From Sphingopyxis sp. 113P3 (GTDB lineage Bacteria > Pseudomonadota > Alphaproteobacteria > Sphingomonadales > Sphingomonadaceae): a stretch of DNA of 64,000 nucleotides. The notes beneath the pieces were generated by a model, which ran no database searches, was not told the origin of the DNA, and saw nothing but the letters and a program-made list of their open reading frames with translations. Each line of letters opens with the position of its first letter. Within the stretch, counting starts at the first letter, position 1. The DNA lies in assembly GCF_001278035.1 (NCBI RefSeq), contig NZ_CP009452.1, positions 2,141,501 through 2,205,500 of the forward strand, read 5' to 3'. The translations under genes and the position numbers were made by a program. Below, piece after piece: positions 1 through 64,000 of the stretch.

Positions 1-1215
1 GAGAAAAATCTCCTCATAGGTGTTCGCGTGGACGTTCCCGATGCGAAAACGGGTATCGCCCATTTCCGCCAGCATTCGGGCTTCATCGGACGCATACACG
101 TCGCCATCGTAGTTATAGACCACCGCCCCAATGCCGATACCGGCCGGACTCATTAGATCAACATAACCCGGCTGAAAGGGAGTGAGCATCTTCTGCAAGA
201 TCATCGCCGCATAGTGTTCGACGAACGGGAAGCCGCCAAGGTTCAGGTCGATGATATAGTCTAGACCTTCAAAATAGAAATCGAGCCACTTGGTTTCGTT
301 GTATGCGGCATAGGATTTCGTTTTGACGGCAAACCCATACGGGCTGAGCGGTCGCAGGAAGATGCCGTCGAAATCCTGCGCAATGTATTCGTCAATTATG
401 TCGCGCACCCGCGACAGGCTGGCCGCCGTGGTCGTCATCAACGCGCCCACTTGGTCACGGCCCAACGCCATGCGCGCGCGATGAATGCCCGCGATGGCAC
501 GGGCATGAGAGTCGCCGCCTGGGCGCGGCCGGTTTTTGTTGTGCAGATCGGCAGGCCCATCAAGCGACGTGGAAATCAGGACTTGATGGCGGGCCGCCAG
601 CGCCAGCGCTCGGTCATCTAAGACGGCAAGGTTGGTTGCCAACACGAACGCCAGATCGCGCTGTTCGTGTTCGTTCCGCCGTTTGGCTTCCTCAATGATA
701 AACTCGACCAGATCGAGGTTCAGCAACGACTCACCGCCCTGAAACTCAATCTTGATGGCGGGCGATGGCGAACGAAACACGAGATCAAGGCTCTTGAGCG
801 CCGTTTCCCGTGTTATATCGAACTCGCGGCGATCATCGTTGGCGCGAGACACTTGGCAGTATGGGCAGGAGTGTTCGCAGCGAAGCGTCACCACAAAGAT
901 GTGCAGGCCGGTAAAGTTGGCCAGCGGGCTTAGCTTGGTGCGGACTTTGAGGGCCAAGAGATCGAGCGCAACGTCAGAGTCGCCGTCTATCAGGAAATGC
1001 TTGGACTTTAGCTCATTGTATAATTCGTCCTGATACGAAAGCTGCCCATCGGCAAAGGCACGCAGGGACTTACGTTCCGTAATGACGAACTCGCCAACGA
1101 GATTGGTCAACACATAGCGATCACCTGAAAGCGGCATAAACCGATAGGGCAACGGCTGGTAGCCACCAGCCGCCATCGGCTTCTCATATTCGGCAAGGGT
1201 AAGGAACTTAGCCAT
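1..1215 (-). CDS. hxsB: His-Xaa-Ser system radical SAM maturase HxsB (partial, 3' end outside window)
   Basis: This frame is open from the ATG at 1215 to the window edge, giving 405 codons with no stop; the C-terminus is missing. The radical-SAM cluster motif CEHSCPYC (C113, C117, C120) is visible, followed by the FQGGES motif (GGE at 160-162). In the Hxs family HxsB is one of two radical-SAM enzymes thought to modify the repeat peptide HxsA, using a 4Fe-4S cluster and S-adenosylmethionine; the chemistry is not something I can read here. The start overlaps the hxsD stop by 8 bases, so the genes are co-transcribed and probably translationally coupled. The second maturase, hxsC, is expected just to the left, outside the window. 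The family assignment rests on the SAM motifs combined with the hxsA-hxsD context. Confidence 0.9.
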   Translation of the reverse strand, partial: MAKFLTLAEYEKPMAAGGYQPLPYRFMPLSGDRYVLTNLVGEFVITERKSLRAFADGQLSYQDELYNELKSKHFLIDGDSDVALDLLALKVRTKLSPLANFTGLHIFVVTLRCEHSCPYCQVSRANDDRREFDITRETALKSLDLVFRSPSPAIKIEFQGGESLLNLDLVEFIIEEAKRRNEHEQRDLAFVLATNLAVLDDRALALAARHQVLISTSLDGPADLHNKNRPRPGGDSHARAIAGIHRARMALGRDQVGALMTTTAASLSRVRDIIDEYIAQDFDGIFLRPLSPYGFAVKTKSYAAYNETKWLDFYFEGLDYIIDLNLGGFPFVEHYAAMILQKMLTPFQPGYVDLMSPAGIGIGAVVYNYDGDVYASDEARMLAEMGDTRFRIGNVHANTYEEIFL

Positions 1216-1504
1216 TTTGGGATAGGTGCGAGAACGCCAGCCCAAGGATCATATTGCGCAGCGGCTCGGTCTTGGCTTCGACTTCAAGCCGCAAGTCTTG
1301 GTCGAGCACTTCGCGCTGAAAGTCGCGCACAAGCTGCGCCACGTCCTCACCTGACGCTGGCTCAATCGTGCAGCGCACTTCGGCATCACTCGGATCAATG
1401 GAAATGGTCCCTCGCGCCATGAGGGCGTAGGCAGCCCGCTTAATCGCTTCAAGCGAGTATAGACCGGCCGCAAACGCGACCGTCGCACCCCCAACCTGAC
1501 TCAC
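1208..1504 (-). CDS. hxsD: His-Xaa-Ser system protein HxsD
   Basis: A 98-residue soluble protein between hxsA and hxsB. It has the family's typical size and a segment around residues 58-73 (VRDFQREVLDQDLR) that resembles the conserved LLNDYxLRE-type signature of HxsD. Its role is unknown; small partner proteins of radical-SAM maturases often guide the substrate peptide, but that is inference. The stop codon overlaps the hxsB start by 8 bases and the gene begins 33 bases after the hxsA stop, so hxsA, hxsD and hxsB form one leftward operon. No signal peptide or membrane segment is visible. Confidence 0.85.
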   Translation of the reverse strand: MSQVGGATVAFAAGLYSLEAIKRAAYALMARGTISIDPSDAEVRCTIEPASGEDVAQLVRDFQREVLDQDLRLEVEAKTEPLRNMILGLAFSHLSQNG

Positions 1505-1537
1505 ATTCCCCCCTAACCGGCGGACGAACCGCCGTTG

Positions 1538-1810
1538 TTAATACGAACTGGAGTAATGCGAGCGATGGCTCGAATGGGACGAGTGCGAACTATGCGACGA
1601 GTGCGAGCGATGAGAAGAATGGGCTGCAAAATGAACAGCCGCGTCGCTGGCGCGATCAATCGTCAGGTCAGCACCGGCAAGCGGTTCGGCAGATGCAATG
1701 CTGGCCGCCGTCTTTTCCGAGACAAGCTCAGGAACCGCAGCTTGCGCCTGCGCGGAACCGAGTAGCGCTGCTACGGATACAGCTAACGGCTTTAGAAACT
1801 TGCGATTCAT
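1538..1810 (-). CDS. hxsA: His-Xaa-Ser repeat peptide HxsA (radical SAM substrate)
   Basis: A 90-residue precursor. Residues 1-25 form a signal-peptide-like stretch (basic MNRKFLK, then a hydrophobic core ending AQAQA). Residues 26-63 are a spacer. Residues 64-87 are eight uninterrupted His-Xaa-Ser triplets (HSS, HRS, HSS x4, HRS, HYS), followed by a terminal SSY. This composition defines HxsA, the proposed target of the HxsB and HxsC radical-SAM enzymes. The presence of an export signal suggests that the modified peptide acts outside the cytoplasm; its function is not established. It is the first gene of the leftward hxs operon, with 288 bases separating its start from the divergent fic start. 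Confidence 0.92.
   Translation of the reverse strand: MNRKFLKPLAVSVAALLGSAQAQAAVPELVSEKTAASIASAEPLAGADLTIDRASDAAVHFAAHSSHRSHSSHSSHSSHSSHRSHYSSSY
1550..1621 (-). repeat. Coding repeat of eight His-Xaa-Ser triplets
   Basis: Nine-base units encode the eight HxS triplets of HxsA. At the DNA level the run reads on the + strand as degenerate copies of a gag/cga/tgg pattern. Such arrays expand and contract by slippage, so triplet number probably varies between strains. Confidence 0.85.
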
Positions 1811-2026
1811 CCACTACCCCCTCTTACTCAACCACTTTGCGCGCCCCACTTGTTCACGCGCCAGATCAATCGGATACCACGACAATCGCGCAAAATAGTT
1901 ATTAAAAAGTATCAGGAAAGCAGTCGAGAGTCCATGCTTGTGGAGGCATGGGGGCGTATCACGGCGACACAACTAGCGATGACGATGGAGCGATGTGAGA
2001 TTCCTGCTCGTGAACGCCCCTACCGA

Positions 2027-2090
2027 ATCGGATGGAAATGGATGGATAATTGGTTTATCCCGCCACAGGCATCGGATGGAAATGGATGGA
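2027..2090. repeat. Two perfect 20-bp direct repeats upstream of fic
   Basis: The sequence atcggatggaaatggatgga occurs at 2027-2046 and again at 2071-2090, 44 bases apart start to start. The second copy ends 8 bases before the fic ATG and supplies the GGATGGA ribosome-binding region. 44 bases is about four helical turns, so the pair could be an operator read on one DNA face, or simply a small duplication. Confidence 0.75.
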
Positions 2091-2098
2091 ACAATAGC

Positions 2099-3151
2099 AT
2101 GGCGCTCGAAATTTCAACGCTTCGCATCACCCCCGCAATCCTGTCTTTGATCGCCGAGATTGACGAGTTCAAGGGGGCGTGGCGCGCGTTGGGACGGATC
2201 GCGCCGGAACGGCTCTCCAATTTGCGACATGTAGCTACCATCGAAAGCATAGGTTCTTCCACCCGCATCGAGGGTGCGAGACTCAGTGATCGCGACGTGG
2301 AGAAGCTGCTGGCGAATTTGCGTATCGGCTCGTTCGCCACACGCGATGAGCAGGAGGTGGCGGGCTATGCCAAGGCGATGGACACGATATTCGGGGCCTA
2401 TGATTCGATACCGCTGACCGAAAATCATATCCGGCAACTTCACCGCGACCTTCTGGCCCATTCGGCAAAGGATGAGCGGCATCGCGGGTCATACAAGACC
2501 TTGGCGAACCACGTGGAAGCCTTCGATGAGGACGGGAAAAGCCTAGGCGTCATATTCGAGACGGCCACGCCGTTCGACACGCCCCGCCGGATGGCGGAAC
2601 TGCTGGAATGGACGGCCGAGCGGGAGAAGGACAAGAGCCTTCACCCGCTGCTGGTGATCGGAATCTTTGTCGTGGTGTTTCTCGCCATCCATCCCTTTCA
2701 GGACGGCAATGGCCGTCTTTCCCGTATCCTGACCACGCTGATGCTTATGCGCGCCGGATATGCCTATGTGCCCTACAGTTCGCTGGAAAGCGTGATCGAG
2801 CAGAACAAGGACGGCTATTACCTGTCGTTGCGGCGCACCCAAGGCACCATCGCAACCGCCGACCCCGACTGGAATCCGTGGCTGGAATTCTTCCTGCGGG
2901 CATTGCAGCGCCAGAAGCAGCGGCTTGAAAAGAAGATGGAGCGCGAGCGGATCATTCTTGCCGATCTTCCCGAACTGTCCGTCCTGATCCTCGAACTGGC
3001 GCGCGAGCATGGCCGCATCACCGTGGCAGAGGCGGCGCGTGCAAGCGGCGCGAGCCGCCACACCGTCAAGGACCATCTCAAATCGCTTGTCGAGCAGGGC
3101 CATCTAGCCTTGCACGGTGCCGGGAGGGGCGCTTGGTATGGCCTTGCATGA
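2099..3151 (+). CDS. Fic-family protein with C-terminal winged helix (putative AMPylase)
   Basis: A 350-residue Fic protein. Fic domains usually transfer AMP from ATP to a hydroxyl side chain of a target protein. The catalytic loop HPFQDGNGRLSR (H198 to R209) matches the canonical HPFxxGNGRxxR. The N-terminal segment contains STRIEG (54-59), matching the inhibitory motif [S/T]xxxE[G/N] with E58, so this is an autoinhibited class II Fic. The last 70 residues look like a winged helix-turn-helix (AAARASGASRHTVKDHL region), a common DNA-binding addition. The ATG at 2099 is chosen because earlier in-frame starts read through the 20-bp direct repeat into low-complexity, non-conserved residues. Divergent from hxsA; whether they are functionally linked is unknown. 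Confidence 0.9.
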   Translation: MALEISTLRITPAILSLIAEIDEFKGAWRALGRIAPERLSNLRHVATIESIGSSTRIEGARLSDRDVEKLLANLRIGSFATRDEQEVAGYAKAMDTIFGAYDSIPLTENHIRQLHRDLLAHSAKDERHRGSYKTLANHVEAFDEDGKSLGVIFETATPFDTPRRMAELLEWTAEREKDKSLHPLLVIGIFVVVFLAIHPFQDGNGRLSRILTTLMLMRAGYAYVPYSSLESVIEQNKDGYYLSLRRTQGTIATADPDWNPWLEFFLRALQRQKQRLEKKMERERIILADLPELSVLILELAREHGRITVAEAARASGASRHTVKDHLKSLVEQGHLALHGAGRGAWYGLA

Positions 3152-3438
3152 CCACAACGCTTGGCTGCTGCAATTTTTTGTGACTTAAGGGGCGATGTTT
3201 GCAACTTTTTGGGGTTTAAGGCCGTCGCGCCTGCCTGACTATTGACCCATTGCACCGATCCACCGAAGGTGAATTGCCGTGCAAATGCAGGCAAAAAATC
3301 CGGCATGGTTTGGCTGTCGATTTGCCGAGTGTGGGAGCAGGTGTGGGAGCAAAATCTGACCTATTTACACAAAAGTATAAGAAACAAAACGATTTTTATG
3401 GAGGTTCTACAGCCTCCGTCTCCGCCAACATCTCAATT

Positions 3439-3484
3439 GTCCAGCCCGGACACATGGGTAACGTTTCGTACCGGAGACATGGGT
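3439..3484. repeat. Probable terminal sequence of a lost IS481/IS3-like element
   Basis: The stretch begins TGTCCAGCCCGG and carries two near-identical 14-mers, ccggacacatgggt (3446-3459) and ccggagacatgggt (3471-3484), 25 bases apart. Repeated ACATGGGT units at an end that starts TGT are typical of transposase binding sites in IS481-like elements. No matching transposase is present, so this would be a truncated remnant. Confidence 0.45.
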
Positions 3485-3529
3485 CGTCTTGTCTTATGAC
3501 TTTTCTGGCGGTTGTGGGCATTAAGGGCT

Positions 3530-3561
3530 GCCCGATCCGGGGTGGCCACCCCGGATCGGGC
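3530..3561. repeat. Perfect 32-bp palindrome (16+16, no loop)
   Basis: The left arm gcccgatccggggtgg is followed directly by its exact reverse complement. As RNA it would fold into a strong GC hairpin. It lies 134 bases upstream of the IS110-family start, so it may belong to the element's non-coding RNA or be a REP-like target into which the element inserted. Confidence 0.7.
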
Positions 3562-3694
3562 GGAAGGGGATGGATCGAAGTTGTCTCGGTCGTGGAGGAC
3601 CGTCGATTAGTGTGATCACCCCTTTCTTTTCCACCAGACCTGGACGGAAACCAGGGCTTCGGGCCCGGATGACAAGAGTAGGACAGCGGAAAAG

Positions 3695-4636
3695 ATGGAC
3701 AATCCCATACCCCAAACCATCGGCATCGACATCTCAAAAGCGACCCTTGATGTATATGCCCATCCTGCAGGCTGCGAGCGGCAATTCACCAATACCGCCA
3801 AAGGCCACAGGGAGCTGATAGATTGGCTCGGGCAATGGCAGATCGATCGGATCGCCTATGAGGCTACTGGCGCATACCACCGACAGCTCGAGCAGGCTTT
3901 ATCGGACCTGCCATGCGTCAAGCTCAACCCGGCTCGCGCACGGCGGTTCGCCCAAGCGATAGGCACTCTCGCCAAGACGGATAAGATTGATGCGGTGATT
4001 CTGGCCCGTATGGCGACGACGCTCCAGCCTCCCGTACGCCCGGCAAATACGCCCAAGCAAGCCAAGCTCGCCGAATTGATCAGCGCTCGCGATGGCTTGG
4101 TCCGTGATAAGATCGCGCTTCAAAATCAAGCGAAGAACCTGACGCTACCTCTCCTCAAGCGTCAGCACAAAAAGCGCCTGGATCAGATTGAGCAGCATAT
4201 CAAACAGGTCGATGTCGAGCTTGCGACGATCATTGCTGCTGACGCAGAGTTGGCGCGGCGGCACGAAATCATCTCCAGTATTGCCGGGGTAGGCACACGT
4301 ACCGCCGACCAGTTGGTCGCAACCATGCCAGAGCTAGGAGCACTGGATCCTAAACAAGTCGCTTCCCTTGCAGGCCTGGCTCCCGTCGCCCGTCAATCGG
4401 GGCAATGGAAAGGGCGCAGTTTTATTCAAGGGGGACGGGCCAATGTAAGACGTGCGCTTTACATGCCGGCCCTCGTTGCCGCCCGCTACAATCCAGATCT
4501 CAAAGCAAAATATCAAAGCCTCATCGCGTCCGGAAAACCGGCAAAGGTCGCTGTGGTCACACTTATGCGCAAGCTCATCGTCATGGTCAACGCGCTGATT
4601 AAAGCCGACCGCCTATGGGTTGAAAAACGGGCTTGA
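3695..4636 (+). CDS. IS110-family transposase (DEDD recombinase), copy 1
   Basis: A 313-residue recombinase. The N-terminal RuvC-like DEDD domain shows IGIDISKATLDVY (first Asp), YEATGAYH (Glu) and KTDKIDAVILARMA (paired Asp). The C-terminal Tnp_20 domain starts near residue 190 with SIAGVGTRTADQLVATMPELG and continues through a glycine-rich segment (GRSFIQGGRANVRRALYM). IS110 elements move as circular intermediates guided by a structured RNA encoded in a non-coding end, and leave no long inverted repeats, so the element's borders cannot be set by eye. The length is slightly short but within the family's range. It is convergent with a second, clearly different IS110-family gene. Confidence 0.92.
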   Translation: MDNPIPQTIGIDISKATLDVYAHPAGCERQFTNTAKGHRELIDWLGQWQIDRIAYEATGAYHRQLEQALSDLPCVKLNPARARRFAQAIGTLAKTDKIDAVILARMATTLQPPVRPANTPKQAKLAELISARDGLVRDKIALQNQAKNLTLPLLKRQHKKRLDQIEQHIKQVDVELATIIAADAELARRHEIISSIAGVGTRTADQLVATMPELGALDPKQVASLAGLAPVARQSGQWKGRSFIQGGRANVRRALYMPALVAARYNPDLKAKYQSLIASGKPAKVAVVTLMRKLIVMVNALIKADRLWVEKRA

Positions 4637-4895
4637 TCACAACGGAAACTAATTGCGGACACCTTTCGCGGTCTCTTTTTCCATTTTCGAAGCCTAATGC
4701 CTGCCTTGCCGGTTGCAGGGTCGTCTTCGCGGTCGACATGAGTCGCCGCATGATGGAGCTTCGCGGGGTGAGCCTTCCAATGTTACACGCGCACTCGGCT
4801 GAGCCAGCGGTGCATCCCATGTCTCGGAATGGCTCTGCCCACGCCCCGGCAGGGAGGCGCCCAGGCGACCCAAGGAGCGAGCGCCCGGGACGACT

Positions 4896-5921
4896 TTACT
4901 GCGCGGCTGGTGCACTCCTTTCGAAAAGCGTTCCTGACTTGAGCATCGCATGCATGGTGACGGCGAGCTTGCGCGCCAGTGCGACGGCGGCTCGCTTGAA
5001 GCCGATCCGTTCCTTGAGCTGAAGTCCCCAAGTTCGCAGCCGGTTGTCGGCGGTGCTTCGCGTCAGCATCACGGTTGCCGCCTCATAGAGCAGCCCGCGC
5101 ACATAGCTGTCGCCCCGCCGCGAGATGTGCCCGTCATAGTCGACCTCGCCCGACTGGTAGCGCCGCGTCGTCAGCCCCAGCCAGGCGCCGACGGATCGTG
5201 ATTTCCTGAAGTTCCCGGGGTCCTCGATCGCCGTGGCAAACGCCGTCGCAGTCACGGCGCCCACCCCTGGAATCGACATCAGGATCTGGCACGCCTCGCT
5301 CTTGCGCGCGGCCGTAACGAGCTGCTCGCCCAGCTCTGCTGCGCGCTGGCGGGCCGCACGCCAGACCTCGAGCAGCGGCCGCACGATCGACGCTACTTCC
5401 TGCTGGTCGATGAGACGCTCCTGGACATGTCTCTCGAACCGGCTGCCCTTGCCGGCTGGGACAACGAGACCGAAGGTCTTCATCAGCCCGCGGATCTGGT
5501 TGGAGAGTTCGGTCGTGATCCTGAGCAGTCGCATGCGCGCGGCGATCAGCGTCCGCGTTTGCATACTGTCAAAGCCCTTTACGCGCACTTCGCGGAAGAA
5601 GCCCACTTCGGCGAGCTGCGCCAGGCCATCGGCGTCGTTGGCGTCGGTCTTGTTGGCTGCCATATCCAGTGCCGCCTTCGCATGACGCGCATCGACGCAG
5701 ATCGCCGGCAGACCCTCCTGCCTCAGTGCATGATAGAACCACACCGACAAAGGTCCGGTCTCGAACACGACCCGCTTTGCGCCAGGCGCATGCTTGCGGA
5801 TCAACTCGGCGATCAGCTTCGGGTCTGAAGGGCACTTTCCGCGCCAGATCCGCTCCCCCGCCCGGCGAATGGAAACGGCAGTGTCTTTCATCGAAACGTC
5901 AAGGCCAATATACTCGTCCAT
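4896..5921 (-). CDS. IS110-family transposase (DEDD recombinase), copy 2
   Basis: A 341-residue recombinase. DEDD-domain motifs are YIGLDVSMKDTAV, VFETGPLSVWF and KTDANDADGLAQLA. The Tnp_20 domain begins near residue 220 with ILMSIPGVGAVTATAFATAI and runs through SVGAWLGLTTRRYQSG. Its sequence differs widely from the neighbouring copy, so the two are separate arrivals and not a duplication. It appears intact. The leftward transcript starts beside a paired leader (5922-5993). Just beyond lies the N-terminal half of a membrane-protein gene with no continuation, suggesting that this insertion truncated it. The 259 bases between the two transposase genes (4637-4895) hold no other gene that I can support. 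Confidence 0.92.
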   Translation of the reverse strand: MDEYIGLDVSMKDTAVSIRRAGERIWRGKCPSDPKLIAELIRKHAPGAKRVVFETGPLSVWFYHALRQEGLPAICVDARHAKAALDMAANKTDANDADGLAQLAEVGFFREVRVKGFDSMQTRTLIAARMRLLRITTELSNQIRGLMKTFGLVVPAGKGSRFERHVQERLIDQQEVASIVRPLLEVWRAARQRAAELGEQLVTAARKSEACQILMSIPGVGAVTATAFATAIEDPGNFRKSRSVGAWLGLTTRRYQSGEVDYDGHISRRGDSYVRGLLYEAATVMLTRSTADNRLRTWGLQLKERIGFKRAAVALARKLAVTMHAMLKSGTLFERSAPAAQ

Positions 5922-5993
5922 GGCTGTTCTCCGTTGATGTTGGGCCCGGCGTCTGATCGTGAGCCCGTACTTCCATCATACTGGGGAACAGCC
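5922..5993 (-). ncRNA. Paired leader of IS110 copy 2 (possible bridge-RNA segment)
   Basis: On the - strand, GGCTGTTC (5993-5986) pairs perfectly with GAACAGCC (5929-5922), closing a 56-base loop directly against the transposase ATG. IS110 elements encode a guide RNA in the non-coding end next to the recombinase, and this is a candidate part of it. Its extent and function are not shown by the sequence. Confidence 0.3.
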
Positions 5994-6055
5994 ACTCCTG
6001 GCATCACCGCGCGAACCACTAAACCCGCAATTACACCATGTTACAACCTCGCGCC

Positions 6056-6503
6056 GAACGGGTTGTCGAGGGAGCGCAAGGCTGATTAGCCCAGCGTTCG
6101 TCCATGACCTTGCCCAGTCGAGTGTCATCGGGACCCCGAGTAGGCGGCCGAAGAACGCGATCTCCACCGGTAGCGGCAGGTTGATTACGAGCGTCCCAAG
6201 AAGAACCGAGGGCCACCAGTCCCGCGGGGAGCGCACGCGCCATGCGAACCAGCCGATCCACAAGAGCAGGTTGGTCCCAATGAGCAGCGACCAGAATGCG
6301 AGCCGTTTCGGGAGGGGAAGGTCGAGTGTTGCAAAGGCGCCTGACGTCGTCATCAGCAAGATCGCCGCCGCGCCGCCCGCGAAATAGATCGGAAGACCCG
6401 GAAGGTTGCGTGCGCGGTTCACGAAGCCAAGGACCCGGTTCGCGAAAATGCGATTGCCGACCCTACCCTGTTGTTTTTCCCTGAAGCGCGCACCCTCATT
6501 CAT
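6056..6503 (-). pseudogene. Truncated membrane protein, probably the N-terminal half of a LytTR-type regulator
   Basis: From an ATG at 6503 the - strand encodes about 150 residues with three or four hydrophobic segments (YFAGGAAAILLMTTSGAF; LAFWSLLIGTNLLLWIGWFAW; WWPSVLLGTLVINLPLPVEIAFF). This pattern resembles the membrane region of sphingomonad LytTR-domain regulators. The expected DNA-binding domain is absent: the frame runs into the non-coding end of IS110 copy 2 near 6050 and does not resume on the other side in this window. The breakpoint is approximate. It is divergent from the small exported protein at 6540, with only 36 bases between starts. Confidence 0.5.
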
Positions 6504-6539
6504 GAGGGCCTCATGACATTGCAAGAGAAGAGGAACAAG

Positions 6540-7115
6540 ATGAGACGCCTTATCCCTGCATCGATCGCCATGCTCTTGATTGCGCCAATTCCGGCCAGCG
6601 CTGTGGCTGGACCGGAGAGTTCTGCTGCCCGGATCGCGGCGGAGCGGGAGGCGATGCGAAAATTTTCCTGGATGGACGGCGAGTGGCGCGGCGTCGCAGT
6701 GACACAAACGCCTGCGGGCGAGCAACGCATTACTCATACCGAGCGCGTGGGTTCTACGCTTGATGGTTCGGTGCGCCTGATAGAGGGGCGCAGCTACCGG
6801 GCCGATGGCTCGACCGCATTTCATGCCCTCGCTATGCTGAGCTTTGACCCCGATACCAGATCCTATCGACTGACAAGCCATGCCGAGGGGCGGTACGGAA
6901 GCTTCCCCCTTGTCCCTACAGCGTCGGGCTATAGCTGGGAAATAGCCTCGGGGCCCGTCACGATCCGCTACACCGCCACATTTCAGGACGGGGTGTGGAC
7001 CGAGACTGGCGTGCGTGTGGTGGGAGCTGGCTCCCCGACGCCCTTCTTCCGCATGGAATTGAAGCGTATCGGGGACAGCAGCTGGCCGGAAGGCGGCGGC
7101 GTCAAGCCCCTCTAG
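6540..7115 (+). CDS. Exported protein of unknown function (DUF1579-like fold suspected)
   Basis: A 191-residue protein. The ATG at 6540 follows a purine-rich GAGAAGAGG site and gives a clear signal peptide (MRRLIPASIAMLLIAPIPASAVA). The mature part has a WMDGEWRG motif and alternating beta-strand pattern (RITHTERVGSTLDGSVRLIEGRSY; LSFDPDTRSYRL) seen in lipocalin-like or DUF1579-type proteins that assess 'lack of activity' phenotypes in annotation, but no catalytic residues stand out. It probably acts in the periplasm. Earlier ATGs (6513) would bury the signal peptide. I do not recognise a specific function. Confidence 0.75.
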   Translation: MRRLIPASIAMLLIAPIPASAVAGPESSAARIAAEREAMRKFSWMDGEWRGVAVTQTPAGEQRITHTERVGSTLDGSVRLIEGRSYRADGSTAFHALAMLSFDPDTRSYRLTSHAEGRYGSFPLVPTASGYSWEIASGPVTIRYTATFQDGVWTETGVRVVGAGSPTPFFRMELKRIGDSSWPEGGGVKPL

Positions 7116-7152
7116 CTTGCGGATGCACACTGTTTGCCCAGGCTGAGGGGAG

Positions 7153-7177
7153 GAACTTTCGCCGAAACACGGCGTCT
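7153..7177 (+). promoter_or_regulatory. Candidate EcfG (general stress) promoter
   Basis: GGAAC at 7153-7157, then 16 bases, then CGTC at 7174-7177. This is close to the alphaproteobacterial EcfG consensus GGAAC-N16/17-CGTT, with one mismatch in the -10 element. It is about 100 bases upstream of the small DUF1328 gene, a kind of gene often stress-induced. Confidence 0.4.
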
Positions 7178-7277
7178 CTTCTCCATTGCAACAAGATGAT
7201 CGGGCGGGTCTCCTCGCCGCTCCTGCACGCCATGTGCGGGGAGGATGGAGCACGCTCTCGTGAAAGGGAGAATAGTC

Positions 7278-7448
7278 ATGCTTCGTTGGGCCATAATCTT
7301 TGCCGTCATCGCGCTCATCGCTGCGCTGCTCGGGTTCGGCGGCATCGCCGGCCTGTCGGCCGAATTTGCAAAAATCCTCCTAATCGTCGCAGTCGCCCTC
7401 GTTGTTCTCGGCCTGATCTTTGGTCGCGGCGGACGCCGGGTGCCCTAA
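7278..7448 (+). CDS. DUF1328 family small membrane protein
   Basis: A 56-residue protein. The ATG at 7278 follows a good Shine-Dalgarno (GAAAGGGAG). Two hydrophobic helices ([17 protein letters not shown] and [19 protein letters not shown]) separated by [10 protein letters not shown] are the complete DUF1328/YtjA pattern, ending in a short basic tail. It is an inner-membrane protein of unknown role, commonly linked to general stress. A possible EcfG promoter lies upstream. The following hairpin separates it from the convergent flavoprotein gene. Confidence 0.88.
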
Positions 7449-7473
7449 ATCCCTTATCATCTCTAAGCTTTCC

Positions 7474-7498
7474 TGCCGGCGGCCAGTGGCCGCCGGCA
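7474..7498. terminator. Bidirectional hairpin terminator
   Basis: An 11-bp perfect stem, tgccggcggcc (7474-7484) with ggccgccggca (7488-7498), around a 3-base loop. It lies between the convergent genes ending at 7448 and 7512. The T-tract is weak on both sides, so termination may be partly Rho-dependent. Confidence 0.65.
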
Positions 7499-7511
7499 TC
7501 TTGCGCATCGG

Positions 7512-8441
7512 CTATATCGAGGGGCGCAGCAGGGGGCGGCGGTGAGCAAGATCGTTCCTGATCGTCGTCGCGGCCACGCCCCCTTCACCCATCGCGTGGC
7601 TGATCTGGTCCAGGCCGAGTACCACGTCGCCTGCGGCATAGAGGCCTTCGACATCGGTACGCTGGTGCGCATCGACGAGGAGGCAGCCCTCCTCGCTCCG
7701 CCCCGCATCCACGTCACCTGCAAGTTCGGAGCGCACATCGGAGCCGAGCGCCGGATAGAGGGTATCGAACCGTTCGGTAAGGGGACCGAAACCCAGTTCG
7801 ATTTCCTTGTCCTTCACGCTGATTGTATCGCAGCCTTCGATAAGCCGAATTCCCGCGCGCTCGATTTCAGTTCGGTGCGCTTCGGATAGCGGCGCTGCAC
7901 CCTCAGGCAATGCGAGCGTGACATTTGCCGAATAGCCACGCAGAAAAAGCGCCTCCTTCAGCCCCCGCTCCCCGCTCCCCAGAACCGCGATCGCCTTGTC
8001 GGTGACCTCATAGGCATCGCAAATCGGGCAATAGCGCAGCAGCCCTGCGGCAAGCGCCTTACGCTGCTCGTCTTCCCCGAGCATCGGCGGCGGACGGTTG
8101 ACGACGCCGGTTGCCAGAAGGACAGTTTGCGCCCGAAGCGGCCCCGACGGGCCCTCGACTTCGAATAGGCCGCCCCGCTTCCTCAAGGCGGTTGCTTTCT
8201 CGGCAAGGATCCTCGCCCCGTAAAGCTCGGCCTGACGGCGCATCCTGACGAGGAGGTCGTTGCCGCTGATTCCTCCTGGAAAGCCTGCGTGGTTGCGGGT
8301 GCAAGGGATGAGGGCGGCGCGGCTGTCACCCGCGTCGAGAACGAGGATGTCGAGAAGAAAGCGCGCCAGATAGATTGCGGCGGTGAGGCCGGCGGGGCCT
8401 CCGCCGACCACGAGGCAGTCATAGATGCGGTCCTTTTCCAT
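7512..8441 (-). CDS. Thioredoxin-reductase-like NAD(P)/FAD oxidoreductase
   Basis: A 309-residue two-dinucleotide-domain flavoprotein. FAD-binding VVGGGPAGLTAAIYLARF lies near the N-terminus; the second nucleotide-binding site is near AVLGSGERGLKEALF. The FAD-closing motif is GLYAAGDVVLGLDQISHA. The redox-active dithiol of thioredoxin reductases is present as CPICD (RYCPICDAYEV). Unlike the housekeeping enzyme, no thioredoxin gene adjoins it and the NADPH loop is altered, so its electron acceptor may differ. The start at ATG 8441 is in frame with the FAD motif 10 residues on; longer frames read into non-conserved sequence. It follows the Crp/Fnr gene in the same direction with a 106-base gap. 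Confidence 0.85.
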   Translation of the reverse strand: MEKDRIYDCLVVGGGPAGLTAAIYLARFLLDILVLDAGDSRAALIPCTRNHAGFPGGISGNDLLVRMRRQAELYGARILAEKATALRKRGGLFEVEGPSGPLRAQTVLLATGVVNRPPPMLGEDEQRKALAAGLLRYCPICDAYEVTDKAIAVLGSGERGLKEALFLRGYSANVTLALPEGAAPLSEAHRTEIERAGIRLIEGCDTISVKDKEIELGFGPLTERFDTLYPALGSDVRSELAGDVDAGRSEEGCLLVDAHQRTDVEGLYAAGDVVLGLDQISHAMGEGGVAATTIRNDLAHRRPLLRPSI

Positions 8442-8547
8442 GTAGGTCTCCCCGTGTCCCGCGCGCGCGGGATGCGCGGCCATCCTACGCACGCGTGATG
8501 GGCGTTGCCGTTCCACTCGCGCGTAGGAGAGCTCGCCTGCCCTGGAG

Positions 8548-9255
8548 CTATGCGGCGGCGGCGAGGCGGGGCAGGGGACCGGCGGCTTCGGCGGCGAGAT
8601 AGGCGCACTCGAACCCGCAAAGCTTCGCGAGACGATCGAAATCGAGAACCCGCAGCCGGCGTCGGCGCAACTCGATGAGACCGTGCTCTTTGAGCTCCTT
8701 GAGCGTCCGGCAGACATGCACGGGCGTCATTCCGGTGAAATCTGCCATGTCCTGCTGTGACAGGGGGAATTCGCAGCGATCCTCCTCGACCCGGTCGCTT
8801 GCGGCGAGCCGGCAGAAGAGTTCGCAGATGAGCTGGCTGAGCCGCTCGGTCGCGGATTTGCATCCGAGCGTGACAAGCCATTCGGACTGAGCCCTGAGCC
8901 GCGCAAAACCCTCAAGCGCCCATCGGCCCGAAAAGGCGGGGTCTGAGTGGAGTCGCGTCTCGATCCGCGCCCGATCGAGCGCAATAGCCTTGATTGGTGT
9001 GATCGACACGACCAGCTGATCGACACCGTCGGCCGCGAGCCAGCTCGGATCGCACAGATCCCCCGGAATATAGAAGCGCGAGATGTGGCGCCGGCCGTCG
9101 CGAAGGAGCTTGTAGCCCGACGCCCAGCCTTCCTCGATCAGCCAGAGCGTCCTTGGTCGCTCGCCGCGATGCGCAAGAAAGCTGCGGCTGCGAAAATGCG
9201 CTCTCGCGGCGGTACCGGGGACGGTGTCAAGGAGCGAAGCGGAGGGGAGGGGCAT
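8548..9255 (-). CDS. Crp/Fnr family transcriptional regulator
   Basis: A 235-residue regulator with an N-terminal cyclic-nucleotide-binding-like beta barrel (LWLIEEGWASGYKLLRDGRRHISRFYIPGDLCDP) and a C-terminal winged helix whose recognition part is PLSQQDMADFTGMTPVHVCRTLKELKEHGLI. It lacks the N-terminal cysteine cluster of oxygen-sensing Fnr, so the effector is unknown. Many sphingomonad paralogues of this type accompany stress genes. It lies upstream of the flavoprotein in the same direction and downstream of the ZIP transporter, suggesting that it regulates this neighbourhood. Confidence 0.88.
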   Translation of the reverse strand: MPLPSASLLDTVPGTAARAHFRSRSFLAHRGERPRTLWLIEEGWASGYKLLRDGRRHISRFYIPGDLCDPSWLAADGVDQLVVSITPIKAIALDRARIETRLHSDPAFSGRWALEGFARLRAQSEWLVTLGCKSATERLSQLICELFCRLAASDRVEEDRCEFPLSQQDMADFTGMTPVHVCRTLKELKEHGLIELRRRRLRVLDFDRLAKLCGFECAYLAAEAAGPLPRLAAAA

Positions 9256-9376
9256 GGTCTTCTCCTGAGCCCCCGGCCCACCTTCGCACCATCCTCTTCT
9301 TCGGGCGATAACCTAGGTTTCCAAATTTGCACGACAATCATTTACGAAAGAAAAGGGCTCTGCTGCCGGGCGATCG

Positions 9377-10162
9377 TCAGCCCAAAGTCGTGTCGAGGAA
9401 CAGCATGGCACCGAGACCGATCATCAGCCCGGCGGTCGCCTTGCGCCCATCGAGACGGCTGTGTGTGTCGGGAATGATCTCTGAGGCGACCACCCAGATC
9501 ATCGCGCCGGCGGCAAAGCCGAGCCCCCATGGCAGGAGCGGCTCCGCCAGCGAGACGAGCGCGGCACCGAAAATGCCCGCGACGGGTTCGACAAGGCCCG
9601 AGGCGAGCGCCGCGCCGATCGAGGCGCGCGGCGAATAGCCAAGGCTCGCGAGCGACCCCGCGACCGCGAGACCTTCAGGAATGTTCTGAAGGCCGATGCC
9701 GATCGCGGTTGCGACCCCTGTTGCATGATCGCCCCCGCCGAAGCTGACCCCGACAGCAAGGCCTTCGGGAAAATTATGGAGCGTGATCGCTGCAACAAAG
9801 AGCCAGATCTTTCGAAAGCGGGCGTCGGCGATCCCTTCCGGCCCAAGGCCCCAGCGGTCAAGCGGCGGAACGAGAGCATTGACATGTGCAAGACTGAACC
9901 CGCCGATGAGGATCGCAAGAACAACCATCCCCGAGGCCATCGCCCGGTTTGCGCCCTGTGCTTCCGCCTGCTCGATGCCGGGTATGATCAGCGAGAAGAA
10001 AGAGGCGGCGAGCATGACGCCGGCGGCAAAGCCCAGCATGAGATTTTGCTGCTGCTCGGTCGGACGGCCGATAGAGAGAATGGGAAGCGCTCCCAGGACG
10101 GTCGCCAGCCCGGCGAGCAGGCTGGCGACAAAGCCGGTGAGCACGACCGAGTCTGCGATCAT
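9377..10162 (-). CDS. ZIP family divalent metal transporter
   Basis: A 261-residue inner-membrane protein with about eight hydrophobic helices. The two metal-site helices carry LHNFPEGLAVGVSFG and LQNIPEGLAVAGSL, the hallmark HNxPEG/xNIPEG pair, and the last conserved helix has SGLVEPVAG. This places it in the ZupT/GufA branch, which imports Zn2+ and often Mn2+ or Fe2+. It sits next to the manganese catalase gene (46 bases away, same direction), so a role in supplying Mn2+ is plausible but inferred. Confidence 0.92.
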   Translation of the reverse strand: MIADSVVLTGFVASLLAGLATVLGALPILSIGRPTEQQQNLMLGFAAGVMLAASFFSLIIPGIEQAEAQGANRAMASGMVVLAILIGGFSLAHVNALVPPLDRWGLGPEGIADARFRKIWLFVAAITLHNFPEGLAVGVSFGGGDHATGVATAIGIGLQNIPEGLAVAGSLASLGYSPRASIGAALASGLVEPVAGIFGAALVSLAEPLLPWGLGFAAGAMIWVVASEIIPDTHSRLDGRKATAGLMIGLGAMLFLDTTLG

Positions 10163-10208
10163 GGGTGGATGCGCCGGCGCGAGACGCCATGACGGGAGGC
10201 TTTCCGTG

Positions 10209-11165
10209 TCATTTGGGCGCCTTGCCGTCCGCCATCGATTTCGCGTCGGCCATATCGGCAGCGCCGCCCATATCCTCGTCTGTGAGCTTGCCCGCGCCCG
10301 GGCCGGCGCCGAGATCGGCGCCCGTTGTCGGGTTCGCCTCCGGCACGGACTGGAGCCGGGTCATCATGGCCTCGAGCGCGTTCATCTGTTTTTTGGAAAC
10401 GTCGACTGACGCAAGACCGTCGCCGCCGTCGAGCGGCAGGTTCGCTTCGATGTCATCGAGCCTTTCCCACTGTTCGCCCTCGTTCCAGGGGCCGGTCGTG
10501 TCACCTTCGCCCTGCGAGGTGTTGACGTAGAGATTGGCATAAGGCTCGAGCCCCGGCAGCTTTCCTGACGGGAAATTGTCGGCGATCGAGTAGAGCGCTT
10601 TTTCAAAGCTTTTCTGATGGGCGACCTCGCGCGTCATCAGGAAGCCGAGCGCGTCCTTGATGCCCGGATCGTCGGTGATGTTGATGAGCCGCTCGTAGAT
10701 AATCTTGGCGCGGCTTTCTGCCGCGATGTTGGAGCGAAGGTCGCAGGTCGGATCGCCGCGGCTGTCGACATAGGCCGCGGTCCACGGCACGCCCGAGCTG
10801 TTGGTGAGCGATGGGCCGCCGCCGTAGAGCAGCGACTGGGTGTGACTGTTTCCGCCGGCGTGGAGCGACATGTAAAGATCGGCTTCCTCGAGCGCGGCTT
10901 CGGATAGCTCCGACTTTACGCCCTTGTTGAGCATGGCGACGATCGAGCCGATCACCTCGAGATGACTAAGCTCCTCGGTTGCAATGTCGAGAAGCATGTC
11001 CTTCCGCCCCGGGTCGTCTTCGGCGAGGCCTTGCGTGAAATAGCGCATCGCGGCGGCAAGTTCCCCATCCGGACCGCCAAATTGTTCGAGCAGCAGCGAT
11101 GCCAGCGCGGGATTGGGCTCGGAAACACGGACGGTATATTGCAGACGTTTGTTATGCATAAACAT
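10209..11165 (-). CDS. Manganese catalase
   Basis: A 318-residue ferritin-like four-helix protein that disproportionates H2O2 with a dimanganese centre. Metal ligands are visible: Glu in PDGELAAAMRYF, Glu/His in ATEELSHLEVIG, Glu in NIAAESRAKIIYERL and Glu/His in REVAHQKSFEKALY. The C-terminal 60 residues are Gly/Ala/Asp/Lys-rich and probably disordered. The start at 11165 gives MFMHNKRLQY, typical for the family. It is probably a cytoplasmic stress enzyme working with the adjacent ZIP transporter and hemerythrin protein. A 198-base gap with an inverted repeat separates it from the hemerythrin gene. Confidence 0.95.
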   Translation of the reverse strand: MFMHNKRLQYTVRVSEPNPALASLLLEQFGGPDGELAAAMRYFTQGLAEDDPGRKDMLLDIATEELSHLEVIGSIVAMLNKGVKSELSEAALEEADLYMSLHAGGNSHTQSLLYGGGPSLTNSSGVPWTAAYVDSRGDPTCDLRSNIAAESRAKIIYERLINITDDPGIKDALGFLMTREVAHQKSFEKALYSIADNFPSGKLPGLEPYANLYVNTSQGEGDTTGPWNEGEQWERLDDIEANLPLDGGDGLASVDVSKKQMNALEAMMTRLQSVPEANPTTGADLGAGPGAGKLTDEDMGGAADMADAKSMADGKAPK

Positions 11166-11289
11166 GGCAGCTTCTCCTTCACATGGGCGAAGCGCACGCT
11201 CTTCGTAACCTGTTCCTGTTCTTGCTGCAGGTTAGAAACTTTAGGGTTTTTGTCGCGAGTCGGGGGCTCGGGCGCGCGCCCGACGCGAC

Positions 11290-11327
11290 GTCGCGGTCGC
11301 TGGCAGGATGGCGCCAGCGACCGCGAC
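11290..11327. terminator. Strong hairpin downstream of the hemerythrin gene
   Basis: A 15-bp perfect stem, gtcgcggtcgctggc (11290-11304) with gccagcgaccgcgac (11313-11327), loop 8 bases. It begins 36 bases after the hemerythrin stop on the - strand. No T-run follows, so it could also be a transcript-stabilising or processing structure. Confidence 0.55.
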
Positions 11328-11363
11328 AATGGTGCATTTGGAACGTAACGCGGCGAGCCTGCG

Positions 11364-11930
11364 TCAGGCAGCCGCGAACCCCGCCTTGTTCATGGCATGG
11401 GTGACATGCTTGTTCCCATCCTCGCCGAGCGCGGCGCGCAGGCGGGGGAAGAGTTCTTCTTCCTCCTTGCGGACATGCTCTTCGATGTCGGCTCGAAAAT
11501 CGCGCACCTTCGCGATCCATGCGGGGTCGTCGGGTGAAAGTTCAGAAAGGTCGAAGAGATACTGCTTCACATAGCCATGGTCGTGAACCAGGCCGTCGGC
11601 CTCCTTCACCTGTCCATGATCGCGCATCGCGGGGTAGACAACATTTTCCTCTTCGAAGGCATGTTTGCTGAGCGCGTGCTTGAGCTGTACGAGAAGCATC
11701 TTGCGGCGCACGCCCTGCTTTTCGCTCGTCGCCTCGATGGCATCAAAGAGCTTCAGGGTCGCGCGGTGCTCCGCCTTCAACTCCTCGTCCCATTCGCCTT
11801 GCACGGCGGAGACACCTTGTACGATGGCCTTGCGGCCAAGATTGGCCGCAAGACCGACGACAAAACCGGTTGCGACCGCGCCGGCGAGCGATGCGGGATG
11901 CTTGAGTGCTTGCGATGTCAGGTTTACCAT
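11364..11930 (-). CDS. Hemerythrin domain-containing protein
   Basis: A 188-residue protein. After a short N-terminal hydrophobic segment (ASLAGAVATGFVVGLAANLG) comes a hemerythrin-like four-helix domain with the expected ligand spacing: EHRATLKLFD, KHAFEEENVVYPAM, HDHGYVKQYLF, HVRKEEEELFPRL. Such proteins bind a di-iron centre and sense or scavenge O2, NO or peroxide. The N-terminal helix may anchor it in the membrane. It lies 33 bases after the glucose dehydrogenase stop in the same direction, so it may share that transcript. Confidence 0.9.
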   Translation of the reverse strand: MVNLTSQALKHPASLAGAVATGFVVGLAANLGRKAIVQGVSAVQGEWDEELKAEHRATLKLFDAIEATSEKQGVRRKMLLVQLKHALSKHAFEEENVVYPAMRDHGQVKEADGLVHDHGYVKQYLFDLSELSPDDPAWIAKVRDFRADIEEHVRKEEEELFPRLRAALGEDGNKHVTHAMNKAGFAAA

Positions 11931-11963
11931 TTTTATCTCCTTGCTTGGGGAAGGGGGGGCTGG

Positions 11964-14360
11964 TCAGGGGAGGGCATAGGCAATGACCTCGTCGCCGATC
12001 GGCGTTTCCATGAAATGATGTCCGCCAGCGTAAATGACGACATATTGCTTGCCGTTTGCCTCATAGGTCATCGGCGTTGCCTGGCCGCCTGCGGGCAAGA
12101 CGTCCGTCCAGAGGGTCCGGCCCGTCTTGAGGTCGATTGCGCGGATCAGATTGTCGGTTGCGGCCGCGATGAAGATGAGTCCGCCCGCCGTGACGGCCGC
12201 GCCCCCATTGTTCGGGGTGCCGATCGTCACCGGTAGCATCGAGGGGATGCCGAACGGGCCATTGGTCCGCGCGGTGCCGAGCGGACGGTCCCAGATCGTC
12301 TTGCCGGTCGCGATATCGATGGCGCGGATGCCGCCATAGGGGGGCTGCTTGCAGAGCAGGCCGGTCCAGGGCAGGCGCCAGCCCGCATTGACGTCGATGG
12401 CATAGGGTGTGCCGGCCTGAGGATCGCCTGCCCCCTCGGCGCCGCCGATATTGCCGCGCGCCTGGTCCCGCGGCGCCCAGCCCCTTTTATCGGCTTCCGC
12501 GCGGGGCACGAGACGGACATAGTTGGGCATGTCGTTGTAATTGGCGATAATCACCCCGCGGACCGGGTCGACCGCGACGCCGCCCCAGTCGGTTCCGCCG
12601 TTATAGCCTGGATATTCGATCGAGCGGCGGTCGCTCGTCGGAGGAGTGTAAAAGCCCTGGTAACTCGCCTTCCGGAACTGGATGCGGCAGACCATCTGGT
12701 CGATCGGGGACATGCCCCACATGTCGCGCTCGGTGAGATCCGTCCCGCGCAAACTATGCCAGAGCGACACGATCTGGGTCGGCGCGCGTTCGGCGGGTTC
12801 GACCCCGCCGCGGGGCGCCTTGATCGTTCCGATCGGGGTGAGCGGGCGCCCAGTCCGCCGGTCGAGGATATAGATGTCGCCCTGCTTGCTCGGGAGCACG
12901 AGCGCCGGGGTCGCGCCTTCAGGGCCCGGAAAGTCGATCAGCGTCGCCTGGGCACCGAAATCATAGTCCCACACGTCCTTCTTCACCGCCTGGAAGCGCC
13001 AGCGCGGCTTGCCTGTGGTCACATCCAGCGCGACGAGCGACGTTGCGTATTCATTTTCCGGGCCGCGGCGCAGGCTTGAATAATAATCGGCCGCGGCGTT
13101 GCCCATCGGCAGATAGACAAGCCCCAACGCTTCATCGCCCGAGGCAATCGTCCACATGTTCGGCGTCCCGCGGGCCCAGGTCTCGCCCGGCGGGGGATAG
13201 CCCTTCCAGTCGGGGTTCATCATGTCCCATGCCCAGGCAAGCTTGCCGGTCACCGCGTCGAAACCGCGGATGACCCCCGATGGGGCCCAGCGGTCCTGGC
13301 CATCGAGGACCTGATGGCCCGTAACGATGATGCCGCGCACGATCGTCGGAGGCGAGTTGATGGAAACATACCCCGGCGGGGTGGGGCCCATGCCGATCTT
13401 GGTGTCGACCTCGCCATTGCTGCCAAAGTCCTGGCACGGCCGCCCGGTCGCAGCATCAAGGGCGAACAGGCGGGCGTCAAGCGTGCCCAAGATGATCCGC
13501 TGCGCGCAGGGCTGTCCTGCCCCAGGGTTCGGCACGCCATAATAGCTTACCCCTCGGCACGCCGCGGTATAGGGGATCGCGTCGTCTGGGACCTTCGGAT
13601 CAAAGCGCCATTTCTGGCGCCCGGTCGCCGGATCGAGCGCTAGGACAATATTCTTCGGCGTGCAGACATAGAGGCTGTCGCCGATCTTCAGAGGCGTATT
13701 TTCAGCGCCATAAGTCCCGTGCGCAGCCTTCGAAGGCAGGTCTCCCGTGTGGATCAGCCAGGCGCGCTTCAGCTTGCCGACATTTGCAGGCGTGATCTGA
13801 TCGAGCGGCGAATACCGCCGCGCGCTATAGGTGCCGCCATAGGCGGGCCAGTTTGAACCTGCCTCCATGAGCGCGGGATCGGCCATCGCCCAGCGTTCGC
13901 CCGGCAGATCGCGCAAGGGCCGCGCGGTGTTGAGCCATCCAAGCATTGCGCCGCCCGCCGCAACCAGCCCGATGGCAAGAGCGCTTGCAGCAAGCGCTCG
14001 TCGCCAGCGGTGGGGCCGCCGGGACAAGGACGCCACCGCGAAGAATACCAGAATCAGAAGGAAGACGGGGGCGATGATGCGCGGGACGAGGGCCCAGCCG
14101 TTTGCACCAACCTCCCAGAAGGCCCATATCAGGGTGAAGAAAAGGATTGCGGCATAGAGCCAGCCCCCGGCCATGCTGCCGCGCATCAGAAGGGCGCCCG
14201 CTGCCAGCATCGCGGCGCCGGTCACAAGATAATAGGGCGAGCCCCCGAGAGCGGCGAGCCACGCTCCTCCCACCAGCAAGACGACCGCGATAAGAGCGAG
14301 GATAAGCCCCGTCAGCAAGGCGAGCCAGGGAGCCGGGAAAATCTGCCGCAGCCGGTTCAT
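11964..14360 (-). CDS. gcd: Membrane-bound PQQ-dependent glucose dehydrogenase
   Basis: A 798-residue enzyme oxidising glucose to gluconolactone in the periplasm and passing electrons to ubiquinone. Residues 1-140 contain five membrane helices, as in E. coli Gcd. The rest is an eight-bladed PQQ propeller: GTYGAENTPLKIGDSLYVC, CRGVSYYG, GVIRGFDAVTGKLAW, DVWDYDFGAQATLIDF, DMWGMSPIDQMVCRIQF, and the C-terminal PAGGQATPMTYEANGKQYVV are all close to the E. coli protein. Length matches the family. It is divergent from a ROK sugar kinase across a 386-base region, so the two routes of glucose entry (oxidation and phosphorylation) start from one control region. PQQ biosynthesis genes are not in the window. 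Confidence 0.96.
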   Translation of the reverse strand: MNRLRQIFPAPWLALLTGLILALIAVVLLVGGAWLAALGGSPYYLVTGAAMLAAGALLMRGSMAGGWLYAAILFFTLIWAFWEVGANGWALVPRIIAPVFLLILVFFAVASLSRRPHRWRRALAASALAIGLVAAGGAMLGWLNTARPLRDLPGERWAMADPALMEAGSNWPAYGGTYSARRYSPLDQITPANVGKLKRAWLIHTGDLPSKAAHGTYGAENTPLKIGDSLYVCTPKNIVLALDPATGRQKWRFDPKVPDDAIPYTAACRGVSYYGVPNPGAGQPCAQRIILGTLDARLFALDAATGRPCQDFGSNGEVDTKIGMGPTPPGYVSINSPPTIVRGIIVTGHQVLDGQDRWAPSGVIRGFDAVTGKLAWAWDMMNPDWKGYPPPGETWARGTPNMWTIASGDEALGLVYLPMGNAAADYYSSLRRGPENEYATSLVALDVTTGKPRWRFQAVKKDVWDYDFGAQATLIDFPGPEGATPALVLPSKQGDIYILDRRTGRPLTPIGTIKAPRGGVEPAERAPTQIVSLWHSLRGTDLTERDMWGMSPIDQMVCRIQFRKASYQGFYTPPTSDRRSIEYPGYNGGTDWGGVAVDPVRGVIIANYNDMPNYVRLVPRAEADKRGWAPRDQARGNIGGAEGAGDPQAGTPYAIDVNAGWRLPWTGLLCKQPPYGGIRAIDIATGKTIWDRPLGTARTNGPFGIPSMLPVTIGTPNNGGAAVTAGGLIFIAAATDNLIRAIDLKTGRTLWTDVLPAGGQATPMTYEANGKQYVVIYAGGHHFMETPIGDEVIAYALP

Positions 14361-14446
14361 CGCCTCCGCCTTCCAATCCTGCCGGGCCGCGCGCCCGCTG
14401 GCGGCGCGCCCTCTGCAGCCGCGAGGGGCGCGCGGTTACTCGCGCA

Positions 14447-14482
14447 TTCGAGGAGAGGCGCGCGCGCGCGCCTCTCCTCGAA
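14447..14482. repeat. Perfect 36-bp palindrome between gcd and the ROK kinase
   Basis: The left arm ttcgaggagaggcgcgcg is followed immediately by its reverse complement. The centre is twelve alternating C/G bases. It lies 87 bases upstream of the gcd start in the 386-base divergent control region (14361-14746), which otherwise holds only GC-rich short repeats and no gene. It might be an operator, a cruciform or Z-DNA-prone site, or a terminator for leaking transcripts. Confidence 0.7.
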
Positions 14483-14746
14483 GCCGGGCCGGGTTAGAGC
14501 AACGCGCGCCATGGGGATCATCCTCTCTCCCTTGAGACGCGGGCCATGGGTGAGGGTTCCAGCCTCTCTTGCGAAAGAAGCATCGCAAAACCGCCCAGTC
14601 GGGAAAAAATTGATCTATGTTGTGCGCATCGCTTTGGGGCGCCGCCAATAGAATGCGGGGGCGATCGGCGCAGTCCGGCAGACCCGCAGGCGTGAAACGC
14701 AAGGGAGCATCAGAGCCGATGAACGGCTCCTCATCGCGAGGTAGAT

Positions 14747-15646
14747 GTGCAAATGGCCCATTCTCGATTGATTGCAGGACTCGAACTGGGCGGCACCAAA
14801 TGCGTTGCCATCCTGGGAAGCGGACCCGGCGATGTGCGCGCGCTGGAAACATTGCCCACGAGCGACCCCGAGGCGACACTTGGCGCACTCGAAGAGATCC
14901 TCGGCGGCTGGCATTTCGATGCTCTCGGCATTGCATCCTTTGGTCCGCTCGATCTTGATCCGCTTAGCGCCGACTTCGGATCGATCCGCGCGACCACCAA
15001 GCCCGGCTGGAGCGGGGCCCAGATCGCGCGCCGCTTTCGGGCGCGCTTCGGCGCGCCGCTCGCGATTGAGACCGACGTCGTTGGCGCGGCGCTCGCCGAG
15101 CAGCGATGGGGAAGGGCGCAGGGGCTCTCAAGCCACTGCTATATCACCATCGGTACAGGGGTCGGTGTGGGGCTGATCTCGTGCGGCATGCCGGTACAAG
15201 GCGCAGCGCATGGCGAGGCGGGGCATATGCGCGTGCCTCGCGCGAGCGGCGACAAATTTGAAGGTTCGTGCCCCTTTCATGGCGACTGCGTCGAGGGTCT
15301 GATTTCGGGGCCAGCCCTTGCCCGGCGGTTCGGCCGCCCCGGGCAGGAGATTCCCGATGGGGGCGCCGAATGGGACCTGTTCGTCCACGATCTTGCCGCA
15401 CTGTTGCACAATCTGGTCGTCACCGCGGCGCCCGAGCGCATTTCAATTGGCGGCGGGGTAATAGCGTCCCGTGCCGGGCTGTTTCCGAGGCTGCGCGCCG
15501 CTCTTGCCGCCAATATCGCCGCCTATGGAGCGCTTGCCGACTATGCAGACCAGCTCGAAGATCGTCTCGGCCCGCCCGGGCTCGGCGTAATGGCCGGCCC
15601 TTTGGGTGCGCTTGCCGTAGGTTTGCGCGCCGCGACGGGCGCCTAG
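14747..15646 (+). CDS. ROK family sugar kinase, fructokinase-like
   Basis: A 299-residue kinase. The N-terminal phosphate loop is GLELGGTKCVAIL, the second ATP motif is ITIGTGVGVGLI, and CPFHGDCVEGLISGPAL matches the zinc-binding/substrate motif of the fructokinase branch (rather than CGCGNxGCxE of glucokinase). RISIGGGVI is the conserved nucleotide-proximal loop. It phosphorylates a hexose, probably fructose, possibly glucose or mannose. A GTG at 14747 is 5 bases from the GAGG site; an ATG at 14753 is the alternative start. It is divergent from gcd. Confidence 0.85.
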   Translation: MQMAHSRLIAGLELGGTKCVAILGSGPGDVRALETLPTSDPEATLGALEEILGGWHFDALGIASFGPLDLDPLSADFGSIRATTKPGWSGAQIARRFRARFGAPLAIETDVVGAALAEQRWGRAQGLSSHCYITIGTGVGVGLISCGMPVQGAAHGEAGHMRVPRASGDKFEGSCPFHGDCVEGLISGPALARRFGRPGQEIPDGGAEWDLFVHDLAALLHNLVVTAAPERISIGGGVIASRAGLFPRLRAALAANIAAYGALADYADQLEDRLGPPGLGVMAGPLGALAVGLRAATGA

Positions 15647-15724
15647 GCGCGGCCGCGATAGCGTCGCCGGTGGGCGCACGGTGCGCCGGTGGCCGGGCTT
15701 GCGGCTATCCTGCCGGCCAATACC

Positions 15725-16609
15725 TCAGAAGCGGTATCGCTCGCGCGCGACGAGGTTGGCAAGAAAGTCCGCGACCGCCCGAATACGGGGGAGTTGGCGG
15801 AGGTCGGCATGGATGACGAGCCAGTAACTGCGGATCGCTTCGATTTCATCCTCAAGGACGCGCACGAGCCGGGGATCATCACGAACCGCGATGTGGTGAA
15901 GCATGGCAAGGCCCGTTCCGGCCGCCGCCGCGGCTATCTGGGCGGCGCTGGTGCTCGCGCGGAACACGACCTGCCCCTTCATGTCCATGCGCCCGAGCAC
16001 GAGCAATTCTGGAACTTCCACCAGATCGTCAACATAGGCGATGAAACGGTGATCGGCGAGCGCATCTGCCGAGTGTGGCGTGCCAAAAGTCTCAAGATAA
16101 GAGGGCGCTGCATATAAGCCGAGCCGGTAGTCCGTGAGCTTTCGCGAGAAGAGCCGGCCGTCCGCCGGGCGGCGGACCGCGATCGCAATATCCGCTTCGC
16201 GCTTTGAGAGGCTCGTCGCCCGCGACTCTGGCACGAGCTCGATGACGAGCTCGGGATGCCGGGCGGCAAGTTCGGGTATCAGCGGGGCGAGGAAGTCGGA
16301 ACCGAAGATTTCGGGCGTCGCGACGCGCACCGTCCCCGCGATCGGCACGTCGCGCCGCGATACGGCATCGGCGGCGACGATGAGCTCGCGCTCGATACGC
16401 TCGGCGTGTGTGAGAAAGGCAGTCGCGGCGTCGGTCGGCGCAAGCCCTCGGGGTGAGCGGTCGAAAAGCCGTGTTCCAAGCTGGGCCTCGAGGCTCACGA
16501 GGCGCCGGGATACGGTTGAATGATCAAGGCGAAGGCGGCGTGCCGCTGCAACGCAATTGCCCTCGCGGATCACCGCGAGAAAAGCGCTTATCTGGTCCGA
16601 GTTCAGCAC
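15725..16609 (-). CDS. LysR family transcriptional regulator (divergent from mmsA)
   Basis: A 294-residue LysR regulator. The N-terminal helix-turn-helix reads FLAVIREGNCVAAARRLRLDHSTVSRRLVSLEAQLGTRLFDR; the C-terminal effector domain has two alpha/beta lobes (GTVRVATPEIFGSDFLAPLIPEL onwards). It is transcribed away from mmsA with a 90-base shared promoter region, the classic arrangement for a LysR regulator and its target, so control of mmsA is likely. The effector is unknown. Confidence 0.9.
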   Translation of the reverse strand: MLNSDQISAFLAVIREGNCVAAARRLRLDHSTVSRRLVSLEAQLGTRLFDRSPRGLAPTDAATAFLTHAERIERELIVAADAVSRRDVPIAGTVRVATPEIFGSDFLAPLIPELAARHPELVIELVPESRATSLSKREADIAIAVRRPADGRLFSRKLTDYRLGLYAAPSYLETFGTPHSADALADHRFIAYVDDLVEVPELLVLGRMDMKGQVVFRASTSAAQIAAAAAGTGLAMLHHIAVRDDPRLVRVLEDEIEAIRSYWLVIHADLRQLPRIRAVADFLANLVARERYRF

Positions 16610-16699
16610 GGGAATTCCTGCACACCGATTTAGCTCTGCTTGGCATTTTAGCGCAAAGCGCGCGCATGTAACGCGATTTCCTCACACGAAGGAGGAATT

Positions 16700-18196
16700 A
16701 TGCGAACGATTCATCATTTCATTCACGGGGAAGCGCAGCCCGGAGGCGAGCATATGGCGCCCGTCCATAACCCGTCGATTGGCAAGGTACAGGCCATGGT
16801 TCCGCTCGGCGGGGCCGATCTCCTCGCGCGCGCGGTGGCCGATGCAAAGGCTGCGCAGCCTGCATGGGCCGCGGTCAATCCGCAGCGGCGCGCCCGCATC
16901 CTCTTCAAACTCAAGGCCCTCATCGAACGCGATATGGACGAGCTTGCCCATCTGCTTTCGAGCGAGCACGGCAAGGTTATTGCGGACTCGCGCGGCGACA
17001 TTCAGCGCGGGCTCGACGTCATTGAATTCGCATGCGGCATCCCGCACTTGCTGAAGGGCGAATATACCGAGGGTGCAGGCCCCGGCATCGACGTCTATTC
17101 GATGCGACAGCCTCTCGGAATCGTCGCGGGTATCACGCCGTTCAACTTTCCCGCGATGATCCCGCTCTGGATGATCGCGCCCGCGATTGCTTGCGGCAAT
17201 GCCTTCATCCTGAAGCCATCGGAGCGCGATCCATCGGTCCCGGTTCGCCTCGCCGAGCTTGCGATCGAGGCCGGCTTGCCCGCCGGCATCCTGAACGTCG
17301 TGCATGGCGACAAGGAGATGGTCGATGTGATCCTCGATTCCCCCGACATCAAGGCAGTGAGCTTCGTCGGCTCGTCGGACATTGCAAATTATGTCTACGG
17401 ACGCGGCGCGGCCGCGGGCAAGCGCGTGCAGTGCATGGGCGGCGCGAAGAACCACGGCATCGTGCTTCCCGACGCCGATCTTGACCAGGCGGTCGCCGAC
17501 ATCATTGGCGCTGCGTATGGCTCAGCGGGCGAACGCTGCATGGCGCTCCCTGTTGTCACGCCCGTGGGCGAGACGACCGCTGCGGCGCTGCGCGAGAAGC
17601 TGGTCAGCGAAATCGCGAAGCTTCGCGTGGGCACGGCAACCGATCCCGATGCGCATTATGGCCCGGTGGTGAGCGCGGAGCATAAGGCACGCATCGAGGC
17701 CTATATCGCGATGGCGGCCGAGGAGGGCGCCGAAATCGTCGTCGATGGCCGCGGGTTCACGCTTCAGGGTCACGAGGAAGGCTATTATCTCTCGCCGACC
17801 CTGATCGACCATGTCACCTCCGACATGCGCTCCTACAAGGACGAGATCTTCGGCCCGGTGCTTCAGATCTTGCGCGCCGAGACGCTGGAAGAGGCCATCG
17901 CCTATCCCTCGCGCCACCAATATGGGAATGGCGTTGCCATCTTCACACGCAATGGCGACTTTGCCCAGCGCTTTGCCTCCGAGGTCGAAGTTGGCATGGT
18001 CGGCATCAACGTTCCCATTCCGGTGCCGGTCGCTTACCATAGCTTCGGCGGCTGGAAGCGCTCAGGTTTTGGCGACCTTGATCAATATGGAACCGACAGC
18101 ATCCGCTTCTACACCCGGAGCAAGAAGGTCACGAAGCGCTGGCCTTCGGGCGGCGAGGTGATCGACCAGAGCTTCGTCATCCCGACGATGCGCTAA
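16700..18196 (+). CDS. mmsA: CoA-acylating methylmalonate-semialdehyde dehydrogenase
   Basis: A 498-residue NAD-dependent aldehyde dehydrogenase that converts methylmalonate semialdehyde (valine, thymine or inositol catabolism) to propionyl-CoA. Key features: NAD-binding ITPFNFPAMIPLWMIAPA, SFVGSSDIANYVY, the MMSDH-type MGGAKNHGIVLPDAD, and the catalytic cysteine in GSAGERCMALPVV. Length is typical. An excellent AAGGAGG site at 16687-16693 sets the start. It stands alone downstream of a divergent LysR gene. Confidence 0.95.
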   Translation: MRTIHHFIHGEAQPGGEHMAPVHNPSIGKVQAMVPLGGADLLARAVADAKAAQPAWAAVNPQRRARILFKLKALIERDMDELAHLLSSEHGKVIADSRGDIQRGLDVIEFACGIPHLLKGEYTEGAGPGIDVYSMRQPLGIVAGITPFNFPAMIPLWMIAPAIACGNAFILKPSERDPSVPVRLAELAIEAGLPAGILNVVHGDKEMVDVILDSPDIKAVSFVGSSDIANYVYGRGAAAGKRVQCMGGAKNHGIVLPDADLDQAVADIIGAAYGSAGERCMALPVVTPVGETTAAALREKLVSEIAKLRVGTATDPDAHYGPVVSAEHKARIEAYIAMAAEEGAEIVVDGRGFTLQGHEEGYYLSPTLIDHVTSDMRSYKDEIFGPVLQILRAETLEEAIAYPSRHQYGNGVAIFTRNGDFAQRFASEVEVGMVGINVPIPVPVAYHSFGGWKRSGFGDLDQYGTDSIRFYTRSKKVTKRWPSGGEVIDQSFVIPTMR

Positions 18197-18310
18197 GAGC
18201 TGAGGCGAGGAAAAAGGGGCGGGGGCAGCACCGAAGGGCTGCCCCCGCCAGGGGGAGAGAACTGTTTATGACGGGACCGGCCAAGCGCGCCGCGGCCCTC
18301 CCGCGAAGGC

Positions 18311-18772
18311 TCAGGGCCTGCCCCCGCTCTCGAGACGGAAGAAAAGGCCTGCATGACCATTTTGCTGGAGGCCGAAGCGTCCGGTGACCCGGATCTCGCG
18401 GCCGAGCGGCAGTCGCTCCGCCTTCGCAAGATGCACCTCGATCACTTCGTTCGGCCGCGCGGCGGCGTGGTAGGGGCAGTCAGGTGAAGAGCGCGAGAGC
18501 AGGAAATGATCGCTCTCTGCGTCCTGCCCAAGCAGAACCGCATACCCACCAATTGTGAGATCCTCGCCGGCCAGCGCCAGGACGTCAGCGGGGATCCGGG
18601 CGCGATACTGATAGTCGGGCGGTGCCTGCGAGACGGCGACCTTGGCAAGCAGCGCCCAGTGGGGATCGTCCGATACATCGGCATGATCCCCCTCGCCATG
18701 CGCAAGTGCCGGCGCCGCGCCGAGGAGGAGCAACGCGCCGAGCGCGGCGCGAAGCCATCTATTTGCGCTCAT
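18311..18772 (-). CDS. Exported hypothetical protein, DUF3299-like
   Basis: A 153-residue protein with a signal peptide (LRAALGALLLLGAAPALA) followed by a His/Asp-rich stretch HGEGDHADVSDDPHW. The core, LTIGGYAVLLGQDAESDHFLLSRSSPDCPYH followed by VTGRFGLQQN, resembles DUF3299 periplasmic proteins. The ATG at 18772 overlaps the amidohydrolase stop by 14 bases; an ATG at 18787 is the alternative. The His-rich N-terminus and the conserved CPYH could bind metal, which is only inference. It is the last gene of the leftward receptor-amidohydrolase operon. Confidence 0.7.
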   Translation of the reverse strand: MSANRWLRAALGALLLLGAAPALAHGEGDHADVSDDPHWALLAKVAVSQAPPDYQYRARIPADVLALAGEDLTIGGYAVLLGQDAESDHFLLSRSSPDCPYHAAARPNEVIEVHLAKAERLPLGREIRVTGRFGLQQNGHAGLFFRLESGGRP

Positions 18773-20462
18773 AGACAATCCTGCCATCGATGATCGTCAT
18801 CGCCACCGGGATTTCATCGATCTCGGCGGGCGCCGCGGCGAGCGGGTCCTTTTCGAGAACCACGAAGTCGGCGAGTTTGCTGACCTCGATGCTGCCCAAT
18901 GATTTTTCGAGGTAATTCGCCTCGGCCGCCCAGATGGTGAACATCTTGATGCCCTCCATCACCGTGATCGCCTGCTTGGGCTGGACGATTGTTCCGAACT
19001 TCGTATCCCGGCGCACCGCGCGCTCGATCGAGAAGAGCGGCGAAGTCGCAAAATTCTGCGTCCCGATCGTGTCGACGCCCCCCGGCGGGTGCATGCCGCG
19101 ATCGATGAGGTCGCGCAGCGGGAAGAATTTGACCGCGGGCTCCTTCACATTGGTGTCGGTGAGGCGCCAGAGAAATGCGACCTGCGGCGAGGGGATGATC
19201 CTGTTTTCCGACATCCGCCGCAGCCGGGCCTCGGTCCGTTCAGGATCCTGGGTGAGAAAATGCGCAAAATGCTCGATCCGGTCCCGGCTGTCGGGGTTCG
19301 CCGCGATCTTGTTCGCCTTTTCGAAGGCGCTGATCACCATGTCCTGGGCCCGGTCGCCGTTTGCGTGGGTCAGGACCTGCCAGCCATGCTCGCGCGCCGA
19401 TAGAATGATGGCGTCGAGCGCGGTCTGATCCATGCTGGTGCCGCCATAATTTTCCGGCACCCAGGTCGTTCCCGATCCCTTCCATGCGGGTTTGTACGTC
19501 GCCGCCGTCGTGCCCCAGACGCCGTCGATGAAGAGCTTGAGGCCGCCAACCCGCATCCAGTCATTGCCGAAACCCGTGAAGAGGCCGGTGTCGAGAAGCT
19601 TTCGGGCCGAGGCGGCGTCGCGCGCGATATAGTTCATCCGGATACGGGTCGGAAGCCGGCCCTCATCGAGAAGTTCGGCATAGGCGCGGTAGGTCTCGCC
19701 GGGCGAGAGGTCCGAGACGGTAGTCACGCCTTTTTCAAGGTAGAAGTCATTGAGGACGCCGCGCACGGCTTCCTTCATTTCAGGGTAGGTGAATTCGTCC
19801 TTCGGCCACGGCGCAGGCGCGTCGCGGACAATCGCAACTTCGCCGTCCGCCGTTCGCTCATAGCGTCCGGTCGAGCCCTTGGGCGGATCGGGAAAGTCGC
19901 GCCCCATCCCGAGCACCACTGCCGCGCGGTGGTTGATCAGCCTGTCGTGCGCGCTCCAGTCGAGCCGCACTGGGTTGTCCGGGAATGCGGCGTCGAGCTC
20001 CTCGCGGGTCGGAAAAACCTGGTTGTATGTGCCTTGGCCAATGATCCAGGCACCCGCCGGCTTCTTTGCGGCAGCCTCGCGCAATTTTGCGATAATGGCT
20101 TTCGTGTCGGCCAGCGGCGGCACCTGCACATTGACATAATGCGCCTCGACATTGGCCATTCCTGCAACATGCGAGTGAGCATCGATGAAGCCGGGGAGCA
20201 TCGTGCGGCCTTGAAGGTCCACGATCTTCGTCGCGGGGCCCTTCCATGGACCCGTCTCGCCGACAGCGACGATCCGGTTCTTCCGGATCGCGACGCTGTC
20301 GACGATACGTTCCTCGCTATCGACGGTGACGACCTTACCGCCGGTAAAGATGACGTCCGCGTAGAGCGGCTCGCCGGGTGACTGCGCTGCGAGCGAGACG
20401 CTCCCGAACGCCGTTGCCAGAAGCATCCCCGCCGTCAACCGACGAATTCCGGTCATCATCAT
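18759..20462 (-). CDS. Exported amidohydrolase, YtcJ-like
   Basis: A 567-residue metal-dependent amidohydrolase. The first of three in-frame ATGs (20462) is 6 bases after an AAGGAG site; a signal peptide (LTAGMLLATAFGSVSLAAQ) follows. Metal-site motifs: DAHSHVAGM after PGF, DRIEHFAHF, and LTHANGDRAQD. The C-terminal beta domain has LADFVVLEKDPL. YtcJ-type enzymes cleave N-acyl or amide bonds of small molecules; the substrate is unknown. It follows the TonB receptor by 23 bases, so the pair probably imports and hydrolyses one compound in the periplasm. Confidence 0.9.
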   Translation of the reverse strand: MMMTGIRRLTAGMLLATAFGSVSLAAQSPGEPLYADVIFTGGKVVTVDSEERIVDSVAIRKNRIVAVGETGPWKGPATKIVDLQGRTMLPGFIDAHSHVAGMANVEAHYVNVQVPPLADTKAIIAKLREAAAKKPAGAWIIGQGTYNQVFPTREELDAAFPDNPVRLDWSAHDRLINHRAAVVLGMGRDFPDPPKGSTGRYERTADGEVAIVRDAPAPWPKDEFTYPEMKEAVRGVLNDFYLEKGVTTVSDLSPGETYRAYAELLDEGRLPTRIRMNYIARDAASARKLLDTGLFTGFGNDWMRVGGLKLFIDGVWGTTAATYKPAWKGSGTTWVPENYGGTSMDQTALDAIILSAREHGWQVLTHANGDRAQDMVISAFEKANKIAANPDSRDRIEHFAHFLTQDPERTEARLRRMSENRIIPSPQVAFLWRLTDTNVKEPAVKFFPLRDLIDRGMHPPGGVDTIGTQNFATSPLFSIERAVRRDTKFGTIVQPKQAITVMEGIKMFTIWAAEANYLEKSLGSIEVSKLADFVVLEKDPLAAAPAEIDEIPVAMTIIDGRIVYERK

Positions 20463-20485
20463 CGATAGCTCCTTCGCGTCTGCGA

Positions 20486-22888
20486 TCAGTAGCGGGCGAT
20501 GAGCTGCAACCCGAGCGTGCGCGGGCGAAGCGTCATGCCGCGCCACAGCGGGCCCCGGGCGTAGGTCGGGCCATCCGTGACATAATCGACATTGTTGAGC
20601 AAATTCTCGGCGTAGACCTGAACGTCCACTGGGCCGAGGCTGACGCCTGCGCGCACGTCGAGCGTCGAGGGCTCGGCGGGGAAGCGGCGGGTGGGGTCAT
20701 AGCTCGTCGAAGTCGGGACCTGGTAGAGGAACGGGCCGCGGTTGACCGACTTGTAGTTGTACTGGACGCGGATGAATGGATCGAGATCGCCTGCATCCGG
20801 ATAGCGGTATTCGGCGTTCACATTGATCGTCCAGGGCGTCGCGCCAAGCTGCTGGCCCGCGACGACGATCGGGGCGGTGCCGATCTGGATGGTGTCGTCG
20901 TAGGTCGCGTCAGTGTAGCCGACCGCAGCGCCGAAGCTGAAGCTGTCATCTGGACGGATGTTGATGTTCGCCTCGAAGCCCTTCGAGGTTGCCGATGCGG
21001 TATTCGCAACGAGGCTGAAGGCGCACTGCAGGCGAAGCTGCTGCTGGATATTGTTCCACTTGGTGTAGAAGGCACTGACGTCGAGCTGGAGAGCGCCGCC
21101 GAGCATGCGGTTCTTCATCCCGATCTCGTAGCTGTCGGTACGGTCGGACTTGTAGACATTGGCATTGCCGATGCCGAGCGCCTGGGCTTCGGCGTCGCAA
21201 ATATTGGGCAACGCCTTGTTCACCCCGCCAGTACGATAGCCCCGCGCGAAGCTGGCATAGTAGAGCGCATTGGGGGTCGCCTGGAATGACAGACCGATCT
21301 TGGGGAGGAACGGATTTTCCTTGAGCGACCCCGCGGCCGTCGAAACACCGGTCGCGTAGGATACGCCGCGCTCGACCACGTCGAAATCGAGCTTGTCGCG
21401 CGAATAGCGGCCGCCGAGCGTGAGGGTCAGGCGGTCGACGAGCTTGACGTCGACGTTGGCGAAGAGAGCCAGGCTCTTCTCGATGGTGCTTTCATTGCCA
21501 TAGTAGCGGGCATTCCCGTTGACGAGCGGCGGGACGCCGGCGGCCTCGGGGGTGCGTCCGTAACGAATGAAATAGAGCGCATTATAGTGGGGCTCGAAAA
21601 TCGGGAGGTCCGACTTGATCGAACCGCGCGAATAATAGGCGCCAACGGTCCATTTGATCGGATCGTCGGCCGTGCCACCGGCGAAGCGGACCTCCTGCGT
21701 GAAGACCTTCTGGTAGATGTTGGGGTTCTGCCAGGTGATCGACTGATCAAAGCCCGGTGTGATCGGGAAGAGATAGGCGTTGCCGAAGGACGCGCGGTCG
21801 TTGATGTTGGTCGCGTCGTTCACATCCTCGACGTGGCGGTCGAAATAGGAGGTGACCGACGTGATCGAGAAGGAGCCAGCATCATAGCCAAGCTTGAGAG
21901 CAGGGAGGTAGAAGCGGTCGCGGCTCGGCTGGCGCAGCGACGCATAGGAGAGGAACTTGCCCGCCTTGGGATCGGACACGCCGTTGACGCAGGGAACGCG
22001 TGTGGGATCGACCGGGCCGCCAACGGTCTCGGGGCAACGCGTCCAAAGGTCGGCGCGGTCGTGGAATTTCAGATCCTGGAAATAGATGCTGGGCGAGATG
22101 GAAAGTTCAGGCGTCGGCTCCCAGAGCGCGGCGGCGCGCAGGACAGTCGTGTCGCTTGAGTTGACGTTATTTTCCGCGTCCGTCGGGTCCTGCCAGCTCT
22201 GACGGTCGATCCAGCCCGCATCGTGCCGGCGGTAGGCGCTCAGCCGCAGGCCGAGCGAGCCTTCGACGATCGGCACACCGACGGCGATGCCGCCTTCATA
22301 GCCCATACCGCCATTTTTTACGGTGTTGACCGCGGCGCGCCCGTAAACGCTGAACTCGCTGAGGCTCGGTGTCGGCGTCACGAAGCGGACCGCGCCGCCT
22401 TGCGAGCTTGCACCGAACAACGTTCCCTGGGGACCGCGCAGGACCTCGACGCGTTCCAGATCGAAGAGGAAGGGAATGGTCGTGCCATTATAGTTGAGCG
22501 AGGCGTTGCGCGCCATGATCGGCGTGTCGTCGATATAGACGGCCGAGGTCGCCGCACCCGCGGTCGAATCAATCCCGCGGATCGAAATGCGCGTCTGGCC
22601 CGAACCGCCCGTCGATGCGCGCGAGATGTCGAGCCCGGGCGTCTGGTTCGCGACGTCGCGGATGTCGCGGATGCCGCGCTGATCGAGGCCTTCCTGGCTG
22701 TAGGCGGTGATCGAGATCGGAACCTTCGAAACCGATTCCGAACGCTTCGTGGCGGTCACGACGATATCCCCCGACATATCGTCACCCCCCTCGAATGCCT
22801 CCTGGGCTGCGGCGGGGAGAGCGACCAGCAGCGCCGAGGCGACTGCGATGGCGGAAAGGCCGGTCATATGTTGTGTTATCTTGCGCAT
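20486..22888 (-). CDS. TonB-dependent outer-membrane receptor (operon with amidohydrolase)
   Basis: An 800-residue receptor. Signal peptide (LSAIAVASALLVALPAAAQ), TonB-box-like DIVVTATKR, plug domain (VPISITAYSQEGLDQRGIRDIRDV; VEVLRGPQGTLFGASSQGG) and a 22-strand barrel ending in an aromatic residue (LGLQLIARY). It is an active importer energised by TonB. The linkage to an amidohydrolase argues for an organic substrate, not iron, and no Fur-like site is seen upstream. The ATG at 22888 is preferred because it begins the signal peptide. A palindromic operator-like site lies at 23029-23045. Confidence 0.93.
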   Translation of the reverse strand: MRKITQHMTGLSAIAVASALLVALPAAAQEAFEGGDDMSGDIVVTATKRSESVSKVPISITAYSQEGLDQRGIRDIRDVANQTPGLDISRASTGGSGQTRISIRGIDSTAGAATSAVYIDDTPIMARNASLNYNGTTIPFLFDLERVEVLRGPQGTLFGASSQGGAVRFVTPTPSLSEFSVYGRAAVNTVKNGGMGYEGGIAVGVPIVEGSLGLRLSAYRRHDAGWIDRQSWQDPTDAENNVNSSDTTVLRAAALWEPTPELSISPSIYFQDLKFHDRADLWTRCPETVGGPVDPTRVPCVNGVSDPKAGKFLSYASLRQPSRDRFYLPALKLGYDAGSFSITSVTSYFDRHVEDVNDATNINDRASFGNAYLFPITPGFDQSITWQNPNIYQKVFTQEVRFAGGTADDPIKWTVGAYYSRGSIKSDLPIFEPHYNALYFIRYGRTPEAAGVPPLVNGNARYYGNESTIEKSLALFANVDVKLVDRLTLTLGGRYSRDKLDFDVVERGVSYATGVSTAAGSLKENPFLPKIGLSFQATPNALYYASFARGYRTGGVNKALPNICDAEAQALGIGNANVYKSDRTDSYEIGMKNRMLGGALQLDVSAFYTKWNNIQQQLRLQCAFSLVANTASATSKGFEANINIRPDDSFSFGAAVGYTDATYDDTIQIGTAPIVVAGQQLGATPWTINVNAEYRYPDAGDLDPFIRVQYNYKSVNRGPFLYQVPTSTSYDPTRRFPAEPSTLDVRAGVSLGPVDVQVYAENLLNNVDYVTDGPTYARGPLWRGMTLRPRTLGLQLIARY

Positions 22889-23028
22889 GATTATTGTGCT
22901 CCCTGTGATGATTTCCCTGATCAGGCAACGCCGCACGTTGCTGACCGGGCTCCTCGCTTCTCATGTGAAATCTGACTGCCGCCCCTTCGGGCGGGAAGTT
23001 GCGAAAGTTCGGTCAGATGTTGACCTTT

Positions 23029-23045
23029 CGACACCATTGGTGTCG
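23029..23045. promoter_or_regulatory. Operator-like palindrome upstream of the receptor operon
   Basis: cgacacca-t-tggtgtcg is a perfect 8-1-8 inverted repeat lying 141 bases upstream of the receptor start and 40 bases past the FAD-oxidase stop. The arm length and odd centre suit a dimeric regulator (GntR-, LacI- or LysR-like). No T-run follows, so a terminator is less likely. Confidence 0.45.
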
Positions 23046-23084
23046 CATTTAGTCCGGTCGCCGCCGAGCAGGCTTCGCGCGCGC

Positions 23085-24491
23085 TCATTGATCGCCGAGA
23101 TATTCGGCAAAGCGGGCGTCGAACGGACGCTTGCGCTGCGCGCTTTCCGCCTCGTCGATCCGGGCGAAGGCGCTCTGCACATAGCGCACCCCCATCCAGC
23201 GGAAGGGCTCGACCTCCCAGCGCGGCGCCCGCGGGCGGTGGACCGGGAGGCTCTCAAGCCCGGTCGCCCATCCTCCGATAAGGCCTGAAAGAAGCTTGGC
23301 GCACAGCGCGCTCGTCGAGACGCCGCGCCCTGTATAACCGTAGAGAGTCGCAACGCGGCTGGTCTTGTCGAAATTGACGGTCGGCAGCCAGTCGCGCGGC
23401 ACGCCGAGATAGCCGCCCCACGCGTGCGTGAAGGAGAGGTCGGCAAGCTGCGGCCACCATTCGCGCACACAGCCGCGCATCCATTCGAAGACTGGCTCGT
23501 CGCGGATCGCATTTTCCGGCATCGCGGACCCGAAAAGGTAGGAGGCGCCCCGGCTTCCGTAAAGGATGCGTCCGTCGCAGGTCCGGGTGAGGTAGTTTTT
23601 CGTGTGTACCTGCGAGCTCACGCTTTCGCCGCCGTGCCAGCCAATGTCAGCCCACTGGCTCGGCGTGAGCGGCTCGGACAGCACGATCATCGAGGACATC
23701 GGGAGCAAGGAGCGCCGATGGCCCGGGAGGGTAGTGCGATAGGCCTCGCAGGCCACGACGACCGCTTTACGGGCTCTTACCGTGCCGCCCCGGGTGAGAA
23801 TGGCAGCGTCGGGTGCGGGGCGGACCGCGGTTGCCTCGCTGCCCTCGCAGATCACCGCCCCAAGCTTCTCGACCGTGCGAGCAAGGCCGCGCACGAGCTT
23901 GCCGGGATGGACATTCGCGCCGTGACGCGACTGGAGCGCGCCATGAAGGCGGGTCACATTGATGCGCTCGCGCGTCTCGCTTTGCCCGAGGAGGCGGTTG
24001 CCGTCCTGAAGCCCGAGCGATTGGTAGGTTGCCAGGGTCGCTGCAAGGCCGATCAACTGCTCTTCGCTGCGTGCGAGGCTGAGGAGGCCCGTTGCGCGAA
24101 AATCCGCGTCGATCCCTTCCTCATCAAGGGTGCGTCCGATCTCGTCGACGATCTGCTGCTGAGCGAGGATCGTCTCGCGCGCGCGCTCGGCGCCGAAGCG
24201 CTTGACGAGCGCGCCGGGATCGACCGGGAAGCGGGGCGAACACCAGCCGCCATTGCGGCCCGACGCGCCGTAGCCGCAAATTTCGCGCTCGACGATCAGC
24301 ACCTCGAGCGATGGCTCGTTGCGCAGAAGGTGATAGGCCGTCCAGAGCCCCGAAAAGCCGCCGCCCAGGATCGCGACGTCGACCTCGACGTCGGCCGAAA
24401 GCGGCGCGCGGGGGGTGAGGTCGTCGCCGGAGTCCGAAAGCCAGAAGTCATTGCTGATGGGGCGCGGCTGCGCCTTCGAACCCGAGCTCAC
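23085..24491 (-). CDS. FAD-dependent amine oxidoreductase, PuuB-like
   Basis: A 468-residue DAO-family flavoprotein. The FAD-binding motif is VAILGGGFSGLWTAYHLL, followed by GYGASGRNGGWCSPRF (the conserved GRNGG of glutamylputrescine oxidase/sarcosine oxidase relatives). The second part has YTGRGVSTSALCAKLLSG, the FAD-closing end. In E. coli PuuB oxidises gamma-glutamylputrescine. Here no PuuA glutamyl ligase is present in the operon, so the substrate may be another amine or a gamma-amino acid. The start overlaps the cupin stop by 4 bases (ATGA). It is the last gene of the operon running from gabT. Confidence 0.87.
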   Translation of the reverse strand: MSSGSKAQPRPISNDFWLSDSGDDLTPRAPLSADVEVDVAILGGGFSGLWTAYHLLRNEPSLEVLIVEREICGYGASGRNGGWCSPRFPVDPGALVKRFGAERARETILAQQQIVDEIGRTLDEEGIDADFRATGLLSLARSEEQLIGLAATLATYQSLGLQDGNRLLGQSETRERINVTRLHGALQSRHGANVHPGKLVRGLARTVEKLGAVICEGSEATAVRPAPDAAILTRGGTVRARKAVVVACEAYRTTLPGHRRSLLPMSSMIVLSEPLTPSQWADIGWHGGESVSSQVHTKNYLTRTCDGRILYGSRGASYLFGSAMPENAIRDEPVFEWMRGCVREWWPQLADLSFTHAWGGYLGVPRDWLPTVNFDKTSRVATLYGYTGRGVSTSALCAKLLSGLIGGWATGLESLPVHRPRAPRWEVEPFRWMGVRYVQSAFARIDEAESAQRKRPFDARFAEYLGDQ

Positions 24492-24853
24492 GAATCGCGC
24501 TCTTCGTCGAGCACCATGAAGACCTTGCGGCTCGTCTCGAGAATCTCCCAGACGCCGCGGCTATTCTCGGGGAAATGGGCAACGTCCCCTGCGCCGAGCG
24601 TGATCGGTTCGCCGTCTTCGGGGGTGAAGATGGCCTTGCCGCTGAGGAAATGGCAGAATTCGGCCTGCTTGACCTGGCGCACCCAGCGGCCCGGTGTGCA
24701 TTCCCAGACCCCGAGCCGCGTCGATGCGCGCGAGCTTGAAGGAAGGGAAATCGAGCGGACCGTCGAGACCGGTTCGCCTAAAGGTACGGGGACCGCTTTG
24801 GGTGGGGGGGCGGTTTCGAACAATGACGCGACATTGAACAGCGTAACGGACAT
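24488..24853 (-). CDS. Small cupin-domain protein
   Basis: A 121-residue single-domain cupin of the DUF861/(S)-ureidoglycine aminohydrolase-like type: VWECTPGRWVRQ, AEFCHFLSGKAIFTPEDGEPITLGAGDVAHFPENSRGVWEILE. Such proteins commonly sit beside PuuB-type oxidases and may bind the amine or aldehyde product; a catalytic role is not established. It lies 101 bases after the ABC ATPase gene and overlaps the oxidase gene by 4 bases. Confidence 0.85.
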   Translation of the reverse strand: MSVTLFNVASLFETAPPPKAVPVPLGEPVSTVRSISLPSSSRASTRLGVWECTPGRWVRQVKQAEFCHFLSGKAIFTPEDGEPITLGAGDVAHFPENSRGVWEILETSRKVFMVLDEERDS

Positions 24854-24954
24854 CGGACGGCTCCAGCAAGATGGGAGCCCTTCATTGCGTCATGGCCGGC
24901 GGCCTCAGGAGTTGTGTAGCGCTTACATGCCGGTGTGAATTAATCACCAGTCCT

Positions 24955-25677
24955 TCAATGATGAAGAACCCGCTCCAGAAACAGGCGGGCGCGTTCGGTG
25001 GAGGGCGCTGTCAGCACGTCGCGTGCCGGGCCGTTCTCGACGATCACGCCCTCGTCGATGAAGAGCGCGCGGTCGGCCACCTCGCGGGCAAAAGCGATTT
25101 CGTGCGTGACGACAACCATCGTCATCCCGTCCTCGGCCAGCTCGCGAATGACCGCGAGCACTTCGCCCACGCGTTCAGGATCCAGGGCCGAGGTTGGCTC
25201 GTCGAACAATATGGCCTGAGGCTGCATGGCAAGCGCGCGGGCGATACCGACGCGCTGTTGCTGGCCGCCCGAAAGCTGCCCCGGATAGGCATCGGCGCGG
25301 TCCGCCAGACCCACCCGCTGCAAGAGTTCGATTGCCCGGGCGCGTGCCGTCTCGGCATCTTCGCGCAGCACGTGGACGGGGCCTTCGATGATATTCTCGA
25401 TGACCGTCCGGTGCGGGAAGAGATTGAAACGCTGGAAGACCATCGAGACCTTGCGGCGGATCGCAGGCAGGGTCTTGTCCGAAAGAAGCGTGCCATCGAC
25501 GGTGATCCGCCCCGCGTCATGGCTTTCAAGGCCATTGATCGTGCGCAGGATCGTCGATTTTCCGGATCCCGAAGGGCCGATGAGACAGGCGACTTCGCCG
25601 GCGCTCACAGTGAAGCTTATATCGCGCAGGATCTGCCGTGCGCCGAAAGCCTTTGCGACGTTGGAAAGTTCGATCAC
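24955..25677 (-). CDS. Polar amino-acid ABC transporter, ATP-binding protein
   Basis: A 240-residue ATPase of the GlnQ/HisP type. Walker [11 protein letters not shown]-loop [11 protein letters not shown], signature [15 protein letters not shown], Walker [12 protein letters not shown] and the switch His in [13 protein letters not shown] are all intact. It powers the permease encoded immediately upstream, whose stop it overlaps by 4 bases. It imports the amine or amino acid that the surrounding GABA-pathway genes degrade (inference from context). Confidence 0.95.
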
Positions 25678-26327
25678 CGCCAGGCCGCCTTCTTCTCGAG
25701 CGCGCGCACGGCCATGGCGAGCGGGATGCTCGCGGCCAGATACAGAAGGGCAATCAGCACGTAGACGGTTCCATTTTTGAAGGTCGAGATGGCAAGAAGC
25801 TGACCCGACCGAGTGAGCTCGGCGACGGTGATGGTCGAGGCGATCGAGCTGTCCTTGAGGAGCATGACCGTCGTGTTGCCGAACGAGGGAAGCGCGGTGC
25901 GCAGGCCGAGCGGCATGACAATGCGCCGCGTGATCATCCCCCGGCTCATGCCAAGCGCGGTGCCCGCCTCGATCAGTTGCCGGTCGACCGATTCAAATCC
26001 GCCGCGCAGATTTTCCGCCTGATACACCGAATAGGCGATACCGAGGCCGATGACGCCGGCAAGGAACGGCGGGAAATCGATCCCCCAGTCGGGAAGGACA
26101 AAATAGACGCAGAACAATTGTACAATGATCGGAATGCCGCGGACCGTGTTGATGACGAGCTTGTTCGTCCAGCGTAGCGGCGCATGATGCGACATGCCCA
26201 TCAACGCCCAGACAAGGCCGAGCGCGAGGCTGACCGCAAGGGCACATAGGGTGAGCAGGACCGTGGTCCACAAACCGCGCGCCAGCACGGGAAGAAACGC
26301 GACCGCGTCGGTCAGAAATTCGGACAT
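25674..26327 (-). CDS. Polar amino-acid ABC transporter, permease
   Basis: A 217-residue inner-membrane protein with five to six helices. The cytoplasmic EAA loop ([20 protein letters not shown]) that docks on the ATPase is present, as is the family's N-terminal pattern [23 protein letters not shown]. The ATG at 26327 is chosen because the longer frame upstream is Ser/Arg-rich and overlaps the preceding gene. It starts 7 bases after the binding-protein stop. Only one permease is present, so it probably works as a homodimer. Confidence 0.93.
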
Positions 26328-26334
26328 GATCAGG

Positions 26335-27090
26335 TCAAAGCCCCCATTTGCGGTTGATGGCCGGTATCTCGCGCGCCTTAAGACGGGCGATCGCGGCATT
26401 GATTTTGGGCAACCGTGCGTCGTCCGGCCGCATGACAAGGCACAGTTCCTCAAGCGCGGGCGCCCGGAACTGCTCGACGATGCGGACGTTGCGGCGGCTG
26501 CCAACACGCAGCTGGTACCTCAGGATAGGCTCGTCGCCATAGCCGATGTCGATGCGGCCGTTTTCGAGATCGCGCATGATATCGACGAGCGATTCATAGG
26601 TCGCGACATTCGTTGCCCCCGCCGCGTGGAGCTGGTCGATGAAACGCGATCCGATCTGGGCGCCGACGCGCGTCGCCCCGATTTCACCCAGGCTGACGAT
26701 GACCCGCGGGTCGTCGCCGCGAACAATAAGGGCGCCTGCATAATGGTAGACGGGGTCGCTGAACGCAACGACGCGCTCGCGCTCTGCCGTGCGCAGCATC
26801 GCTGCTGCGATCATGTCGATCTTTCCCGCGACGAGGGATGGAATCAGTGCGGAGAAGGGCGTGATCGCCGTTTCCGCCTTGAAACCGGCTCTGCGCACGA
26901 CCGCAGTTGCCGCATCGACCATCGATCCGGTGAGCGCGTTGGTCCAGGGATCAACGAAACTGAAGGGAACGCCGGTCGGCGAGGAGCCGATCACCACCGT
27001 TGCAGGGTCACGCTCACGCCTGCGGCAGCCCGCGAGCATCGCCGCTGCAAGCGGTAACCACAACATGTCCCGGCGGCCGAATATTGTCAT
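26335..27090 (-). CDS. Amino-acid ABC transporter, substrate-binding lipoprotein
   Basis: A 251-residue family-3 solute-binding protein. The lipobox LAGC (C22) after a short hydrophobic segment marks it as a lipoprotein. Ligand-domain hallmarks: GVPFSFVDPWTNALTGSMVD, KIDMIAAAMLRTAERERVVAFSDPVY, and the second-lobe ENGRIDIGYGDEPI. The usual Arg contacting an alpha-carboxylate occurs in MLRTAERE, consistent with an amino acid ligand. Its ATG overlaps the gabD stop by 4 bases. Confidence 0.93.
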   Translation of the reverse strand: MTIFGRRDMLWLPLAAAMLAGCRRRERDPATVVIGSSPTGVPFSFVDPWTNALTGSMVDAATAVVRRAGFKAETAITPFSALIPSLVAGKIDMIAAAMLRTAERERVVAFSDPVYHYAGALIVRGDDPRVIVSLGEIGATRVGAQIGSRFIDQLHAAGATNVATYESLVDIMRDLENGRIDIGYGDEPILRYQLRVGSRRNVRIVEQFRAPALEELCLVMRPDDARLPKINAAIARLKAREIPAINRKWGL

Positions 27091-28550
27091 GCGGGCGCAA
27101 TCTCCGCGACAACGAGCTTGATCGACACATAGTCGTCGATCCCGAATTGCGACCCTTCCCGACCGAACCCTGATTCCTTGATCCCGCCAAAGGGCGCGAC
27201 CTCGGTGGAAATAAGCCCAGTGTTGAGGCCGACCATTCCATATTCGAGGGCTTCGCTGACCCTCGTTGCGCGGCTGTGGTCCGCCGTGAACAGATAGGCG
27301 GCGAGCCCCGCGGGCGTATCATTGGCGAGCCGGATCGCTTCTTCCTCATGGTCGAAGCGGATCAGTCCGGCAAGAGGGCCGAAGGTCTCCTCGCGCACGA
27401 GGAGCGCGTCGGGCGCAACGTCAACGAGGAGCGTCGCCCGGGCGAAATGTCCCTCGGGCGGACCGCTGACCTGACCCCGGGCAAGAATCCGCGCGCCGCG
27501 TTCGACTGCGTCGGCGCAGTGACGTTCAACCTTTGCCACCGCTGCGGCATTGATGAGCGGGCCCTGATCACTCGCGCCCGCGAGGCCATCGCCTGCGTTC
27601 AGCATTCCGACCTTTCGGGCGAGCGCGGCAGCGAAGCGGTCGTATATTCCGTCCTGAACAAGGAAACGATTGGCGCACACGCACGTCTGCCCGCTGTTGC
27701 GGAATTTGGAGGCGATGGCGCCCGAAACGGCCGCGTCGATATCGGCATCGTCAAAGACAATGAAGGGCGCATTGCCGCCAAGTTCGAGCGAGACGCGCTT
27801 GACCGTCGCCATGCACTTTGCTGCAAGCATTTTCCCGACCGCCGTCGAGCCCGTGAAGCTGAACTTGCGCACGCGCGGGTCCCCGGTGAGGACCTCGCCG
27901 ATCGCGGGCGCCTCGCCCGAGACGACATTGAAGACGCCCGGCGGTACGCCCGCCTCGGCGCCGAGATGAGCAAGCGCCAGGGCGGAGAGCGGGGTCAGTT
28001 CCGAAGGCTTGAGAACGACCGTGCAGCCGACGGCCAGGGCAGGGGCGACCTTGCGCGTGATCATGGCGGCAGGAAAGTTCCAGGGGGTAATCGCCGCGAC
28101 GACGCCAACCGGCTGGCGTATCACCGTGAGACGCCGGGTGGGGGCATTGCCGGGAATGACCGAGCCATAGACCCGCCGCGCCTCTTCGGCGAACCAGAGG
28201 AGAAAGGAGGCGGCATAGGCGACTTCGCCCCTTGCTTCTGCGAGCGGCTTGCCCTGCTCGGCGGTCATCAGCCGGGCAAGATCCTCGGCGCTTTCGAGAA
28301 CAAGCTCGTGCCAGCGGCGAAGTATGGCGGCGCGCTCGCTTGCTGTCGTGGCTGACCATGCGGCGAGCGCTGCGCTCGCCGCATCGACTGCGCGCGTCGC
28401 CGCCTCGGCGCCATGCTGCGTCACACGCGCGAGGCAGGCACCCGTCGCCGGGTTCAGCACATCGTAGCGGGTATCGCTCTCTTCCCAGCGCCCAGCAATA
28501 AATCCCTCGGTTCGCAGAAGGTCGGGGCGCGAAAGCCAGGCATCGCTCAT
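27087..28550 (-). CDS. gabD: Succinate-semialdehyde dehydrogenase
   Basis: A 487-residue NAD(P)+-dependent aldehyde dehydrogenase oxidising succinate semialdehyde to succinate. Motifs: ITPWNFPAAMITRKVAPALAVG, the catalytic Glu in ELGGNAPFIVFDDADID, the catalytic Cys in FRNSGQTCVCANRF, and C-terminal PFGGIKESGFGREGSQFGIDDY. It follows gabT with a 4-base overlap, giving the complete GABA shunt. Glutarate semialdehyde is a possible alternative substrate. Confidence 0.95.
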   Translation of the reverse strand: MSDAWLSRPDLLRTEGFIAGRWEESDTRYDVLNPATGACLARVTQHGAEAATRAVDAASAALAAWSATTASERAAILRRWHELVLESAEDLARLMTAEQGKPLAEARGEVAYAASFLLWFAEEARRVYGSVIPGNAPTRRLTVIRQPVGVVAAITPWNFPAAMITRKVAPALAVGCTVVLKPSELTPLSALALAHLGAEAGVPPGVFNVVSGEAPAIGEVLTGDPRVRKFSFTGSTAVGKMLAAKCMATVKRVSLELGGNAPFIVFDDADIDAAVSGAIASKFRNSGQTCVCANRFLVQDGIYDRFAAALARKVGMLNAGDGLAGASDQGPLINAAAVAKVERHCADAVERGARILARGQVSGPPEGHFARATLLVDVAPDALLVREETFGPLAGLIRFDHEEEAIRLANDTPAGLAAYLFTADHSRATRVSEALEYGMVGLNTGLISTEVAPFGGIKESGFGREGSQFGIDDYVSIKLVVAEIAPA

Positions 28551-29824
28551 GCCCTGAGCGCCCGCTCGATCGCGGCAAGACCTTCGTCCACGATTGCGTC
28601 GGAGGCGGTGAGCGGCACGAGAATACGGATCGTCTCGCCCGAGGGGCCGCAGCTCAGGAGAATAAGGCCTTCCTCGGCGGCGCGCATCGTGACGGCCTTT
28701 GCGCCATTGATCGCGACGGTATCGGCGCCGCGGCTTTCGAGGATGTCAAATGCGATCATCGCGCCGAGCCCGCGGATGTGACCGATCGGGAGAAGGTCGC
28801 TGCGCTGGGCGAGCTCATGAAGACGGCCCGTAATCCGCTTGCCGATCGCGTCGGCGCGTCCGAGAAGCCCCTCGTCCTCGATGATGTCGAGAACCGCAAG
28901 GCCCGCGGCACATCCGAGCGGGAATCCCCCGTAGGTTCCGCCAAGCCCGCCCGGCTCGACCGCGTCCATCACTTCGGCGCGGCCGATCACGCCCGAGATC
29001 GGCAATCCGCCGCCCATCGACTTTGCGACTGTGACGAGGTCGGGCTCGACCCCGCTATGCTCGATGCCGAACAGGCGGCCCGTGCGGCCGAAGCCGGTCT
29101 GCACTTCATCTGCGATCAGCATGATGCCATGCTCGTCGCAAAGCTTGCGCAGCTCGGCGAGCAATTCCCTCGGAGCAGCGTGGAAGCCGCCCTCGCCCTG
29201 TACGGGCTCGATGATGATCGCTGCCACATCCTCAGGCGGCAAGTCGGCGGCAAAAAGATAATGGAGCGCGCGCAGCGTGTCCTCGACCTCGATCCCGTGA
29301 TGGGGAACGGGGAAGGGGAGGTGATAGACATGGGGTACAGGGGCTCCGAAGGCACGCTTGTAGGGGGCGACCTTGCCCGTCAGCGCCATCGTCAGCGCCG
29401 TCCGGCCGTGGAAGGCGCCGGTGAAAGCAATCACACCGGGGCGGCCCGTCGCAGCGCGCGCGATCTTGACGGCATTTTCCACGGCCTCGGCGCCTGTCGT
29501 TAGCAGCAAGGTCCGAGCCTCGCCCGAGAAGGGGGCGAGTGCGTTCAAACGCTCGGCGAGTTCGACATAGGGTTCATAGGCGGTGACCTGGAAAGCAACG
29601 TGCATGTAATTGTCGAGCTGCGCACGCACCGCGTCCGCCACGCGGGGGTGGCGATGACCGACATTGAGAACCGCGATCCCGCCTGCAAAATCGATGTAGC
29701 GCTGTCCCTCTTCATCCCACAGTTCGGCATTTTGCGCGCGCGAAACGAAGATGGGGAGCGCGGTTGCGACGCCGCGAGGGACCGCGACGTTGCGGCGGCT
29801 GAGCAGTTCGATGTTACGAGCCAT
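28547..29824 (-). CDS. gabT: 4-aminobutyrate aminotransferase
   Basis: A 425-residue class III PLP aminotransferase transferring the amino group of GABA to 2-oxoglutarate. Visible motifs: LLTTGAEAVENAVKIARAATG, FHGRTALTMALTGK, PVQGEGGFH, IADEVQTGFGRTGRLFG, and the PLP lysine in TVAKSMGGGLPISG. The ATG at 29824 follows a full AAGGAGG site; upstream codons are Arg-rich and not conserved. A delta-aminovalerate activity is possible. It lies 98 bases downstream of the LysR gene and starts the overlapped part of the operon. Confidence 0.95.
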   Translation of the reverse strand: MARNIELLSRRNVAVPRGVATALPIFVSRAQNAELWDEEGQRYIDFAGGIAVLNVGHRHPRVADAVRAQLDNYMHVAFQVTAYEPYVELAERLNALAPFSGEARTLLLTTGAEAVENAVKIARAATGRPGVIAFTGAFHGRTALTMALTGKVAPYKRAFGAPVPHVYHLPFPVPHHGIEVEDTLRALHYLFAADLPPEDVAAIIIEPVQGEGGFHAAPRELLAELRKLCDEHGIMLIADEVQTGFGRTGRLFGIEHSGVEPDLVTVAKSMGGGLPISGVIGRAEVMDAVEPGGLGGTYGGFPLGCAAGLAVLDIIEDEGLLGRADAIGKRITGRLHELAQRSDLLPIGHIRGLGAMIAFDILESRGADTVAINGAKAVTMRAAEEGLILLSCGPSGETIRILVPLTASDAIVDEGLAAIERALRA

Positions 29825-29922
29825 GGGGGGCCTCCTTTTCGGCCCCTGCCTTCGGCGAACCGCCCCTCGCGGGGCAAGTTGACTATCCCCCCGCCGCCGT
29901 TGTTCGTTAGTCACCGCATCGA

Positions 29923-30906
29923 TCAGCTCGCGAGCGCGCGTTCGATCCAGCGGCGGAAATGGACGAGAGCTTGCCCGCGCCAGCGTGTCCGCCGGGACGT
30001 GAGAACATAGGAGCCGAGATAGACCGGAGGAAAGGCGCCGACCTCGACAAGTTCGCCATCGCGCAGGCTGTCACCGACGAGCAGTGCGTTGGCAAGCGCA
30101 ATGCCCTGGCCGCGGCGCGCTGCGGCGAGCGTGAGATGGCCCTGCCAGAATCGCGGTCCCTCAAGCTTGCTCGCGCTGTCGACCCCGTGCTGCTCGAACC
30201 AGCGGCGCCATTGGTCGAAGCTCGCCTCGTGAAGCAGGGGTACGCCGAGAAGATCGGCAGGCTCCTTGAACGGTGGCACGCTCGCGAGAAAGGCCGGACT
30301 GGCCACCGCGAGAATTGGCGGGCGCAAGAGCTCGACCGAGCGAAAAGCCGGGCCTTCCTCATATCCGGTCGCATCGACGACATAGTGAATGTGCGCATCG
30401 ACATTATTGTCGACCGCCTCGGGCAGGATTTCGATCGGCTGCAACTCGATCTGAATGTCGGGAAAGGCTGCGGAAAATTCGCCGATCCGGCCCGTCAGCC
30501 ACTCGGACGCGAGGCCTGGTGCGCACCAGAGCACGAAATGCTTGTCGTCGAGCTGCGGGATAAATTCCATTGCAGCAGAGGCAATGTCGGTGAGGCTCTG
30601 CGCGATCGCCTTGTGGAAGCGGGCGCCCGCCTCGGTAAGTTGCCCGTTGGAGCCCGAGGCGCGATCGAAGAGGGGGGTGCCGGCCCATTCTTCAAGCGCA
30701 CGCAAATGCCGGCTGATCGCGGCATGGTCGATCGACAGTGCCTCCGCCGCGCGCCGAATTCCGCCGCAGGTGCCGATCGCTTCGAAGGCCTTTAGTGCAG
30801 CAAAGGGCGGGAGCGCGCGCCGCTGGTCGGGCGTCAACCCATAGTGCACGACATTGGCCCGCGCGCCCGCGGGATCGCGCTGCTTTGTATCCGCCTTCAT
30901 TGCCAT
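29923..30906 (-). CDS. LysR family regulator, GcvA-like, of the GABA operon
   Basis: A 327-residue regulator. The helix-turn-helix (LPPFAALKAFEAIGTCGGIRRAAEALSIDHAAISRHLRALEEWAGTPLFDR) is of the GcvA/AmpR subgroup. The effector domain follows (LWCAPGLASEWLTGRIGEFSAAFPDIQIELQPI). The start at ATG 30906 (MAMKADTK) is preferred to a longer frame. It is transcribed in the same direction as gabT, so it may be autoregulated together with the operon. The ligand is unknown. Confidence 0.88.
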   Translation of the reverse strand: MAMKADTKQRDPAGARANVVHYGLTPDQRRALPPFAALKAFEAIGTCGGIRRAAEALSIDHAAISRHLRALEEWAGTPLFDRASGSNGQLTEAGARFHKAIAQSLTDIASAAMEFIPQLDDKHFVLWCAPGLASEWLTGRIGEFSAAFPDIQIELQPIEILPEAVDNNVDAHIHYVVDATGYEEGPAFRSVELLRPPILAVASPAFLASVPPFKEPADLLGVPLLHEASFDQWRRWFEQHGVDSASKLEGPRFWQGHLTLAAARRGQGIALANALLVGDSLRDGELVEVGAFPPVYLGSYVLTSRRTRWRGQALVHFRRWIERALAS

Positions 30907-31641
30907 GCGCGGCCGATAGCATTGAGGCGGCCCACTGTCACTTTCGATGAGATGCCCTTGCCGCAGGCGCGACAGAATGTGCGGCTCAACGTCGGCGTTG
31001 CGACGCGACCGGGGCGAAATCAGTGTGTCTGAAACGATGTTTAGGCGCAATTCGTCGCGAGAAAGATTTTCTTCACCGCACGTATCGCGGTGCCGGGTTG
31101 ACGCGGATAATATCTATCTTTTAAGTTGAGTTTGTCATCGGGAAATGGTCGATATCGATGACAGGCTCTCCTCCTTCGACCCGCGGCTTTTGACCGGGAA
31201 GCAGCTTGCTCCGCGTTACCAACGGCTAAAGCGCGTGATGCTCGGGCGACAGCGCCAGGCATTGCGTTCCCCCAATAGGGGTATTGCGATGCGTATGTGT
31301 AGCACCAGTTCTTAATCCAATGCCGATGGCATCGGGCGCCGGGTAGCGGACCCACCGCGCCTGGCCCTTTTTCATCGGCCTGTCCCTCATCCAGGCTGCG
31401 CCTCCTCACGCGAGCATAGCGCGGTTTTGTGTCCGGCGCCGCTGTGCGCCGGCAGCAGGTGAATCATGCCTTCGCTGACCCGATCCGACCTGTCGGACCT
31501 GGCCCGCTACCCTGCGTCCTTGCGCAGCGCCGCCCGTGCGCTGTGGGGGGCAGAGCTTGCGGCTGTCCGGTCCGCACCGGCGCCTCGCGCCGCCATTCAT
31601 CACACAAAAAAGGGGGCGGGATTGCCGCCCGGGGAATTTTC
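30907..31641. other. 735-base intergenic region between two divergent operons
   Basis: It separates the leftward LysR-gab operon from the rightward receptor operon. Several open frames exist but all are Arg/Pro-rich with no family resemblance, so I annotate no gene. It has a locally AT-richer segment (about 31090-31135) that could hold promoters. A GGGGAA ribosome-binding site precedes the receptor ATG at 31642. Confidence 0.5.
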
Positions 31642-34016
31642 ATGATGTCCAGAGTCTCTCCCGATCATCGTTTGACGCTTTTGCTGGGGGCCGCGCTGAT
31701 GGTCCCGGCTGCGCCCGCTCGGGCCGAGGCAGCCGCCGCGGATACGGCGGTTGCAAGCCATGACGAGGCCGAAATCATCGTCTCGGCGCGCCGCCGCGAC
31801 GAAAGCGCGCAGGACGTGCCCATCGCCTTGTCGGTGGTCGGGTCCGAAACGCTCGAGGCAACAGGCAATTACACGCTGGCCCAGGTTCAGCAGATCGTGC
31901 CGAGCCTTCAGGTCTTCAGCTTCAATCCGCGTAACACCAATATCAATATTCGCGGGCTCGGCAGCAACGTGTCGCTGACGAACGACGGGCTCGAAAATGG
32001 CGTCGGCTTCTACGTCGACGGTGTTTACTACGGCCGCGTTGGCCAGACCCAGTTCGATCTGGTTGATCTTGCGCAGATCGAGGTTCTGCGGGGGCCGCAG
32101 GGGACGCTGTTCGGCAAGAACACGACGTCGGGGGCGATCAACATCACCTCCAGGCGGCCGAGTTTCGACCCGGAATTCGCGGGCGAGGCGAGCGTTGGCA
32201 ACTACGGCTACTATCAACTGCGCGCCTCGGCGTCGGGCGGATTGGTGGACGAGCTTGTGGCCGTGCGGCTCAGCGGTGCGGTTACGGGCCGCCGCGGCTT
32301 TCTTTACAATACGGTCCAGAAGGCGCGCGCGCAGGACTATTCGAACTGGAGCGTGCGCGGGCAGCTGCTGATCACGCCCACGCCCGACTTTGAAGTCCGG
32401 ATCATCGGGGATTTCTCGCGCCAGAAGCAGAACCACGTGCTCAATGTCTTCGCCGACTATTTTGGCACCTATGCGAACGGCGCTGCCATCCCCAACAATT
32501 TTGCCGAGCGTGCCGCCCGGTTTCCAGAATATGCCTTCCCTGCAATCGCCCCTTCGCCCGGCTCGGGGAGGCCGACGGTCATTACCAGTCGAACATGGAC
32601 GGCTATGGTGTGTCGGCCGAGGTCGACTGGGATGTCGGCCCCGCGAAACTGACATCGATCACCTCCTACCGCGGTTGGAAATGGAACCCCGCCAATGATG
32701 GCGATTCAACCGCGCTTCCCGTGGTCACGCTCGCCGAGCAATCGAACCGGCAGCGGCAATTCAGCCAGGAGTTCCGCCTCGCCTCGGACAGCGATGGTCC
32801 TCTCGATTATGTCGTGGGCGCCTATTATTTCTGGCAGATAATCCGCGGCTATGGGAAGACCGGCTATGGCAGTGCTGCGCCGGCATGGTTCATACCCTCT
32901 GTGCCGGCGGCCGGTGCCCAGGCCGCGCTCGTCGGCTTCGAGGCCCATTCCACGTCCGATCCATCGACCAAGAGCCTCGCCTTCTTTGGTCAGCTTGACT
33001 GGAAGATCAACGACCGGCTGAGCCTCACCACGGGGCTTCGCTATACGCGGGAGAGGAAGGCTGGGTCGTTCCACCAATTCTGGGCCGCAGGTATCGACCC
33101 AGGGACCCTGCCGGGTACGCTCGCCGCCGCAGTGATCGCGATCCGCGGCAATTTCAATCCGGTCACCAGTCGGTCGACGAGCTTTGCCGACAACAGCCTC
33201 TCGGGTCTGGTGACCCTCGCCTGGAAGGTCACCGACGACGCGCTGATTTACGCAAGCTATGCGCGCGGCAACAAGTCGGGGGGCCTCAATCTCACGAACC
33301 TGCCCGCCGATGTCGAGCTCGACGTCGCGCCCGAAACCGTCGACAACTATGAAATTGGCGTCAAGAGCCAGCTATGGGGCCGGGCGATCACATTGAATGC
33401 CGCGGCCTATTGGACCAGGATCCGCGATTACCAGACCGCGATCTTTGAACGGGTCTCGGATTCGATATCGCGCCAGTATATCGCGAATATCCCCGGCGTT
33501 CGCTCGCGCGGCTTTGAAGCGGATCTCTCGGTGGCACCCGCCGAGCGGGCGAGCTTCTATGTCTCGCTTGCCTACGCTGACACCGAATATCTGAGCTATC
33601 CCAACGCCCCCCAGGCGCCCGAACGCCAGAATGAGGGCGGAGTCCAGGACCTGACCGGCGAAAAGCTGCCGGGGGTCCCGAAATTCACCTACACGGTGGG
33701 CGGCGACATTTCGGCGCTGCTCGGGCGGCTCGGCGGACGGGACCTCGCGGTCTATGGCCATGCCGATTATTCGCACCGCTCGAGCTTCAACACATCCTCG
33801 AGCAACAGCGCCTATGCCGATGTGCCCGCCTTTGGCATCGCCAATGCACGGATCGGGCTGCGCACCGAGGACGGCCTCCTCGATCTGTCACTCTGGGCGC
33901 GAAATCTGTTCGACAAGAAATATTTCCAGACCTTGTCGCCTGGTGCGACCGGCCTCGTCACAGCGCTGATCGGCGAGCCGCGCACCCTTGGCCTCACGCT
34001 GAGGACGAAGCTGTGA
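31642..34016 (+). pseudogene. TonB-dependent receptor with a -1 frameshift
   Basis: Two adjoining frames together make one receptor of about 790 residues. The first encodes a signal peptide (LTLLLGAALMVPAAPARAEA), TonB-box-like EIIVSARRR, the plug (VEFYVDG-type YVDGVYYGRVGQTQFDLVDL; VLRGPQGTLFGKNTTSG) and early barrel strands. At the CCCC run 32549-32552 the homology passes to another frame (FARLGEADGHYQSNMDGYG), which continues to the barrel end LGLTLRTKL. One missing base explains this. It could be a sequencing error or a real inactivation. The stop overlaps the GTG start of the transporter gene by 4 bases, so the operon logic is otherwise intact. The ligand is unknown; linkage to a TauD-type dioxygenase suggests an organic substrate. 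Confidence 0.85.
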
Positions 34017-35362
34017 GCGCCGCTCCGCCCACCGCTGGCCAGCTCATCCGCTTTTCGGCGCTGGCCGTACCGCTTGCCGCCGCTGGCCTGCCGCTCGGCG
34101 TCTATCTTCCCGCCATTTATGCGCGCGACTACGGCCTTTCGCTGACGGTGATCGGCGTAATCTTCCTCATCGGAAGGCTGTGGGATGCGCTCGCCGATCC
34201 GGTGATGGGCTCCCTCAGCGATGCGACCCGCAGCCGATTTGGCCGGCGAAAGCCCTGGATCGCGGCAGGCGGGGTCATCTTCGCCATTTCGGCGGCTTTC
34301 CTTTTCTTCCCCCCCTTCGGCGTGACGCCGCTGTCGCTCGGGATCGTACTTTTTTTCCTCTATCTTGGCTGGACCGCAGTTCAGATCCCGTTCCAGGCCT
34401 GGTCCGGCGAGGTTTCAGGAGATTATCACGAGCGGACACGCATCGCGACCTATCATCAGGTCGTGGCGGCCTGCGCCCTCTTGCTGACGCTCGTTCTGCC
34501 GACGATCGCCGACCAGCTTCGCCCCGGCGATGGGCGCTTGCAGCTCAGCCTGATGGGCGGCCTTGTACTGCTGACGATCGGCCCTGCGCTCCTCTTGTCG
34601 CTGACCGCCCTTGACGAACCGCCGCTGCCCGCGCGCCCGCCCAGCAAGCCAGAGCTTCGCGTCGTCGTTCGCGCGATCATCGGTGAGCCCCTCCTCCTTC
34701 GCGTCCTTGCGTCCGATTTCGCGGTCACCCTCGCGCAGAATATTCGCGCCGCGCTGATCGTCTTCTTCGTGACCTTTTACATGGGCCGGCCCGAATGGGC
34801 GGGTGGATTGTTCCTCTTCCAGTTCGTCTTCGGCATTTTTGCAGGGCCGATCTGGCTGAGGGTCGGTCGGCGTTACGGCAAGCATCGCACCGCCGTTGCG
34901 GGCGAGTTGCTGCAGGTCGCGATCAACTTCGCGCTGCTGCTCGTCACGCCCGAGACCTTCCCGCTGCTCTTGGCGCTGACGCTCGCGCAGGGGCTCGCGC
35001 AAGGGTCGGGCAATCTGATGCTGCGTGCGATCGTTGCCGATGTCGCCGACAAGCACAGGCTCGACAGCGGCGAGGACCGCACCGGCCTATATTATTCGGT
35101 GTTCAGCCTTGCCGGGAAGACTGCGACCGCGGTCGCGGTCGGCATCGCGCTTCCCCTCGTCAGCTGGCTCGGCTTTGACCCCAAGTCGGCCAATGGCCCT
35201 GACGCGCTCGGTGGCCTGCTGCTTGTCTTCGCGGCTGGCCCCGCCATCGCCCACACCTTGTCCGCTGCCCTCATCGCGCGCTTTCCGCTCGATGAGGCGA
35301 CGCACGCCGAAATTCGCCGACGGCTCGATTCCGCACCCCCGGATTACGCCTTCGCCGAATGA
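34013..35362 (+). CDS. MFS transporter of the GPH (glycoside-pentoside-hexuronide) type
   Basis: A 449-residue inner-membrane protein with 12 predicted helices. The N-terminal signature LWDALADPVMGSLSDATRSRFGRRKPWI is diagnostic of the GPH/MelB-like group (loop 2-3 with DxxxDPxxGxxSDRTxxRxGRR). It presumably moves the compound taken up by the receptor across the inner membrane with a cation. The GTG start at 34013 overlaps the receptor stop (GTGA). It is followed by a dioxygenase after 31 bases, giving a receptor-transporter-enzyme operon. Confidence 0.9.
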   Translation: MSAAPPTAGQLIRFSALAVPLAAAGLPLGVYLPAIYARDYGLSLTVIGVIFLIGRLWDALADPVMGSLSDATRSRFGRRKPWIAAGGVIFAISAAFLFFPPFGVTPLSLGIVLFFLYLGWTAVQIPFQAWSGEVSGDYHERTRIATYHQVVAACALLLTLVLPTIADQLRPGDGRLQLSLMGGLVLLTIGPALLLSLTALDEPPLPARPPSKPELRVVVRAIIGEPLLLRVLASDFAVTLAQNIRAALIVFFVTFYMGRPEWAGGLFLFQFVFGIFAGPIWLRVGRRYGKHRTAVAGELLQVAINFALLLVTPETFPLLLALTLAQGLAQGSGNLMLRAIVADVADKHRLDSGEDRTGLYYSVFSLAGKTATAVAVGIALPLVSWLGFDPKSANGPDALGGLLLVFAAGPAIAHTLSAALIARFPLDEATHAEIRRRLDSAPPDYAFAE

Positions 35363-35393
35363 CCCCGCCTACCAAACCCCAAAGGAGACTGAC

Positions 35394-36347
35394 ATGAGTG
35401 ATCTGCACAATAGCTACGCCAATGCACGCGACAAGAACATCCCCCTCGACATCACCCCGGTGACCGGCACCATCGGCGCGATCGTCGAAGGTGTGGAGTT
35501 GTCCGGTGACCTGCCCGCGGCGGTGGTGCAGGCGATCGAGGCGGCGCTCGTTCGGCACAAGGTTCTGTTCTTTCGCGACCAGCACCATCTCACCGACCAG
35601 GAACATGAAGACTTCGCGGCCCTGCTTGGCGATCCCGTCGCACACCCGACCGTTCCCGTCGCGGAAGGATCACGCTACCTCCTAGAGCTCGACAGCAAGG
35701 AAGGCTACGCCGCGTCGAGTTGGCATACCGACGTGACCTTCGTCGATGCCTATCCCAAAGCCTCGATCCTGCGCGCGATCACCATCCCGGAGGCGGGCGG
35801 CGATACGCAATGGGCCAATGGCGAGACGGCCTATGAAGGCTTGCCCGAGGTGCTGCGCCAGCTCGTCAACAATCTCTGGGCGACGCACACCAATCTCTAC
35901 GATTATGCCTCGATCCTCCAGTCGGCACCCGATGGGGAGACAGCGCGCGAGCGGATCGCGCAGCACCGCAGCGTCTTCGCCTCGACGGTTTACGAAACCG
36001 AGCACCCCGTGGTTCGTATCCATCCGGTGAGCGGGCAGCGAAGTCTTCTGCTGGGCCATTTCGTGAAACAGTTCGTCGGTCTCAATGCGGTCGATTCGGC
36101 CCGGCTCTTTCAGACGCTCCAGGACCACATCACCAAGCCGGAGAATGTCGTGCGCTGGCGTTGGCGTGCCGGCGACGTTGCGATCTGGGACAATCAGGCA
36201 ACGCAGCACCGCGCGACCGCCGATTTCGGGCTCCAGCGCCGGACACTGCGCAGGGCCACCATCCACGGCGAGGCCCCCGTTGCGATCGATGGTCGCCGCA
36301 GCCGGACCGTGCGGCAGGAAAAGGCGGTCACTTACGAGCCTGCCTGA
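35394..36347 (+). CDS. TauD/TfdA family Fe(II)/2-oxoglutarate dioxygenase
   Basis: A 317-residue non-haem iron dioxygenase. The iron triad is visible: SWHTDVTF (His and Asp) and the distal His in NQATQHRATADFG; the 2-oxoglutarate Arg is in RRTLRRATIHGE. Such enzymes hydroxylate sulfonates (taurine), sulfate esters, aryloxyalkanoates or related compounds, leading to cleavage. The AAAGGAG site sets the ATG at 35394. It is the last gene of the receptor-GPH operon and ends before a strong hairpin. Confidence 0.92.
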   Translation: MSDLHNSYANARDKNIPLDITPVTGTIGAIVEGVELSGDLPAAVVQAIEAALVRHKVLFFRDQHHLTDQEHEDFAALLGDPVAHPTVPVAEGSRYLLELDSKEGYAASSWHTDVTFVDAYPKASILRAITIPEAGGDTQWANGETAYEGLPEVLRQLVNNLWATHTNLYDYASILQSAPDGETARERIAQHRSVFASTVYETEHPVVRIHPVSGQRSLLLGHFVKQFVGLNAVDSARLFQTLQDHITKPENVVRWRWRAGDVAIWDNQATQHRATADFGLQRRTLRRATIHGEAPVAIDGRRSRTVRQEKAVTYEPA

Positions 36348-36402
36348 CCGAATGAGGCCGGCGCGAAGGCGCCTCTCCTCCAGCAAAAGCGCCGGCTAAA
36401 CT

Positions 36403-36437
36403 GCGGCGCGCCGGGGTGCTTCGCTCCGGCGCGCCGC
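36403..36437. terminator. Hairpin after the dioxygenase gene
   Basis: A 12-bp perfect stem, gcggcgcgccgg (36403-36414) with ccggcgcgccgc (36426-36437), loop 11 bases, followed by ctctccttt. A weaker inverted repeat (gccggcgc / gcgccggc) precedes it. This is probably the end of the 31642-36347 operon. Confidence 0.65.
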
Positions 36438-36493
36438 CTCTCCTTTGAGGGTCCGCTCATGGACATTCGATCGCTCGCGCCATTTATTATTGT

Positions 36494-36514
36494 AATTGAT
36501 AATCGTTCGCGATA
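36494..36514. promoter_or_regulatory. Fur-box-like site upstream of the PepSY operon
   Basis: aattgataatcgttcgcgata matches the site at 43381-43401 in 20 of 21 positions. It contains a TGATAATC half-site like the Fur consensus and lies 35 bases upstream of the first gene, so binding would cover the promoter. Iron-dependent repression is inferred. Confidence 0.65.
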
Positions 36515-36549
36515 GAGGCAGCTCGTTCCCATCTCAGTCAGACGATCCG

Positions 36550-37191
36550 ATGCATGCACCCTTGTCTCCGCGACCGGCACAGAGGAAGAGCCGGAAGGCC
36601 TTCTGGCTGAAACAGCTGCACATGTGGCACTGGACGAGCTCGGCCGTGAGCCTCGTTGGCCTCCTGCTGTTCGCGATCACGGGACTCACGCTCAATCACG
36701 CCGCGGATATCGAAGGGCAGCCCATTATCGCCGAGCGGTCGGCGCAGCTCCCCCCGCCACTTGTCCGCGCCGTCGCGTCGGGTCCTCCCGAAGGCAGGGC
36801 ACGCCTGCCGCGGCCCGTTGCCGCCTGGGTCGAGGAGGCGCTGCCTCTCCGGGCGTCGGCAGAGGCTGAATGGTCCGAAGGCGAAGTCTATCTCCCCGCG
36901 CCGCGTCCCGGCGGCGATGCGTGGGTTGCGATCGACCGCGCGAGCGGGGCGGTGACAGCGGAGATCACCGATCGCGGCTGGATCTCTTATCTCAACGACC
37001 TTCACAAGGGCCGCAATTCGGGCGCCATGTGGAGCCTGTTCATTGACGTGTTTGCCGGCGCCTGCCTGATCTTTGCGCTCACCGGACTCTTGCTGCTCCA
37101 GCTTCACGCAGCGAAGCGGAAGAGCACCTGGCCACTGGTCGCCTCCGGCTTTGCCTTCCCGGCCGCGCTCGCCATCCTGTTCATCCATTAG
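36550..37191 (+). CDS. PepSY-associated transmembrane protein
   Basis: A 213-residue inner-membrane protein. The N-terminal helix region LHMWHWTSSAVSLVGLLLFAITGLTLNHA is the PepSY-TM signature; conserved His residues there often bind haem or metal. A periplasmic region follows (residues 50-150), then SYLNDLHKGRNSGAMWSLFIDVFAGACLIFALTGLLLL and a last helix. Such proteins are thought to move electrons for extracytoplasmic metal reduction. It is the first gene of an iron-related operon (36550-39537), after a Fur-like site. Confidence 0.88.
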   Translation: MHAPLSPRPAQRKSRKAFWLKQLHMWHWTSSAVSLVGLLLFAITGLTLNHAADIEGQPIIAERSAQLPPPLVRAVASGPPEGRARLPRPVAAWVEEALPLRASAEAEWSEGEVYLPAPRPGGDAWVAIDRASGAVTAEITDRGWISYLNDLHKGRNSGAMWSLFIDVFAGACLIFALTGLLLLQLHAAKRKSTWPLVASGFAFPAALAILFIH

Positions 37192-37202
37192 GAGTATATC
37201 GC

Positions 37203-37733
37203 ATGCAGCCCCTCTCCCGTGCCGCTCTCACTGGCCTCACGCTGGGATTGAGCGGGACGCTCGCGGCTCCGCTGCTCGCGGCCGAGCCCGCGACGATGGA
37301 CGTGACCGTCACCATTCCCCGGCTGAAGGTGGCCGAATATCACCGCCCCTATGTCGCGATCTGGGTCGAGAAGGCCGGGGGGGCGGCGAAGAGTGTCGCT
37401 ATCTGGTACGATTATGACATGAAGAACAACGAGGGGACCAAATGGCTCCGCGACGTGCGCCAATGGTGGCGTGTGTCGGGCCGGTCGCTCCGTTTCCCCG
37501 CCGATGGCATCACCGGGGCCACGCGCGCGCCGGGGACGCACAAAATCTCCTTTTCGCGCGCGCAACTCGGCGCGCTGGCGCCTGGTCAATATATTCTCGC
37601 GATAGAGGCTGCTCGCGAGGTTGGCGGGCGCGAACTGCTGCGCATCCCCTTCAGCTGGCCCGGCAAGGCGGGCGCCGGCGGCCGCGCAGTGGGCAAGGCC
37701 GAACTCGGCGCCGTCTCCATTTCCTTCCGCTAA
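37203..37733 (+). CDS. DUF2271 exported protein with flavinylation-like motif
   Basis: A 176-residue protein with a signal peptide (ALTGLTLGLSGTLAAPLLAAE) and the DUF2271 core (RPYVAIWVEKAGGAAKSVAIWYD; KWLRDVRQWWRVSG). Residues 101-107 are DGITGAT, which matches the Dxx[ST]GA[ST] motif whose last Thr/Ser receives FMN from ApbE in RnfG/NqrC-type proteins. An ApbE gene lies two genes downstream. It is therefore probably a periplasmic flavoprotein, electron carrier or reductase. It sits 11 bases after the PepSY gene. Confidence 0.85.
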   Translation: MQPLSRAALTGLTLGLSGTLAAPLLAAEPATMDVTVTIPRLKVAEYHRPYVAIWVEKAGGAAKSVAIWYDYDMKNNEGTKWLRDVRQWWRVSGRSLRFPADGITGATRAPGTHKISFSRAQLGALAPGQYILAIEAAREVGGRELLRIPFSWPGKAGAGGRAVGKAELGAVSISFR

Positions 37734-37750
37734 GCTGAGAGGAATAAGCA

Positions 37751-38584
37751 ATGAAGAAGCATATTATTGGTTTCGCGGCGACGGCCGTGCTGGCGGTTCT
37801 GGCGGCGGTGCCCGCAAGCGCGCACCGGCAATGGCTGCTCCCCTCGTCGACCATCGTGTCGGGCGACGACGTCTGGGTGACGGTCGATGCGGCAGTGTCG
37901 AACGACCTTTTCTATTTCGAGCACCAGCCGCTCCGGCTCAATGCGGTGAAGGCGTGGGCACCTGACGGCAGCGAGGCGCCGATCGAGAATGCCTCAACCG
38001 GGCGCTATCGCAGCACCTTCGACGTGCATCTCACGCAAAGGGGAACCTGGCGGATTGCCTCGGTCTCCGATGGGCTGATGGGCAGCTATGACCTTGGCGG
38101 CAAGACCGAGCGGCTGCCGCGTGGAACGACGGGTGCGAATCTCGCCGAGCGACTTCCCGCAGGCGCGACCAATGTGAAGACGGTGGAATCGAACAGCCGA
38201 AACGAGATTTTTGTGACCTTGGGCGAGCCGACGACCGGTTTGTTCACGCCCACCGGCAAGGGCATCGAGCTGGCGCCGGTCACTCACCCCAACGACCTCT
38301 TCGCGGGCGAAACCGCGATCTTCCAGTTTCTTCTCGACGGCAAGCCGGCCGCGGGGCTGCCCGTGACAGTAATTCCGGGCGGTATCCGCTACCGTGACCA
38401 GCTCGGCCAGATCGACCTGACGACCGATGCCGAGGGCAAGGTAGACGTGACGTGGCCCGAGGCCGGCCTCTACTGGCTCAATGTCACGACGCCGCGCGCC
38501 GGGGGTGACGAGGGGGCGGCCGAGACGGCGGAGCCGCAGCGGCGGGCAAGCTATGTCACGACGCTCGAAGTGATGGCGCCCTGA
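37751..38584 (+). CDS. DUF4198 exported protein
   Basis: A 277-residue periplasmic protein with a signal peptide (FAATAVLAVLAAVPASA) followed at once by HRQWLLPSSTIVSGDDVWVTVDAA, the DUF4198 opening in which the mature N-terminal His often binds metal. It has two beta-sandwich regions (second: AGLPVTVIPGGIRYRDQLGQIDLTTDAEGKVDVTWPEAGLYWL). NikM-like members assist metal uptake. With PepSY, DUF2271 and ApbE neighbours a role in iron handling is likely but unproven. Confidence 0.88.
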   Translation: MKKHIIGFAATAVLAVLAAVPASAHRQWLLPSSTIVSGDDVWVTVDAAVSNDLFYFEHQPLRLNAVKAWAPDGSEAPIENASTGRYRSTFDVHLTQRGTWRIASVSDGLMGSYDLGGKTERLPRGTTGANLAERLPAGATNVKTVESNSRNEIFVTLGEPTTGLFTPTGKGIELAPVTHPNDLFAGETAIFQFLLDGKPAAGLPVTVIPGGIRYRDQLGQIDLTTDAEGKVDVTWPEAGLYWLNVTTPRAGGDEGAAETAEPQRRASYVTTLEVMAP

Positions 38585-38649
38585 CCGACCGTATCCTGAT
38601 CCCGCGGGCGCTGACGCCTGCCGCTTTCACTGCCCGCGACAGCGGCGCG

Positions 38650-39537
38650 GTGATCGAAACCTTCGCCGGCGAGACCATGGGGACGCGCTGGTCGCTTCAG
38701 GCTGTCTCGCCCCCGGTAGGGGTATTGCAGGGCGTTCAGTCGGTACTTGACCGCGTGGTCGCGCAGATGAGTCAGTGGGAAGCGGCGTCCGACCTCTCGC
38801 GTTTCAACCGCGCCGCGCCCGGCGCCTGGCGCGACGTGCCGGCGGAGCTTGCCCATGTTCTGGAAGCTGCGCTCGCGATCGAACGATTGAGCGGCGGCGC
38901 GTTTGAGCCCGCGCTGGGCCGGATCACCGAGCAATGGGGTTTTGGAAGCACGGGGCCGGTCGATCAGGCGCCGGACGACACCCCCGCAACCGGCCGGATC
39001 GAGCTTGATACCGCGCAACGGAGAGCGCGGCGAAGCCAGGACGCGCTACTCGACCTTTCGGGAATCGCCAAGGGCTATGGCGTCGACGCAGTGGCTGCAT
39101 GGCTGCTGGCGGGGGGCACGCGCCATTTCCTCGTCGAAGTCGGTGGAGAATTGCGCGGCGAAGGCATAAGGCCCGATGGCCAGCCCTGGTGGGTCGATGT
39201 CGAGCTGCCGCCGTCCTGGTCCGGCGCCGGCTGGCGGATCGCATTGCACGACCTCTCGGTAGCGACTTCGGGCGACTATCGCCGCGGCTTCGAGGTCGAT
39301 GGCCAGCGTTATTCGCACAGCTTCGACCCGCGCACCGGCCGGCCGATCGTCAACGGCGTGCGCTCGACGACGGTGATCCACCGCAGCTGCATGATGGCCG
39401 ACGGCTGGGCGACGGCGCTCACGGTTGTAGGCCCGGAGGCCGCGATCAAACTCGCCGATGAACAAGGGCTCGCCGCCTGTGTGCTGGCGCGGGGGCGGGA
39501 ACATATCTCGCGCGCGTGGCGTGCGATGCTCGATTAG
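38650..39537 (+). CDS. apbE: FAD:protein FMN transferase ApbE
   Basis: A 295-residue enzyme that attaches FMN to Thr/Ser of exported flavoproteins using FAD and Mg2+. Motifs: ETMGTRWSL, the substrate-site LDLSGIAKGYGVDAVAAWL, HFLVEVGGELRGEG, and metal-binding HSFDPRTGRPI and MADGWATALTVVG. The GTG at 38650 is the first conventional start, but the frame is open and looks conserved back to 38581 (RILIPRALTPAAFTARDSGA), where a CTG overlaps the DUF4198 stop as CTGA. The true protein may thus be 23 residues longer. The stop (39535-39537) overlaps the stop of the convergent tonB gene. Confidence 0.93.
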   Translation: MIETFAGETMGTRWSLQAVSPPVGVLQGVQSVLDRVVAQMSQWEAASDLSRFNRAAPGAWRDVPAELAHVLEAALAIERLSGGAFEPALGRITEQWGFGSTGPVDQAPDDTPATGRIELDTAQRRARRSQDALLDLSGIAKGYGVDAVAAWLLAGGTRHFLVEVGGELRGEGIRPDGQPWWVDVELPPSWSGAGWRIALHDLSVATSGDYRRGFEVDGQRYSHSFDPRTGRPIVNGVRSTTVIHRSCMMADGWATALTVVGPEAAIKLADEQGLAACVLARGREHISRAWRAMLD

Positions 39538-40310
39538 GGGCTTTTCCCGCGCAGCATGAAGGGGATTTCGACCAGTCCCTTGACTTTCACGGCCTGTCCG
39601 CCCCGTATCGTCGGCGCCCAGCGCCATTTCCGGACAGCCCGAAGGGCCGCCTCGTCAAGACGCTGAAAGCCGCTGCTTTCCGCAACCGAGATCGCCGCAA
39701 CCGAACCATCGACATCGAGCGTCAGCGCGAGAACCACCGTGCCTTCCTCGCGATGACGCCGGCTTTCCCGCGGATAACTTGGCGGTGCTCCCGAGATCAT
39801 GCGCGTGCCCAGATCGTCTGTCTGGACCGTCGCGGGTGGCGCCGGAGGGGCCGGAGGAGCAGGGGGAAGGGCGACCGGCACCGGCGGGGCCGGGGTCGGG
39901 TCCGGCGTGACCAGCAACGGCGGCTGCTCGTTCGGCAATGTGACGAGCGGGCGGGGCGCGGCGACCGGCGCCTGTTGTTGCTGCGGCACATCCTGTGGTG
40001 CGGGCGGCGGCGGGGGCAGGACGGCAGACAGGTTGACCACCGCCAACTTTGCAGCCCCGGTCTGTGCGCGTCGATAATTCGTCTGGGCTAGCGCCGCGAG
40101 CAATATCGCCGACAACAGCAGCGTTAGCGTGGCTGCGGGCAGATTCGGCTTGCGATCCTCGCCATAGCGGCCTGGCGCCAGGCGCGTGCCGGCGGGCGTC
40201 GCGCAAGCGCTTCCCCCGGCCTCGCTGCGACGCGGCGCTTCGACCTCGTCAGGTCTCGGACCAGTGCCGAAGGAGGTTGTGGTAGACGCAAGTGAGTTGG
40301 AGGACAGCAT
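39534..40310 (-). CDS. Energy transducer TonB
   Basis: A 258-residue protein. A membrane anchor (LPAATLTLLLSAILLAALAQ) lies near residues 58-77, then a Pro-rich periplasmic spacer (residues 97-165), then the TonB C-terminal domain (PPSYPRESRRHREEGTVVLALTLDVDGSVAAISVAESSG; AVRKWRW). It couples the proton-motive force to outer-membrane receptors, presumably the neighbouring Fiu-like one. The only plausible ATG (40310) lies inside the upstream dioxygenase gene, a 62-base overlap, giving an unusually long cytoplasmic N-terminus of about 55 residues. Confidence 0.88.
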   Translation of the reverse strand: MLSSNSLASTTTSFGTGPRPDEVEAPRRSEAGGSACATPAGTRLAPGRYGEDRKPNLPAATLTLLLSAILLAALAQTNYRRAQTGAAKLAVVNLSAVLPPPPPAPQDVPQQQQAPVAAPRPLVTLPNEQPPLLVTPDPTPAPPVPVALPPAPPAPPAPPATVQTDDLGTRMISGAPPSYPRESRRHREEGTVVLALTLDVDGSVAAISVAESSGFQRLDEAALRAVRKWRWAPTIRGGQAVKVKGLVEIPFMLRGKSP

Positions 40311-40938
40311 CGTCGTCGGCTCCGTCGAGCGTGAGTTTCTGGATCGCGGTATCCATTTCGAACAGCATCCGCCGTTGTTCGTTGTCGCGCACCAGACTCT
40401 GGATCCAGAAGAAGGATGCGAGCCGCGCGCCGCGGGTCACCGGCTCGACACGGTGAAGGCTGTTTGCAGGATAGAGGATGGCGTCGCCCGCTGGCAGCGC
40501 AATCCCGCGCCCGCCGGGGCTGCCGCTGATGATCAGGCGGCCGCCGTCATATTCCTCCGGATCGCAGAGGAAGAGCGTACAGGACAAATCCGATCGCAGA
40601 TGTTCGCCGTTCGCCATCTGCATCACGGAGCCATCGACGTGGAACCCATATTCGCCGCCGCCGGCGTAGCGATTGAAGCGCGGCGGCAGGATTTTGCGCG
40701 GAAGCGCCGCGGCAAAGAAGGTCGGATTGCGCTTCAATGCGGCAAGGACCGCAGCACTGAGTTCGACCTTGAGCGGAGAGGTGTCGGGCAATTGTTCGTT
40801 GCGCTTGACCTTGGCACCCTGCGCCCCGACCGTTTCACGCCCGTCGGTCCAGTCGGCACCGTCGAGGCGGCGGCGGAACTCGGCCACCTCGTCGGGCGTC
40901 AGAACTTTCGGGATGTGCAGCAACATGCCGGTCTCCAA
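40249..40938 (-). CDS. piuC: Fe(II)-dependent dioxygenase, PiuC/YbiX family
   Basis: A 229-residue 2-oxoglutarate dioxygenase. Iron ligands appear in GEYGFHVDGSVM (His, Asp) and NSLHRVEPVTRGARLASFFW (His and the co-substrate Arg). The C-terminal part (LVRDNEQRRMLFEMDTAIQKL) is typical of PiuC/YbiX. These proteins accompany catecholate siderophore receptors of the PiuA/Fiu type and are thought to process a siderophore or xenosiderophore. It lies 61 bases after the fiu stop in the same direction. Confidence 0.93.
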   Translation of the reverse strand: METGMLLHIPKVLTPDEVAEFRRRLDGADWTDGRETVGAQGAKVKRNEQLPDTSPLKVELSAAVLAALKRNPTFFAAALPRKILPPRFNRYAGGGEYGFHVDGSVMQMANGEHLRSDLSCTLFLCDPEEYDGGRLIISGSPGGRGIALPAGDAILYPANSLHRVEPVTRGARLASFFWIQSLVRDNEQRRMLFEMDTAIQKLTLDGADDDAVLQLTCVYHNLLRHWSET

Positions 40939-40999
40939 TATCTTTCACACGGCAAAGGCGGTAGGCAAGCCCCCCGCCATGCCCCGGTGCCCTTCCTGC

Positions 41000-43309
41000 C
41001 TAGAAGCGGAAGTCGGCACTGAACAGGAAGGTTTGCGGCTGCCCCGGGACGTAGCGGTAGCCACTCTTGTTGATGGCGGCGACATAATCTTTGTCGAACA
41101 GATTATAGGCGTTCGCGCGCAGCTTGACGTTGTCGTTGATCGCATAACCGAGCATCGCGTCGACGACCGTATAGCCTTGGGTGCGTGGCGGCGTCCCGAC
41201 CGCGCCATCAGTCCCGCGCCGCATTCCGCTGGTGTAGCGAACGCCGCCGGCCAGCTCGAGGCCGAAGGGCGTGCGGTAGCTGGTCCACGACGAGAAGCTG
41301 TCGTCGGGCGCATAGGTCAGGCCGCTGCTGCCGTCGACCGCGACGGCGTCGCCGTTGGTCACCTTGGTCTTCTGATGCGCGTATCCGGCGGATATCGACC
41401 AGGCGTCGGTAATATTGCCGACCACTGACAGTTCGAAGCCCCGCACCCGCTTCGAGCCGCTCTGGATGTCAGAGGGGTCGGCGGCGTTGATTTCGTTCAG
41501 AACCTTGGTCTGGAACACGGCCGCGTTAAGCGCGAGTGCGCCATCGAGGAGGTCCCACTTCAGGCCCGCCTCGATCGTCCTGGCTTTCTGGGGAGCGAAG
41601 TCGGGGTTGTTGGCGTTGTTGCCGGTCGCGAGCGTGAAGGTCTCGCCGCCTGGGGGCTGCTGTGACAGCGCGTAGTTCACATAGAGGCTGACCGGCTCGC
41701 TCGGCTTCAGGACGGCGCCGAGCTTCCAGTTGAAGAGCGTATCCTTGGCCTTCAGGTCGGCAGTGGTGACAATCGTGCCGACTGGCGCGGTGCCGCAAGG
41801 CACGGCGCCGCGGCCGGTTCCGTTGTTGCAGACCGCATTGGTGAAATAGGTCGTCTTGAAATGGTCGACCCGCACGCCGCCGGTGACCAGCAACAGCCCG
41901 TCAAAGAATTTCGCGGTGTCAAAGGCATAAAAGGCGAGGGTGTTCGTCTTACCCCGCGACGCGGCGCCGTTGCGCGAATGGGTGTAGTCGCTCGTGTCGT
42001 TCCAGTCGGGATTATAGAGATTGGCGACCGGCAGTGTGCCCGTGGAGCTGTGGCTGTAGAGGACCTGCTTCTCGCCGGTGATCTCGGCGCCGATGCTGAG
42101 ATTATGCTCGATCGCTCCGATCGCGAAATCGGCCCGAAGGTTGAGCTGGTTGGTGAGGATGCGATTTCTGCTGTCGCGGATCGTCGGGTTTCCGCGCGTC
42201 ATGTGATAGGCTGAAAGGTCGTCAGGATTGGCTGGATCGCCACTAATATTGGCTCCTGTCGACATGAAGGCGGTCAGCAGATAGTCCTGCCGGGTCTCAC
42301 CGGCGCGTGCGATATTGGTAAGCCGAACGCTGTCGGAAAAATCATGCTCTATGATGAGCGTTGCCATTCTCGCTGTCACATCGTCGTGATCCTTGCGCGT
42401 GCCGTAGAAATTCTCCGAACGGACCGGATGGCCGGCCAGCGGCTCCAGTCCAGGTTGCGGCTGCCAGCCGGGGAGGGCGATCGTCGGGACATAGCCGTCG
42501 GGAATATTGTCCTGATCGACGTAGAGAAGATTGAGCCAGGCGCGGGTGGAGGTGTCCAGCCCGAGGCCGAGCGAGGCGGCAAGGCCGACGCGCTGGTTCT
42601 CGACATGGTCGCGCCCCGGAACGTCGCTGTCCTGCCACAAGAGATTGAGGCGCAGCGCGTTGTTGCTGGAGGCGCCGAGCGTCTGGTTGACGTCCGCCGT
42701 CACGCGCCTCTGCCTGTCGGTCCCAATCGATAGCGCCCCCGAAAGCGCGTTTTCCAGCGAAGCGCGCTTGGTCACCATATTGATCGCCCCGGTCGGGGCG
42801 GTGCGGCCGTTGTCGGTGCCTGCCGGCCCCTTCGCGACCTCGACCGCTTCGGTATTGAAGACATCGCGCGAGATCGAGCCGAGGTCGCGAATGCCGTCCA
42901 CGAAGATGCTGCTCGACGTGTCGAAGCCGCGCATGCGGATCGAATCGCCGCTCGTCGTGTTGCCGTTCTCACCGGCATAGAAGGTGCCGACGCCCGGGCT
43001 GTTGCGCAGCACTTCGGCCAGCGTCGTCGCGCCCTGTTCGGTGAACAATTGTTTGTCGATGATCTGGATCGTCTGCGGCGTGTCGCGCAGCGGCTGGGTG
43101 AATTTGGGCGAGGAGGGCTTGTCGACCTTGTAGCCGTCTTCCTCGATCGCGGTGTCGACAACGGTGACGCCGCCGAGCACGGGATGCTTGGCTTGTTGTC
43201 CGCTCTCTTGCGCCGTTGCAGGATAGATGGCGACACCGAAGCAGCTCAGCGCCAGATAGGCCGGCGCCGCCGCGGACATGGTTTCGCGCAAACGCAAGAT
43301 CGACATCAA
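41000..43309 (-). CDS. fiu: Catecholate siderophore TonB-dependent receptor, Fiu-like
   Basis: A 769-residue outer-membrane receptor. The plug domain has FTQPLRDTPQTIQIIDKQLF, VLRNSPGVGTFYAGENGNTTSGDSIRMRGFDTSSSIFVDGIRD and the Fiu-type VEVAKGPAGTDNGRTAPTGAINMVTK. The barrel ends with QTFLFSADFRF (terminal Phe). It imports ferric catecholate siderophores or their breakdown products. Fur-like sites upstream and the adjacent piuC and tonB genes support an iron role. The length is normal. Confidence 0.94.
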   Translation of the reverse strand: MMSILRLRETMSAAAPAYLALSCFGVAIYPATAQESGQQAKHPVLGGVTVVDTAIEEDGYKVDKPSSPKFTQPLRDTPQTIQIIDKQLFTEQGATTLAEVLRNSPGVGTFYAGENGNTTSGDSIRMRGFDTSSSIFVDGIRDLGSISRDVFNTEAVEVAKGPAGTDNGRTAPTGAINMVTKRASLENALSGALSIGTDRQRRVTADVNQTLGASSNNALRLNLLWQDSDVPGRDHVENQRVGLAASLGLGLDTSTRAWLNLLYVDQDNIPDGYVPTIALPGWQPQPGLEPLAGHPVRSENFYGTRKDHDDVTARMATLIIEHDFSDSVRLTNIARAGETRQDYLLTAFMSTGANISGDPANPDDLSAYHMTRGNPTIRDSRNRILTNQLNLRADFAIGAIEHNLSIGAEITGEKQVLYSHSSTGTLPVANLYNPDWNDTSDYTHSRNGAASRGKTNTLAFYAFDTAKFFDGLLLVTGGVRVDHFKTTYFTNAVCNNGTGRGAVPCGTAPVGTIVTTADLKAKDTLFNWKLGAVLKPSEPVSLYVNYALSQQPPGGETFTLATGNNANNPDFAPQKARTIEAGLKWDLLDGALALNAAVFQTKVLNEINAADPSDIQSGSKRVRGFELSVVGNITDAWSISAGYAHQKTKVTNGDAVAVDGSSGLTYAPDDSFSSWTSYRTPFGLELAGGVRYTSGMRRGTDGAVGTPPRTQGYTVVDAMLGYAINDNVKLRANAYNLFDKDYVAAINKSGYRYVPGQPQTFLFSADFRF

Positions 43310-43380
43310 TTTCCCCTTTTATTTCGAGTGTGTCCTTTGACCAGAGGGCTGCTATTGCGAATCGATCGCAGTGTCAATGA

Positions 43381-43401
43381 AATTGAGAATCGTTCGCGAT
43401 A
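43381..43401. promoter_or_regulatory. Fur-box-like site upstream of fiu
   Basis: aattgagaatcgttcgcgata differs by one base from the site at 36494-36514. A second imperfect palindrome, tgcgaatcgatcgca (about 43356-43370), lies between it and the fiu start (43309). Two adjacent sites suggest strong iron repression of the receptor gene. Confidence 0.65.
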
Positions 43402-43424
43402 TAGTCGCAGCCGGGGAGGTGAGA

Positions 43425-44150
43425 TCAGCGGCGGGGCTCAAGCCACCAAGTCTGGCGCCAGCCATAAGGGGTCGCTACAGGCGTTCCGCGGCCATCGGTC
43501 GCGGGCTTGAAGCGAAAGCGCATTTCGATCAGGCGGCACGTCGTCGCATCGAGCGACGGATCGCCGCTGGACTGAGCGATGCGGCAACCGGTAACATGCC
43601 CTGTTGTCTCGATGGTGAAGCGAACCTCAACTTCGCCACCGACCTTCGCGCGGGCCGCGGGCCTCGGATAATCGGAATCGCGGATCGTACCGCTAATCCA
43701 GGCCGGACGTGTTCCCCCGCCGGTGCCGATGCCCGATCCGCCGGCGCCGAGTCCGTCACCGCGGCCGCCCGCGCCAGAACCCGTTCCGGCGGTGGGCGCG
43801 GCACCCGCGGAGGATTCGCTACCCGCGCCGGGTGCTGGCGCGGCGGGGACTGTCGGCTCGAACGGCTTCAGCTTGGCTTTGGGCGCCGCGACCGGGGCGG
43901 CCTTGGCTCTCTTGTTTGCAGCCCCCTCTTTGCCGCTCGCTTTTTCGGCGAAGCGCGGCTCCGATGGAGGCTCCTCGCGGGGTGGCGGGGGTGCTGCTAT
44001 GGTGATTGCGCTGATCGCGGCCTCCGCGACACGGACGACCGAGAGATCGAGCCCGCTTACCAGACCTGTTCCCACCGCCGCGACGGCGAGCACCGTGGCA
44101 GTTGCCGCGATCCCGCGTTGCCGGCCCGAAATCTGACCGCTGTAGTTCAT
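43425..44150 (-). CDS. TonB-family energy transducer (second copy)
   Basis: A 241-residue protein from ATG 44150 (MNYSGQISG). A single membrane helix (GIAATATVLAVAAVGTGLVSG), then a Pro/Ala/Lys-rich and Gly-rich spacer (residues 55-145), then a TonB C-terminal domain (GEVEVRFTIETTGHVTGCRIAQSSG; RFRFKPATDGRGTPV). The domain is shorter than usual and ends WLEPRR. It lies 115 bases upstream of fiu, reading in the same direction, so it could energise that receptor; the other TonB gene lies downstream of piuC. Confidence 0.85.
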   Translation of the reverse strand: MNYSGQISGRQRGIAATATVLAVAAVGTGLVSGLDLSVVRVAEAAISAITIAAPPPPREEPPSEPRFAEKASGKEGAANKRAKAAPVAAPKAKLKPFEPTVPAAPAPGAGSESSAGAAPTAGTGSGAGGRGDGLGAGGSGIGTGGGTRPAWISGTIRDSDYPRPAARAKVGGEVEVRFTIETTGHVTGCRIAQSSGDPSLDATTCRLIEMRFRFKPATDGRGTPVATPYGWRQTWWLEPRR

Positions 44151-44188
44151 CGTTCCATCCACGGCGGCCAAGCGCCTCGGGGCTGAGC

Positions 44189-45055
44189 CTACAGAAATTC
44201 GTCTAGCGTGGACATGAACCGTTCGAACTGGTCATGATGCAGCCAGTGGCCGGCATTTTCAAATTCAATCACCTTAGCGTTGCGAAAATGGGCGAGCCGG
44301 CCGTCCTTTTCCGGGTTCGAGGCCCAGCTGTCGGCACCGTAGAGAAGCAATGTGGGGCAGGTGATGGCCGACCACAGCGCCTCGATATCGGCCTCGGGCA
44401 TGTCGAACACCGACCAGACGTTGAGATAATTGTCGAATTTCCAGCTCCAGCTCCCATCCTCGTTTCGGTTGATTCCCTGGACGGTGAGGTGGCGCGCCTG
44501 CTCGGGAGTGAGATACGCGTTTTCGGCCATCATCCGGGCGAGGGCGTCGTCGAGCGTCGCATAGCGCTTGGGGATTCTGCCCGCCGCCGCGCGCTTGTCC
44601 TCGATCCATTTGCGGAAGCGCTCGGCAACCGGCACCGCCGCGCGTTCTGCACGCTCCTTTGGGGAAGGCCCCAGGCCTTCGATCGCGACGATCTTGCGGA
44701 CATGGTCCGGGTAAAGACCCGTGTAGCGCAGCGCAATATTGCCCCCCATCGAATGGGCGACAATCGTGATCGGGGCGAGGTCGAGCTGGTGGATGAGCTG
44801 CGCGAGGTCGTAGACGAAGGCGTCCATGTCGTAATTGGCGTCCGGTGACCAGGCGCTGTCGCCGTGGCCTCGAAGGTCGGGCGCGATGATATGATAGCGG
44901 TCGGCAAGTTTCTCGGCGACCCAGTCCCAGCTTCGGCAATGGTCGCGTCCGCCGTGCACGAGCAGCAGCGGCGGGGCGCCTTCATTTCCCCAGTCGACAT
45001 AGTGCAGCTTCAATCGCTGCGAAATGAAGCTGTTGGAGGTGGGGCCTCTTGCCAT
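44189..45055 (-). CDS. Alpha/beta-fold hydrolase
   Basis: A 288-residue enzyme. The oxyanion region is LLLVHGGRDHCRSWDWV, the nucleophile elbow AHSMGG has Ser, and the distal His lies in FENAGHWLHHDQFERF. The acid is probably the Asp in LLLYGADSW. The cap domain is helical (residues 140-210). It resembles epoxide hydrolase and meta-cleavage hydrolase relatives but the substrate cannot be read. The ATG at 45055 is supported by divergence from the SDR gene at 45146, with 90 bases between. Confidence 0.88.
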   Translation of the reverse strand: MARGPTSNSFISQRLKLHYVDWGNEGAPPLLLVHGGRDHCRSWDWVAEKLADRYHIIAPDLRGHGDSAWSPDANYDMDAFVYDLAQLIHQLDLAPITIVAHSMGGNIALRYTGLYPDHVRKIVAIEGLGPSPKERAERAAVPVAERFRKWIEDKRAAAGRIPKRYATLDDALARMMAENAYLTPEQARHLTVQGINRNEDGSWSWKFDNYLNVWSVFDMPEADIEALWSAITCPTLLLYGADSWASNPEKDGRLAHFRNAKVIEFENAGHWLHHDQFERFMSTLDEFL

Positions 45056-45145
45056 CGGTTCGTCCTTGCTGTCTGGTTGGGTTTCAAAAGGCGACCGAAT
45101 CCGATCCGTCAACCCCGGATCGTGCGCTTCAGGGGAGATAGCAGC

Positions 45146-45937
45146 ATGACGAGTTTTCGCGACAATCTGTTCGAGGGCAAGACGGCATTCATCGCCGGCG
45201 GGACGAGCGGGATCAACCTCGGCATTGCCAAGCGTTTTGCCGGGTTGGGGGCCAAGGTCGCGGTCGCCGGCCGCGACCCTGACAAGGCCCAGCGCGCGGC
45301 CGCCGAAATCGGCCATGATGCGATCGGCCTTTCGGGCGATGTGCGCGATTACGCCGCCATCCGCGGCGTGATGGAGACGGCCGCGGGCAAGCTTGGCGCG
45401 CTGGACTTCGTCATCTCAGGTGCGGCGGGCAATTTTCTCGCCCCTGTGCTTGGCATGTCGGCGAACGCCTTTCGCACCGTTGTCGACATTGACCTTAACG
45501 GCACCTTCAATGTCTTTCGCGGCTGCCATGATCTGCTCAGCCGCCCGGGCGCCTCGCTGATCGCGATCACGGCGGGGCAGGCGGTCAACGCCTCGGCGCT
45601 GCAGGCGCACGCCTGCGCCGCGAAGGCGGGGATCAACCAGCTTATCCGCGTGCTCGCACTCGAATGGGGCCCCGACGTGCGCATCAACGGCATTTCGCCC
45701 GGCCCGATCGCCGATACCGAGGGTATGAAACGTCTGGCCCCCGATGCCGCCACGCGCGAGGCGCATTATGCCCGGATCGCGATGAAGCGCTGGGGCCGGA
45801 TCGAGGAAGTCGCCGAATCGGCCGTGTTTCTCTGCTCGCCTGCCGCTGGCTACATCACAGGGACGATCCTCGACTGCGATGGCGGCAGCCAGATCGGCGA
45901 CGCCTCGCGCGGCGACCTCGCGCGCGGCATGGCTTGA
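45146..45937 (+). CDS. SDR oxidoreductase, 2,4-dienoyl-CoA reductase-like
   Basis: A 263-residue short-chain dehydrogenase. The cofactor motif is AFIAGGTSGINLGIAKRF and NGTFNV follows the usual strand order. Where classical SDRs have YxxxK, this one has HACAAK (His in place of Tyr), the pattern of peroxisomal 2,4-dienoyl-CoA reductases, which use other residues for protonation. The C-terminal ISPGPIADTEGMKRL and ITGTILDCDGGSQIGD are normal. It probably acts in beta-oxidation of unsaturated acyl-CoA. The ISL3 element lies in its terminator region. Confidence 0.87.
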   Translation: MTSFRDNLFEGKTAFIAGGTSGINLGIAKRFAGLGAKVAVAGRDPDKAQRAAAEIGHDAIGLSGDVRDYAAIRGVMETAAGKLGALDFVISGAAGNFLAPVLGMSANAFRTVVDIDLNGTFNVFRGCHDLLSRPGASLIAITAGQAVNASALQAHACAAKAGINQLIRVLALEWGPDVRINGISPGPIADTEGMKRLAPDAATREAHYARIAMKRWGRIEEVAESAVFLCSPAAGYITGTILDCDGGSQIGDASRGDLARGMA

Positions 45938-45963
45938 TCTGGGCGCAGGACGACGAAACGCAA

Positions 45964-45989
45964 AAACGCCGCCAACCCCGAAAGGGTCG
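45964..45989 (+). terminator. Left half of a terminator split by the ISL3 element
   Basis: Joining 45962-45989 to the sequence after 47302 restores a hairpin in which aaaacgccgcc pairs with ggcggcgtttt, with an inner aacccc/gggt pairing. The right half now lies at 47303-47313. It served the SDR gene and, on the other strand, the tRNA-Val gene. Confidence 0.65.
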
Positions 45990-47294
45990 GGCTCTTCCTC
46001 GTGAACGGGGGATGAGGGAAATTGGGTTAGACTTGTCATAGGAAGGACAAGTCTGATGAAGAAGAAGGCTGATCAGGGAATCGACGGCATATTAGGGCTG
46101 TCGGATGTTGAGATTGTCCGTGTCGAGCGGCGACGCGACATTCGTGTGTGGGCGCGGCCAACGAAGCGGCCTGTTTGCCTTTATTGCGGCCACGGGGGGC
46201 TGCGGATCAAGGCGACTTATGAGCGCGAGCTCAAGCACACGCGTCAAGGCAACCAGATCCTGATCGTGCACCTTGCGGTGCCCAAATATCATTGTGCCGG
46301 TTGCGGCCGCTATTTCCGTCATCGCTTTTCGGGCATCCGTCCGCGCTATCGCGCGACGGAGACGTACCGTCTTGAGGTCTTCGACGGTCACCACGGAGGC
46401 ATCAGCCAAAGCCAGTTGACGAGCACCCATGCGATCGGCAGTGCAACCATCGAGCGCTGGTATCATCATTTCATCGAACAGCGCGTCTCGGAGCTGTCCG
46501 GTCGGCCCTGCCCGCAGGTCCTGGGGATCGACGAGCATTTTTTCTCGCGCAAGAGAGGCTATGCGACGACATTTGTCGATCTGAAGAATCACAAGGTCTA
46601 CGATGTCGTCCCGGGACGCTCGGAAGACAGTTTACGAAGCTATTTGCGAAGGTTGCCAGGGCGCGACAAGGTCAAGGTCATCGTGATGGACCTGTCGGAA
46701 ACCTATCGCGCAATCGCCCGCAAATATTTTCCGAACGCGAAGATCGTCGCCGATCGCTTCCATGTCATTCGGCTGCTCAACCAGCATTTCCTCGAAGGAT
46801 GGAAGCGCTTCGATCCCGAGGGCCGAAAGAATCGCGGGCTGCTCAGTTTGATGCGGCGCCATCGATGGAAGCTAAGCGAAGAACAGCGCAAAAGGCTGGC
46901 CGTCTACCTGAAAGCCAATCCGGTGCTCGAAGCCCTCTACACTGCCAAGCAGGACATGGCCCTCCTGCTGACGCAAAAATCCCTCAATGCCAAAAAGGCC
47001 AGCCAGCTTATCCCCGACCTGCTCAGGCTGATCGATCAGTTCGCCGCCAGCCCCCTCAAGTCCCTCGCCGATACCCTGACCAGCTGGCTCGAGCCCGTCG
47101 CCCGCATGTGGCGCTTTTCCAGGAACAATGGAATCACCGAGGGCTTTCACACAAAGATGGAGATGATCTCGCGCCGCGCGTTCGGCTTCCGCAACTTTCA
47201 CAACTACCGCTTGCGCGTGCTCGCTCTTTGCGGTTGGAATGGCGTCATCAATCGGGTCTGATCCACCCTCATCCCCCGTTCACGGGGAAGAGCC
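45990..47294. mobile_element. Complete ISL3-family insertion sequence (1305 bp)
   Basis: Terminal inverted repeats of 29 bases at 45990-46018 and 47266-47294 match at 28 positions (starting ggctcttcc). Perfect 8-bp direct repeats aagggtcg flank it at 45982-45989 and 47295-47302, the target duplication size of ISL3 elements. The transposase gene is intact, so the insertion looks recent and possibly active. Confidence 0.93.
46056..47261 (+). CDS. ISL3-family transposase
   Basis: A 401-residue transposase. The N-terminal zinc-binding region has CLYCGHGG and YHCAGCGRYF, followed by a helix-turn-helix. The DDE residues are visible: Asp in VLGIDEHFFSRKRGYATTF, Asp in VIVMDLSETYRAIARKYF and Glu in NGITEGFHTKMEMISRRAFG. 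No frameshift or stop. It lies 38 bases inside the left inverted repeat and ends 5 bases before the right one. Confidence 0.96.
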   Translation: MKKKADQGIDGILGLSDVEIVRVERRRDIRVWARPTKRPVCLYCGHGGLRIKATYERELKHTRQGNQILIVHLAVPKYHCAGCGRYFRHRFSGIRPRYRATETYRLEVFDGHHGGISQSQLTSTHAIGSATIERWYHHFIEQRVSELSGRPCPQVLGIDEHFFSRKRGYATTFVDLKNHKVYDVVPGRSEDSLRSYLRRLPGRDKVKVIVMDLSETYRAIARKYFPNAKIVADRFHVIRLLNQHFLEGWKRFDPEGRKNRGLLSLMRRHRWKLSEEQRKRLAVYLKANPVLEALYTAKQDMALLLTQKSLNAKKASQLIPDLLRLIDQFAASPLKSLADTLTSWLEPVARMWRFSRNNGITEGFHTKMEMISRRAFGFRNFHNYRLRVLALCGWNGVINRV

Positions 47295-47315
47295 AAGGGT
47301 CGGCGGCGTTTTGAA

Positions 47316-47390
47316 TGGTGGGCGTGGCAAGGATTGAACTTGCGACCCCTGCGATGTCAACACAGTGCTCTACCACTGAGCTACACGCCC
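47316..47390 (-). tRNA. tRNA-Val (anticodon GAC)
   Basis: Read on the - strand, acceptor GGGCGTG pairs with CACGCCC, followed by A and an encoded CCA. The D arm is GCTC-AGTGGTA-GAGC, the anticodon arm CTGTG-TTGACAT-CGCAG with anticodon GAC, and the T arm has TTCAATC. 75 bases, all stems intact. It reads toward the terminator split by the ISL3 element. Confidence 0.96.
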
Positions 47391-47461
47391 ATCCCTTGGG
47401 GTGACGCGCCCCCTAATCACCTCGACGCGGCTTGGCAAGCCCTTCGCACGTCGAGGCGGCG

Positions 47462-47839
47462 TTATTGTTGACTTGACCGGTCGGCGCGGCCGAAGAGATT
47501 GTCGACTTCGCGCACCAGATCCTTGAGGTGAAACGGTTTCGACAGCAGTTTCGCTTGCGGAACATTTTCCTCGGCGCGCAGCGAGACCGCAGCGAAACCG
47601 GTAATGAACATGACCTGCGTCTGCGGGGCGGCCTTCGCCGTGTGCTGAGCAAGTTCGATTCCGTCCATCTCGGGCATGACGATGTCGGAGAGTAGCAGGT
47701 CGAACGTGCCCGAATCGATATAAGGCACCGCCTCGGTGCCGCGGTCGACCGCGGTGACGTGATAGCCGGCGCTGGTCAGCGCGCGCGCGAGATATTCGCG
47801 CATCACATCATCATCCTCGGCGAGCAAGATGCGAATCAT
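47462..47839 (-). CDS. cpdR: Single-domain response regulator CpdR
   Basis: A 125-residue receiver domain with no output domain. Acidic pocket DDD (9-11), phospho-acceptor Asp52 in LLLSDIVMPEMDG, Thr80 in FITGF and Lys101 in LLSKPF. In Caulobacter unphosphorylated CpdR brings ClpXP to substrates such as PopA and McpA through the CckA-ChpT relay. The ATG at 47839 gives the usual length. The neighbouring divergent N-formylglutamate amidohydrolase gene is a common alphaproteobacterial pairing. A longer open frame upstream is not real coding sequence. Confidence 0.9.
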   Translation of the reverse strand: MIRILLAEDDDVMREYLARALTSAGYHVTAVDRGTEAVPYIDSGTFDLLLSDIVMPEMDGIELAQHTAKAAPQTQVMFITGFAAVSLRAEENVPQAKLLSKPFHLKDLVREVDNLFGRADRSSQQ

Positions 47840-47977
47840 GTGAACTTCATGCCCCTGGTCCCGTGCTGCCGCCTTTGGGGCGAAGCCTTCAAGTGACGGC
47901 CCATATAGCGCGAGAGATTTAACAAATTGACCCCGCGCGGCTGGATTCGCGCGCGCTTTTTTGGCACGCCTCTTTCC

Positions 47978-48847
47978 ATGCCGCGCCGCTCCATTCCGCC
48001 GCCTGCCATCGCTGTCAACCGCCCCGCGGCGAACGGAAGCGTGATCGTGTCGGTTCCGCACGCCGGGCGCATCTACCCTCCCGAAATACTGGCTGCGATG
48101 CGGGTGTCTCGCGAACAGCTCGAGCGTCTCGAGGATAGCTGGTGCGACGCGATTGCTGCGCGGGCCTGCGAGGCCGGGGCCGTCGTTGTCGAGGCTCTCT
48201 GGGCCCGCGCCGTCGCGGACTGCAACCGCGGCGAGGGACAGATGGCGCCGGGCGAGGTCGACGCCTCGCTGCACGCGCAGTTCTCGGCGCCGGGGCGCAA
48301 GGAACGCGCCGGCCTTGGCGTCATACCGACTCGGCTTGCCGGCTGCGGCCCGCTCTGGCGCCGCCCCATCGATCGCGCGGCGCTGCACTGGCGGCTCGAA
48401 GCGTTCCACCGGCCCTATCATGCCGCACTCGCCGAGGAGCTCGCGGCCGCGCGGGATCGGTTCGGCCGCGCGGTCCTCATCGATCTTCATAGCATGCCCC
48501 CCATCCCCGAGGGGCAGCCGGGGCACGGCGCGCAGATTGTTATCGGCGACAGATTCGGGACGACGGCGGACGCCGAACTCGTCGATCTCGTGATGGAGGC
48601 GGCGAGGGGGCTCGGTGTGCCCGTGGTGCGCAACCAGCCCTATGCGGGCGGTCATATTGTCAGGACGCACGGGACGCCCGAGCGCGGCGTCCACGCTGTT
48701 CAGATCGAGATTGACCGGCGCCTTTACCTTGCCTCCGACCGGATGCCGGATCGCGCCCGGGCCGCGTGGCTCGCCGACTGGTTCGCGCATCTGGTCGCGC
48801 GCCTTGCCGAGACGGGCGACGATTCGCTCCCGCTTGCCGCTGAATAA
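47978..48847 (+). CDS. N-formylglutamate amidohydrolase family protein
   Basis: A 289-residue zinc hydrolase of the FGase family: VIVSVPHAGRIYP near the N-terminus, LEAFHRPYHAALAEEL, VLIDLHSMPPIPEG (metal ligands Asp/His) and NQPYAGGHIVRTHGTPERGVHAVQIEIDR. In histidine catabolism such enzymes (HutG) release formate from N-formylglutamate, but no hut genes are here, so another N-formyl or N-acyl substrate is possible. It is divergent from cpdR with 138 bases between. Confidence 0.9.
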   Translation: MPRRSIPPPAIAVNRPAANGSVIVSVPHAGRIYPPEILAAMRVSREQLERLEDSWCDAIAARACEAGAVVVEALWARAVADCNRGEGQMAPGEVDASLHAQFSAPGRKERAGLGVIPTRLAGCGPLWRRPIDRAALHWRLEAFHRPYHAALAEELAAARDRFGRAVLIDLHSMPPIPEGQPGHGAQIVIGDRFGTTADAELVDLVMEAARGLGVPVVRNQPYAGGHIVRTHGTPERGVHAVQIEIDRRLYLASDRMPDRARAAWLADWFAHLVARLAETGDDSLPLAAE

Positions 48848-48877
48848 AAAACCACCTCGTACCAGGGTACGAGGTGG
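48846..48877 (-). terminator. Intrinsic terminator of the former tRNA-Pro gene
   Basis: On the - strand, an 11-bp stem (ccacctcgtac with gtacgaggtgg, 48852-48877, loop 4) is followed by six T residues (48851-48846). It suits a leftward transcript and lies about 140 bases past the tRNA-Pro 3' end, so prophage insertion has probably orphaned it. It may also serve the + strand gene that ends at 48847. Confidence 0.75.
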
Positions 48878-49013
48878 CCAGGGTCAAGGGAGGACGCGCC
48901 CACGTCATGCGACGGGGCACTCGCCGTAATGGAAAGGGGGTAAACCAGAACGGCGTGACACCAATCTAGGTGTTCCGCGCGCAGGTTACAAGAGCAGTGA
49001 TTGCGAAAGGAAC

Positions 49014-49058
49014 TGGTCGGGGAGAGAGGATTCGAACCTCCGGCCCCTGCCTCCCGAA
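49014..49058 (-). repeat. Prophage attachment site: 3' half of tRNA-Pro(CGG)
   Basis: On the - strand, the anticodon loop TTCGGGA (anticodon CGG) is followed by stem GGCAG, variable loop GGGCC, T arm GGAGG-TTCGAAT-CCTCT, acceptor CTCCCCG, A and CCA. The 5' half is missing: instead of a D arm the sequence continues into unrelated DNA. This is what a phage leaves when it recombines at the anticodon loop and rebuilds the full tRNA at its other end. The intact tRNA-Pro should lie beyond 64000. Confidence 0.8.
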
Positions 49059-49193
49059 GAGAGGGGACGGACTTAAAAGCCGCAGATTTCCGTCAGACAG
49101 GTGCAGTTGCGTTGAGTGTGCGCGAGAACAAGCGCGGAACATCACCCGCCTTTCCGGGCCTTTCACCGGAGCAACACCGGAGCGTCGGCGCTG

Positions 49194-49436
49194 ATGGTTT
49201 GCCAGTGCGTCGACCTGCCGGGCGGAGGATCCGCGATCGTCTGCGGACCTCGCCAGCGTACGCGCAAGTGCGTGAGCTGCGGCCTCCCCGCGGGGCTTCT
49301 GTGCGACTGGAAGGTGAAGACCAAGAAGTCGGGCACTTGCGACGCGCCGATCTGCGACCGCTGCACGCACGTTCCTGCCCCTGACAAGGATCTATGCCCG
49401 AAGCACGCGGCGGAATGGAGGGCGAGGCAGCGATGA
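49194..49436 (+). CDS. Cysteine-rich small phage protein (zinc-binding)
   Basis: An 80-residue protein from ATG 49194 with paired cysteines: MVCQC, KCVSCGLPAGLLCDWK, GTCDAPICDRCTH and LCPKHAAEW. The spacing suggests one or two zinc ribbons or treble clefs. It is the first gene inside the prophage. The stop overlaps the next start as ATGA. Function unknown; such proteins may bind DNA, or host RNA polymerase. Confidence 0.7.
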   Translation: MVCQCVDLPGGGSAIVCGPRQRTRKCVSCGLPAGLLCDWKVKTKKSGTCDAPICDRCTHVPAPDKDLCPKHAAEWRARQR

Positions 49437-50074
49437 TTTCGCACGGCGAGGGCTTCCTCGCGCGCCATCGCAGCGGGCGATATCTTGACGCTCGAGCGCA
49501 TTTCGTCACTCTCAAGACCGTCGACGGCCGCGACACCGGCATGCACGATCCGGTGCATCCGATGGCGACGATATTCTCGCTCGTCGATAGCCCCTTTGCC
49601 GCTGCGCCTGTCCCCGACCGAGGAAAGCTCGAGGAATGGCTGCGGCTACATGACTGGGGTTTGGTCTGGGACCAATGGGAGATTGTGCCCGGCCCCGGCT
49701 GCATCGTATGCGGCGAGCGCTGGCACCACCCGATGAAGACCGACACGCGCGGCGAGCATCGGTGCAAGAAGCATCACGGCCGCAATCCCTGCGCCATCGA
49801 GGGGTGCAAGCGGACGACCGCAGCGAAAGGGTTCACGGCGTCCGATCAGTATCTCTGCGCCGAGCATTGGCGACGATACGTCCCGGCGCGCTCTCGCATG
49901 CGTAAACTATATTTCGCGCACCTTCGCCGGGGAAAGCGATACGGCTGGAACCGCAAGAGCGCTCGCGCCTTCGAGAGGTTATGGCGCTTCATTGTCAAGA
50001 CGGCGCGCGCCAGACATGAAGGCGGGTTTCTCGACGAAGCCGAGATCAACCGCATCATGGGATGGGACAAATGA
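49433..50074 (+). CDS. Phage protein with zinc-finger-like clusters
   Basis: A 213-residue protein. After an N-terminal region without known motifs it has four Cys/His pairs: PGCIVCGERWHH, EHRCKKHHGRNPCAIEGCKR, YLCAEHW. The C-terminal 60 residues are very basic (RMRKLYFAHLRRGKRYGWNRKSARAFERLWR), consistent with nucleic-acid binding. The start overlaps the previous stop by 4 bases (ATGA), so the two are coupled. I do not recognise a named family. Confidence 0.7.
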   Translation: MISHGEGFLARHRSGRYLDARAHFVTLKTVDGRDTGMHDPVHPMATIFSLVDSPFAAAPVPDRGKLEEWLRLHDWGLVWDQWEIVPGPGCIVCGERWHHPMKTDTRGEHRCKKHHGRNPCAIEGCKRTTAAKGFTASDQYLCAEHWRRYVPARSRMRKLYFAHLRRGKRYGWNRKSARAFERLWRFIVKTARARHEGGFLDEAEINRIMGWDK

Positions 50075-50391
50075 TGGACGACTCGCCGCCCTCGCTCACA
50101 AAGACGTGAACGCATGAGCGATCGTTGTTCACATATTTGTGACCAGCTGCCCGTTAACCGATATGGCGGCGAGCCGACCGGGAACCCCCTGTCCTAACTC
50201 GCCGCGCAATCCCCCCATACAACAATAACCAAATTGAGGACAGTTCCGTTCGCCAGCGCGGGCTCGATTCCATATGATGCTCGCGGCTGGCCGGCTCCTG
50301 TCTTGAGAAGCGGGGGCTTTAGGGCGATGCTCTTGGTGCGCTCCCCTTGGGAGTGTGGTTTCGCCCGCCAGTCGCTATCCTGCGACAAATC

Positions 50392-50703
50392 ATGAGTCGG
50401 GAATATGTATACGAGGCGCGCGATCTCGTTGACGCGGGGGCGATGCACTACAATGTGCTCGCGCGCTGCCCGTGCGGTCACGCGTCGATCCTCGAGAGCA
50501 TCGATCTATGGGACTGGTTCCGGCGCCGCGGCTGGGACATTCGGATGCGCTCGGTCCCGCGGCGGCTCAAGTGCTCGGCGTGCGAGGACGCGGGGCGGGC
50601 TCGGCAGGGTCCCTCAATCGAGCTCGTGCGGAAAGAGGCGACAGTGATGTTGCCGAGCGCGGACATGCGCGAATTCAAGCGTGAGGTTCAGCGACGCCGT
50701 TGA
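50392..50703 (+). CDS. Small phage protein, possible zinc binding
   Basis: A 103-residue protein from ATG 50392. It contains ARCPCGHASILESIDLWDWFRRRGWD and LKCSACEDAG, giving a CxC...CxxC metal-site pattern, and has a basic C-terminus. The 317 bases upstream (50075-50391) hold no gene but an AT-richer segment around 50125-50145 (ttgttcacatatttgtgacc) that could carry a promoter or operator. It starts the second + strand group with the SRAP gene 31 bases downstream. Confidence 0.65.
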   Translation: MSREYVYEARDLVDAGAMHYNVLARCPCGHASILESIDLWDWFRRRGWDIRMRSVPRRLKCSACEDAGRARQGPSIELVRKEATVMLPSADMREFKREVQRRR

Positions 50704-50734
50704 CTCTCGATGCGCGCGCGCCATGCTCGGGGGC

Positions 50735-51382
50735 GTGTGCAACCTCTACACCACCAAAACGACCGTGGCGGAGATAGCCGACCTGTTCCGCGCCCAGCCC
50801 GCGCGCGGCTTCAATGCGCCCGAAGACACCTATCCCGGCTATCCCGGCCTCGTCGTGCGCGAGCAGGACGGTGAGCGCATCATAGAGCAGATGGCGTGGG
50901 GCTTCCCCCGTCACACCGTCAACAAGCGCACCGGGAAGCCGAACAAGCCCCAGCCCGTCAACAATCTCCGCGACGATCGACTCTGGACCTTCTGGCGAAA
51001 GCAATTCGTCGACCCCGCTGCGCGCTGCCTGATACCCTTCACCGCCTTTGCCGAGGCTGAGGGCGAGAAGGGCCAGATGACCCGCACGTGGATCAGCGTC
51101 GCCGACCAGCCGATCGCCGCATGGGCGGGGCTTTGGCGGCAAACCGATGAATGGGGAAATGCCTATTCCGGCGTGATGTGCGACGCGACGCCGGAGATGA
51201 TGGATATCCATGACCGGATGCCGGTTATCCTTCACCCGGAACATCACGACGCCTGGCTGCGCTCGCCAGCGGAAGAAGCGATGCACCTGGTCACGCAATA
51301 TGCTGCCGATCGGCTCGTCGTGAACCGGACCGATCAGCCGTGGTTCGCGCGAAAGGCCAAAGAGAGGCCGGCACTGATTTGA
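50735..51382 (+). CDS. SRAP (YedK/HMCES-like) abasic-site processing protein
   Basis: A 215-residue SOS-response-associated peptidase. The GTG at 50735 is chosen because it gives Met1-Cys2 (MCNLYTTK); in this family Cys2, freed by Met removal, forms a thiazolidine crosslink with abasic sites in single-stranded DNA. Other family marks are MAWGF, PVNNLRDD, RCLIPFTAFAEAE, and the catalytic His in MDIHDRMPVIL. A longer ATG start at 50723 would bury the cysteine. Phage copies may protect replicating phage DNA or react to host damage. It lies between small Cys-rich genes near the attachment site. Confidence 0.92.
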   Translation: MCNLYTTKTTVAEIADLFRAQPARGFNAPEDTYPGYPGLVVREQDGERIIEQMAWGFPRHTVNKRTGKPNKPQPVNNLRDDRLWTFWRKQFVDPAARCLIPFTAFAEAEGEKGQMTRTWISVADQPIAAWAGLWRQTDEWGNAYSGVMCDATPEMMDIHDRMPVILHPEHHDAWLRSPAEEAMHLVTQYAADRLVVNRTDQPWFARKAKERPALI

Positions 51383-51392
51383 GGGGATGACG

Positions 51393-51536
51393 ATGACCTA
51401 CAAAGTCCGTGGACCTGATCCTGATGGAGATTATTTCATCGTCGAAGTGATCGACGGCGAAGAGCACTTTCTGGACGAGACCTTCCGCTGCGAAGAAGAT
51501 GCGCTTGATGCTGTTCGCAGGATGGGCGGCAGTTAA
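51393..51536 (+). CDS. 47-residue acidic phage protein
   Basis: An ATG at 51393, 6 bases after a GAGGGG site, opens a 47-codon frame (MTYKVRGPDPDGDYFIV, then EVIDGEEHFLDETFRCEEDALDAV). It is highly acidic with a plausible beta-beta-alpha pattern. An in-frame ATG at 51387 is too near the ribosome-binding site. It follows SRAP by 10 bases in the same direction. Function unknown; small acidic phage proteins often inhibit host DNA-binding proteins. Confidence 0.6.
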   Translation: MTYKVRGPDPDGDYFIVEVIDGEEHFLDETFRCEEDALDAVRRMGGS

Positions 51537-51552
51537 GGAACTGCCGCCCCAT

Positions 51553-52062
51553 TCACGCTGGAACGCAGATACGTGTCTTCGAATGCCACATCCTGTCAGC
51601 CGCTTCCACAACGGGCGCGACCTGCGGCTCAGTGACAACAGCCTTCTTGTCGCCAACAGTCGTGGTGAGCCAATATAGCCATCGCCGGAGGATGAAACCG
51701 CTGAAGGTCGTGTGAAGTGAGTCGAACAGCAGCGCGCTCAACATGAAGCGGCCGAACTGTACACCTTGGCCGCCCGTCAATTCTGGCATAGGTCGAGGTG
51801 ACTTCTTCGGGTGCAATACGGCTTTCAGAGCAATCCGGGTCATGCGGCCCGAACCAAGCTCCCCAACGACAAAATCTATAAAGTCGCCGATCCGCGGATC
51901 AAGGTGGCGATCTTCCAAGAGAACTCGAGCCGACTGCTCGACGTTGTCCCAGATCTTCTCTGCGTAGGCCAACCGCGCCTTCGCTCGACGAAAATTCCAC
52001 GCGATCACATACGGGCCGATTATGGCGGCGATGATGGCAGCGACCGCGATGTACACAGACAT
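51553..52062 (-). CDS. Membrane-anchored phage protein of unknown function
   Basis: A 169-residue protein with an N-terminal helix (MSVYIAVAAIIAAIIGPYVIAW) and a helical soluble part (RAKARLAYAEKIWDNVEQSARVLLED; IALKAVLHPKKSP). An AGGAGG site 7 bases before ATG 52062 sets the start. It follows the 88-residue membrane protein, whose stop is 1 base upstream of the start. Last gene of the leftward late operon; it could be a superinfection-exclusion or lysis-regulating factor, but nothing shows this. Confidence 0.65.
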   Translation of the reverse strand: MSVYIAVAAIIAAIIGPYVIAWNFRRAKARLAYAEKIWDNVEQSARVLLEDRHLDPRIGDFIDFVVGELGSGRMTRIALKAVLHPKKSPRPMPELTGGQGVQFGRFMLSALLFDSLHTTFSGFILRRWLYWLTTTVGDKKAVVTEPQVAPVVEAADRMWHSKTRICVPA

Positions 52063-52063
52063 G

Positions 52064-52330
52064 CTAGCCTCCTTTCCGGCGATTGGGTCGATTCTGCCGC
52101 GCATTGCTTAACCGACGCTTACCAGGGGCGGTGCGCGCGTGCAGCTTCTTCATCTCGCTCCGGTATTCAATATAGGCTTTCACCGGTCCATTTGGCAAGA
52201 ATGACACCAAAAATGCCAGCCCCATTATAACGAACACGAAAACGAAAGGATGCCTTCCAGCCGCCTCTAATAAGGCGGAAAGAAAATTCGATGCTTTTTC
52301 CGCATCGTCTAGCGAATCGGAAACCCCCAT
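52064..52330 (-). CDS. Small membrane protein of the late operon
   Basis: An 88-residue protein: a short acidic N-terminus (MGVSDSLDDAEKASNFL), a single membrane helix (HPFVFVFVIMGLAFLVSFL), and a very basic C-terminal tail (KRRLSNARQNRPNRRKGG). Antiholin-like or accessory lysis proteins have this shape, but no family is recognised. It lies between the spanin genes and the last gene. Confidence 0.6.
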   Translation of the reverse strand: MGVSDSLDDAEKASNFLSALLEAAGRHPFVFVFVIMGLAFLVSFLPNGPVKAYIEYRSEMKKLHARTAPGKRRLSNARQNRPNRRKGG

Positions 52331-52369
52331 CGGCCCCTCATATTAATTCAGGGGGGAGAAATCTACTTG

Positions 52370-52684
52370 TTACTCTGGCGGCTCCGGCCCGCAGTCCACC
52401 GGTGTCGTCGCGAACTTATTGTAGAGCTGACACCAACGCCATGCGACGCCGTTCCGGCGCTCGCCCCAATCGAAAACGTCGCTCACCCATGCCTCATAGG
52501 CGGCCTCGCTGGTCGCTGCTGTCTCGGGCATGATCGGGCGGGGCTGTGACCGCTGATCCGTCGCAAGACGCTCAGGGGGCGGCGGCAGGTGCCGGACATC
52601 GGCGTCCCTGCCGCATGAGCTCCCGGCAAGCGCGAGCCCGCTGACGATCGCTGAGAGGCTGATCAGGTAGATTCGCCGTTTCAT
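52370..52684 (-). CDS. Rz1-like outer-membrane spanin lipoprotein
   Basis: A 104-residue protein starting inside the Rz-like gene in another frame. A hydrophobic signal (YLISLSAIVSGLALAGSSC) ends at a Cys in a weak lipobox; then comes a Pro-rich stretch (HLPPPPERL) and AAYEAWVSDVFDWGERRNGVAWRWCQLYNKF, a pattern seen in Rz1-type subunits. The 113-base overlap with Rz is the classical spanin layout. It joins Rz to bridge inner and outer membranes at lysis. Confidence 0.75.
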   Translation of the reverse strand: MKRRIYLISLSAIVSGLALAGSSCGRDADVRHLPPPPERLATDQRSQPRPIMPETAATSEAAYEAWVSDVFDWGERRNGVAWRWCQLYNKFATTPVDCGPEPPE

Positions 52685-52967
52685 CGTCCAGTGCCTTTCG
52701 GTTTTCGGTGATGCTGGTTTCGAGCGCGTCGGCATCCTTGGCGTCCGCCGCACCGAGCGCCGCCATCGCGTCGTCGCGCTCCTTACGGATTTCGGCGACC
52801 TCGGTTTGCCATGCCGCGCGTTCATAATCTCGGCCCCGATCCCATGCCCAGCAATAGGCGGCGTAGAGCGCACCGAGGACGAGCAGGGCGATGAAGGCCC
52901 ACGACGCGGCCTTGGCGAAGCGCTCGCCTACCAGACGGGTCGCGAGGGGCAGGATTAAGCCGAGCAT
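52572..52967 (-). CDS. Rz-like inner-membrane spanin
   Basis: A 131-residue protein from ATG 52967. An N-terminal helix (AFIALLVLGALYAAYCWAW) anchors it in the inner membrane, followed by a periplasmic coiled coil (DYERAAWQTEVAEIRKERDDAMAALG; ALETSITENRKALDDE). It overlaps the previous gene by 13 bases and encloses the start of Rz1. Together they disrupt the outer membrane after the holin and endolysin have acted. Confidence 0.78.
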   Translation of the reverse strand: MLGLILPLATRLVGERFAKAASWAFIALLVLGALYAAYCWAWDRGRDYERAAWQTEVAEIRKERDDAMAALGAADAKDADALETSITENRKALDDETANLPDQPLSDRQRARACRELMRQGRRCPAPAAAP

Positions 52968-53251
52968 TTCCAGCTGCCCGAGCTTTGCGATTTCAGCCAG
53001 CGGAAGCGGCAGAACGCATAGGTGATGAAGGCCGTGTCCGCGCCGACGAAATGCCAGCTCACCGGCGTGTCGGCGAGCGCATGGGCGAGCAGGGCAGGGG
53101 ACAGGAGCGCGAGCCCCAGCCCGAGCAGCCACTCGCAGCCAGCATGCCAGCGACCCCGCATGGCGATGATTTTGGGCATGTTGCTATGCCAGGTGAGCAG
53201 CGCCATCGCGCCCGATGCGGCAGCGAGGCCGAAATTGATTGCCGCGTTCAT
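52955..53251 (-). CDS. Small membrane protein, possible second holin
   Basis: A 98-residue protein from ATG 53251, overlapping the holin-like stop as ATGA. Two or three hydrophobic segments (INFGLAAASGAMALLTW; WLLGLGLALLSPALLAHAL; FVGADTAFITYAF) with a basic C-terminus. It could be a holin, or an antiholin paired with the gene before it. Confidence 0.65.
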   Translation of the reverse strand: MNAAINFGLAAASGAMALLTWHSNMPKIIAMRGRWHAGCEWLLGLGLALLSPALLAHALADTPVSWHFVGADTAFITYAFCRFRWLKSQSSGSWKCSA

Positions 53252-53640
53252 TCGCGTTCTCCCGGTAGCTTGAAGCCCCCAGGCAGGTTTCCGAGACGAT
53301 CCTTGAGCCCTCCCCCGAATGCGAGAAAGCCCTCTGCGAGCGATTGCGACAGGCCGCCAGCGAGCGCCATCTGAGCCTGAAGGCCCAGCGAACCCCATAG
53401 CCAGACGTCCGCGGTGACTTCGTGCGCACCGGCCGCGAGAATTGCCACGAGCGCTCCCGTGAAGAGCGACAGGACGATGCCCTTTCGGGTCTCAGCGCCG
53501 CGGAACGATCGAACAGCATAGGCAGCGCCGAGCGCGAGCAGCATCCCGCCCGCGAAGGCCGGAACCGGCGCTGCAACCCCGAGGGCGAGCAGGATCGCCG
53601 CGATGATGCCGTTGATCTCTTGTCCGGTCACCGTGCCCAT
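53248..53640 (-). CDS. Putative holin
   Basis: A 130-residue protein from ATG 53640, overlapping the endolysin stop by 13 bases. It has three hydrophobic helices (IIAAILLALGVAAPVPAFAGGMLLALGAAYAV; GIVLSLFTGALVAILAAG; WLWGSLGLQAQMALAGGL) and a charged C-terminus. Position directly after the endolysin and before spanins supports a class I-like holin that permeabilises the inner membrane. Confidence 0.7.
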   Translation of the reverse strand: MGTVTGQEINGIIAAILLALGVAAPVPAFAGGMLLALGAAYAVRSFRGAETRKGIVLSLFTGALVAILAAGAHEVTADVWLWGSLGLQAQMALAGGLSQSLAEGFLAFGGGLKDRLGNLPGGFKLPGERE

Positions 53641-54260
53641 GCTCCCGTCTTTCCGTGCAGCCACGTCAGAAACTGGCCCACGGTCTTGCCCCTCAAGATC
53701 GAAGGGTTCGCGTTCGTTGCTGCCGTTCCCGCGATCAGATCCGCGCGATCGTCGACGTCTGCGCCGATGACCTTCGCCGCGGTCAGCGGCCCGAAGAAGT
53801 GCGCCGCGTAGAGCGAGGCCCGGTTGATCGGGATGCCCTGCCTTTTCAGATAGGCCGCGTTCTTTGCGGTGAAGGTCTTGGCGCGGGCAAGCTGCTCGTC
53901 AGCGGTCGGTTGCAGGCCGCCGAACGCTTTCATGGGATCGGTGCCCCATCGCCCACCTTCACCCTCCCACGTCGACTTGATGAACTGGTAGAGCCCCGAC
54001 GCGCTCGAATAAGGCCGCCCTGTCTTTGGGTTGATCGGCGGCAGTGCATAGAGCCGGTCATTGCTCTCGATCTTCGACAGCATGGGCCAATAGTCTTCGG
54101 GGATTTCGCCGGTGGCGGCATTCTGCTCGGTCGAGGGGCGCGGGGGCAGCAGTTTGTCCAGCTCAGCCAGCGTGTCCTTGCCCGCCCATCCGTCGACCGG
54201 ATCGAGCCCCGCGCGCTCCTGAAACAGGCGCACGAATGCGTCATCGCTGATAGTCGTCAT
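53628..54260 (-). CDS. Phage endolysin, lytic-transglycosylase-like
   Basis: A 210-residue protein. Residues 1-40 resemble a small helical peptidoglycan-binding motif (LFQERAGLDPVDGWAGKDTLAELDKLLP). The catalytic domain follows: MLSKIESNDRLYA with the likely catalytic Glu, then SASGLYQFIKSTW, a hallmark of goose-type/SLT enzymes. It has no signal peptide, so it needs the holin. It starts beside a 15-codon ORF after the tail fibre gene. Confidence 0.85.
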   Translation of the reverse strand: MTTISDDAFVRLFQERAGLDPVDGWAGKDTLAELDKLLPPRPSTEQNAATGEIPEDYWPMLSKIESNDRLYALPPINPKTGRPYSSASGLYQFIKSTWEGEGGRWGTDPMKAFGGLQPTADEQLARAKTFTAKNAAYLKRQGIPINRASLYAAHFFGPLTAAKVIGADVDDRADLIAGTAATNANPSILRGKTVGQFLTWLHGKTGAWAR

Positions 54261-54304
54261 CGCGCGTCCCCTTCATGGGTGTGGAGTTCGGATTGGGAGG
54301 TCAC
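54257..54304 (-). CDS. Possible 15-residue peptide bridging fibre and endolysin genes
   Basis: A GTG at 54304 overlaps the tail-fibre stop (GTGA) and the frame (MTSQSELHTHEGDAR) ends at a TGA that overlaps the endolysin ATG (ATGA). The exact fit at both ends suggests translational coupling: ribosomes would pass through this mini-frame to reach the endolysin gene. It may have no function as a peptide. Confidence 0.35.
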   Translation of the reverse strand: MTSQSELHTHEGDAR

Positions 54305-56940
54305 GCCGTCACCTCGATCACGACATAGGCGTTGTCGTCTTCCGCATCGAGCGTGACCGCCAAGGCGCCCGACAACACGCTGCCGACGACAGTGGCATTC
54401 TTGCTGTCCACGACCATAAAGCCGCGTCCGATCAGGTCGGCGGGGATCGGTAAGTGGACGAGGCCGCTCCGGTCGCGCCAGTCCTTGATGATCCATGTCG
54501 AACCGGGTTGCCGGACGATGACGGTATCGGGATCGCCGTCGACCATCGAGACGACCTGCCGATAGGCAACGATCGAATAGGTGTCGCCGGGCTGGGCATC
54601 GTGGACGCCCTTGTCCAGCGCGCGGAAATAGACCTTGCCGTTGGTCGCGAGTTGCAGCGCGCAGTTCGATACGCGGGTACGGCGGACATCGAGGGCGGCA
54701 TCGCCGACCGGCAGGAAGCCCATGACGAGGGCATTGGCGCCATAATCGACGATGACCCGGTGACCATATTCGCCTTCAGCCTGAAGTTCATCGCTGCCGA
54801 AGAGAATTTCTTCCTCGCCCGCAACGGCGATGTCGGCGGCTTCGCCCATCGCGAAGTTCACGCTGTTGCCCTGATAGGTGAACGGAACCGCGCTGGGGAC
54901 GATGATTTGCTCGGCACCCGTCATCATGTGCTGGAGCCCGCGCAGATAGGTGACCGGCGTTTCCTTGACGAACAGCCAGTTCCAATAGATCGACATCTGG
55001 CCATAGGCGTCGAAGCGGTAGGCGGTGTTCGTCCAATAGGAGGGATCGCCCTCGGGCTCGCTCCCCGCCGAGGCGCCGCCGTTGGCGATCCACCAATTGA
55101 TGATTTCCGACCGTGCGAGCATCCCACAGGTTTCGGAGATCAGCACGCTGTCCGAATAGTCCCATGCCCCCTCGTGCTGGGCGACGGGGCTGCCATCGAC
55201 CTGCACCGACCGCGTCAGGCTTGTGTGGGGCGGGTACCACTGGATGTTGCCGCCGTTCGCCGTGGTGGTGAATGACCCGGTATTCGTCGCGCCGCTCACA
55301 TGGGTAAAGGTACCAACCGCTGGCCCGAGGTTCGCCGTGCGGCGTGCGAGCAGAAGCGTATTGGCGTCCACGACCTTGACCAGCACCGATTCATTGCCGC
55401 CGCTCGACCAGACAGATCCTTCATCGTCCGAGGTCTTGCCGTGACCTGTGCAAGTCGAACTGTTGAGCTTGAACCCGTGATTTGCACCAATATCGTCGGC
55501 CCAGACGCGATCCGGCGCGATATTGTCTGCCCCTGCGTGGACCTGGGCGCCGCCGAGATAGGCCCCGGTCAGGTTGAGACGGCAGGGGAAGGCGGTCAGG
55601 TTCGCTGCGGGAAAGGCGATGAAGTCATGCCGCACCGACTGGCCCGAACGGGCGCTTTCGACATTGCTGGCATTGGAGCCGTCGCCGGAGAGGGTGACAC
55701 GCCCAAGCCCGCTGCTTACGCTCCTCTCGACCGCATCGCCGCGCACCGCCGTATAGGGCGCGAAATAGGGTTCGTAAGGCAGCGCCTCTTCGCCCTCGTT
55801 GATCATGATCCAGTCGGGTTTCGGGAAGGTCGGAGACCGGACCGTAATGACCATGTAGTGCGCGTCCGCCGGCGCCTGGACCGTTCGCGTACCGTTCGAG
55901 CCGCCCGTAGCGCCGAGCGACGATCCGGTATCTGCGGCAGCGCTGTAAAAGCCAATGCCAGCCTCGCGGTTCGCCGACGCGCTGACCGTGTAATACTGGC
56001 CCGCCTCGACTGGAATGAAGTCGGATGCCCTCCAGCCCCCTGCCGCGCCGATGTTCCCGCTCGTCGTGTTGACATAAAAGCCATCGCGCACGGCAGCCGG
56101 GTTGAACAGGTTGGTCGGGGTAACGGTCGTCAGGATGTCCGCCGCGATCGTGTCCAGAAAGGCTTCCGTAGGCTTGGGCAGCGCCTGCTCCTGAAGGCGC
56201 GTCGTCGCCGCCGCGAACGCAACCCAGCGCAGCGGGATGGCACCTTCGTTGACCATGATCCATGCGGGCTGGGTGATCGCGTTCGACTTGACGTTGATCA
56301 CCATATATTTCGCCCCGGCAGGCGCGACGACGGCCCGCCAGCCCTCCGACCCGGTGCTGCCGCCGAGCGACGATCCGGTGTCATTCGCCGCGCTGTAGAA
56401 AGCGACGCCCGATGGGCGCGCCTTGGCGGCGCTGATAGAATAGGTCTTGCCTTCCTCAACCGGAATGAAGGCTGAGCAGGACCATGCCGCGTCGGATGCG
56501 ATGTTACCACTCGTCGTGTTGACATATTTTCCCGCGCGGATCGCCGTGATGTCGAACATATTGTCCGACCCCGATACCTCCTGCACGATGCCGTTCAGGC
56601 TGTCCGCGATCCCCTGCACTTCATCGACGAGGGGTTGGACCGCAGCCGCAAGGGCGCCAGTGAATGAGTTGTCCACCTCCCACTCGCCGTCCTTGACGAT
56701 CCAGAATGTGTTGTTGCCGGGATCCTCGTCCGCGAAGACGCGGGCTTGCTTGCCATCGTCATCGGCTGTCACGGCGGGCAAATCATCCGTCGTAGGGTAG
56801 GAAGGAATGCCGCTGACGATGCCTGTGATGTTTTGCTGCATCTCGGAAAATGCAGCCAGCACCCCCTCACGCGAAGGCTCCATCGTTGGCGAAGGGGGGT
56901 TCCCGAAGAGTGCGTCCCTGAGGGTGTCGACTGCGCTCAT
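54301..56940 (-). CDS. Phage tail fibre/receptor-binding protein
   Basis: An 879-residue protein. Residues 1-125 form a helical N-terminal tail-attachment part with DLPAVTADDDGKQARVF. Residues 126-241 and 276-391 are two copies of a beta-rich carbohydrate-binding-like module. Residues 400-879 are a large beta-rich tip (LTAFPCRLNLTGAYLGG; HEGAWDYSDSVLISETCGM; a WINWWIANGGASAG-like aromatic part) ending in a small sandwich domain. It is likely to recognise the host surface. It starts 79 bases after the J-like gene stop and ends next to the 15-codon frame. No chaperone gene follows. Confidence 0.82.
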   Translation of the reverse strand: MSAVDTLRDALFGNPPSPTMEPSREGVLAAFSEMQQNITGIVSGIPSYPTTDDLPAVTADDDGKQARVFADEDPGNNTFWIVKDGEWEVDNSFTGALAAAVQPLVDEVQGIADSLNGIVQEVSGSDNMFDITAIRAGKYVNTTSGNIASDAAWSCSAFIPVEEGKTYSISAAKARPSGVAFYSAANDTGSSLGGSTGSEGWRAVVAPAGAKYMVINVKSNAITQPAWIMVNEGAIPLRWVAFAAATTRLQEQALPKPTEAFLDTIAADILTTVTPTNLFNPAAVRDGFYVNTTSGNIGAAGGWRASDFIPVEAGQYYTVSASANREAGIGFYSAAADTGSSLGATGGSNGTRTVQAPADAHYMVITVRSPTFPKPDWIMINEGEEALPYEPYFAPYTAVRGDAVERSVSSGLGRVTLSGDGSNASNVESARSGQSVRHDFIAFPAANLTAFPCRLNLTGAYLGGAQVHAGADNIAPDRVWADDIGANHGFKLNSSTCTGHGKTSDDEGSVWSSGGNESVLVKVVDANTLLLARRTANLGPAVGTFTHVSGATNTGSFTTTANGGNIQWYPPHTSLTRSVQVDGSPVAQHEGAWDYSDSVLISETCGMLARSEIINWWIANGGASAGSEPEGDPSYWTNTAYRFDAYGQMSIYWNWLFVKETPVTYLRGLQHMMTGAEQIIVPSAVPFTYQGNSVNFAMGEAADIAVAGEEEILFGSDELQAEGEYGHRVIVDYGANALVMGFLPVGDAALDVRRTRVSNCALQLATNGKVYFRALDKGVHDAQPGDTYSIVAYRQVVSMVDGDPDTVIVRQPGSTWIIKDWRDRSGLVHLPIPADLIGRGFMVVDSKNATVVGSVLSGALAVTLDAEDDNAYVVIEVTA
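55768..56565 (-). repeat. Tandem duplication of a 116-residue module in the tail fibre
   Basis: Residues 126-241 and 276-391 align without gaps at an exact 150-residue offset: YVNTTSGNI (139 and 289), FIPVE (158, 308), FYSAA (181, 331), DTGSSLG (187, 337), WIM-NEG (227-233, 377-383). The 34 residues between modules are helical linker. Confidence 0.85.
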
Positions 56941-57019
56941 GCTAGCACCTTTGAAAGATTATTACGCCGTCATACAGAATGCGGCAATAATCAGCAAGCG
57001 CAGCGAAATTTTCGGAAAC

Positions 57020-59605
57020 TCAGACCTCGGGTTTGATGTTGTGCGAGAGGACGCCCGCCGAGATGTACGTATGCGCATCCTCGACTGTGATCTTCGCGAC
57101 CATCGCCACTCCGTCGGGTTCGCCAAAGCTGCCGATTTCCGTCCATTCCCCATCGAGGAAGAAGCGGTGATGCTCCGTCGCGCGCGGGTAACCGTCCGCC
57201 TTGAAGACCGGCTGCTCGACGAATTCGATCGCGGTGACGCGATACGCGCCGATCTTCATCGTGATTTCGTGGTTGGTCCAGACATAGTCACCGACGCGGA
57301 TATCGGCCGCGATCTTCTCAGCGCCAGGTCCGCGCCGGTCGCCGCGCGCCATGAGGATCGGCGTGTCGACCGTGACGCAGGGCCCGCCCGGGTTGCCGCC
57401 GCCGCCGCCGCCGCTTGAGCCGCTGGTCGGCACGTAAAAATAGCCCATATAGTGCCGCCCGGGGTTGGCCTCGCTGGTCCGTGCCTCGTTGTCATCGGCA
57501 TAGAGGTCATAGGTCACCGTCCCGCCGGCGCGATTGATGTCGTCATAGGCCACCGATCGGCCATCGCCCGGTGAAAGCCCGGTCGCGATGACGTCCCCCT
57601 CGACCTCAAGGTCTGGATAGCCGTCGGGATAGCGGCGCGTATGGTCGATGATGGTAAGCGTGCCGTCTGAGGCGATCGTCATCACCGCTTCGCCCTGCGA
57701 CGCCTCGACAATCCAGCTGTTATAGATGGCGAGTCGAAGCGCCGCAGTGATCGCCACGACGCTCGACGGCTCGGTCCAGTCCGACGACAGCCCCGACGCG
57801 GACACGGCGCGCATGCGGACCAGATATTCGGCGCCCTCAATGATCTGCGGGGAGAGGGCAACGCCGTTCTCCATGTCGACGTTCATTGCCGCCCATTCGT
57901 CGGAAGGGTCGTCGGCATAGGAGGACGCGAGGATATATTGCGCCTCAAAGGTCACGTCCTCGCGCGTCGGCGCGTCGAACTCGGTACGGATCCGCGCATC
58001 GGCAAAGGTCGAGGACAGGCCGGTCGGCTCGGCAGGGGGCACGCGGCCCGCATCGGCGCTGTCGAGCACCGGCTGCGACTTTTCCTCGCCCTCGAGCAGC
58101 GTCCAGCGGTTCTCATTGATCGGCACGGCGCCGAAACTCGTGAAGATGCCGGCGCCTTCAAGCTCGACCGGCGTCGCGATCTCATAGTCGCCCGCAAAGG
58201 TATTGTCGTAATTGAGGTTAATGATGCGCTCGTGCCGCGCGCGGAGACCGCGGAGCCCGACCGTCGGCGCGATCTTGTGAAGCGGTTGCGAGCGTAGGCC
58301 GATCGCCTTGGCAAGGCGCATCGCCTGATTGTGGTTCTGGCAGGCGAGGATGTCGACGGTCAGGAAATTCGGTGTCGTCTCTTCGTCGTAATAGTAGGGG
58401 TTGAGCCAGGCGCGCGAGGGCTGCGGCGTGTAGTTCGCATTCGGGTCCGTGTAGCGCACGATAACGCCCTGCGTGTCGCTCTCGCCGTCCTGCGCCTCGA
58501 CGCTCTCCATCGCCATGATGTCGCGGTTTCGGCTGAAACTGAGCGTGGGCGCGTACCAATAGCCAGCCCGCGCCCATGTCTTGCCGTCTTCGTCGAAGAC
58601 AATGAGCCCGTCCATCGCGAGAAGGATCTCGATTTCGGCGTCGACGCGGCGCTTCGTGTCGATGATGCCGACCCCTGCCTCGTAGCGCTTTTGCGTGCCG
58701 TCGATACCGACGACCTCTTGATCGCAGATGTCGGCCTGCTCGGCGACGCGCTCCCAGTTGATGCTGCTCTCGGGCTTGTTGCGGCCGTAGGGATGCGTGC
58801 GGAACCATGCCCAGATGAGCGCGGCGTTGCGGCTGGGCTTGTACGTCGTGCGATCGCCGAGCGTCTGGGTCTCGTCGCGCGGATCATAGACGTTCGACCA
58901 GTCGGCAACGACGCTAACCGAGGGCTCGCCGAGACCGATCGGACCGCGCGAGCGGTAGATCTTGTAGCGATGCTCCGGCGGCAAGGCCTTCATCTTCACG
59001 ACGCTGAACGTCGTGCCGACCAGCCGATGGTCGCTGGTCCATTTCGTGGGGAAGGCGCCGTCGAGCGCGGTGATGCGCGGCGGCGTCGGGTTGGTTTCGG
59101 TGTAAGTCGTGGTCCAGATTTGGACGTATCCCGTTCCTTCGCCGTCGACGGTGGCGGCGTCCTTTTCCTTGTTGTTTTTGAGGCGGAAGTCCTTCTGGAT
59201 GACGGTATGCGAGCCGTCGATCGTGACCGGCTGATCGTCGAGAAAATAGGCGGGGGTTCCGGTCATGAGGCTATCGCTGTGAACGACGAGATACCAGAGG
59301 TTCCCGGCGCCATCGAACTCGGCGAAGAGTACGCCGCCGCCCTGCCGGGCGCGTCCGGCGTTCAGCCAGCGCGAAGGCTCGGCAATGCGGACGTTGACTT
59401 TGCCCGCGTCCATCGCCGGCGTATCGCGCCCACCCATCAACACCTTTTGAATAAGCATCGACCCGACGGCAAAGGCGACAGCGCCGAGAACGCTGGCCAG
59501 AAAACCTTGCCCGACTAGCCCGACGAAGATGTTTCCCGCGCCAAGTGTGAAATAGGCCAGGGCCCCGATCGCGACGATCGCGACCAGCTTCTTAACGAAC
59601 GACAC
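57020..59605 (-). CDS. Phage tail-tip protein (lambda gpJ-like) with C-terminal Hint domain
   Basis: An 861-residue protein. An N-terminal hydrophobic region (LVAIVAIGALAYFTLGAGNIFVGLVGQGF) is followed by the central host-specificity/tip domains (WNRG-type residues 80-500 with RSRGPIGLGEPSVSVVADW and GYWYAPTLSFSRNRDIM) and two fibronectin-like modules (about 540-640). Residues 743-861 are a Hint domain: CVTVDTPILM (Cys743), IRVGDYVW, RATEHHRFFLDG and terminal YISAGVLSHN (His855-Asn856) with only five residues after it. Hint domains cleave or splice the protein at the Cys and Asn. A Gly-rich linker precedes it. The start overlaps the upstream gene by 14 bases. Confidence 0.88.
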   Translation of the reverse strand: MSFVKKLVAIVAIGALAYFTLGAGNIFVGLVGQGFLASVLGAVAFAVGSMLIQKVLMGGRDTPAMDAGKVNVRIAEPSRWLNAGRARQGGGVLFAEFDGAGNLWYLVVHSDSLMTGTPAYFLDDQPVTIDGSHTVIQKDFRLKNNKEKDAATVDGEGTGYVQIWTTTYTETNPTPPRITALDGAFPTKWTSDHRLVGTTFSVVKMKALPPEHRYKIYRSRGPIGLGEPSVSVVADWSNVYDPRDETQTLGDRTTYKPSRNAALIWAWFRTHPYGRNKPESSINWERVAEQADICDQEVVGIDGTQKRYEAGVGIIDTKRRVDAEIEILLAMDGLIVFDEDGKTWARAGYWYAPTLSFSRNRDIMAMESVEAQDGESDTQGVIVRYTDPNANYTPQPSRAWLNPYYYDEETTPNFLTVDILACQNHNQAMRLAKAIGLRSQPLHKIAPTVGLRGLRARHERIINLNYDNTFAGDYEIATPVELEGAGIFTSFGAVPINENRWTLLEGEEKSQPVLDSADAGRVPPAEPTGLSSTFADARIRTEFDAPTREDVTFEAQYILASSYADDPSDEWAAMNVDMENGVALSPQIIEGAEYLVRMRAVSASGLSSDWTEPSSVVAITAALRLAIYNSWIVEASQGEAVMTIASDGTLTIIDHTRRYPDGYPDLEVEGDVIATGLSPGDGRSVAYDDINRAGGTVTYDLYADDNEARTSEANPGRHYMGYFYVPTSGSSGGGGGGNPGGPCVTVDTPILMARGDRRGPGAEKIAADIRVGDYVWTNHEITMKIGAYRVTAIEFVEQPVFKADGYPRATEHHRFFLDGEWTEIGSFGEPDGVAMVAKITVEDAHTYISAGVLSHNIKPEV
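57023..57379 (-). other. Hint (intein-like) domain of the tail-tip protein
   Basis: This covers residues 743-861. Block A is CVTVDTPIL (Cys1 of an intein-like fold); ATEHHRF corresponds to the TxxH block B; the C-terminal LSHN is block G with the HN pair. After a Ser/Gly-only linker (SGSSGGGGGGNPGGP), autocleavage at Cys743 would free a 119-residue tail. Only IKPEV follows the Asn, so true splicing seems unlikely. Confidence 0.82.
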
Positions 59606-59987
59606 GCCACGCCCCCCGCCATTTGACGAACCGCAGGTCGACCTCAGTCACGCCGCGCTCAAGCCGAACCGCGACGCCCTCGCCCGTGCAGAGCGCGCCA
59701 ATCGTGTCGATTTCGCTGTGCACGAGCTCGAGCGCGTCACCGCGCTGCGGCTGCCCCTCGACCCGCTCGAGCCCCATTGCCGCGAACAGCGCCCCGGCGC
59801 CGCCGTGCTCTTCCATGATCGCGAGCGCTTCGGCCTGCGTCGAATATCGCCCGAGAAAGTCGCCGGTGATATCCTTGCCGCCTGCCGCAGCGACATATTT
59901 GCCCATCGAGAGCATGCAGTCGCTCTCGCCGTAAACGAACGGATGCGAGCGCCAGTCCCGGAGCGTGAGGTCGACCAGGTCCGTCAT
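59592..59987 (-). CDS. DUF6950/NlpC-like tail assembly protein
   Basis: A 131-residue protein with a FVYGESDCMLSMGKYVAA motif in which Cys24 sits where NlpC/P60 peptidases have their nucleophile, and GDALELVHS where the His block is expected. It resembles lambda gpK-like tail-tip peptidases of the DUF6950 group. It overlaps both neighbours (4 and 14 bases). Probably acts in tail-tip assembly or cell-wall penetration. Confidence 0.72.
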   Translation of the reverse strand: MTDLVDLTLRDWRSHPFVYGESDCMLSMGKYVAAAGGKDITGDFLGRYSTQAEALAIMEEHGGAGALFAAMGLERVEGQPQRGDALELVHSEIDTIGALCTGEGVAVRLERGVTEVDLRFVKWRGAWRVVR

Positions 59988-60643
59988 GGGATTTGATAAG
60001 TCCGGTTGGCGAGCAGCGCGAGATATTCGGAGCCTCGATCGACCGTGACGCCGAGCTGGGCCGCGTGGCGCTTCTGCATCGTGTCGGCATAGGTGCGCCC
60101 GGGGATCATGCTCCGGCCCGAGTTGCTGTCGCGGGCGATGACCGAGCAGCGATATTGCTTGGTGATCCGCCCGGCATTGTCGCGGGTGATCGACTCCGAG
60201 AACTTCGGCGCCTGCATCACGAGTTGCTTGTAGAAAGAGAGGGGAGAGCCGGGCCGCACTCCTTCACCGTCAAGAAAGAGCGCAAGATAGCAGGTGAGCG
60301 TGCGGCCCGAGACTTTGGCCTGCTCTGCCTTGAGGCCGTTGTAAAAGGCGAGGGCGTCTATTTCTTCGGAATTGGGTAAAATGAGCTGGAAAGTGTAGGA
60401 TGCGCTCGTGCCGTCGCGGCCATCTTGCAGTCCGGGCGTCGTGTGCATATTTCCGCCGTTGGCATCAATTGTTCCCAACCATTCGTTGCCATCAGAGTCT
60501 ATGAAGATACCTTGGCCGTCCCAGAGCCGAACCGGGTCATCTCTGAAATCGTAGAGCCAGCACTTGCGGACCGTCGCCCGAATGTCGGCGACGCTATCGG
60601 CGTCCCCGATGATCGCGTCGATTTGATCGTAGAATTCGCTCAT
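59984..60643 (-). CDS. Phage tail-tip assembly protein of unknown family
   Basis: A 219-residue beta-rich protein (VRLWDGQGIFIDSDGNEWLGTIDANGG; TFQLILPNSEEIDALAFYNG) with a basic C-terminus ending LLANRTYQIP. In lambda-like tails the genes between tape measure and the J protein (M, L, K, I) build the tip; this occupies the L-like slot. It overlaps the preceding and following genes by 4 bases each. It is not otherwise recognised. Confidence 0.65.
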   Translation of the reverse strand: MSEFYDQIDAIIGDADSVADIRATVRKCWLYDFRDDPVRLWDGQGIFIDSDGNEWLGTIDANGGNMHTTPGLQDGRDGTSASYTFQLILPNSEEIDALAFYNGLKAEQAKVSGRTLTCYLALFLDGEGVRPGSPLSFYKQLVMQAPKFSESITRDNAGRITKQYRCSVIARDSNSGRSMIPGRTYADTMQKRHAAQLGVTVDRGSEYLALLANRTYQIP

Positions 60644-61305
60644 ACGATCGCCTCGTGAAGGATGATGTTGCCCGGCTTTACATGCCCGAGGCTATTGTAG
60701 GCGTCGCGGATATCGCCGCCGTTGCTGATCCGCCCGGTGAACCAAGGCCGCAGATAGCAGTTATCGCCCGCGCCGACGTCGCGGCGCAGCGGCGGCGTGA
60801 TGGTCGCAGTCGCGACGTCGCCGTCGTAGGTGATCTCGTCGACCAGATAGCAGTCATATTCGTGGCCGATGACATGCCCGGGCCCGACGATCGGCCCGAC
60901 GCCGGTGAGGTCAAACTGGACGGTCGTCGTGCCCTTGAGCGAGGCGGCCGCAAAAGTGGCGGTGAAATCGCCGTCCCAGTCCTCCTGATTGGACCATGAC
61001 TGCCCGTTGTCCCACGGCACGGCCATCATGCCCCGCTTGCGGCTGTAGGCGACCTGCGGGGAGGGGGCGAGGCGCACGCGGAAGACCTGCCCGCTGATCT
61101 TCGACATGACCCACGAGGCGAGAGGCACATCCCATTCGGTGTCGATGATCGCCGGCGCGATCTCCAAAACGCCGAAGCCGCCGGGCTCGGGAGAGATGAA
61201 CTGCGCGCCGCCCGAGGTCAGGCCGCCATCATAGCCCGCGCCCGGGGTGTGGAAGAGCTGCCGCTCAATCCGGAACGTGGGGAACTGATAGATCTTGATC
61301 GTCAT
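60640..61305 (-). CDS. Phage tail-tip assembly protein (distal-tail-like)
   Basis: A 221-residue beta-rich protein (YQFPTFRIERQLFHTPGAG; DVPLASWVMSKISGQVFRVRLAPSPQVAYSRKRG) immediately after the tape measure gene, where distal-tail (Dit/M-like) proteins are usually encoded. It overlaps both neighbours by 4 bases. The family assignment rests on position and predicted fold only. Confidence 0.65.
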   Translation of the reverse strand: MTIKIYQFPTFRIERQLFHTPGAGYDGGLTSGGAQFISPEPGGFGVLEIAPAIIDTEWDVPLASWVMSKISGQVFRVRLAPSPQVAYSRKRGMMAVPWDNGQSWSNQEDWDGDFTATFAAASLKGTTTVQFDLTGVGPIVGPGHVIGHEYDCYLVDEITYDGDVATATITPPLRRDVGAGDNCYLRPWFTGRISNGGDIRDAYNSLGHVKPGNIILHEAIV

Positions 61306-63821
61306 TGCAGCGTCCCGTCCTGATCGAGCTGAACAAGCATTGAGCGCAACTCGCGGCGGATCTGCTCAATAGTAGCCTGCCCCCCCTGCCGGATCATGGC
61401 GACTGCGGTTTCAGGGGTGAAGCCACCGTCGATGCGTATTTCTTGATGGATATCTCCCATCTTGATTGTTGCAGGACTTCCACCGCCACCGCCGCCCATC
61501 GCATGAACGCCGAGCTTCCCGTCAGGCGTGCGCCCGAGGGGCATAACGGCTTCCGGGCCCGCCTCGCCCATCAGGCCAAGCTTGGTCCCCTTGGCGAATT
61601 TGAAGAGGGTCGGGGTCGATATGATGCTATTCGCGAATGCCGATCCAGTCGCGAAGCGCTGCGCCTGATCAAAGGCGCCGCCGTGCGCGAAAATCGAAGG
61701 GTTATTGGCGATCATCGTAAGAGACGAGGACTGTAGCTTGGCCGCGCTGGACGGGAACAGGTTGAATAGGAAATCATCCAACACTTGGTTCAACAGCTTG
61801 TCGATTATACGATCGAGCGCGTTAGTTGCTGCATCGGCGAAGGCCTGAAAAGCGTTGCCGCTCTGGCGCAGTCCACTCATCATGTCCGTAAAGAAGTTCC
61901 GCGCGATCTCGCGCGTGTCCGCGATCTTCTTCGCCTGCTGGTCGAGCGCATAGCGCTGGGCTGCGTAGGCTTCGGCCGCGTCATAGATCGCCGCAAGTTC
62001 GGCGGGCGAGAGATTGATGCCGGCACGCTTGGCGTCGTTGAGGCGGTCGACAATGAAGGAGTATTCAAGCGCGGCTTGGCCGGTCAGCTCGAGCCCCGCA
62101 CGCTCAAGGTCCATCGCATAGGTGGCATCCTCGGCGCCCTGCTTTATCTCCGCGATGCGACGGTCACGATTTGCCTTCTCGATATCGTCGGACATCCGGC
62201 CAGTCAGATTGTCGCCAACATAGATCGACCCCTCGGGAAGAGACCCCCGCAACTTGCGCTGGGCGTCCTGTTCGCGACGCGCGCGATCATAGGCCTCGCC
62301 ACGAAGCCCGATCAGCGCGATCTCGTCGGCGATCGCGTCACGCTGACGCTGAATCTCGTCGGTCGTCTTTTTGACCACCTCGGACGTGTCCGCGTCGACC
62401 TTGGCGGCGGCGTATGCCTTTGCGAGCTTGTCGATATCTTCGGTGAGCTGGGGGGTGATCTTGATTTTCGACTGCTCGGCCTGATTGAGCAGCTTGGTGC
62501 GCTGCTCGAGCTCCGCGGCCTCGACAGCGCTCATCTCGATCGCCTTGGCGCGCGCCTCCTCGACCTCGATCGCGTCTTTCGCCTGGCGGATGAAATCAGC
62601 GATGCGCTCGGCCTCGGTCTTTCCACCCCCGCGAGTGCCCGACGTGCGGGCGCGTCCCGCGGGACCGTCTTCGCGGAACACGTCGGACAGACTGCCCGTA
62701 TCGAGCGATTTCTCCAGCTCTTCGGCAATTTTTATTTTCGCGACCGAAGAATAGCGCTTCGCAAGCGTGTTCAGAAAGTCGCTCTCGCTAATCCCCGTTT
62801 TGGAGAAGTCGATATTTCGTGCCTCTTTGGCCGCCGCGCTCTCGCCCAGAATCCCAATATCGACCCGCCGGGCGATATCTTGCAGCTTCTCACGTTCGAA
62901 CTGCGATGCCTCATATGCTCGCGGGTTGAGCGTCCGCTGAAGAGCTCCGGCATAACCGCGTATCGTGGCGTTGCGCGCATCAGACAGACCGGACGCCGCC
63001 GCCTCTTTATCCCTCGCCGCCTCACCGCGCAAATTGGCCGCCATAAGCCGGGCGTTCAGGATTAGCATCTCATTCTGAGATTTAATCTTGCCTGTGGTTA
63101 GATCGAAAATCTTGCCGAGCGCACTTTGGGCATCACCCAGCCCGTCAGACGCCATCTCGACGGCCTTCATCGCCTTGTCAGCTTCCCATAGGCCGGCGAC
63201 CCATTCCATCACGGCGCCAATGAGCGACCCGATGATGACGCCGACAAGCCCGCCTAGTATGCCCATGAGTCCGGATGCTAGCGATGACGTCGTCCGCGTA
63301 GCTGCGCCCACGGCGGTAACCTGTGCCGCCGCCGTCCCGCTGGCCCCAGCCGCCGCCTTGTTCGCCGTCGCCAGACGTTCCAGATTGGTCCGATATGCGA
63401 TGACGTGGCTATCGGCCTGCTGCGTCAAGGCAGAGAGACGCGTGACCGCCGTCGCTGTGTTGGTCACGCTGGTCGCGGCCTGGTTGGCCGCAGCGGGCAG
63501 GGAGGCAAGATGCTTGCGGTAAGCGTCGATATGAGCGTTCGCGCTGGCAAAGCTGCGACCGGTGTTGTCATTCGCAGCCACGAGCGCCCGGTTCGCTCGC
63601 GCGACGGTGTCGGCAATGCGGCCGATGCTGCCCGACGCTTGATCGGCGGCGCGTGCGGCGCGGTCATATTCCTGCCCGAGCTTCGCCGTGCTGCCGGTGC
63701 TGCTGACCTTCTTCGCGGCGTTGGCGGCGCGATCGGAGGCGGCCGCAAAGCGGTCGAGCCGGTCAATGGCCTGCTCGACGGGTTCGGAGTTGATGTTGAG
63801 GGCGAGGGCGGCGATATCCAC
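61302..63821 (-). CDS. Phage tail tape measure protein
   Basis: An 839-residue protein starting with GTG at 63821. Long helical stretches with heptad-like Ala/Leu repeats, a hydrophobic region (LMGILGGLVGVIIGSLIGAVMEWVAGL, residues 184-210) for membrane passage, coiled coil (EAERIADFIRQAKDAIEVEEARAKAIEMSAVEAAELEQR), and the classical C-terminal block GEAGPEAVMPLGRTPDGKLGV. Its length sets tail length (about 0.15 nm per residue in other phages, so roughly 125 nm). It starts 3 bases after the partial gene upstream. Confidence 0.93.
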   Translation of the reverse strand: MDIAALALNINSEPVEQAIDRLDRFAAASDRAANAAKKVSSTGSTAKLGQEYDRAARAADQASGSIGRIADTVARANRALVAANDNTGRSFASANAHIDAYRKHLASLPAAANQAATSVTNTATAVTRLSALTQQADSHVIAYRTNLERLATANKAAAGASGTAAAQVTAVGAATRTTSSLASGLMGILGGLVGVIIGSLIGAVMEWVAGLWEADKAMKAVEMASDGLGDAQSALGKIFDLTTGKIKSQNEMLILNARLMAANLRGEAARDKEAAASGLSDARNATIRGYAGALQRTLNPRAYEASQFEREKLQDIARRVDIGILGESAAAKEARNIDFSKTGISESDFLNTLAKRYSSVAKIKIAEELEKSLDTGSLSDVFREDGPAGRARTSGTRGGGKTEAERIADFIRQAKDAIEVEEARAKAIEMSAVEAAELEQRTKLLNQAEQSKIKITPQLTEDIDKLAKAYAAAKVDADTSEVVKKTTDEIQRQRDAIADEIALIGLRGEAYDRARREQDAQRKLRGSLPEGSIYVGDNLTGRMSDDIEKANRDRRIAEIKQGAEDATYAMDLERAGLELTGQAALEYSFIVDRLNDAKRAGINLSPAELAAIYDAAEAYAAQRYALDQQAKKIADTREIARNFFTDMMSGLRQSGNAFQAFADAATNALDRIIDKLLNQVLDDFLFNLFPSSAAKLQSSSLTMIANNPSIFAHGGAFDQAQRFATGSAFANSIISTPTLFKFAKGTKLGLMGEAGPEAVMPLGRTPDGKLGVHAMGGGGGGSPATIKMGDIHQEIRIDGGFTPETAVAMIRQGGQATIEQIRRELRSMLVQLDQDGTLQ

Positions 63822-63824
63822 GGC

Positions 63825-64000
63825 CTACTTCCCCCTGCGGCCCGATGTGGCGCTTCGGAACGCCTCCATCGGCGAGCCTACGGCTGGGATGCTGTCCTCG
63901 GTCTTGTTCATCCGCATCATGTAGACCCTGTCCATCTCGCGGATGCAGACTTCGAACATTTCTACATCCTCGTAACTCCATCCGGCGACGTGCCGGTCGA
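63825..64000 (-). CDS. C-terminal part of a tail assembly protein (5' end outside window)
   Basis: The frame is open from the window edge to a TAG at 63825 (58 codons), reading WSYEDVEMFEVCIREMDRVYMMRMNKTED. Being directly upstream of the tape measure gene, it occupies the slot of the G/T tail assembly chaperone, which in many siphophages is made by a programmed frameshift. The start and any slip site lie outside the window. An internal ATG (63959) exists but the frame continues upstream of it. Confidence 0.6.
   Translation of the reverse strand, partial: DRHVAGWSYEDVEMFEVCIREMDRVYMMRMNKTEDSIPAVGSPMEAFRSATSGRRGK

Follow-up and report, generated by a model that had tools for sequence, protein, structure and literature searches.

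A predicted complete Hxs-type radical SAM peptide modification system in Sphingopyxis sp. 113P3

Sphingopyxis sp. 113P3 probably possesses an Hxs (His-Xaa-Ser) system in which two radical SAM enzymes, HxsB and HxsC, modify the HxS array of a small precursor, HxsA, before its export through Sec. This reading is built on the conserved linkage of the parts, the purifying selection that acts on the operon, and the signal peptide of the precursor. Judged by its genes, the locus is a complete Hxs system and a further member of an already named family. The family, known from genomes, was reportedly named by Haft and Basu in 2011. The available text of PMC9062424 cites these authors for it. As far as the accessible, openly licensed literature shows, the Hxs chemistry is not yet explained: these sources yielded no report of an Hxs product, of its mass or NMR data, or of its chemistry, in agreement with the original prediction, which had taken structure and function of the product to be not established.

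The window is the whole stretch of 64,000 nucleotides that was analyzed; its base 1 is base 2141501 of contig C1 in a genome of 4,664,213 bases on 2 contigs. All four genes are present on the minus strand in the order hxsA-hxsD-hxsB-hxsC, and the left edge of the window cuts the operon, so that the final 252 bases of hxsB lie to the left, where hxsC comes next (Table 1). The eight-triplet HxS peptide with a Sec-like start, the HxsD-like partner, and the radical SAM protein with a CxxxCxxC motif that had been described for this DNA are all found. They had also been described as overlapping in one operon, which holds for hxsD and hxsB (8 bp) and, outside the window, for hxsB and hxsC, whose stop and start overlap as ATGA, but not for hxsA and hxsD, which are separated by a gap of 33 bp. 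The likely start of hxsB is the ATG at 1215, from which HxsB has 488 amino acids, and HxsC has 386 or 391 depending on its start.

Table 1. Coordinates of the hxs features (window positions, unless contig C1 or the fetched stretch L003 is named)
Feature	Location	Strand	Description
hxsA	1538..1810	-	90 aa precursor with signal peptide and spacer ahead of the C-terminal (HxS)8 array; export predicted
HxS triplets x8	1550..1621	-	residues 64-87 of HxsA
hxsD	1208..1504	-	98-aa partner; TIGR03976 52.8 bits, cut-off 50
hxsB, 5' part	1..1215	-	radical SAM maturase, CxxxCxxC; TIGR03978 588.6 bits, cut-off 370
Upstream region, presumed promoter	1811..1940	-	130 bp before hxsA, alignable with Sphingobium jiangsuense; edge of the 3,338-bp block
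hxsC	C1:2140137-2141009 (family match)	-	outside the window, left; 411.3 bits, cut-off 267.9
hxsC	L003 15093-16268	-	TIGR03977 410.4 bits, cut-off 267.9 (fetched stretch)

HxsB, HxsC, and HxsD all score above the NCBIfam cut-offs, which are curated, HxsD narrowly, and the whole genome contains one protein of each kind above them. The original prediction of an Hxs system, which had been made to depend on an hxsC gene left of position 1 and on a match of the radical SAM protein to the HxsB profile, is borne out on both points and by the gene order, the commonest among the fetched loci. The locus resembles the Hxs systems of NCBIfam (TIGR03976 for HxsD, TIGR03977 for HxsC, TIGR03978 for HxsB, and TIGR03979, NF038296, NF038309, and NF038313 for the HxsA types) in its four parts, their order, the tandem HxS array, and the predicted export of the precursor. 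It differs in its short, array-terminated HxsA, which stays below the cut-offs of the three matched HxsA models, and in the lack of any genomic match to TIGR03981, the Hxs-associated MauG-like family.

The precursor starts with a Sec-like sequence (MNRKFLK / PLAVSVAALLGSA / QAQA-A) and runs into eight contiguous triplets (HSS HRS HSS HSS HSS HSS HRS HYS) that stop three residues short of the C terminus. Chance does not explain the array. When the 65-residue mature part was shuffled 200,000 times, no in-register run exceeded four triplets, a length reached in 11 shuffles, and the six frames of the window hold only one other contiguous triplet run, of two. The three matched HxsA models score below their cut-offs (HxsA4 29.6/55, HxsA2 26/48, TIGR03979 22.9/121.65 bits), so that the name HxsA is given here on the basis of the array, the signal peptide, and the genomic place. 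On the Sphingobium plasmid pTK1 (L131 9418-10011), two small genes lie just before a named hxsB, in the positions that hxsA and hxsD would take; both carry the annotation hypothetical protein, as low HxsA model scores would predict. Broader HxsA models may be needed for the short type.

For comparison, 104 loci were assembled from the own locus, 23 loci from two genome draws, and the best 80 of 536 confirmed relatives in named genomes; counts on this set lean toward HxsC proteins close to the own one, and several contigs are short. A script assigned 75 loci to the layout A-D-B-C (including locus L101, whose hxsA is false), 13 to B-C-A, nine to D-B-C-A, and one to an arrangement with hxsA on both sides, with six incomplete. 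Loci of several phyla combine hxsA with both radical SAM genes, hxsD was detected by our profile in only 87/104 loci, and an ORF near hxsC carries a tandem run of at least four triplets in 97/104. The remaining seven have no tandem array nearby; six of them, some of which sit on short contigs, lack a candidate within 4.5 kb, and L101 has a candidate without a run. In L067 and L097, hxsC stands alone. L067, a Legionella feeleii contig, has hxsC without detectable hxsB, hxsD, or HxS array near it. In a quick HxsC tree with SH-aLRT support only, in which long branches meet, the position of hxsA needs at least four changes, and the own protein falls with that of S. jiangsuense into a starred set of nine rows, seven of them named Pseudomonadota and one Planctomycetota.

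A fifth conserved gene does not emerge from an all-against-all BLAST of flanking ORFs of at least 60 aa, in which no family reaches more than 12 of the 104 loci; the largest, present in 12, is regulator-like and occurs at scattered places and on both strands. A MauG-like diheme family lies downstream of hxs in two separate layouts (L027, L030, L031, L033, L129) and adjoins a TIGR03982-type small partner in four of these five loci. NCBIfam names this family Hxs-associated (TIGR03981) and lists the small partner as TIGR03982; two of the three MauG-like proteins scanned pass the TIGR03981 cut-off, and that of L129 does not (329.4/340 bits). A cluster of methyltransferase-like ORFs is also seen near hxsC in 8/104 loci (L068, L087, L089, L096, L098, L100, L102, L105), directly downstream on the same strand in six of the eight; the L087 member that was scanned gave weak matches only.

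The 86 distinct arrays comprise five (24 arrays), six (40), seven (12), eight (4), nine (5), or ten (1) triplets. Where hxsA comes first, the array ends two to three residues from the C terminus in 54/66 distinct arrays, and where hxsA comes last, at least 97 residues follow the array in 20/20. PG_binding_1 was found in three of six long HxsA proteins scanned and would hold the array at the peptidoglycan. At the Ser place of the triplet, both kinds of codon (TCN and AGY) are used in 46/97 arrays, and this mixture speaks against a simple, recent duplication of a single repeat unit in those 46.

The residues that lead into the array are conserved as well. They were compared in 66 nonredundant precursors of the 97 (one was too short, and 30 near-duplicates were removed), 46 of the hxsA-first and 20 of the hxsA-last kind. 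Position -3 from the array is large and hydrophobic in 76% of the hxsA-first and 95% of the hxsA-last rows, and position -2 is Ala in 33/46 and 17/20, respectively. Farther upstream, a hydrophobic strip covers about -15 to -13 in hxsA-first precursors (83% at -14) and -15, -14, and -11 in hxsA-last precursors. The own lead-in, DLTIDRASDAAVHFAA before HSS, follows this pattern with L at -15, I at -13, F at -3, and A at -2 and departs from it with T at -14. The strip is likely a docking site.

A candidate for the docking partner is the N-terminal domain of HxsB. Ahead of the radical SAM core, HxsB shows the order E-E-E-H-H-E-H and aligns to CteB from CteB residue 1; with three strands followed by helices, this domain is a candidate RRE-like domain, and its peptide binding is putative. 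HxsD is predicted to fold as beta-alpha-beta-beta-long alpha (model pLDDT 91.5) and, according to this model, does not have the secondary-structure order of an RRE, for which the available text of PMC12710340 was the source. Both enzymes have exactly seven invariant cysteines in the aligned rows, enough for one auxiliary cluster each; the HxsB alignment holds 55 of the 73 usable HxsB proteins from the 80 named loci, with the B-C-A type from the draws left out, and the HxsC alignment holds 16 rows of the family region without the N-terminus. Beyond CxxxCxxC, only CxxCx5C...C is invariant in HxsB (55/55 rows). A further cysteine, present in 47/55 rows, is located within the core, and the closest relative has Ala in its place.

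Taken together, the proposed pathway would begin with HxsA made with its Sec signal peptide, spacer, and array, the three being readable from the precursor and its export being predicted. In the cytoplasm, the RRE-like domain of HxsB would grip the hydrophobic strip about 13 to 15 residues before the array, and HxsD may serve as a scaffold or as a partner that is not an RRE. With a radical-SAM [4Fe-4S] site and the ligands for one auxiliary cluster apiece, HxsB and HxsC would then modify the triplets, as their co-conservation suggests. The product would finally leave by Sec and act in the cell envelope, where in some other lineages a fused domain would keep it held at the peptidoglycan. Several observations weigh against this reading: the own HxsA scores below the model cut-offs, some loci yielded no hxsD, no array nearby, or hxsC by itself, and the accessible literature yielded no product.

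As for the reaction itself, the likeliest of the chemistries considered is a carbon–carbon cross-link that joins the His(i) imidazole with the C-beta of Ser(i+2) and would turn the array into a ladder of three-residue rings; it is put forward tentatively, with the balance leaning somewhat against it. It is an analogy with the triceptide systems (XncB, OscB, MscB, HaaB, YhhB) and follows from the i to i+2 spacing that the H-x-S array shares with triceptide links. According to the available text of PMC11002830, triceptide enzymes connect His(i) C2 to C-beta of Ala/Arg(i+2) and Phe(i) to C-beta of Ser(i+2). Both kinds of system would direct a SPASM-type radical SAM enzyme to a three-residue motif, the cross-link in Hxs being hypothetical, whereas Hxs has two radical SAM genes and hxsD as well as a tandem array of five to ten motifs in the loci seen. 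Against the proposal, a single type of cross-link does not explain two radical enzymes for one repeated motif. HxsB also falls short of the cyclophane models YhhB (55/445 bits) and GrrM/OscB (37.8/310 bits). It scores higher with six other maturase models, namely PapB (84.3 bits), nif11-peptide maturase (74.8), quinohemoprotein maturase (67.8), CcpM (63.5), sulfatase maturase (58.6), and RumMC (57.1), than with YhhB, so that cyclophane chemistry does not stand out from the family scores.

One of these models belongs to the anaerobic sulfatase maturase (anSME), and HxsB might likewise oxidize the triplet Ser to an aldehyde or another oxidized form, with His as base or ligand and HxsC performing a second step. 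This is unlikely. The HxsB positions that align with the upstream SPASM cysteines of anSME contain no Cys, and HxsB therefore seems to lack one auxiliary cluster, a gap that also counts against the preferred reading; it differs in these cysteines from both anSME and CteB, and the cysteine set for both SPASM clusters is not found in it. The triplet His would be left without a clear role, and anSME is known to modify one site in an enzyme rather than tandem arrays.

Comparably low is the probability that the residues of the array are epimerized or hydroxylated, or that X is modified, with His and Ser serving only for recognition or metal binding. Epimerases do occur among radical SAM peptide enzymes (available text of PMC11002830), and the choice of X is strongly biased: S (237), R (102), A (90), and Y (54) make up 483 of the 531 triplets, followed by T (11), G (9), H (7), V (6), E (6), Q (4), N (2), M (2), and K (1), while C, D, F, I, L, P, and W never occur. 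The same spread over 13 residues, on the other hand, makes a reaction that needs one particular X unlikely.

Export bears on a third alternative. The modified peptide had been predicted to end up probably outside the cytoplasm, possibly as a metal ligand. The signal peptide of HxsA points to export as well, as do 57 of 59 short HxsA proteins by a crude signal-peptide rule of our own and the PG_binding_1 domain in three of the six long HxsA proteins scanned. HxsA might then be mainly an unmodified periplasmic His-rich metal buffer, with HxsB and HxsC acting on something else. Eight spaced His residues in a protein of predicted export would suit such a role, and bufferins, Sec-exported RiPPs, hold copper (available text of PMC12452194). 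This alternative is nevertheless improbable, given the linkage of hxsA with both radical SAM genes across several phyla, and no signal of Fur, Zur, or CueR boxes exceeded one mononucleotide shuffle each in 73 of the 75 regions upstream of hxsA (two under 150 bp were dropped). Metal regulation as read from such boxes was dropped on these scores, a weak test based on consensus strings. For the preferred reading, in which the array is modified before export, a Sec-exported RiPP would be unusual, yet bufferins offer a precedent as RiPP-type precursors with a Sec signal peptide (available text of PMC12452194). They differ in that MNIO enzymes act on their Cys, whereas radical SAM enzymes stand beside the His/Ser arrays of Hxs.

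The nearest relative found is Sphingobium jiangsuense DSM 26189 (HxsC 96%). Between the two hxsA genes there are 14 synonymous and two nonsynonymous differences, and the protein sequence of the array is identical. With dN/dS values of 0.04 (hxsA), 0.09 (hxsD), 0.04 (hxsB), and 0.13 (hxsC), the operon is under purifying selection. The common block measures 3,338 bp at 93.5% identity; it extends from a point 130 bp upstream of hxsA almost to the hxsC end, and the compared flanks have nothing else in common. Transposase genes to the left of the locus (Pfam) and transposase-like ORFs to its right (by eye) might suggest that it is the leftover of a decaying system in a stretch rich in insertion sequences, but this is extremely improbable in view of four open frames and the low dN/dS values (0.04-0.13).

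Other observations concern mobility. A 401-aa transposase-like protein is encoded at L003 9756-10961 (-) and again at window 46056-47261 (+), the first 60 residues being identical by eye; the two copies have opposite orientation and bracket a roughly 52-kb stretch containing hxs. A gene beside the S. jiangsuense hxs copy has weak, sub-cut-off matches to serine recombinases. A Fic-family gene (PF02661, window 1850-3151 (+), real start probably inside the listed ORF) is divergent from hxsA and has no nucleotide match in the sequence flanking hxs in S. jiangsuense. HxsB relatives occur on 359 plasmid records (E 1e-40), 315 of them from Klebsiella and 288 predicted to be conjugative, and on two phage records. 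In the available texts, hxs genes are listed in a region of a Pseudomonas aeruginosa clone (PMC8446631), and one site in Vibrio parahaemolyticus carries either hxs or a different set of genes (PMC6537148). The two draws turned up Hxs in 11 of 296 genomes for the order and in 15 of 398 for the phylum, the own genome being counted in both. Across these draws and the plasmid records, the distribution of the family is wide but patchy.

What the exported product might do can be pictured as a rigid poly-imidazole rod, in which three-residue His-Ser rings, as many as ten in the loci seen, would be fused into a ladder and the free, regularly spaced nitrogens would serve as a metal or proton relay in the envelope. 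This picture is doubtful. If it is true, Hxs would represent a new RiPP class, exported through Sec and produced by a pair of radical SAM enzymes, each carrying a single auxiliary cluster, together with a partner that is not an RRE. Direct, testable predictions follow from the number of cysteines, the RRE-like part of HxsB, and the motif before the array. The own copy is small, complete, and conserved and has its array at the end, so that the modified stretch should be easily released and measured.
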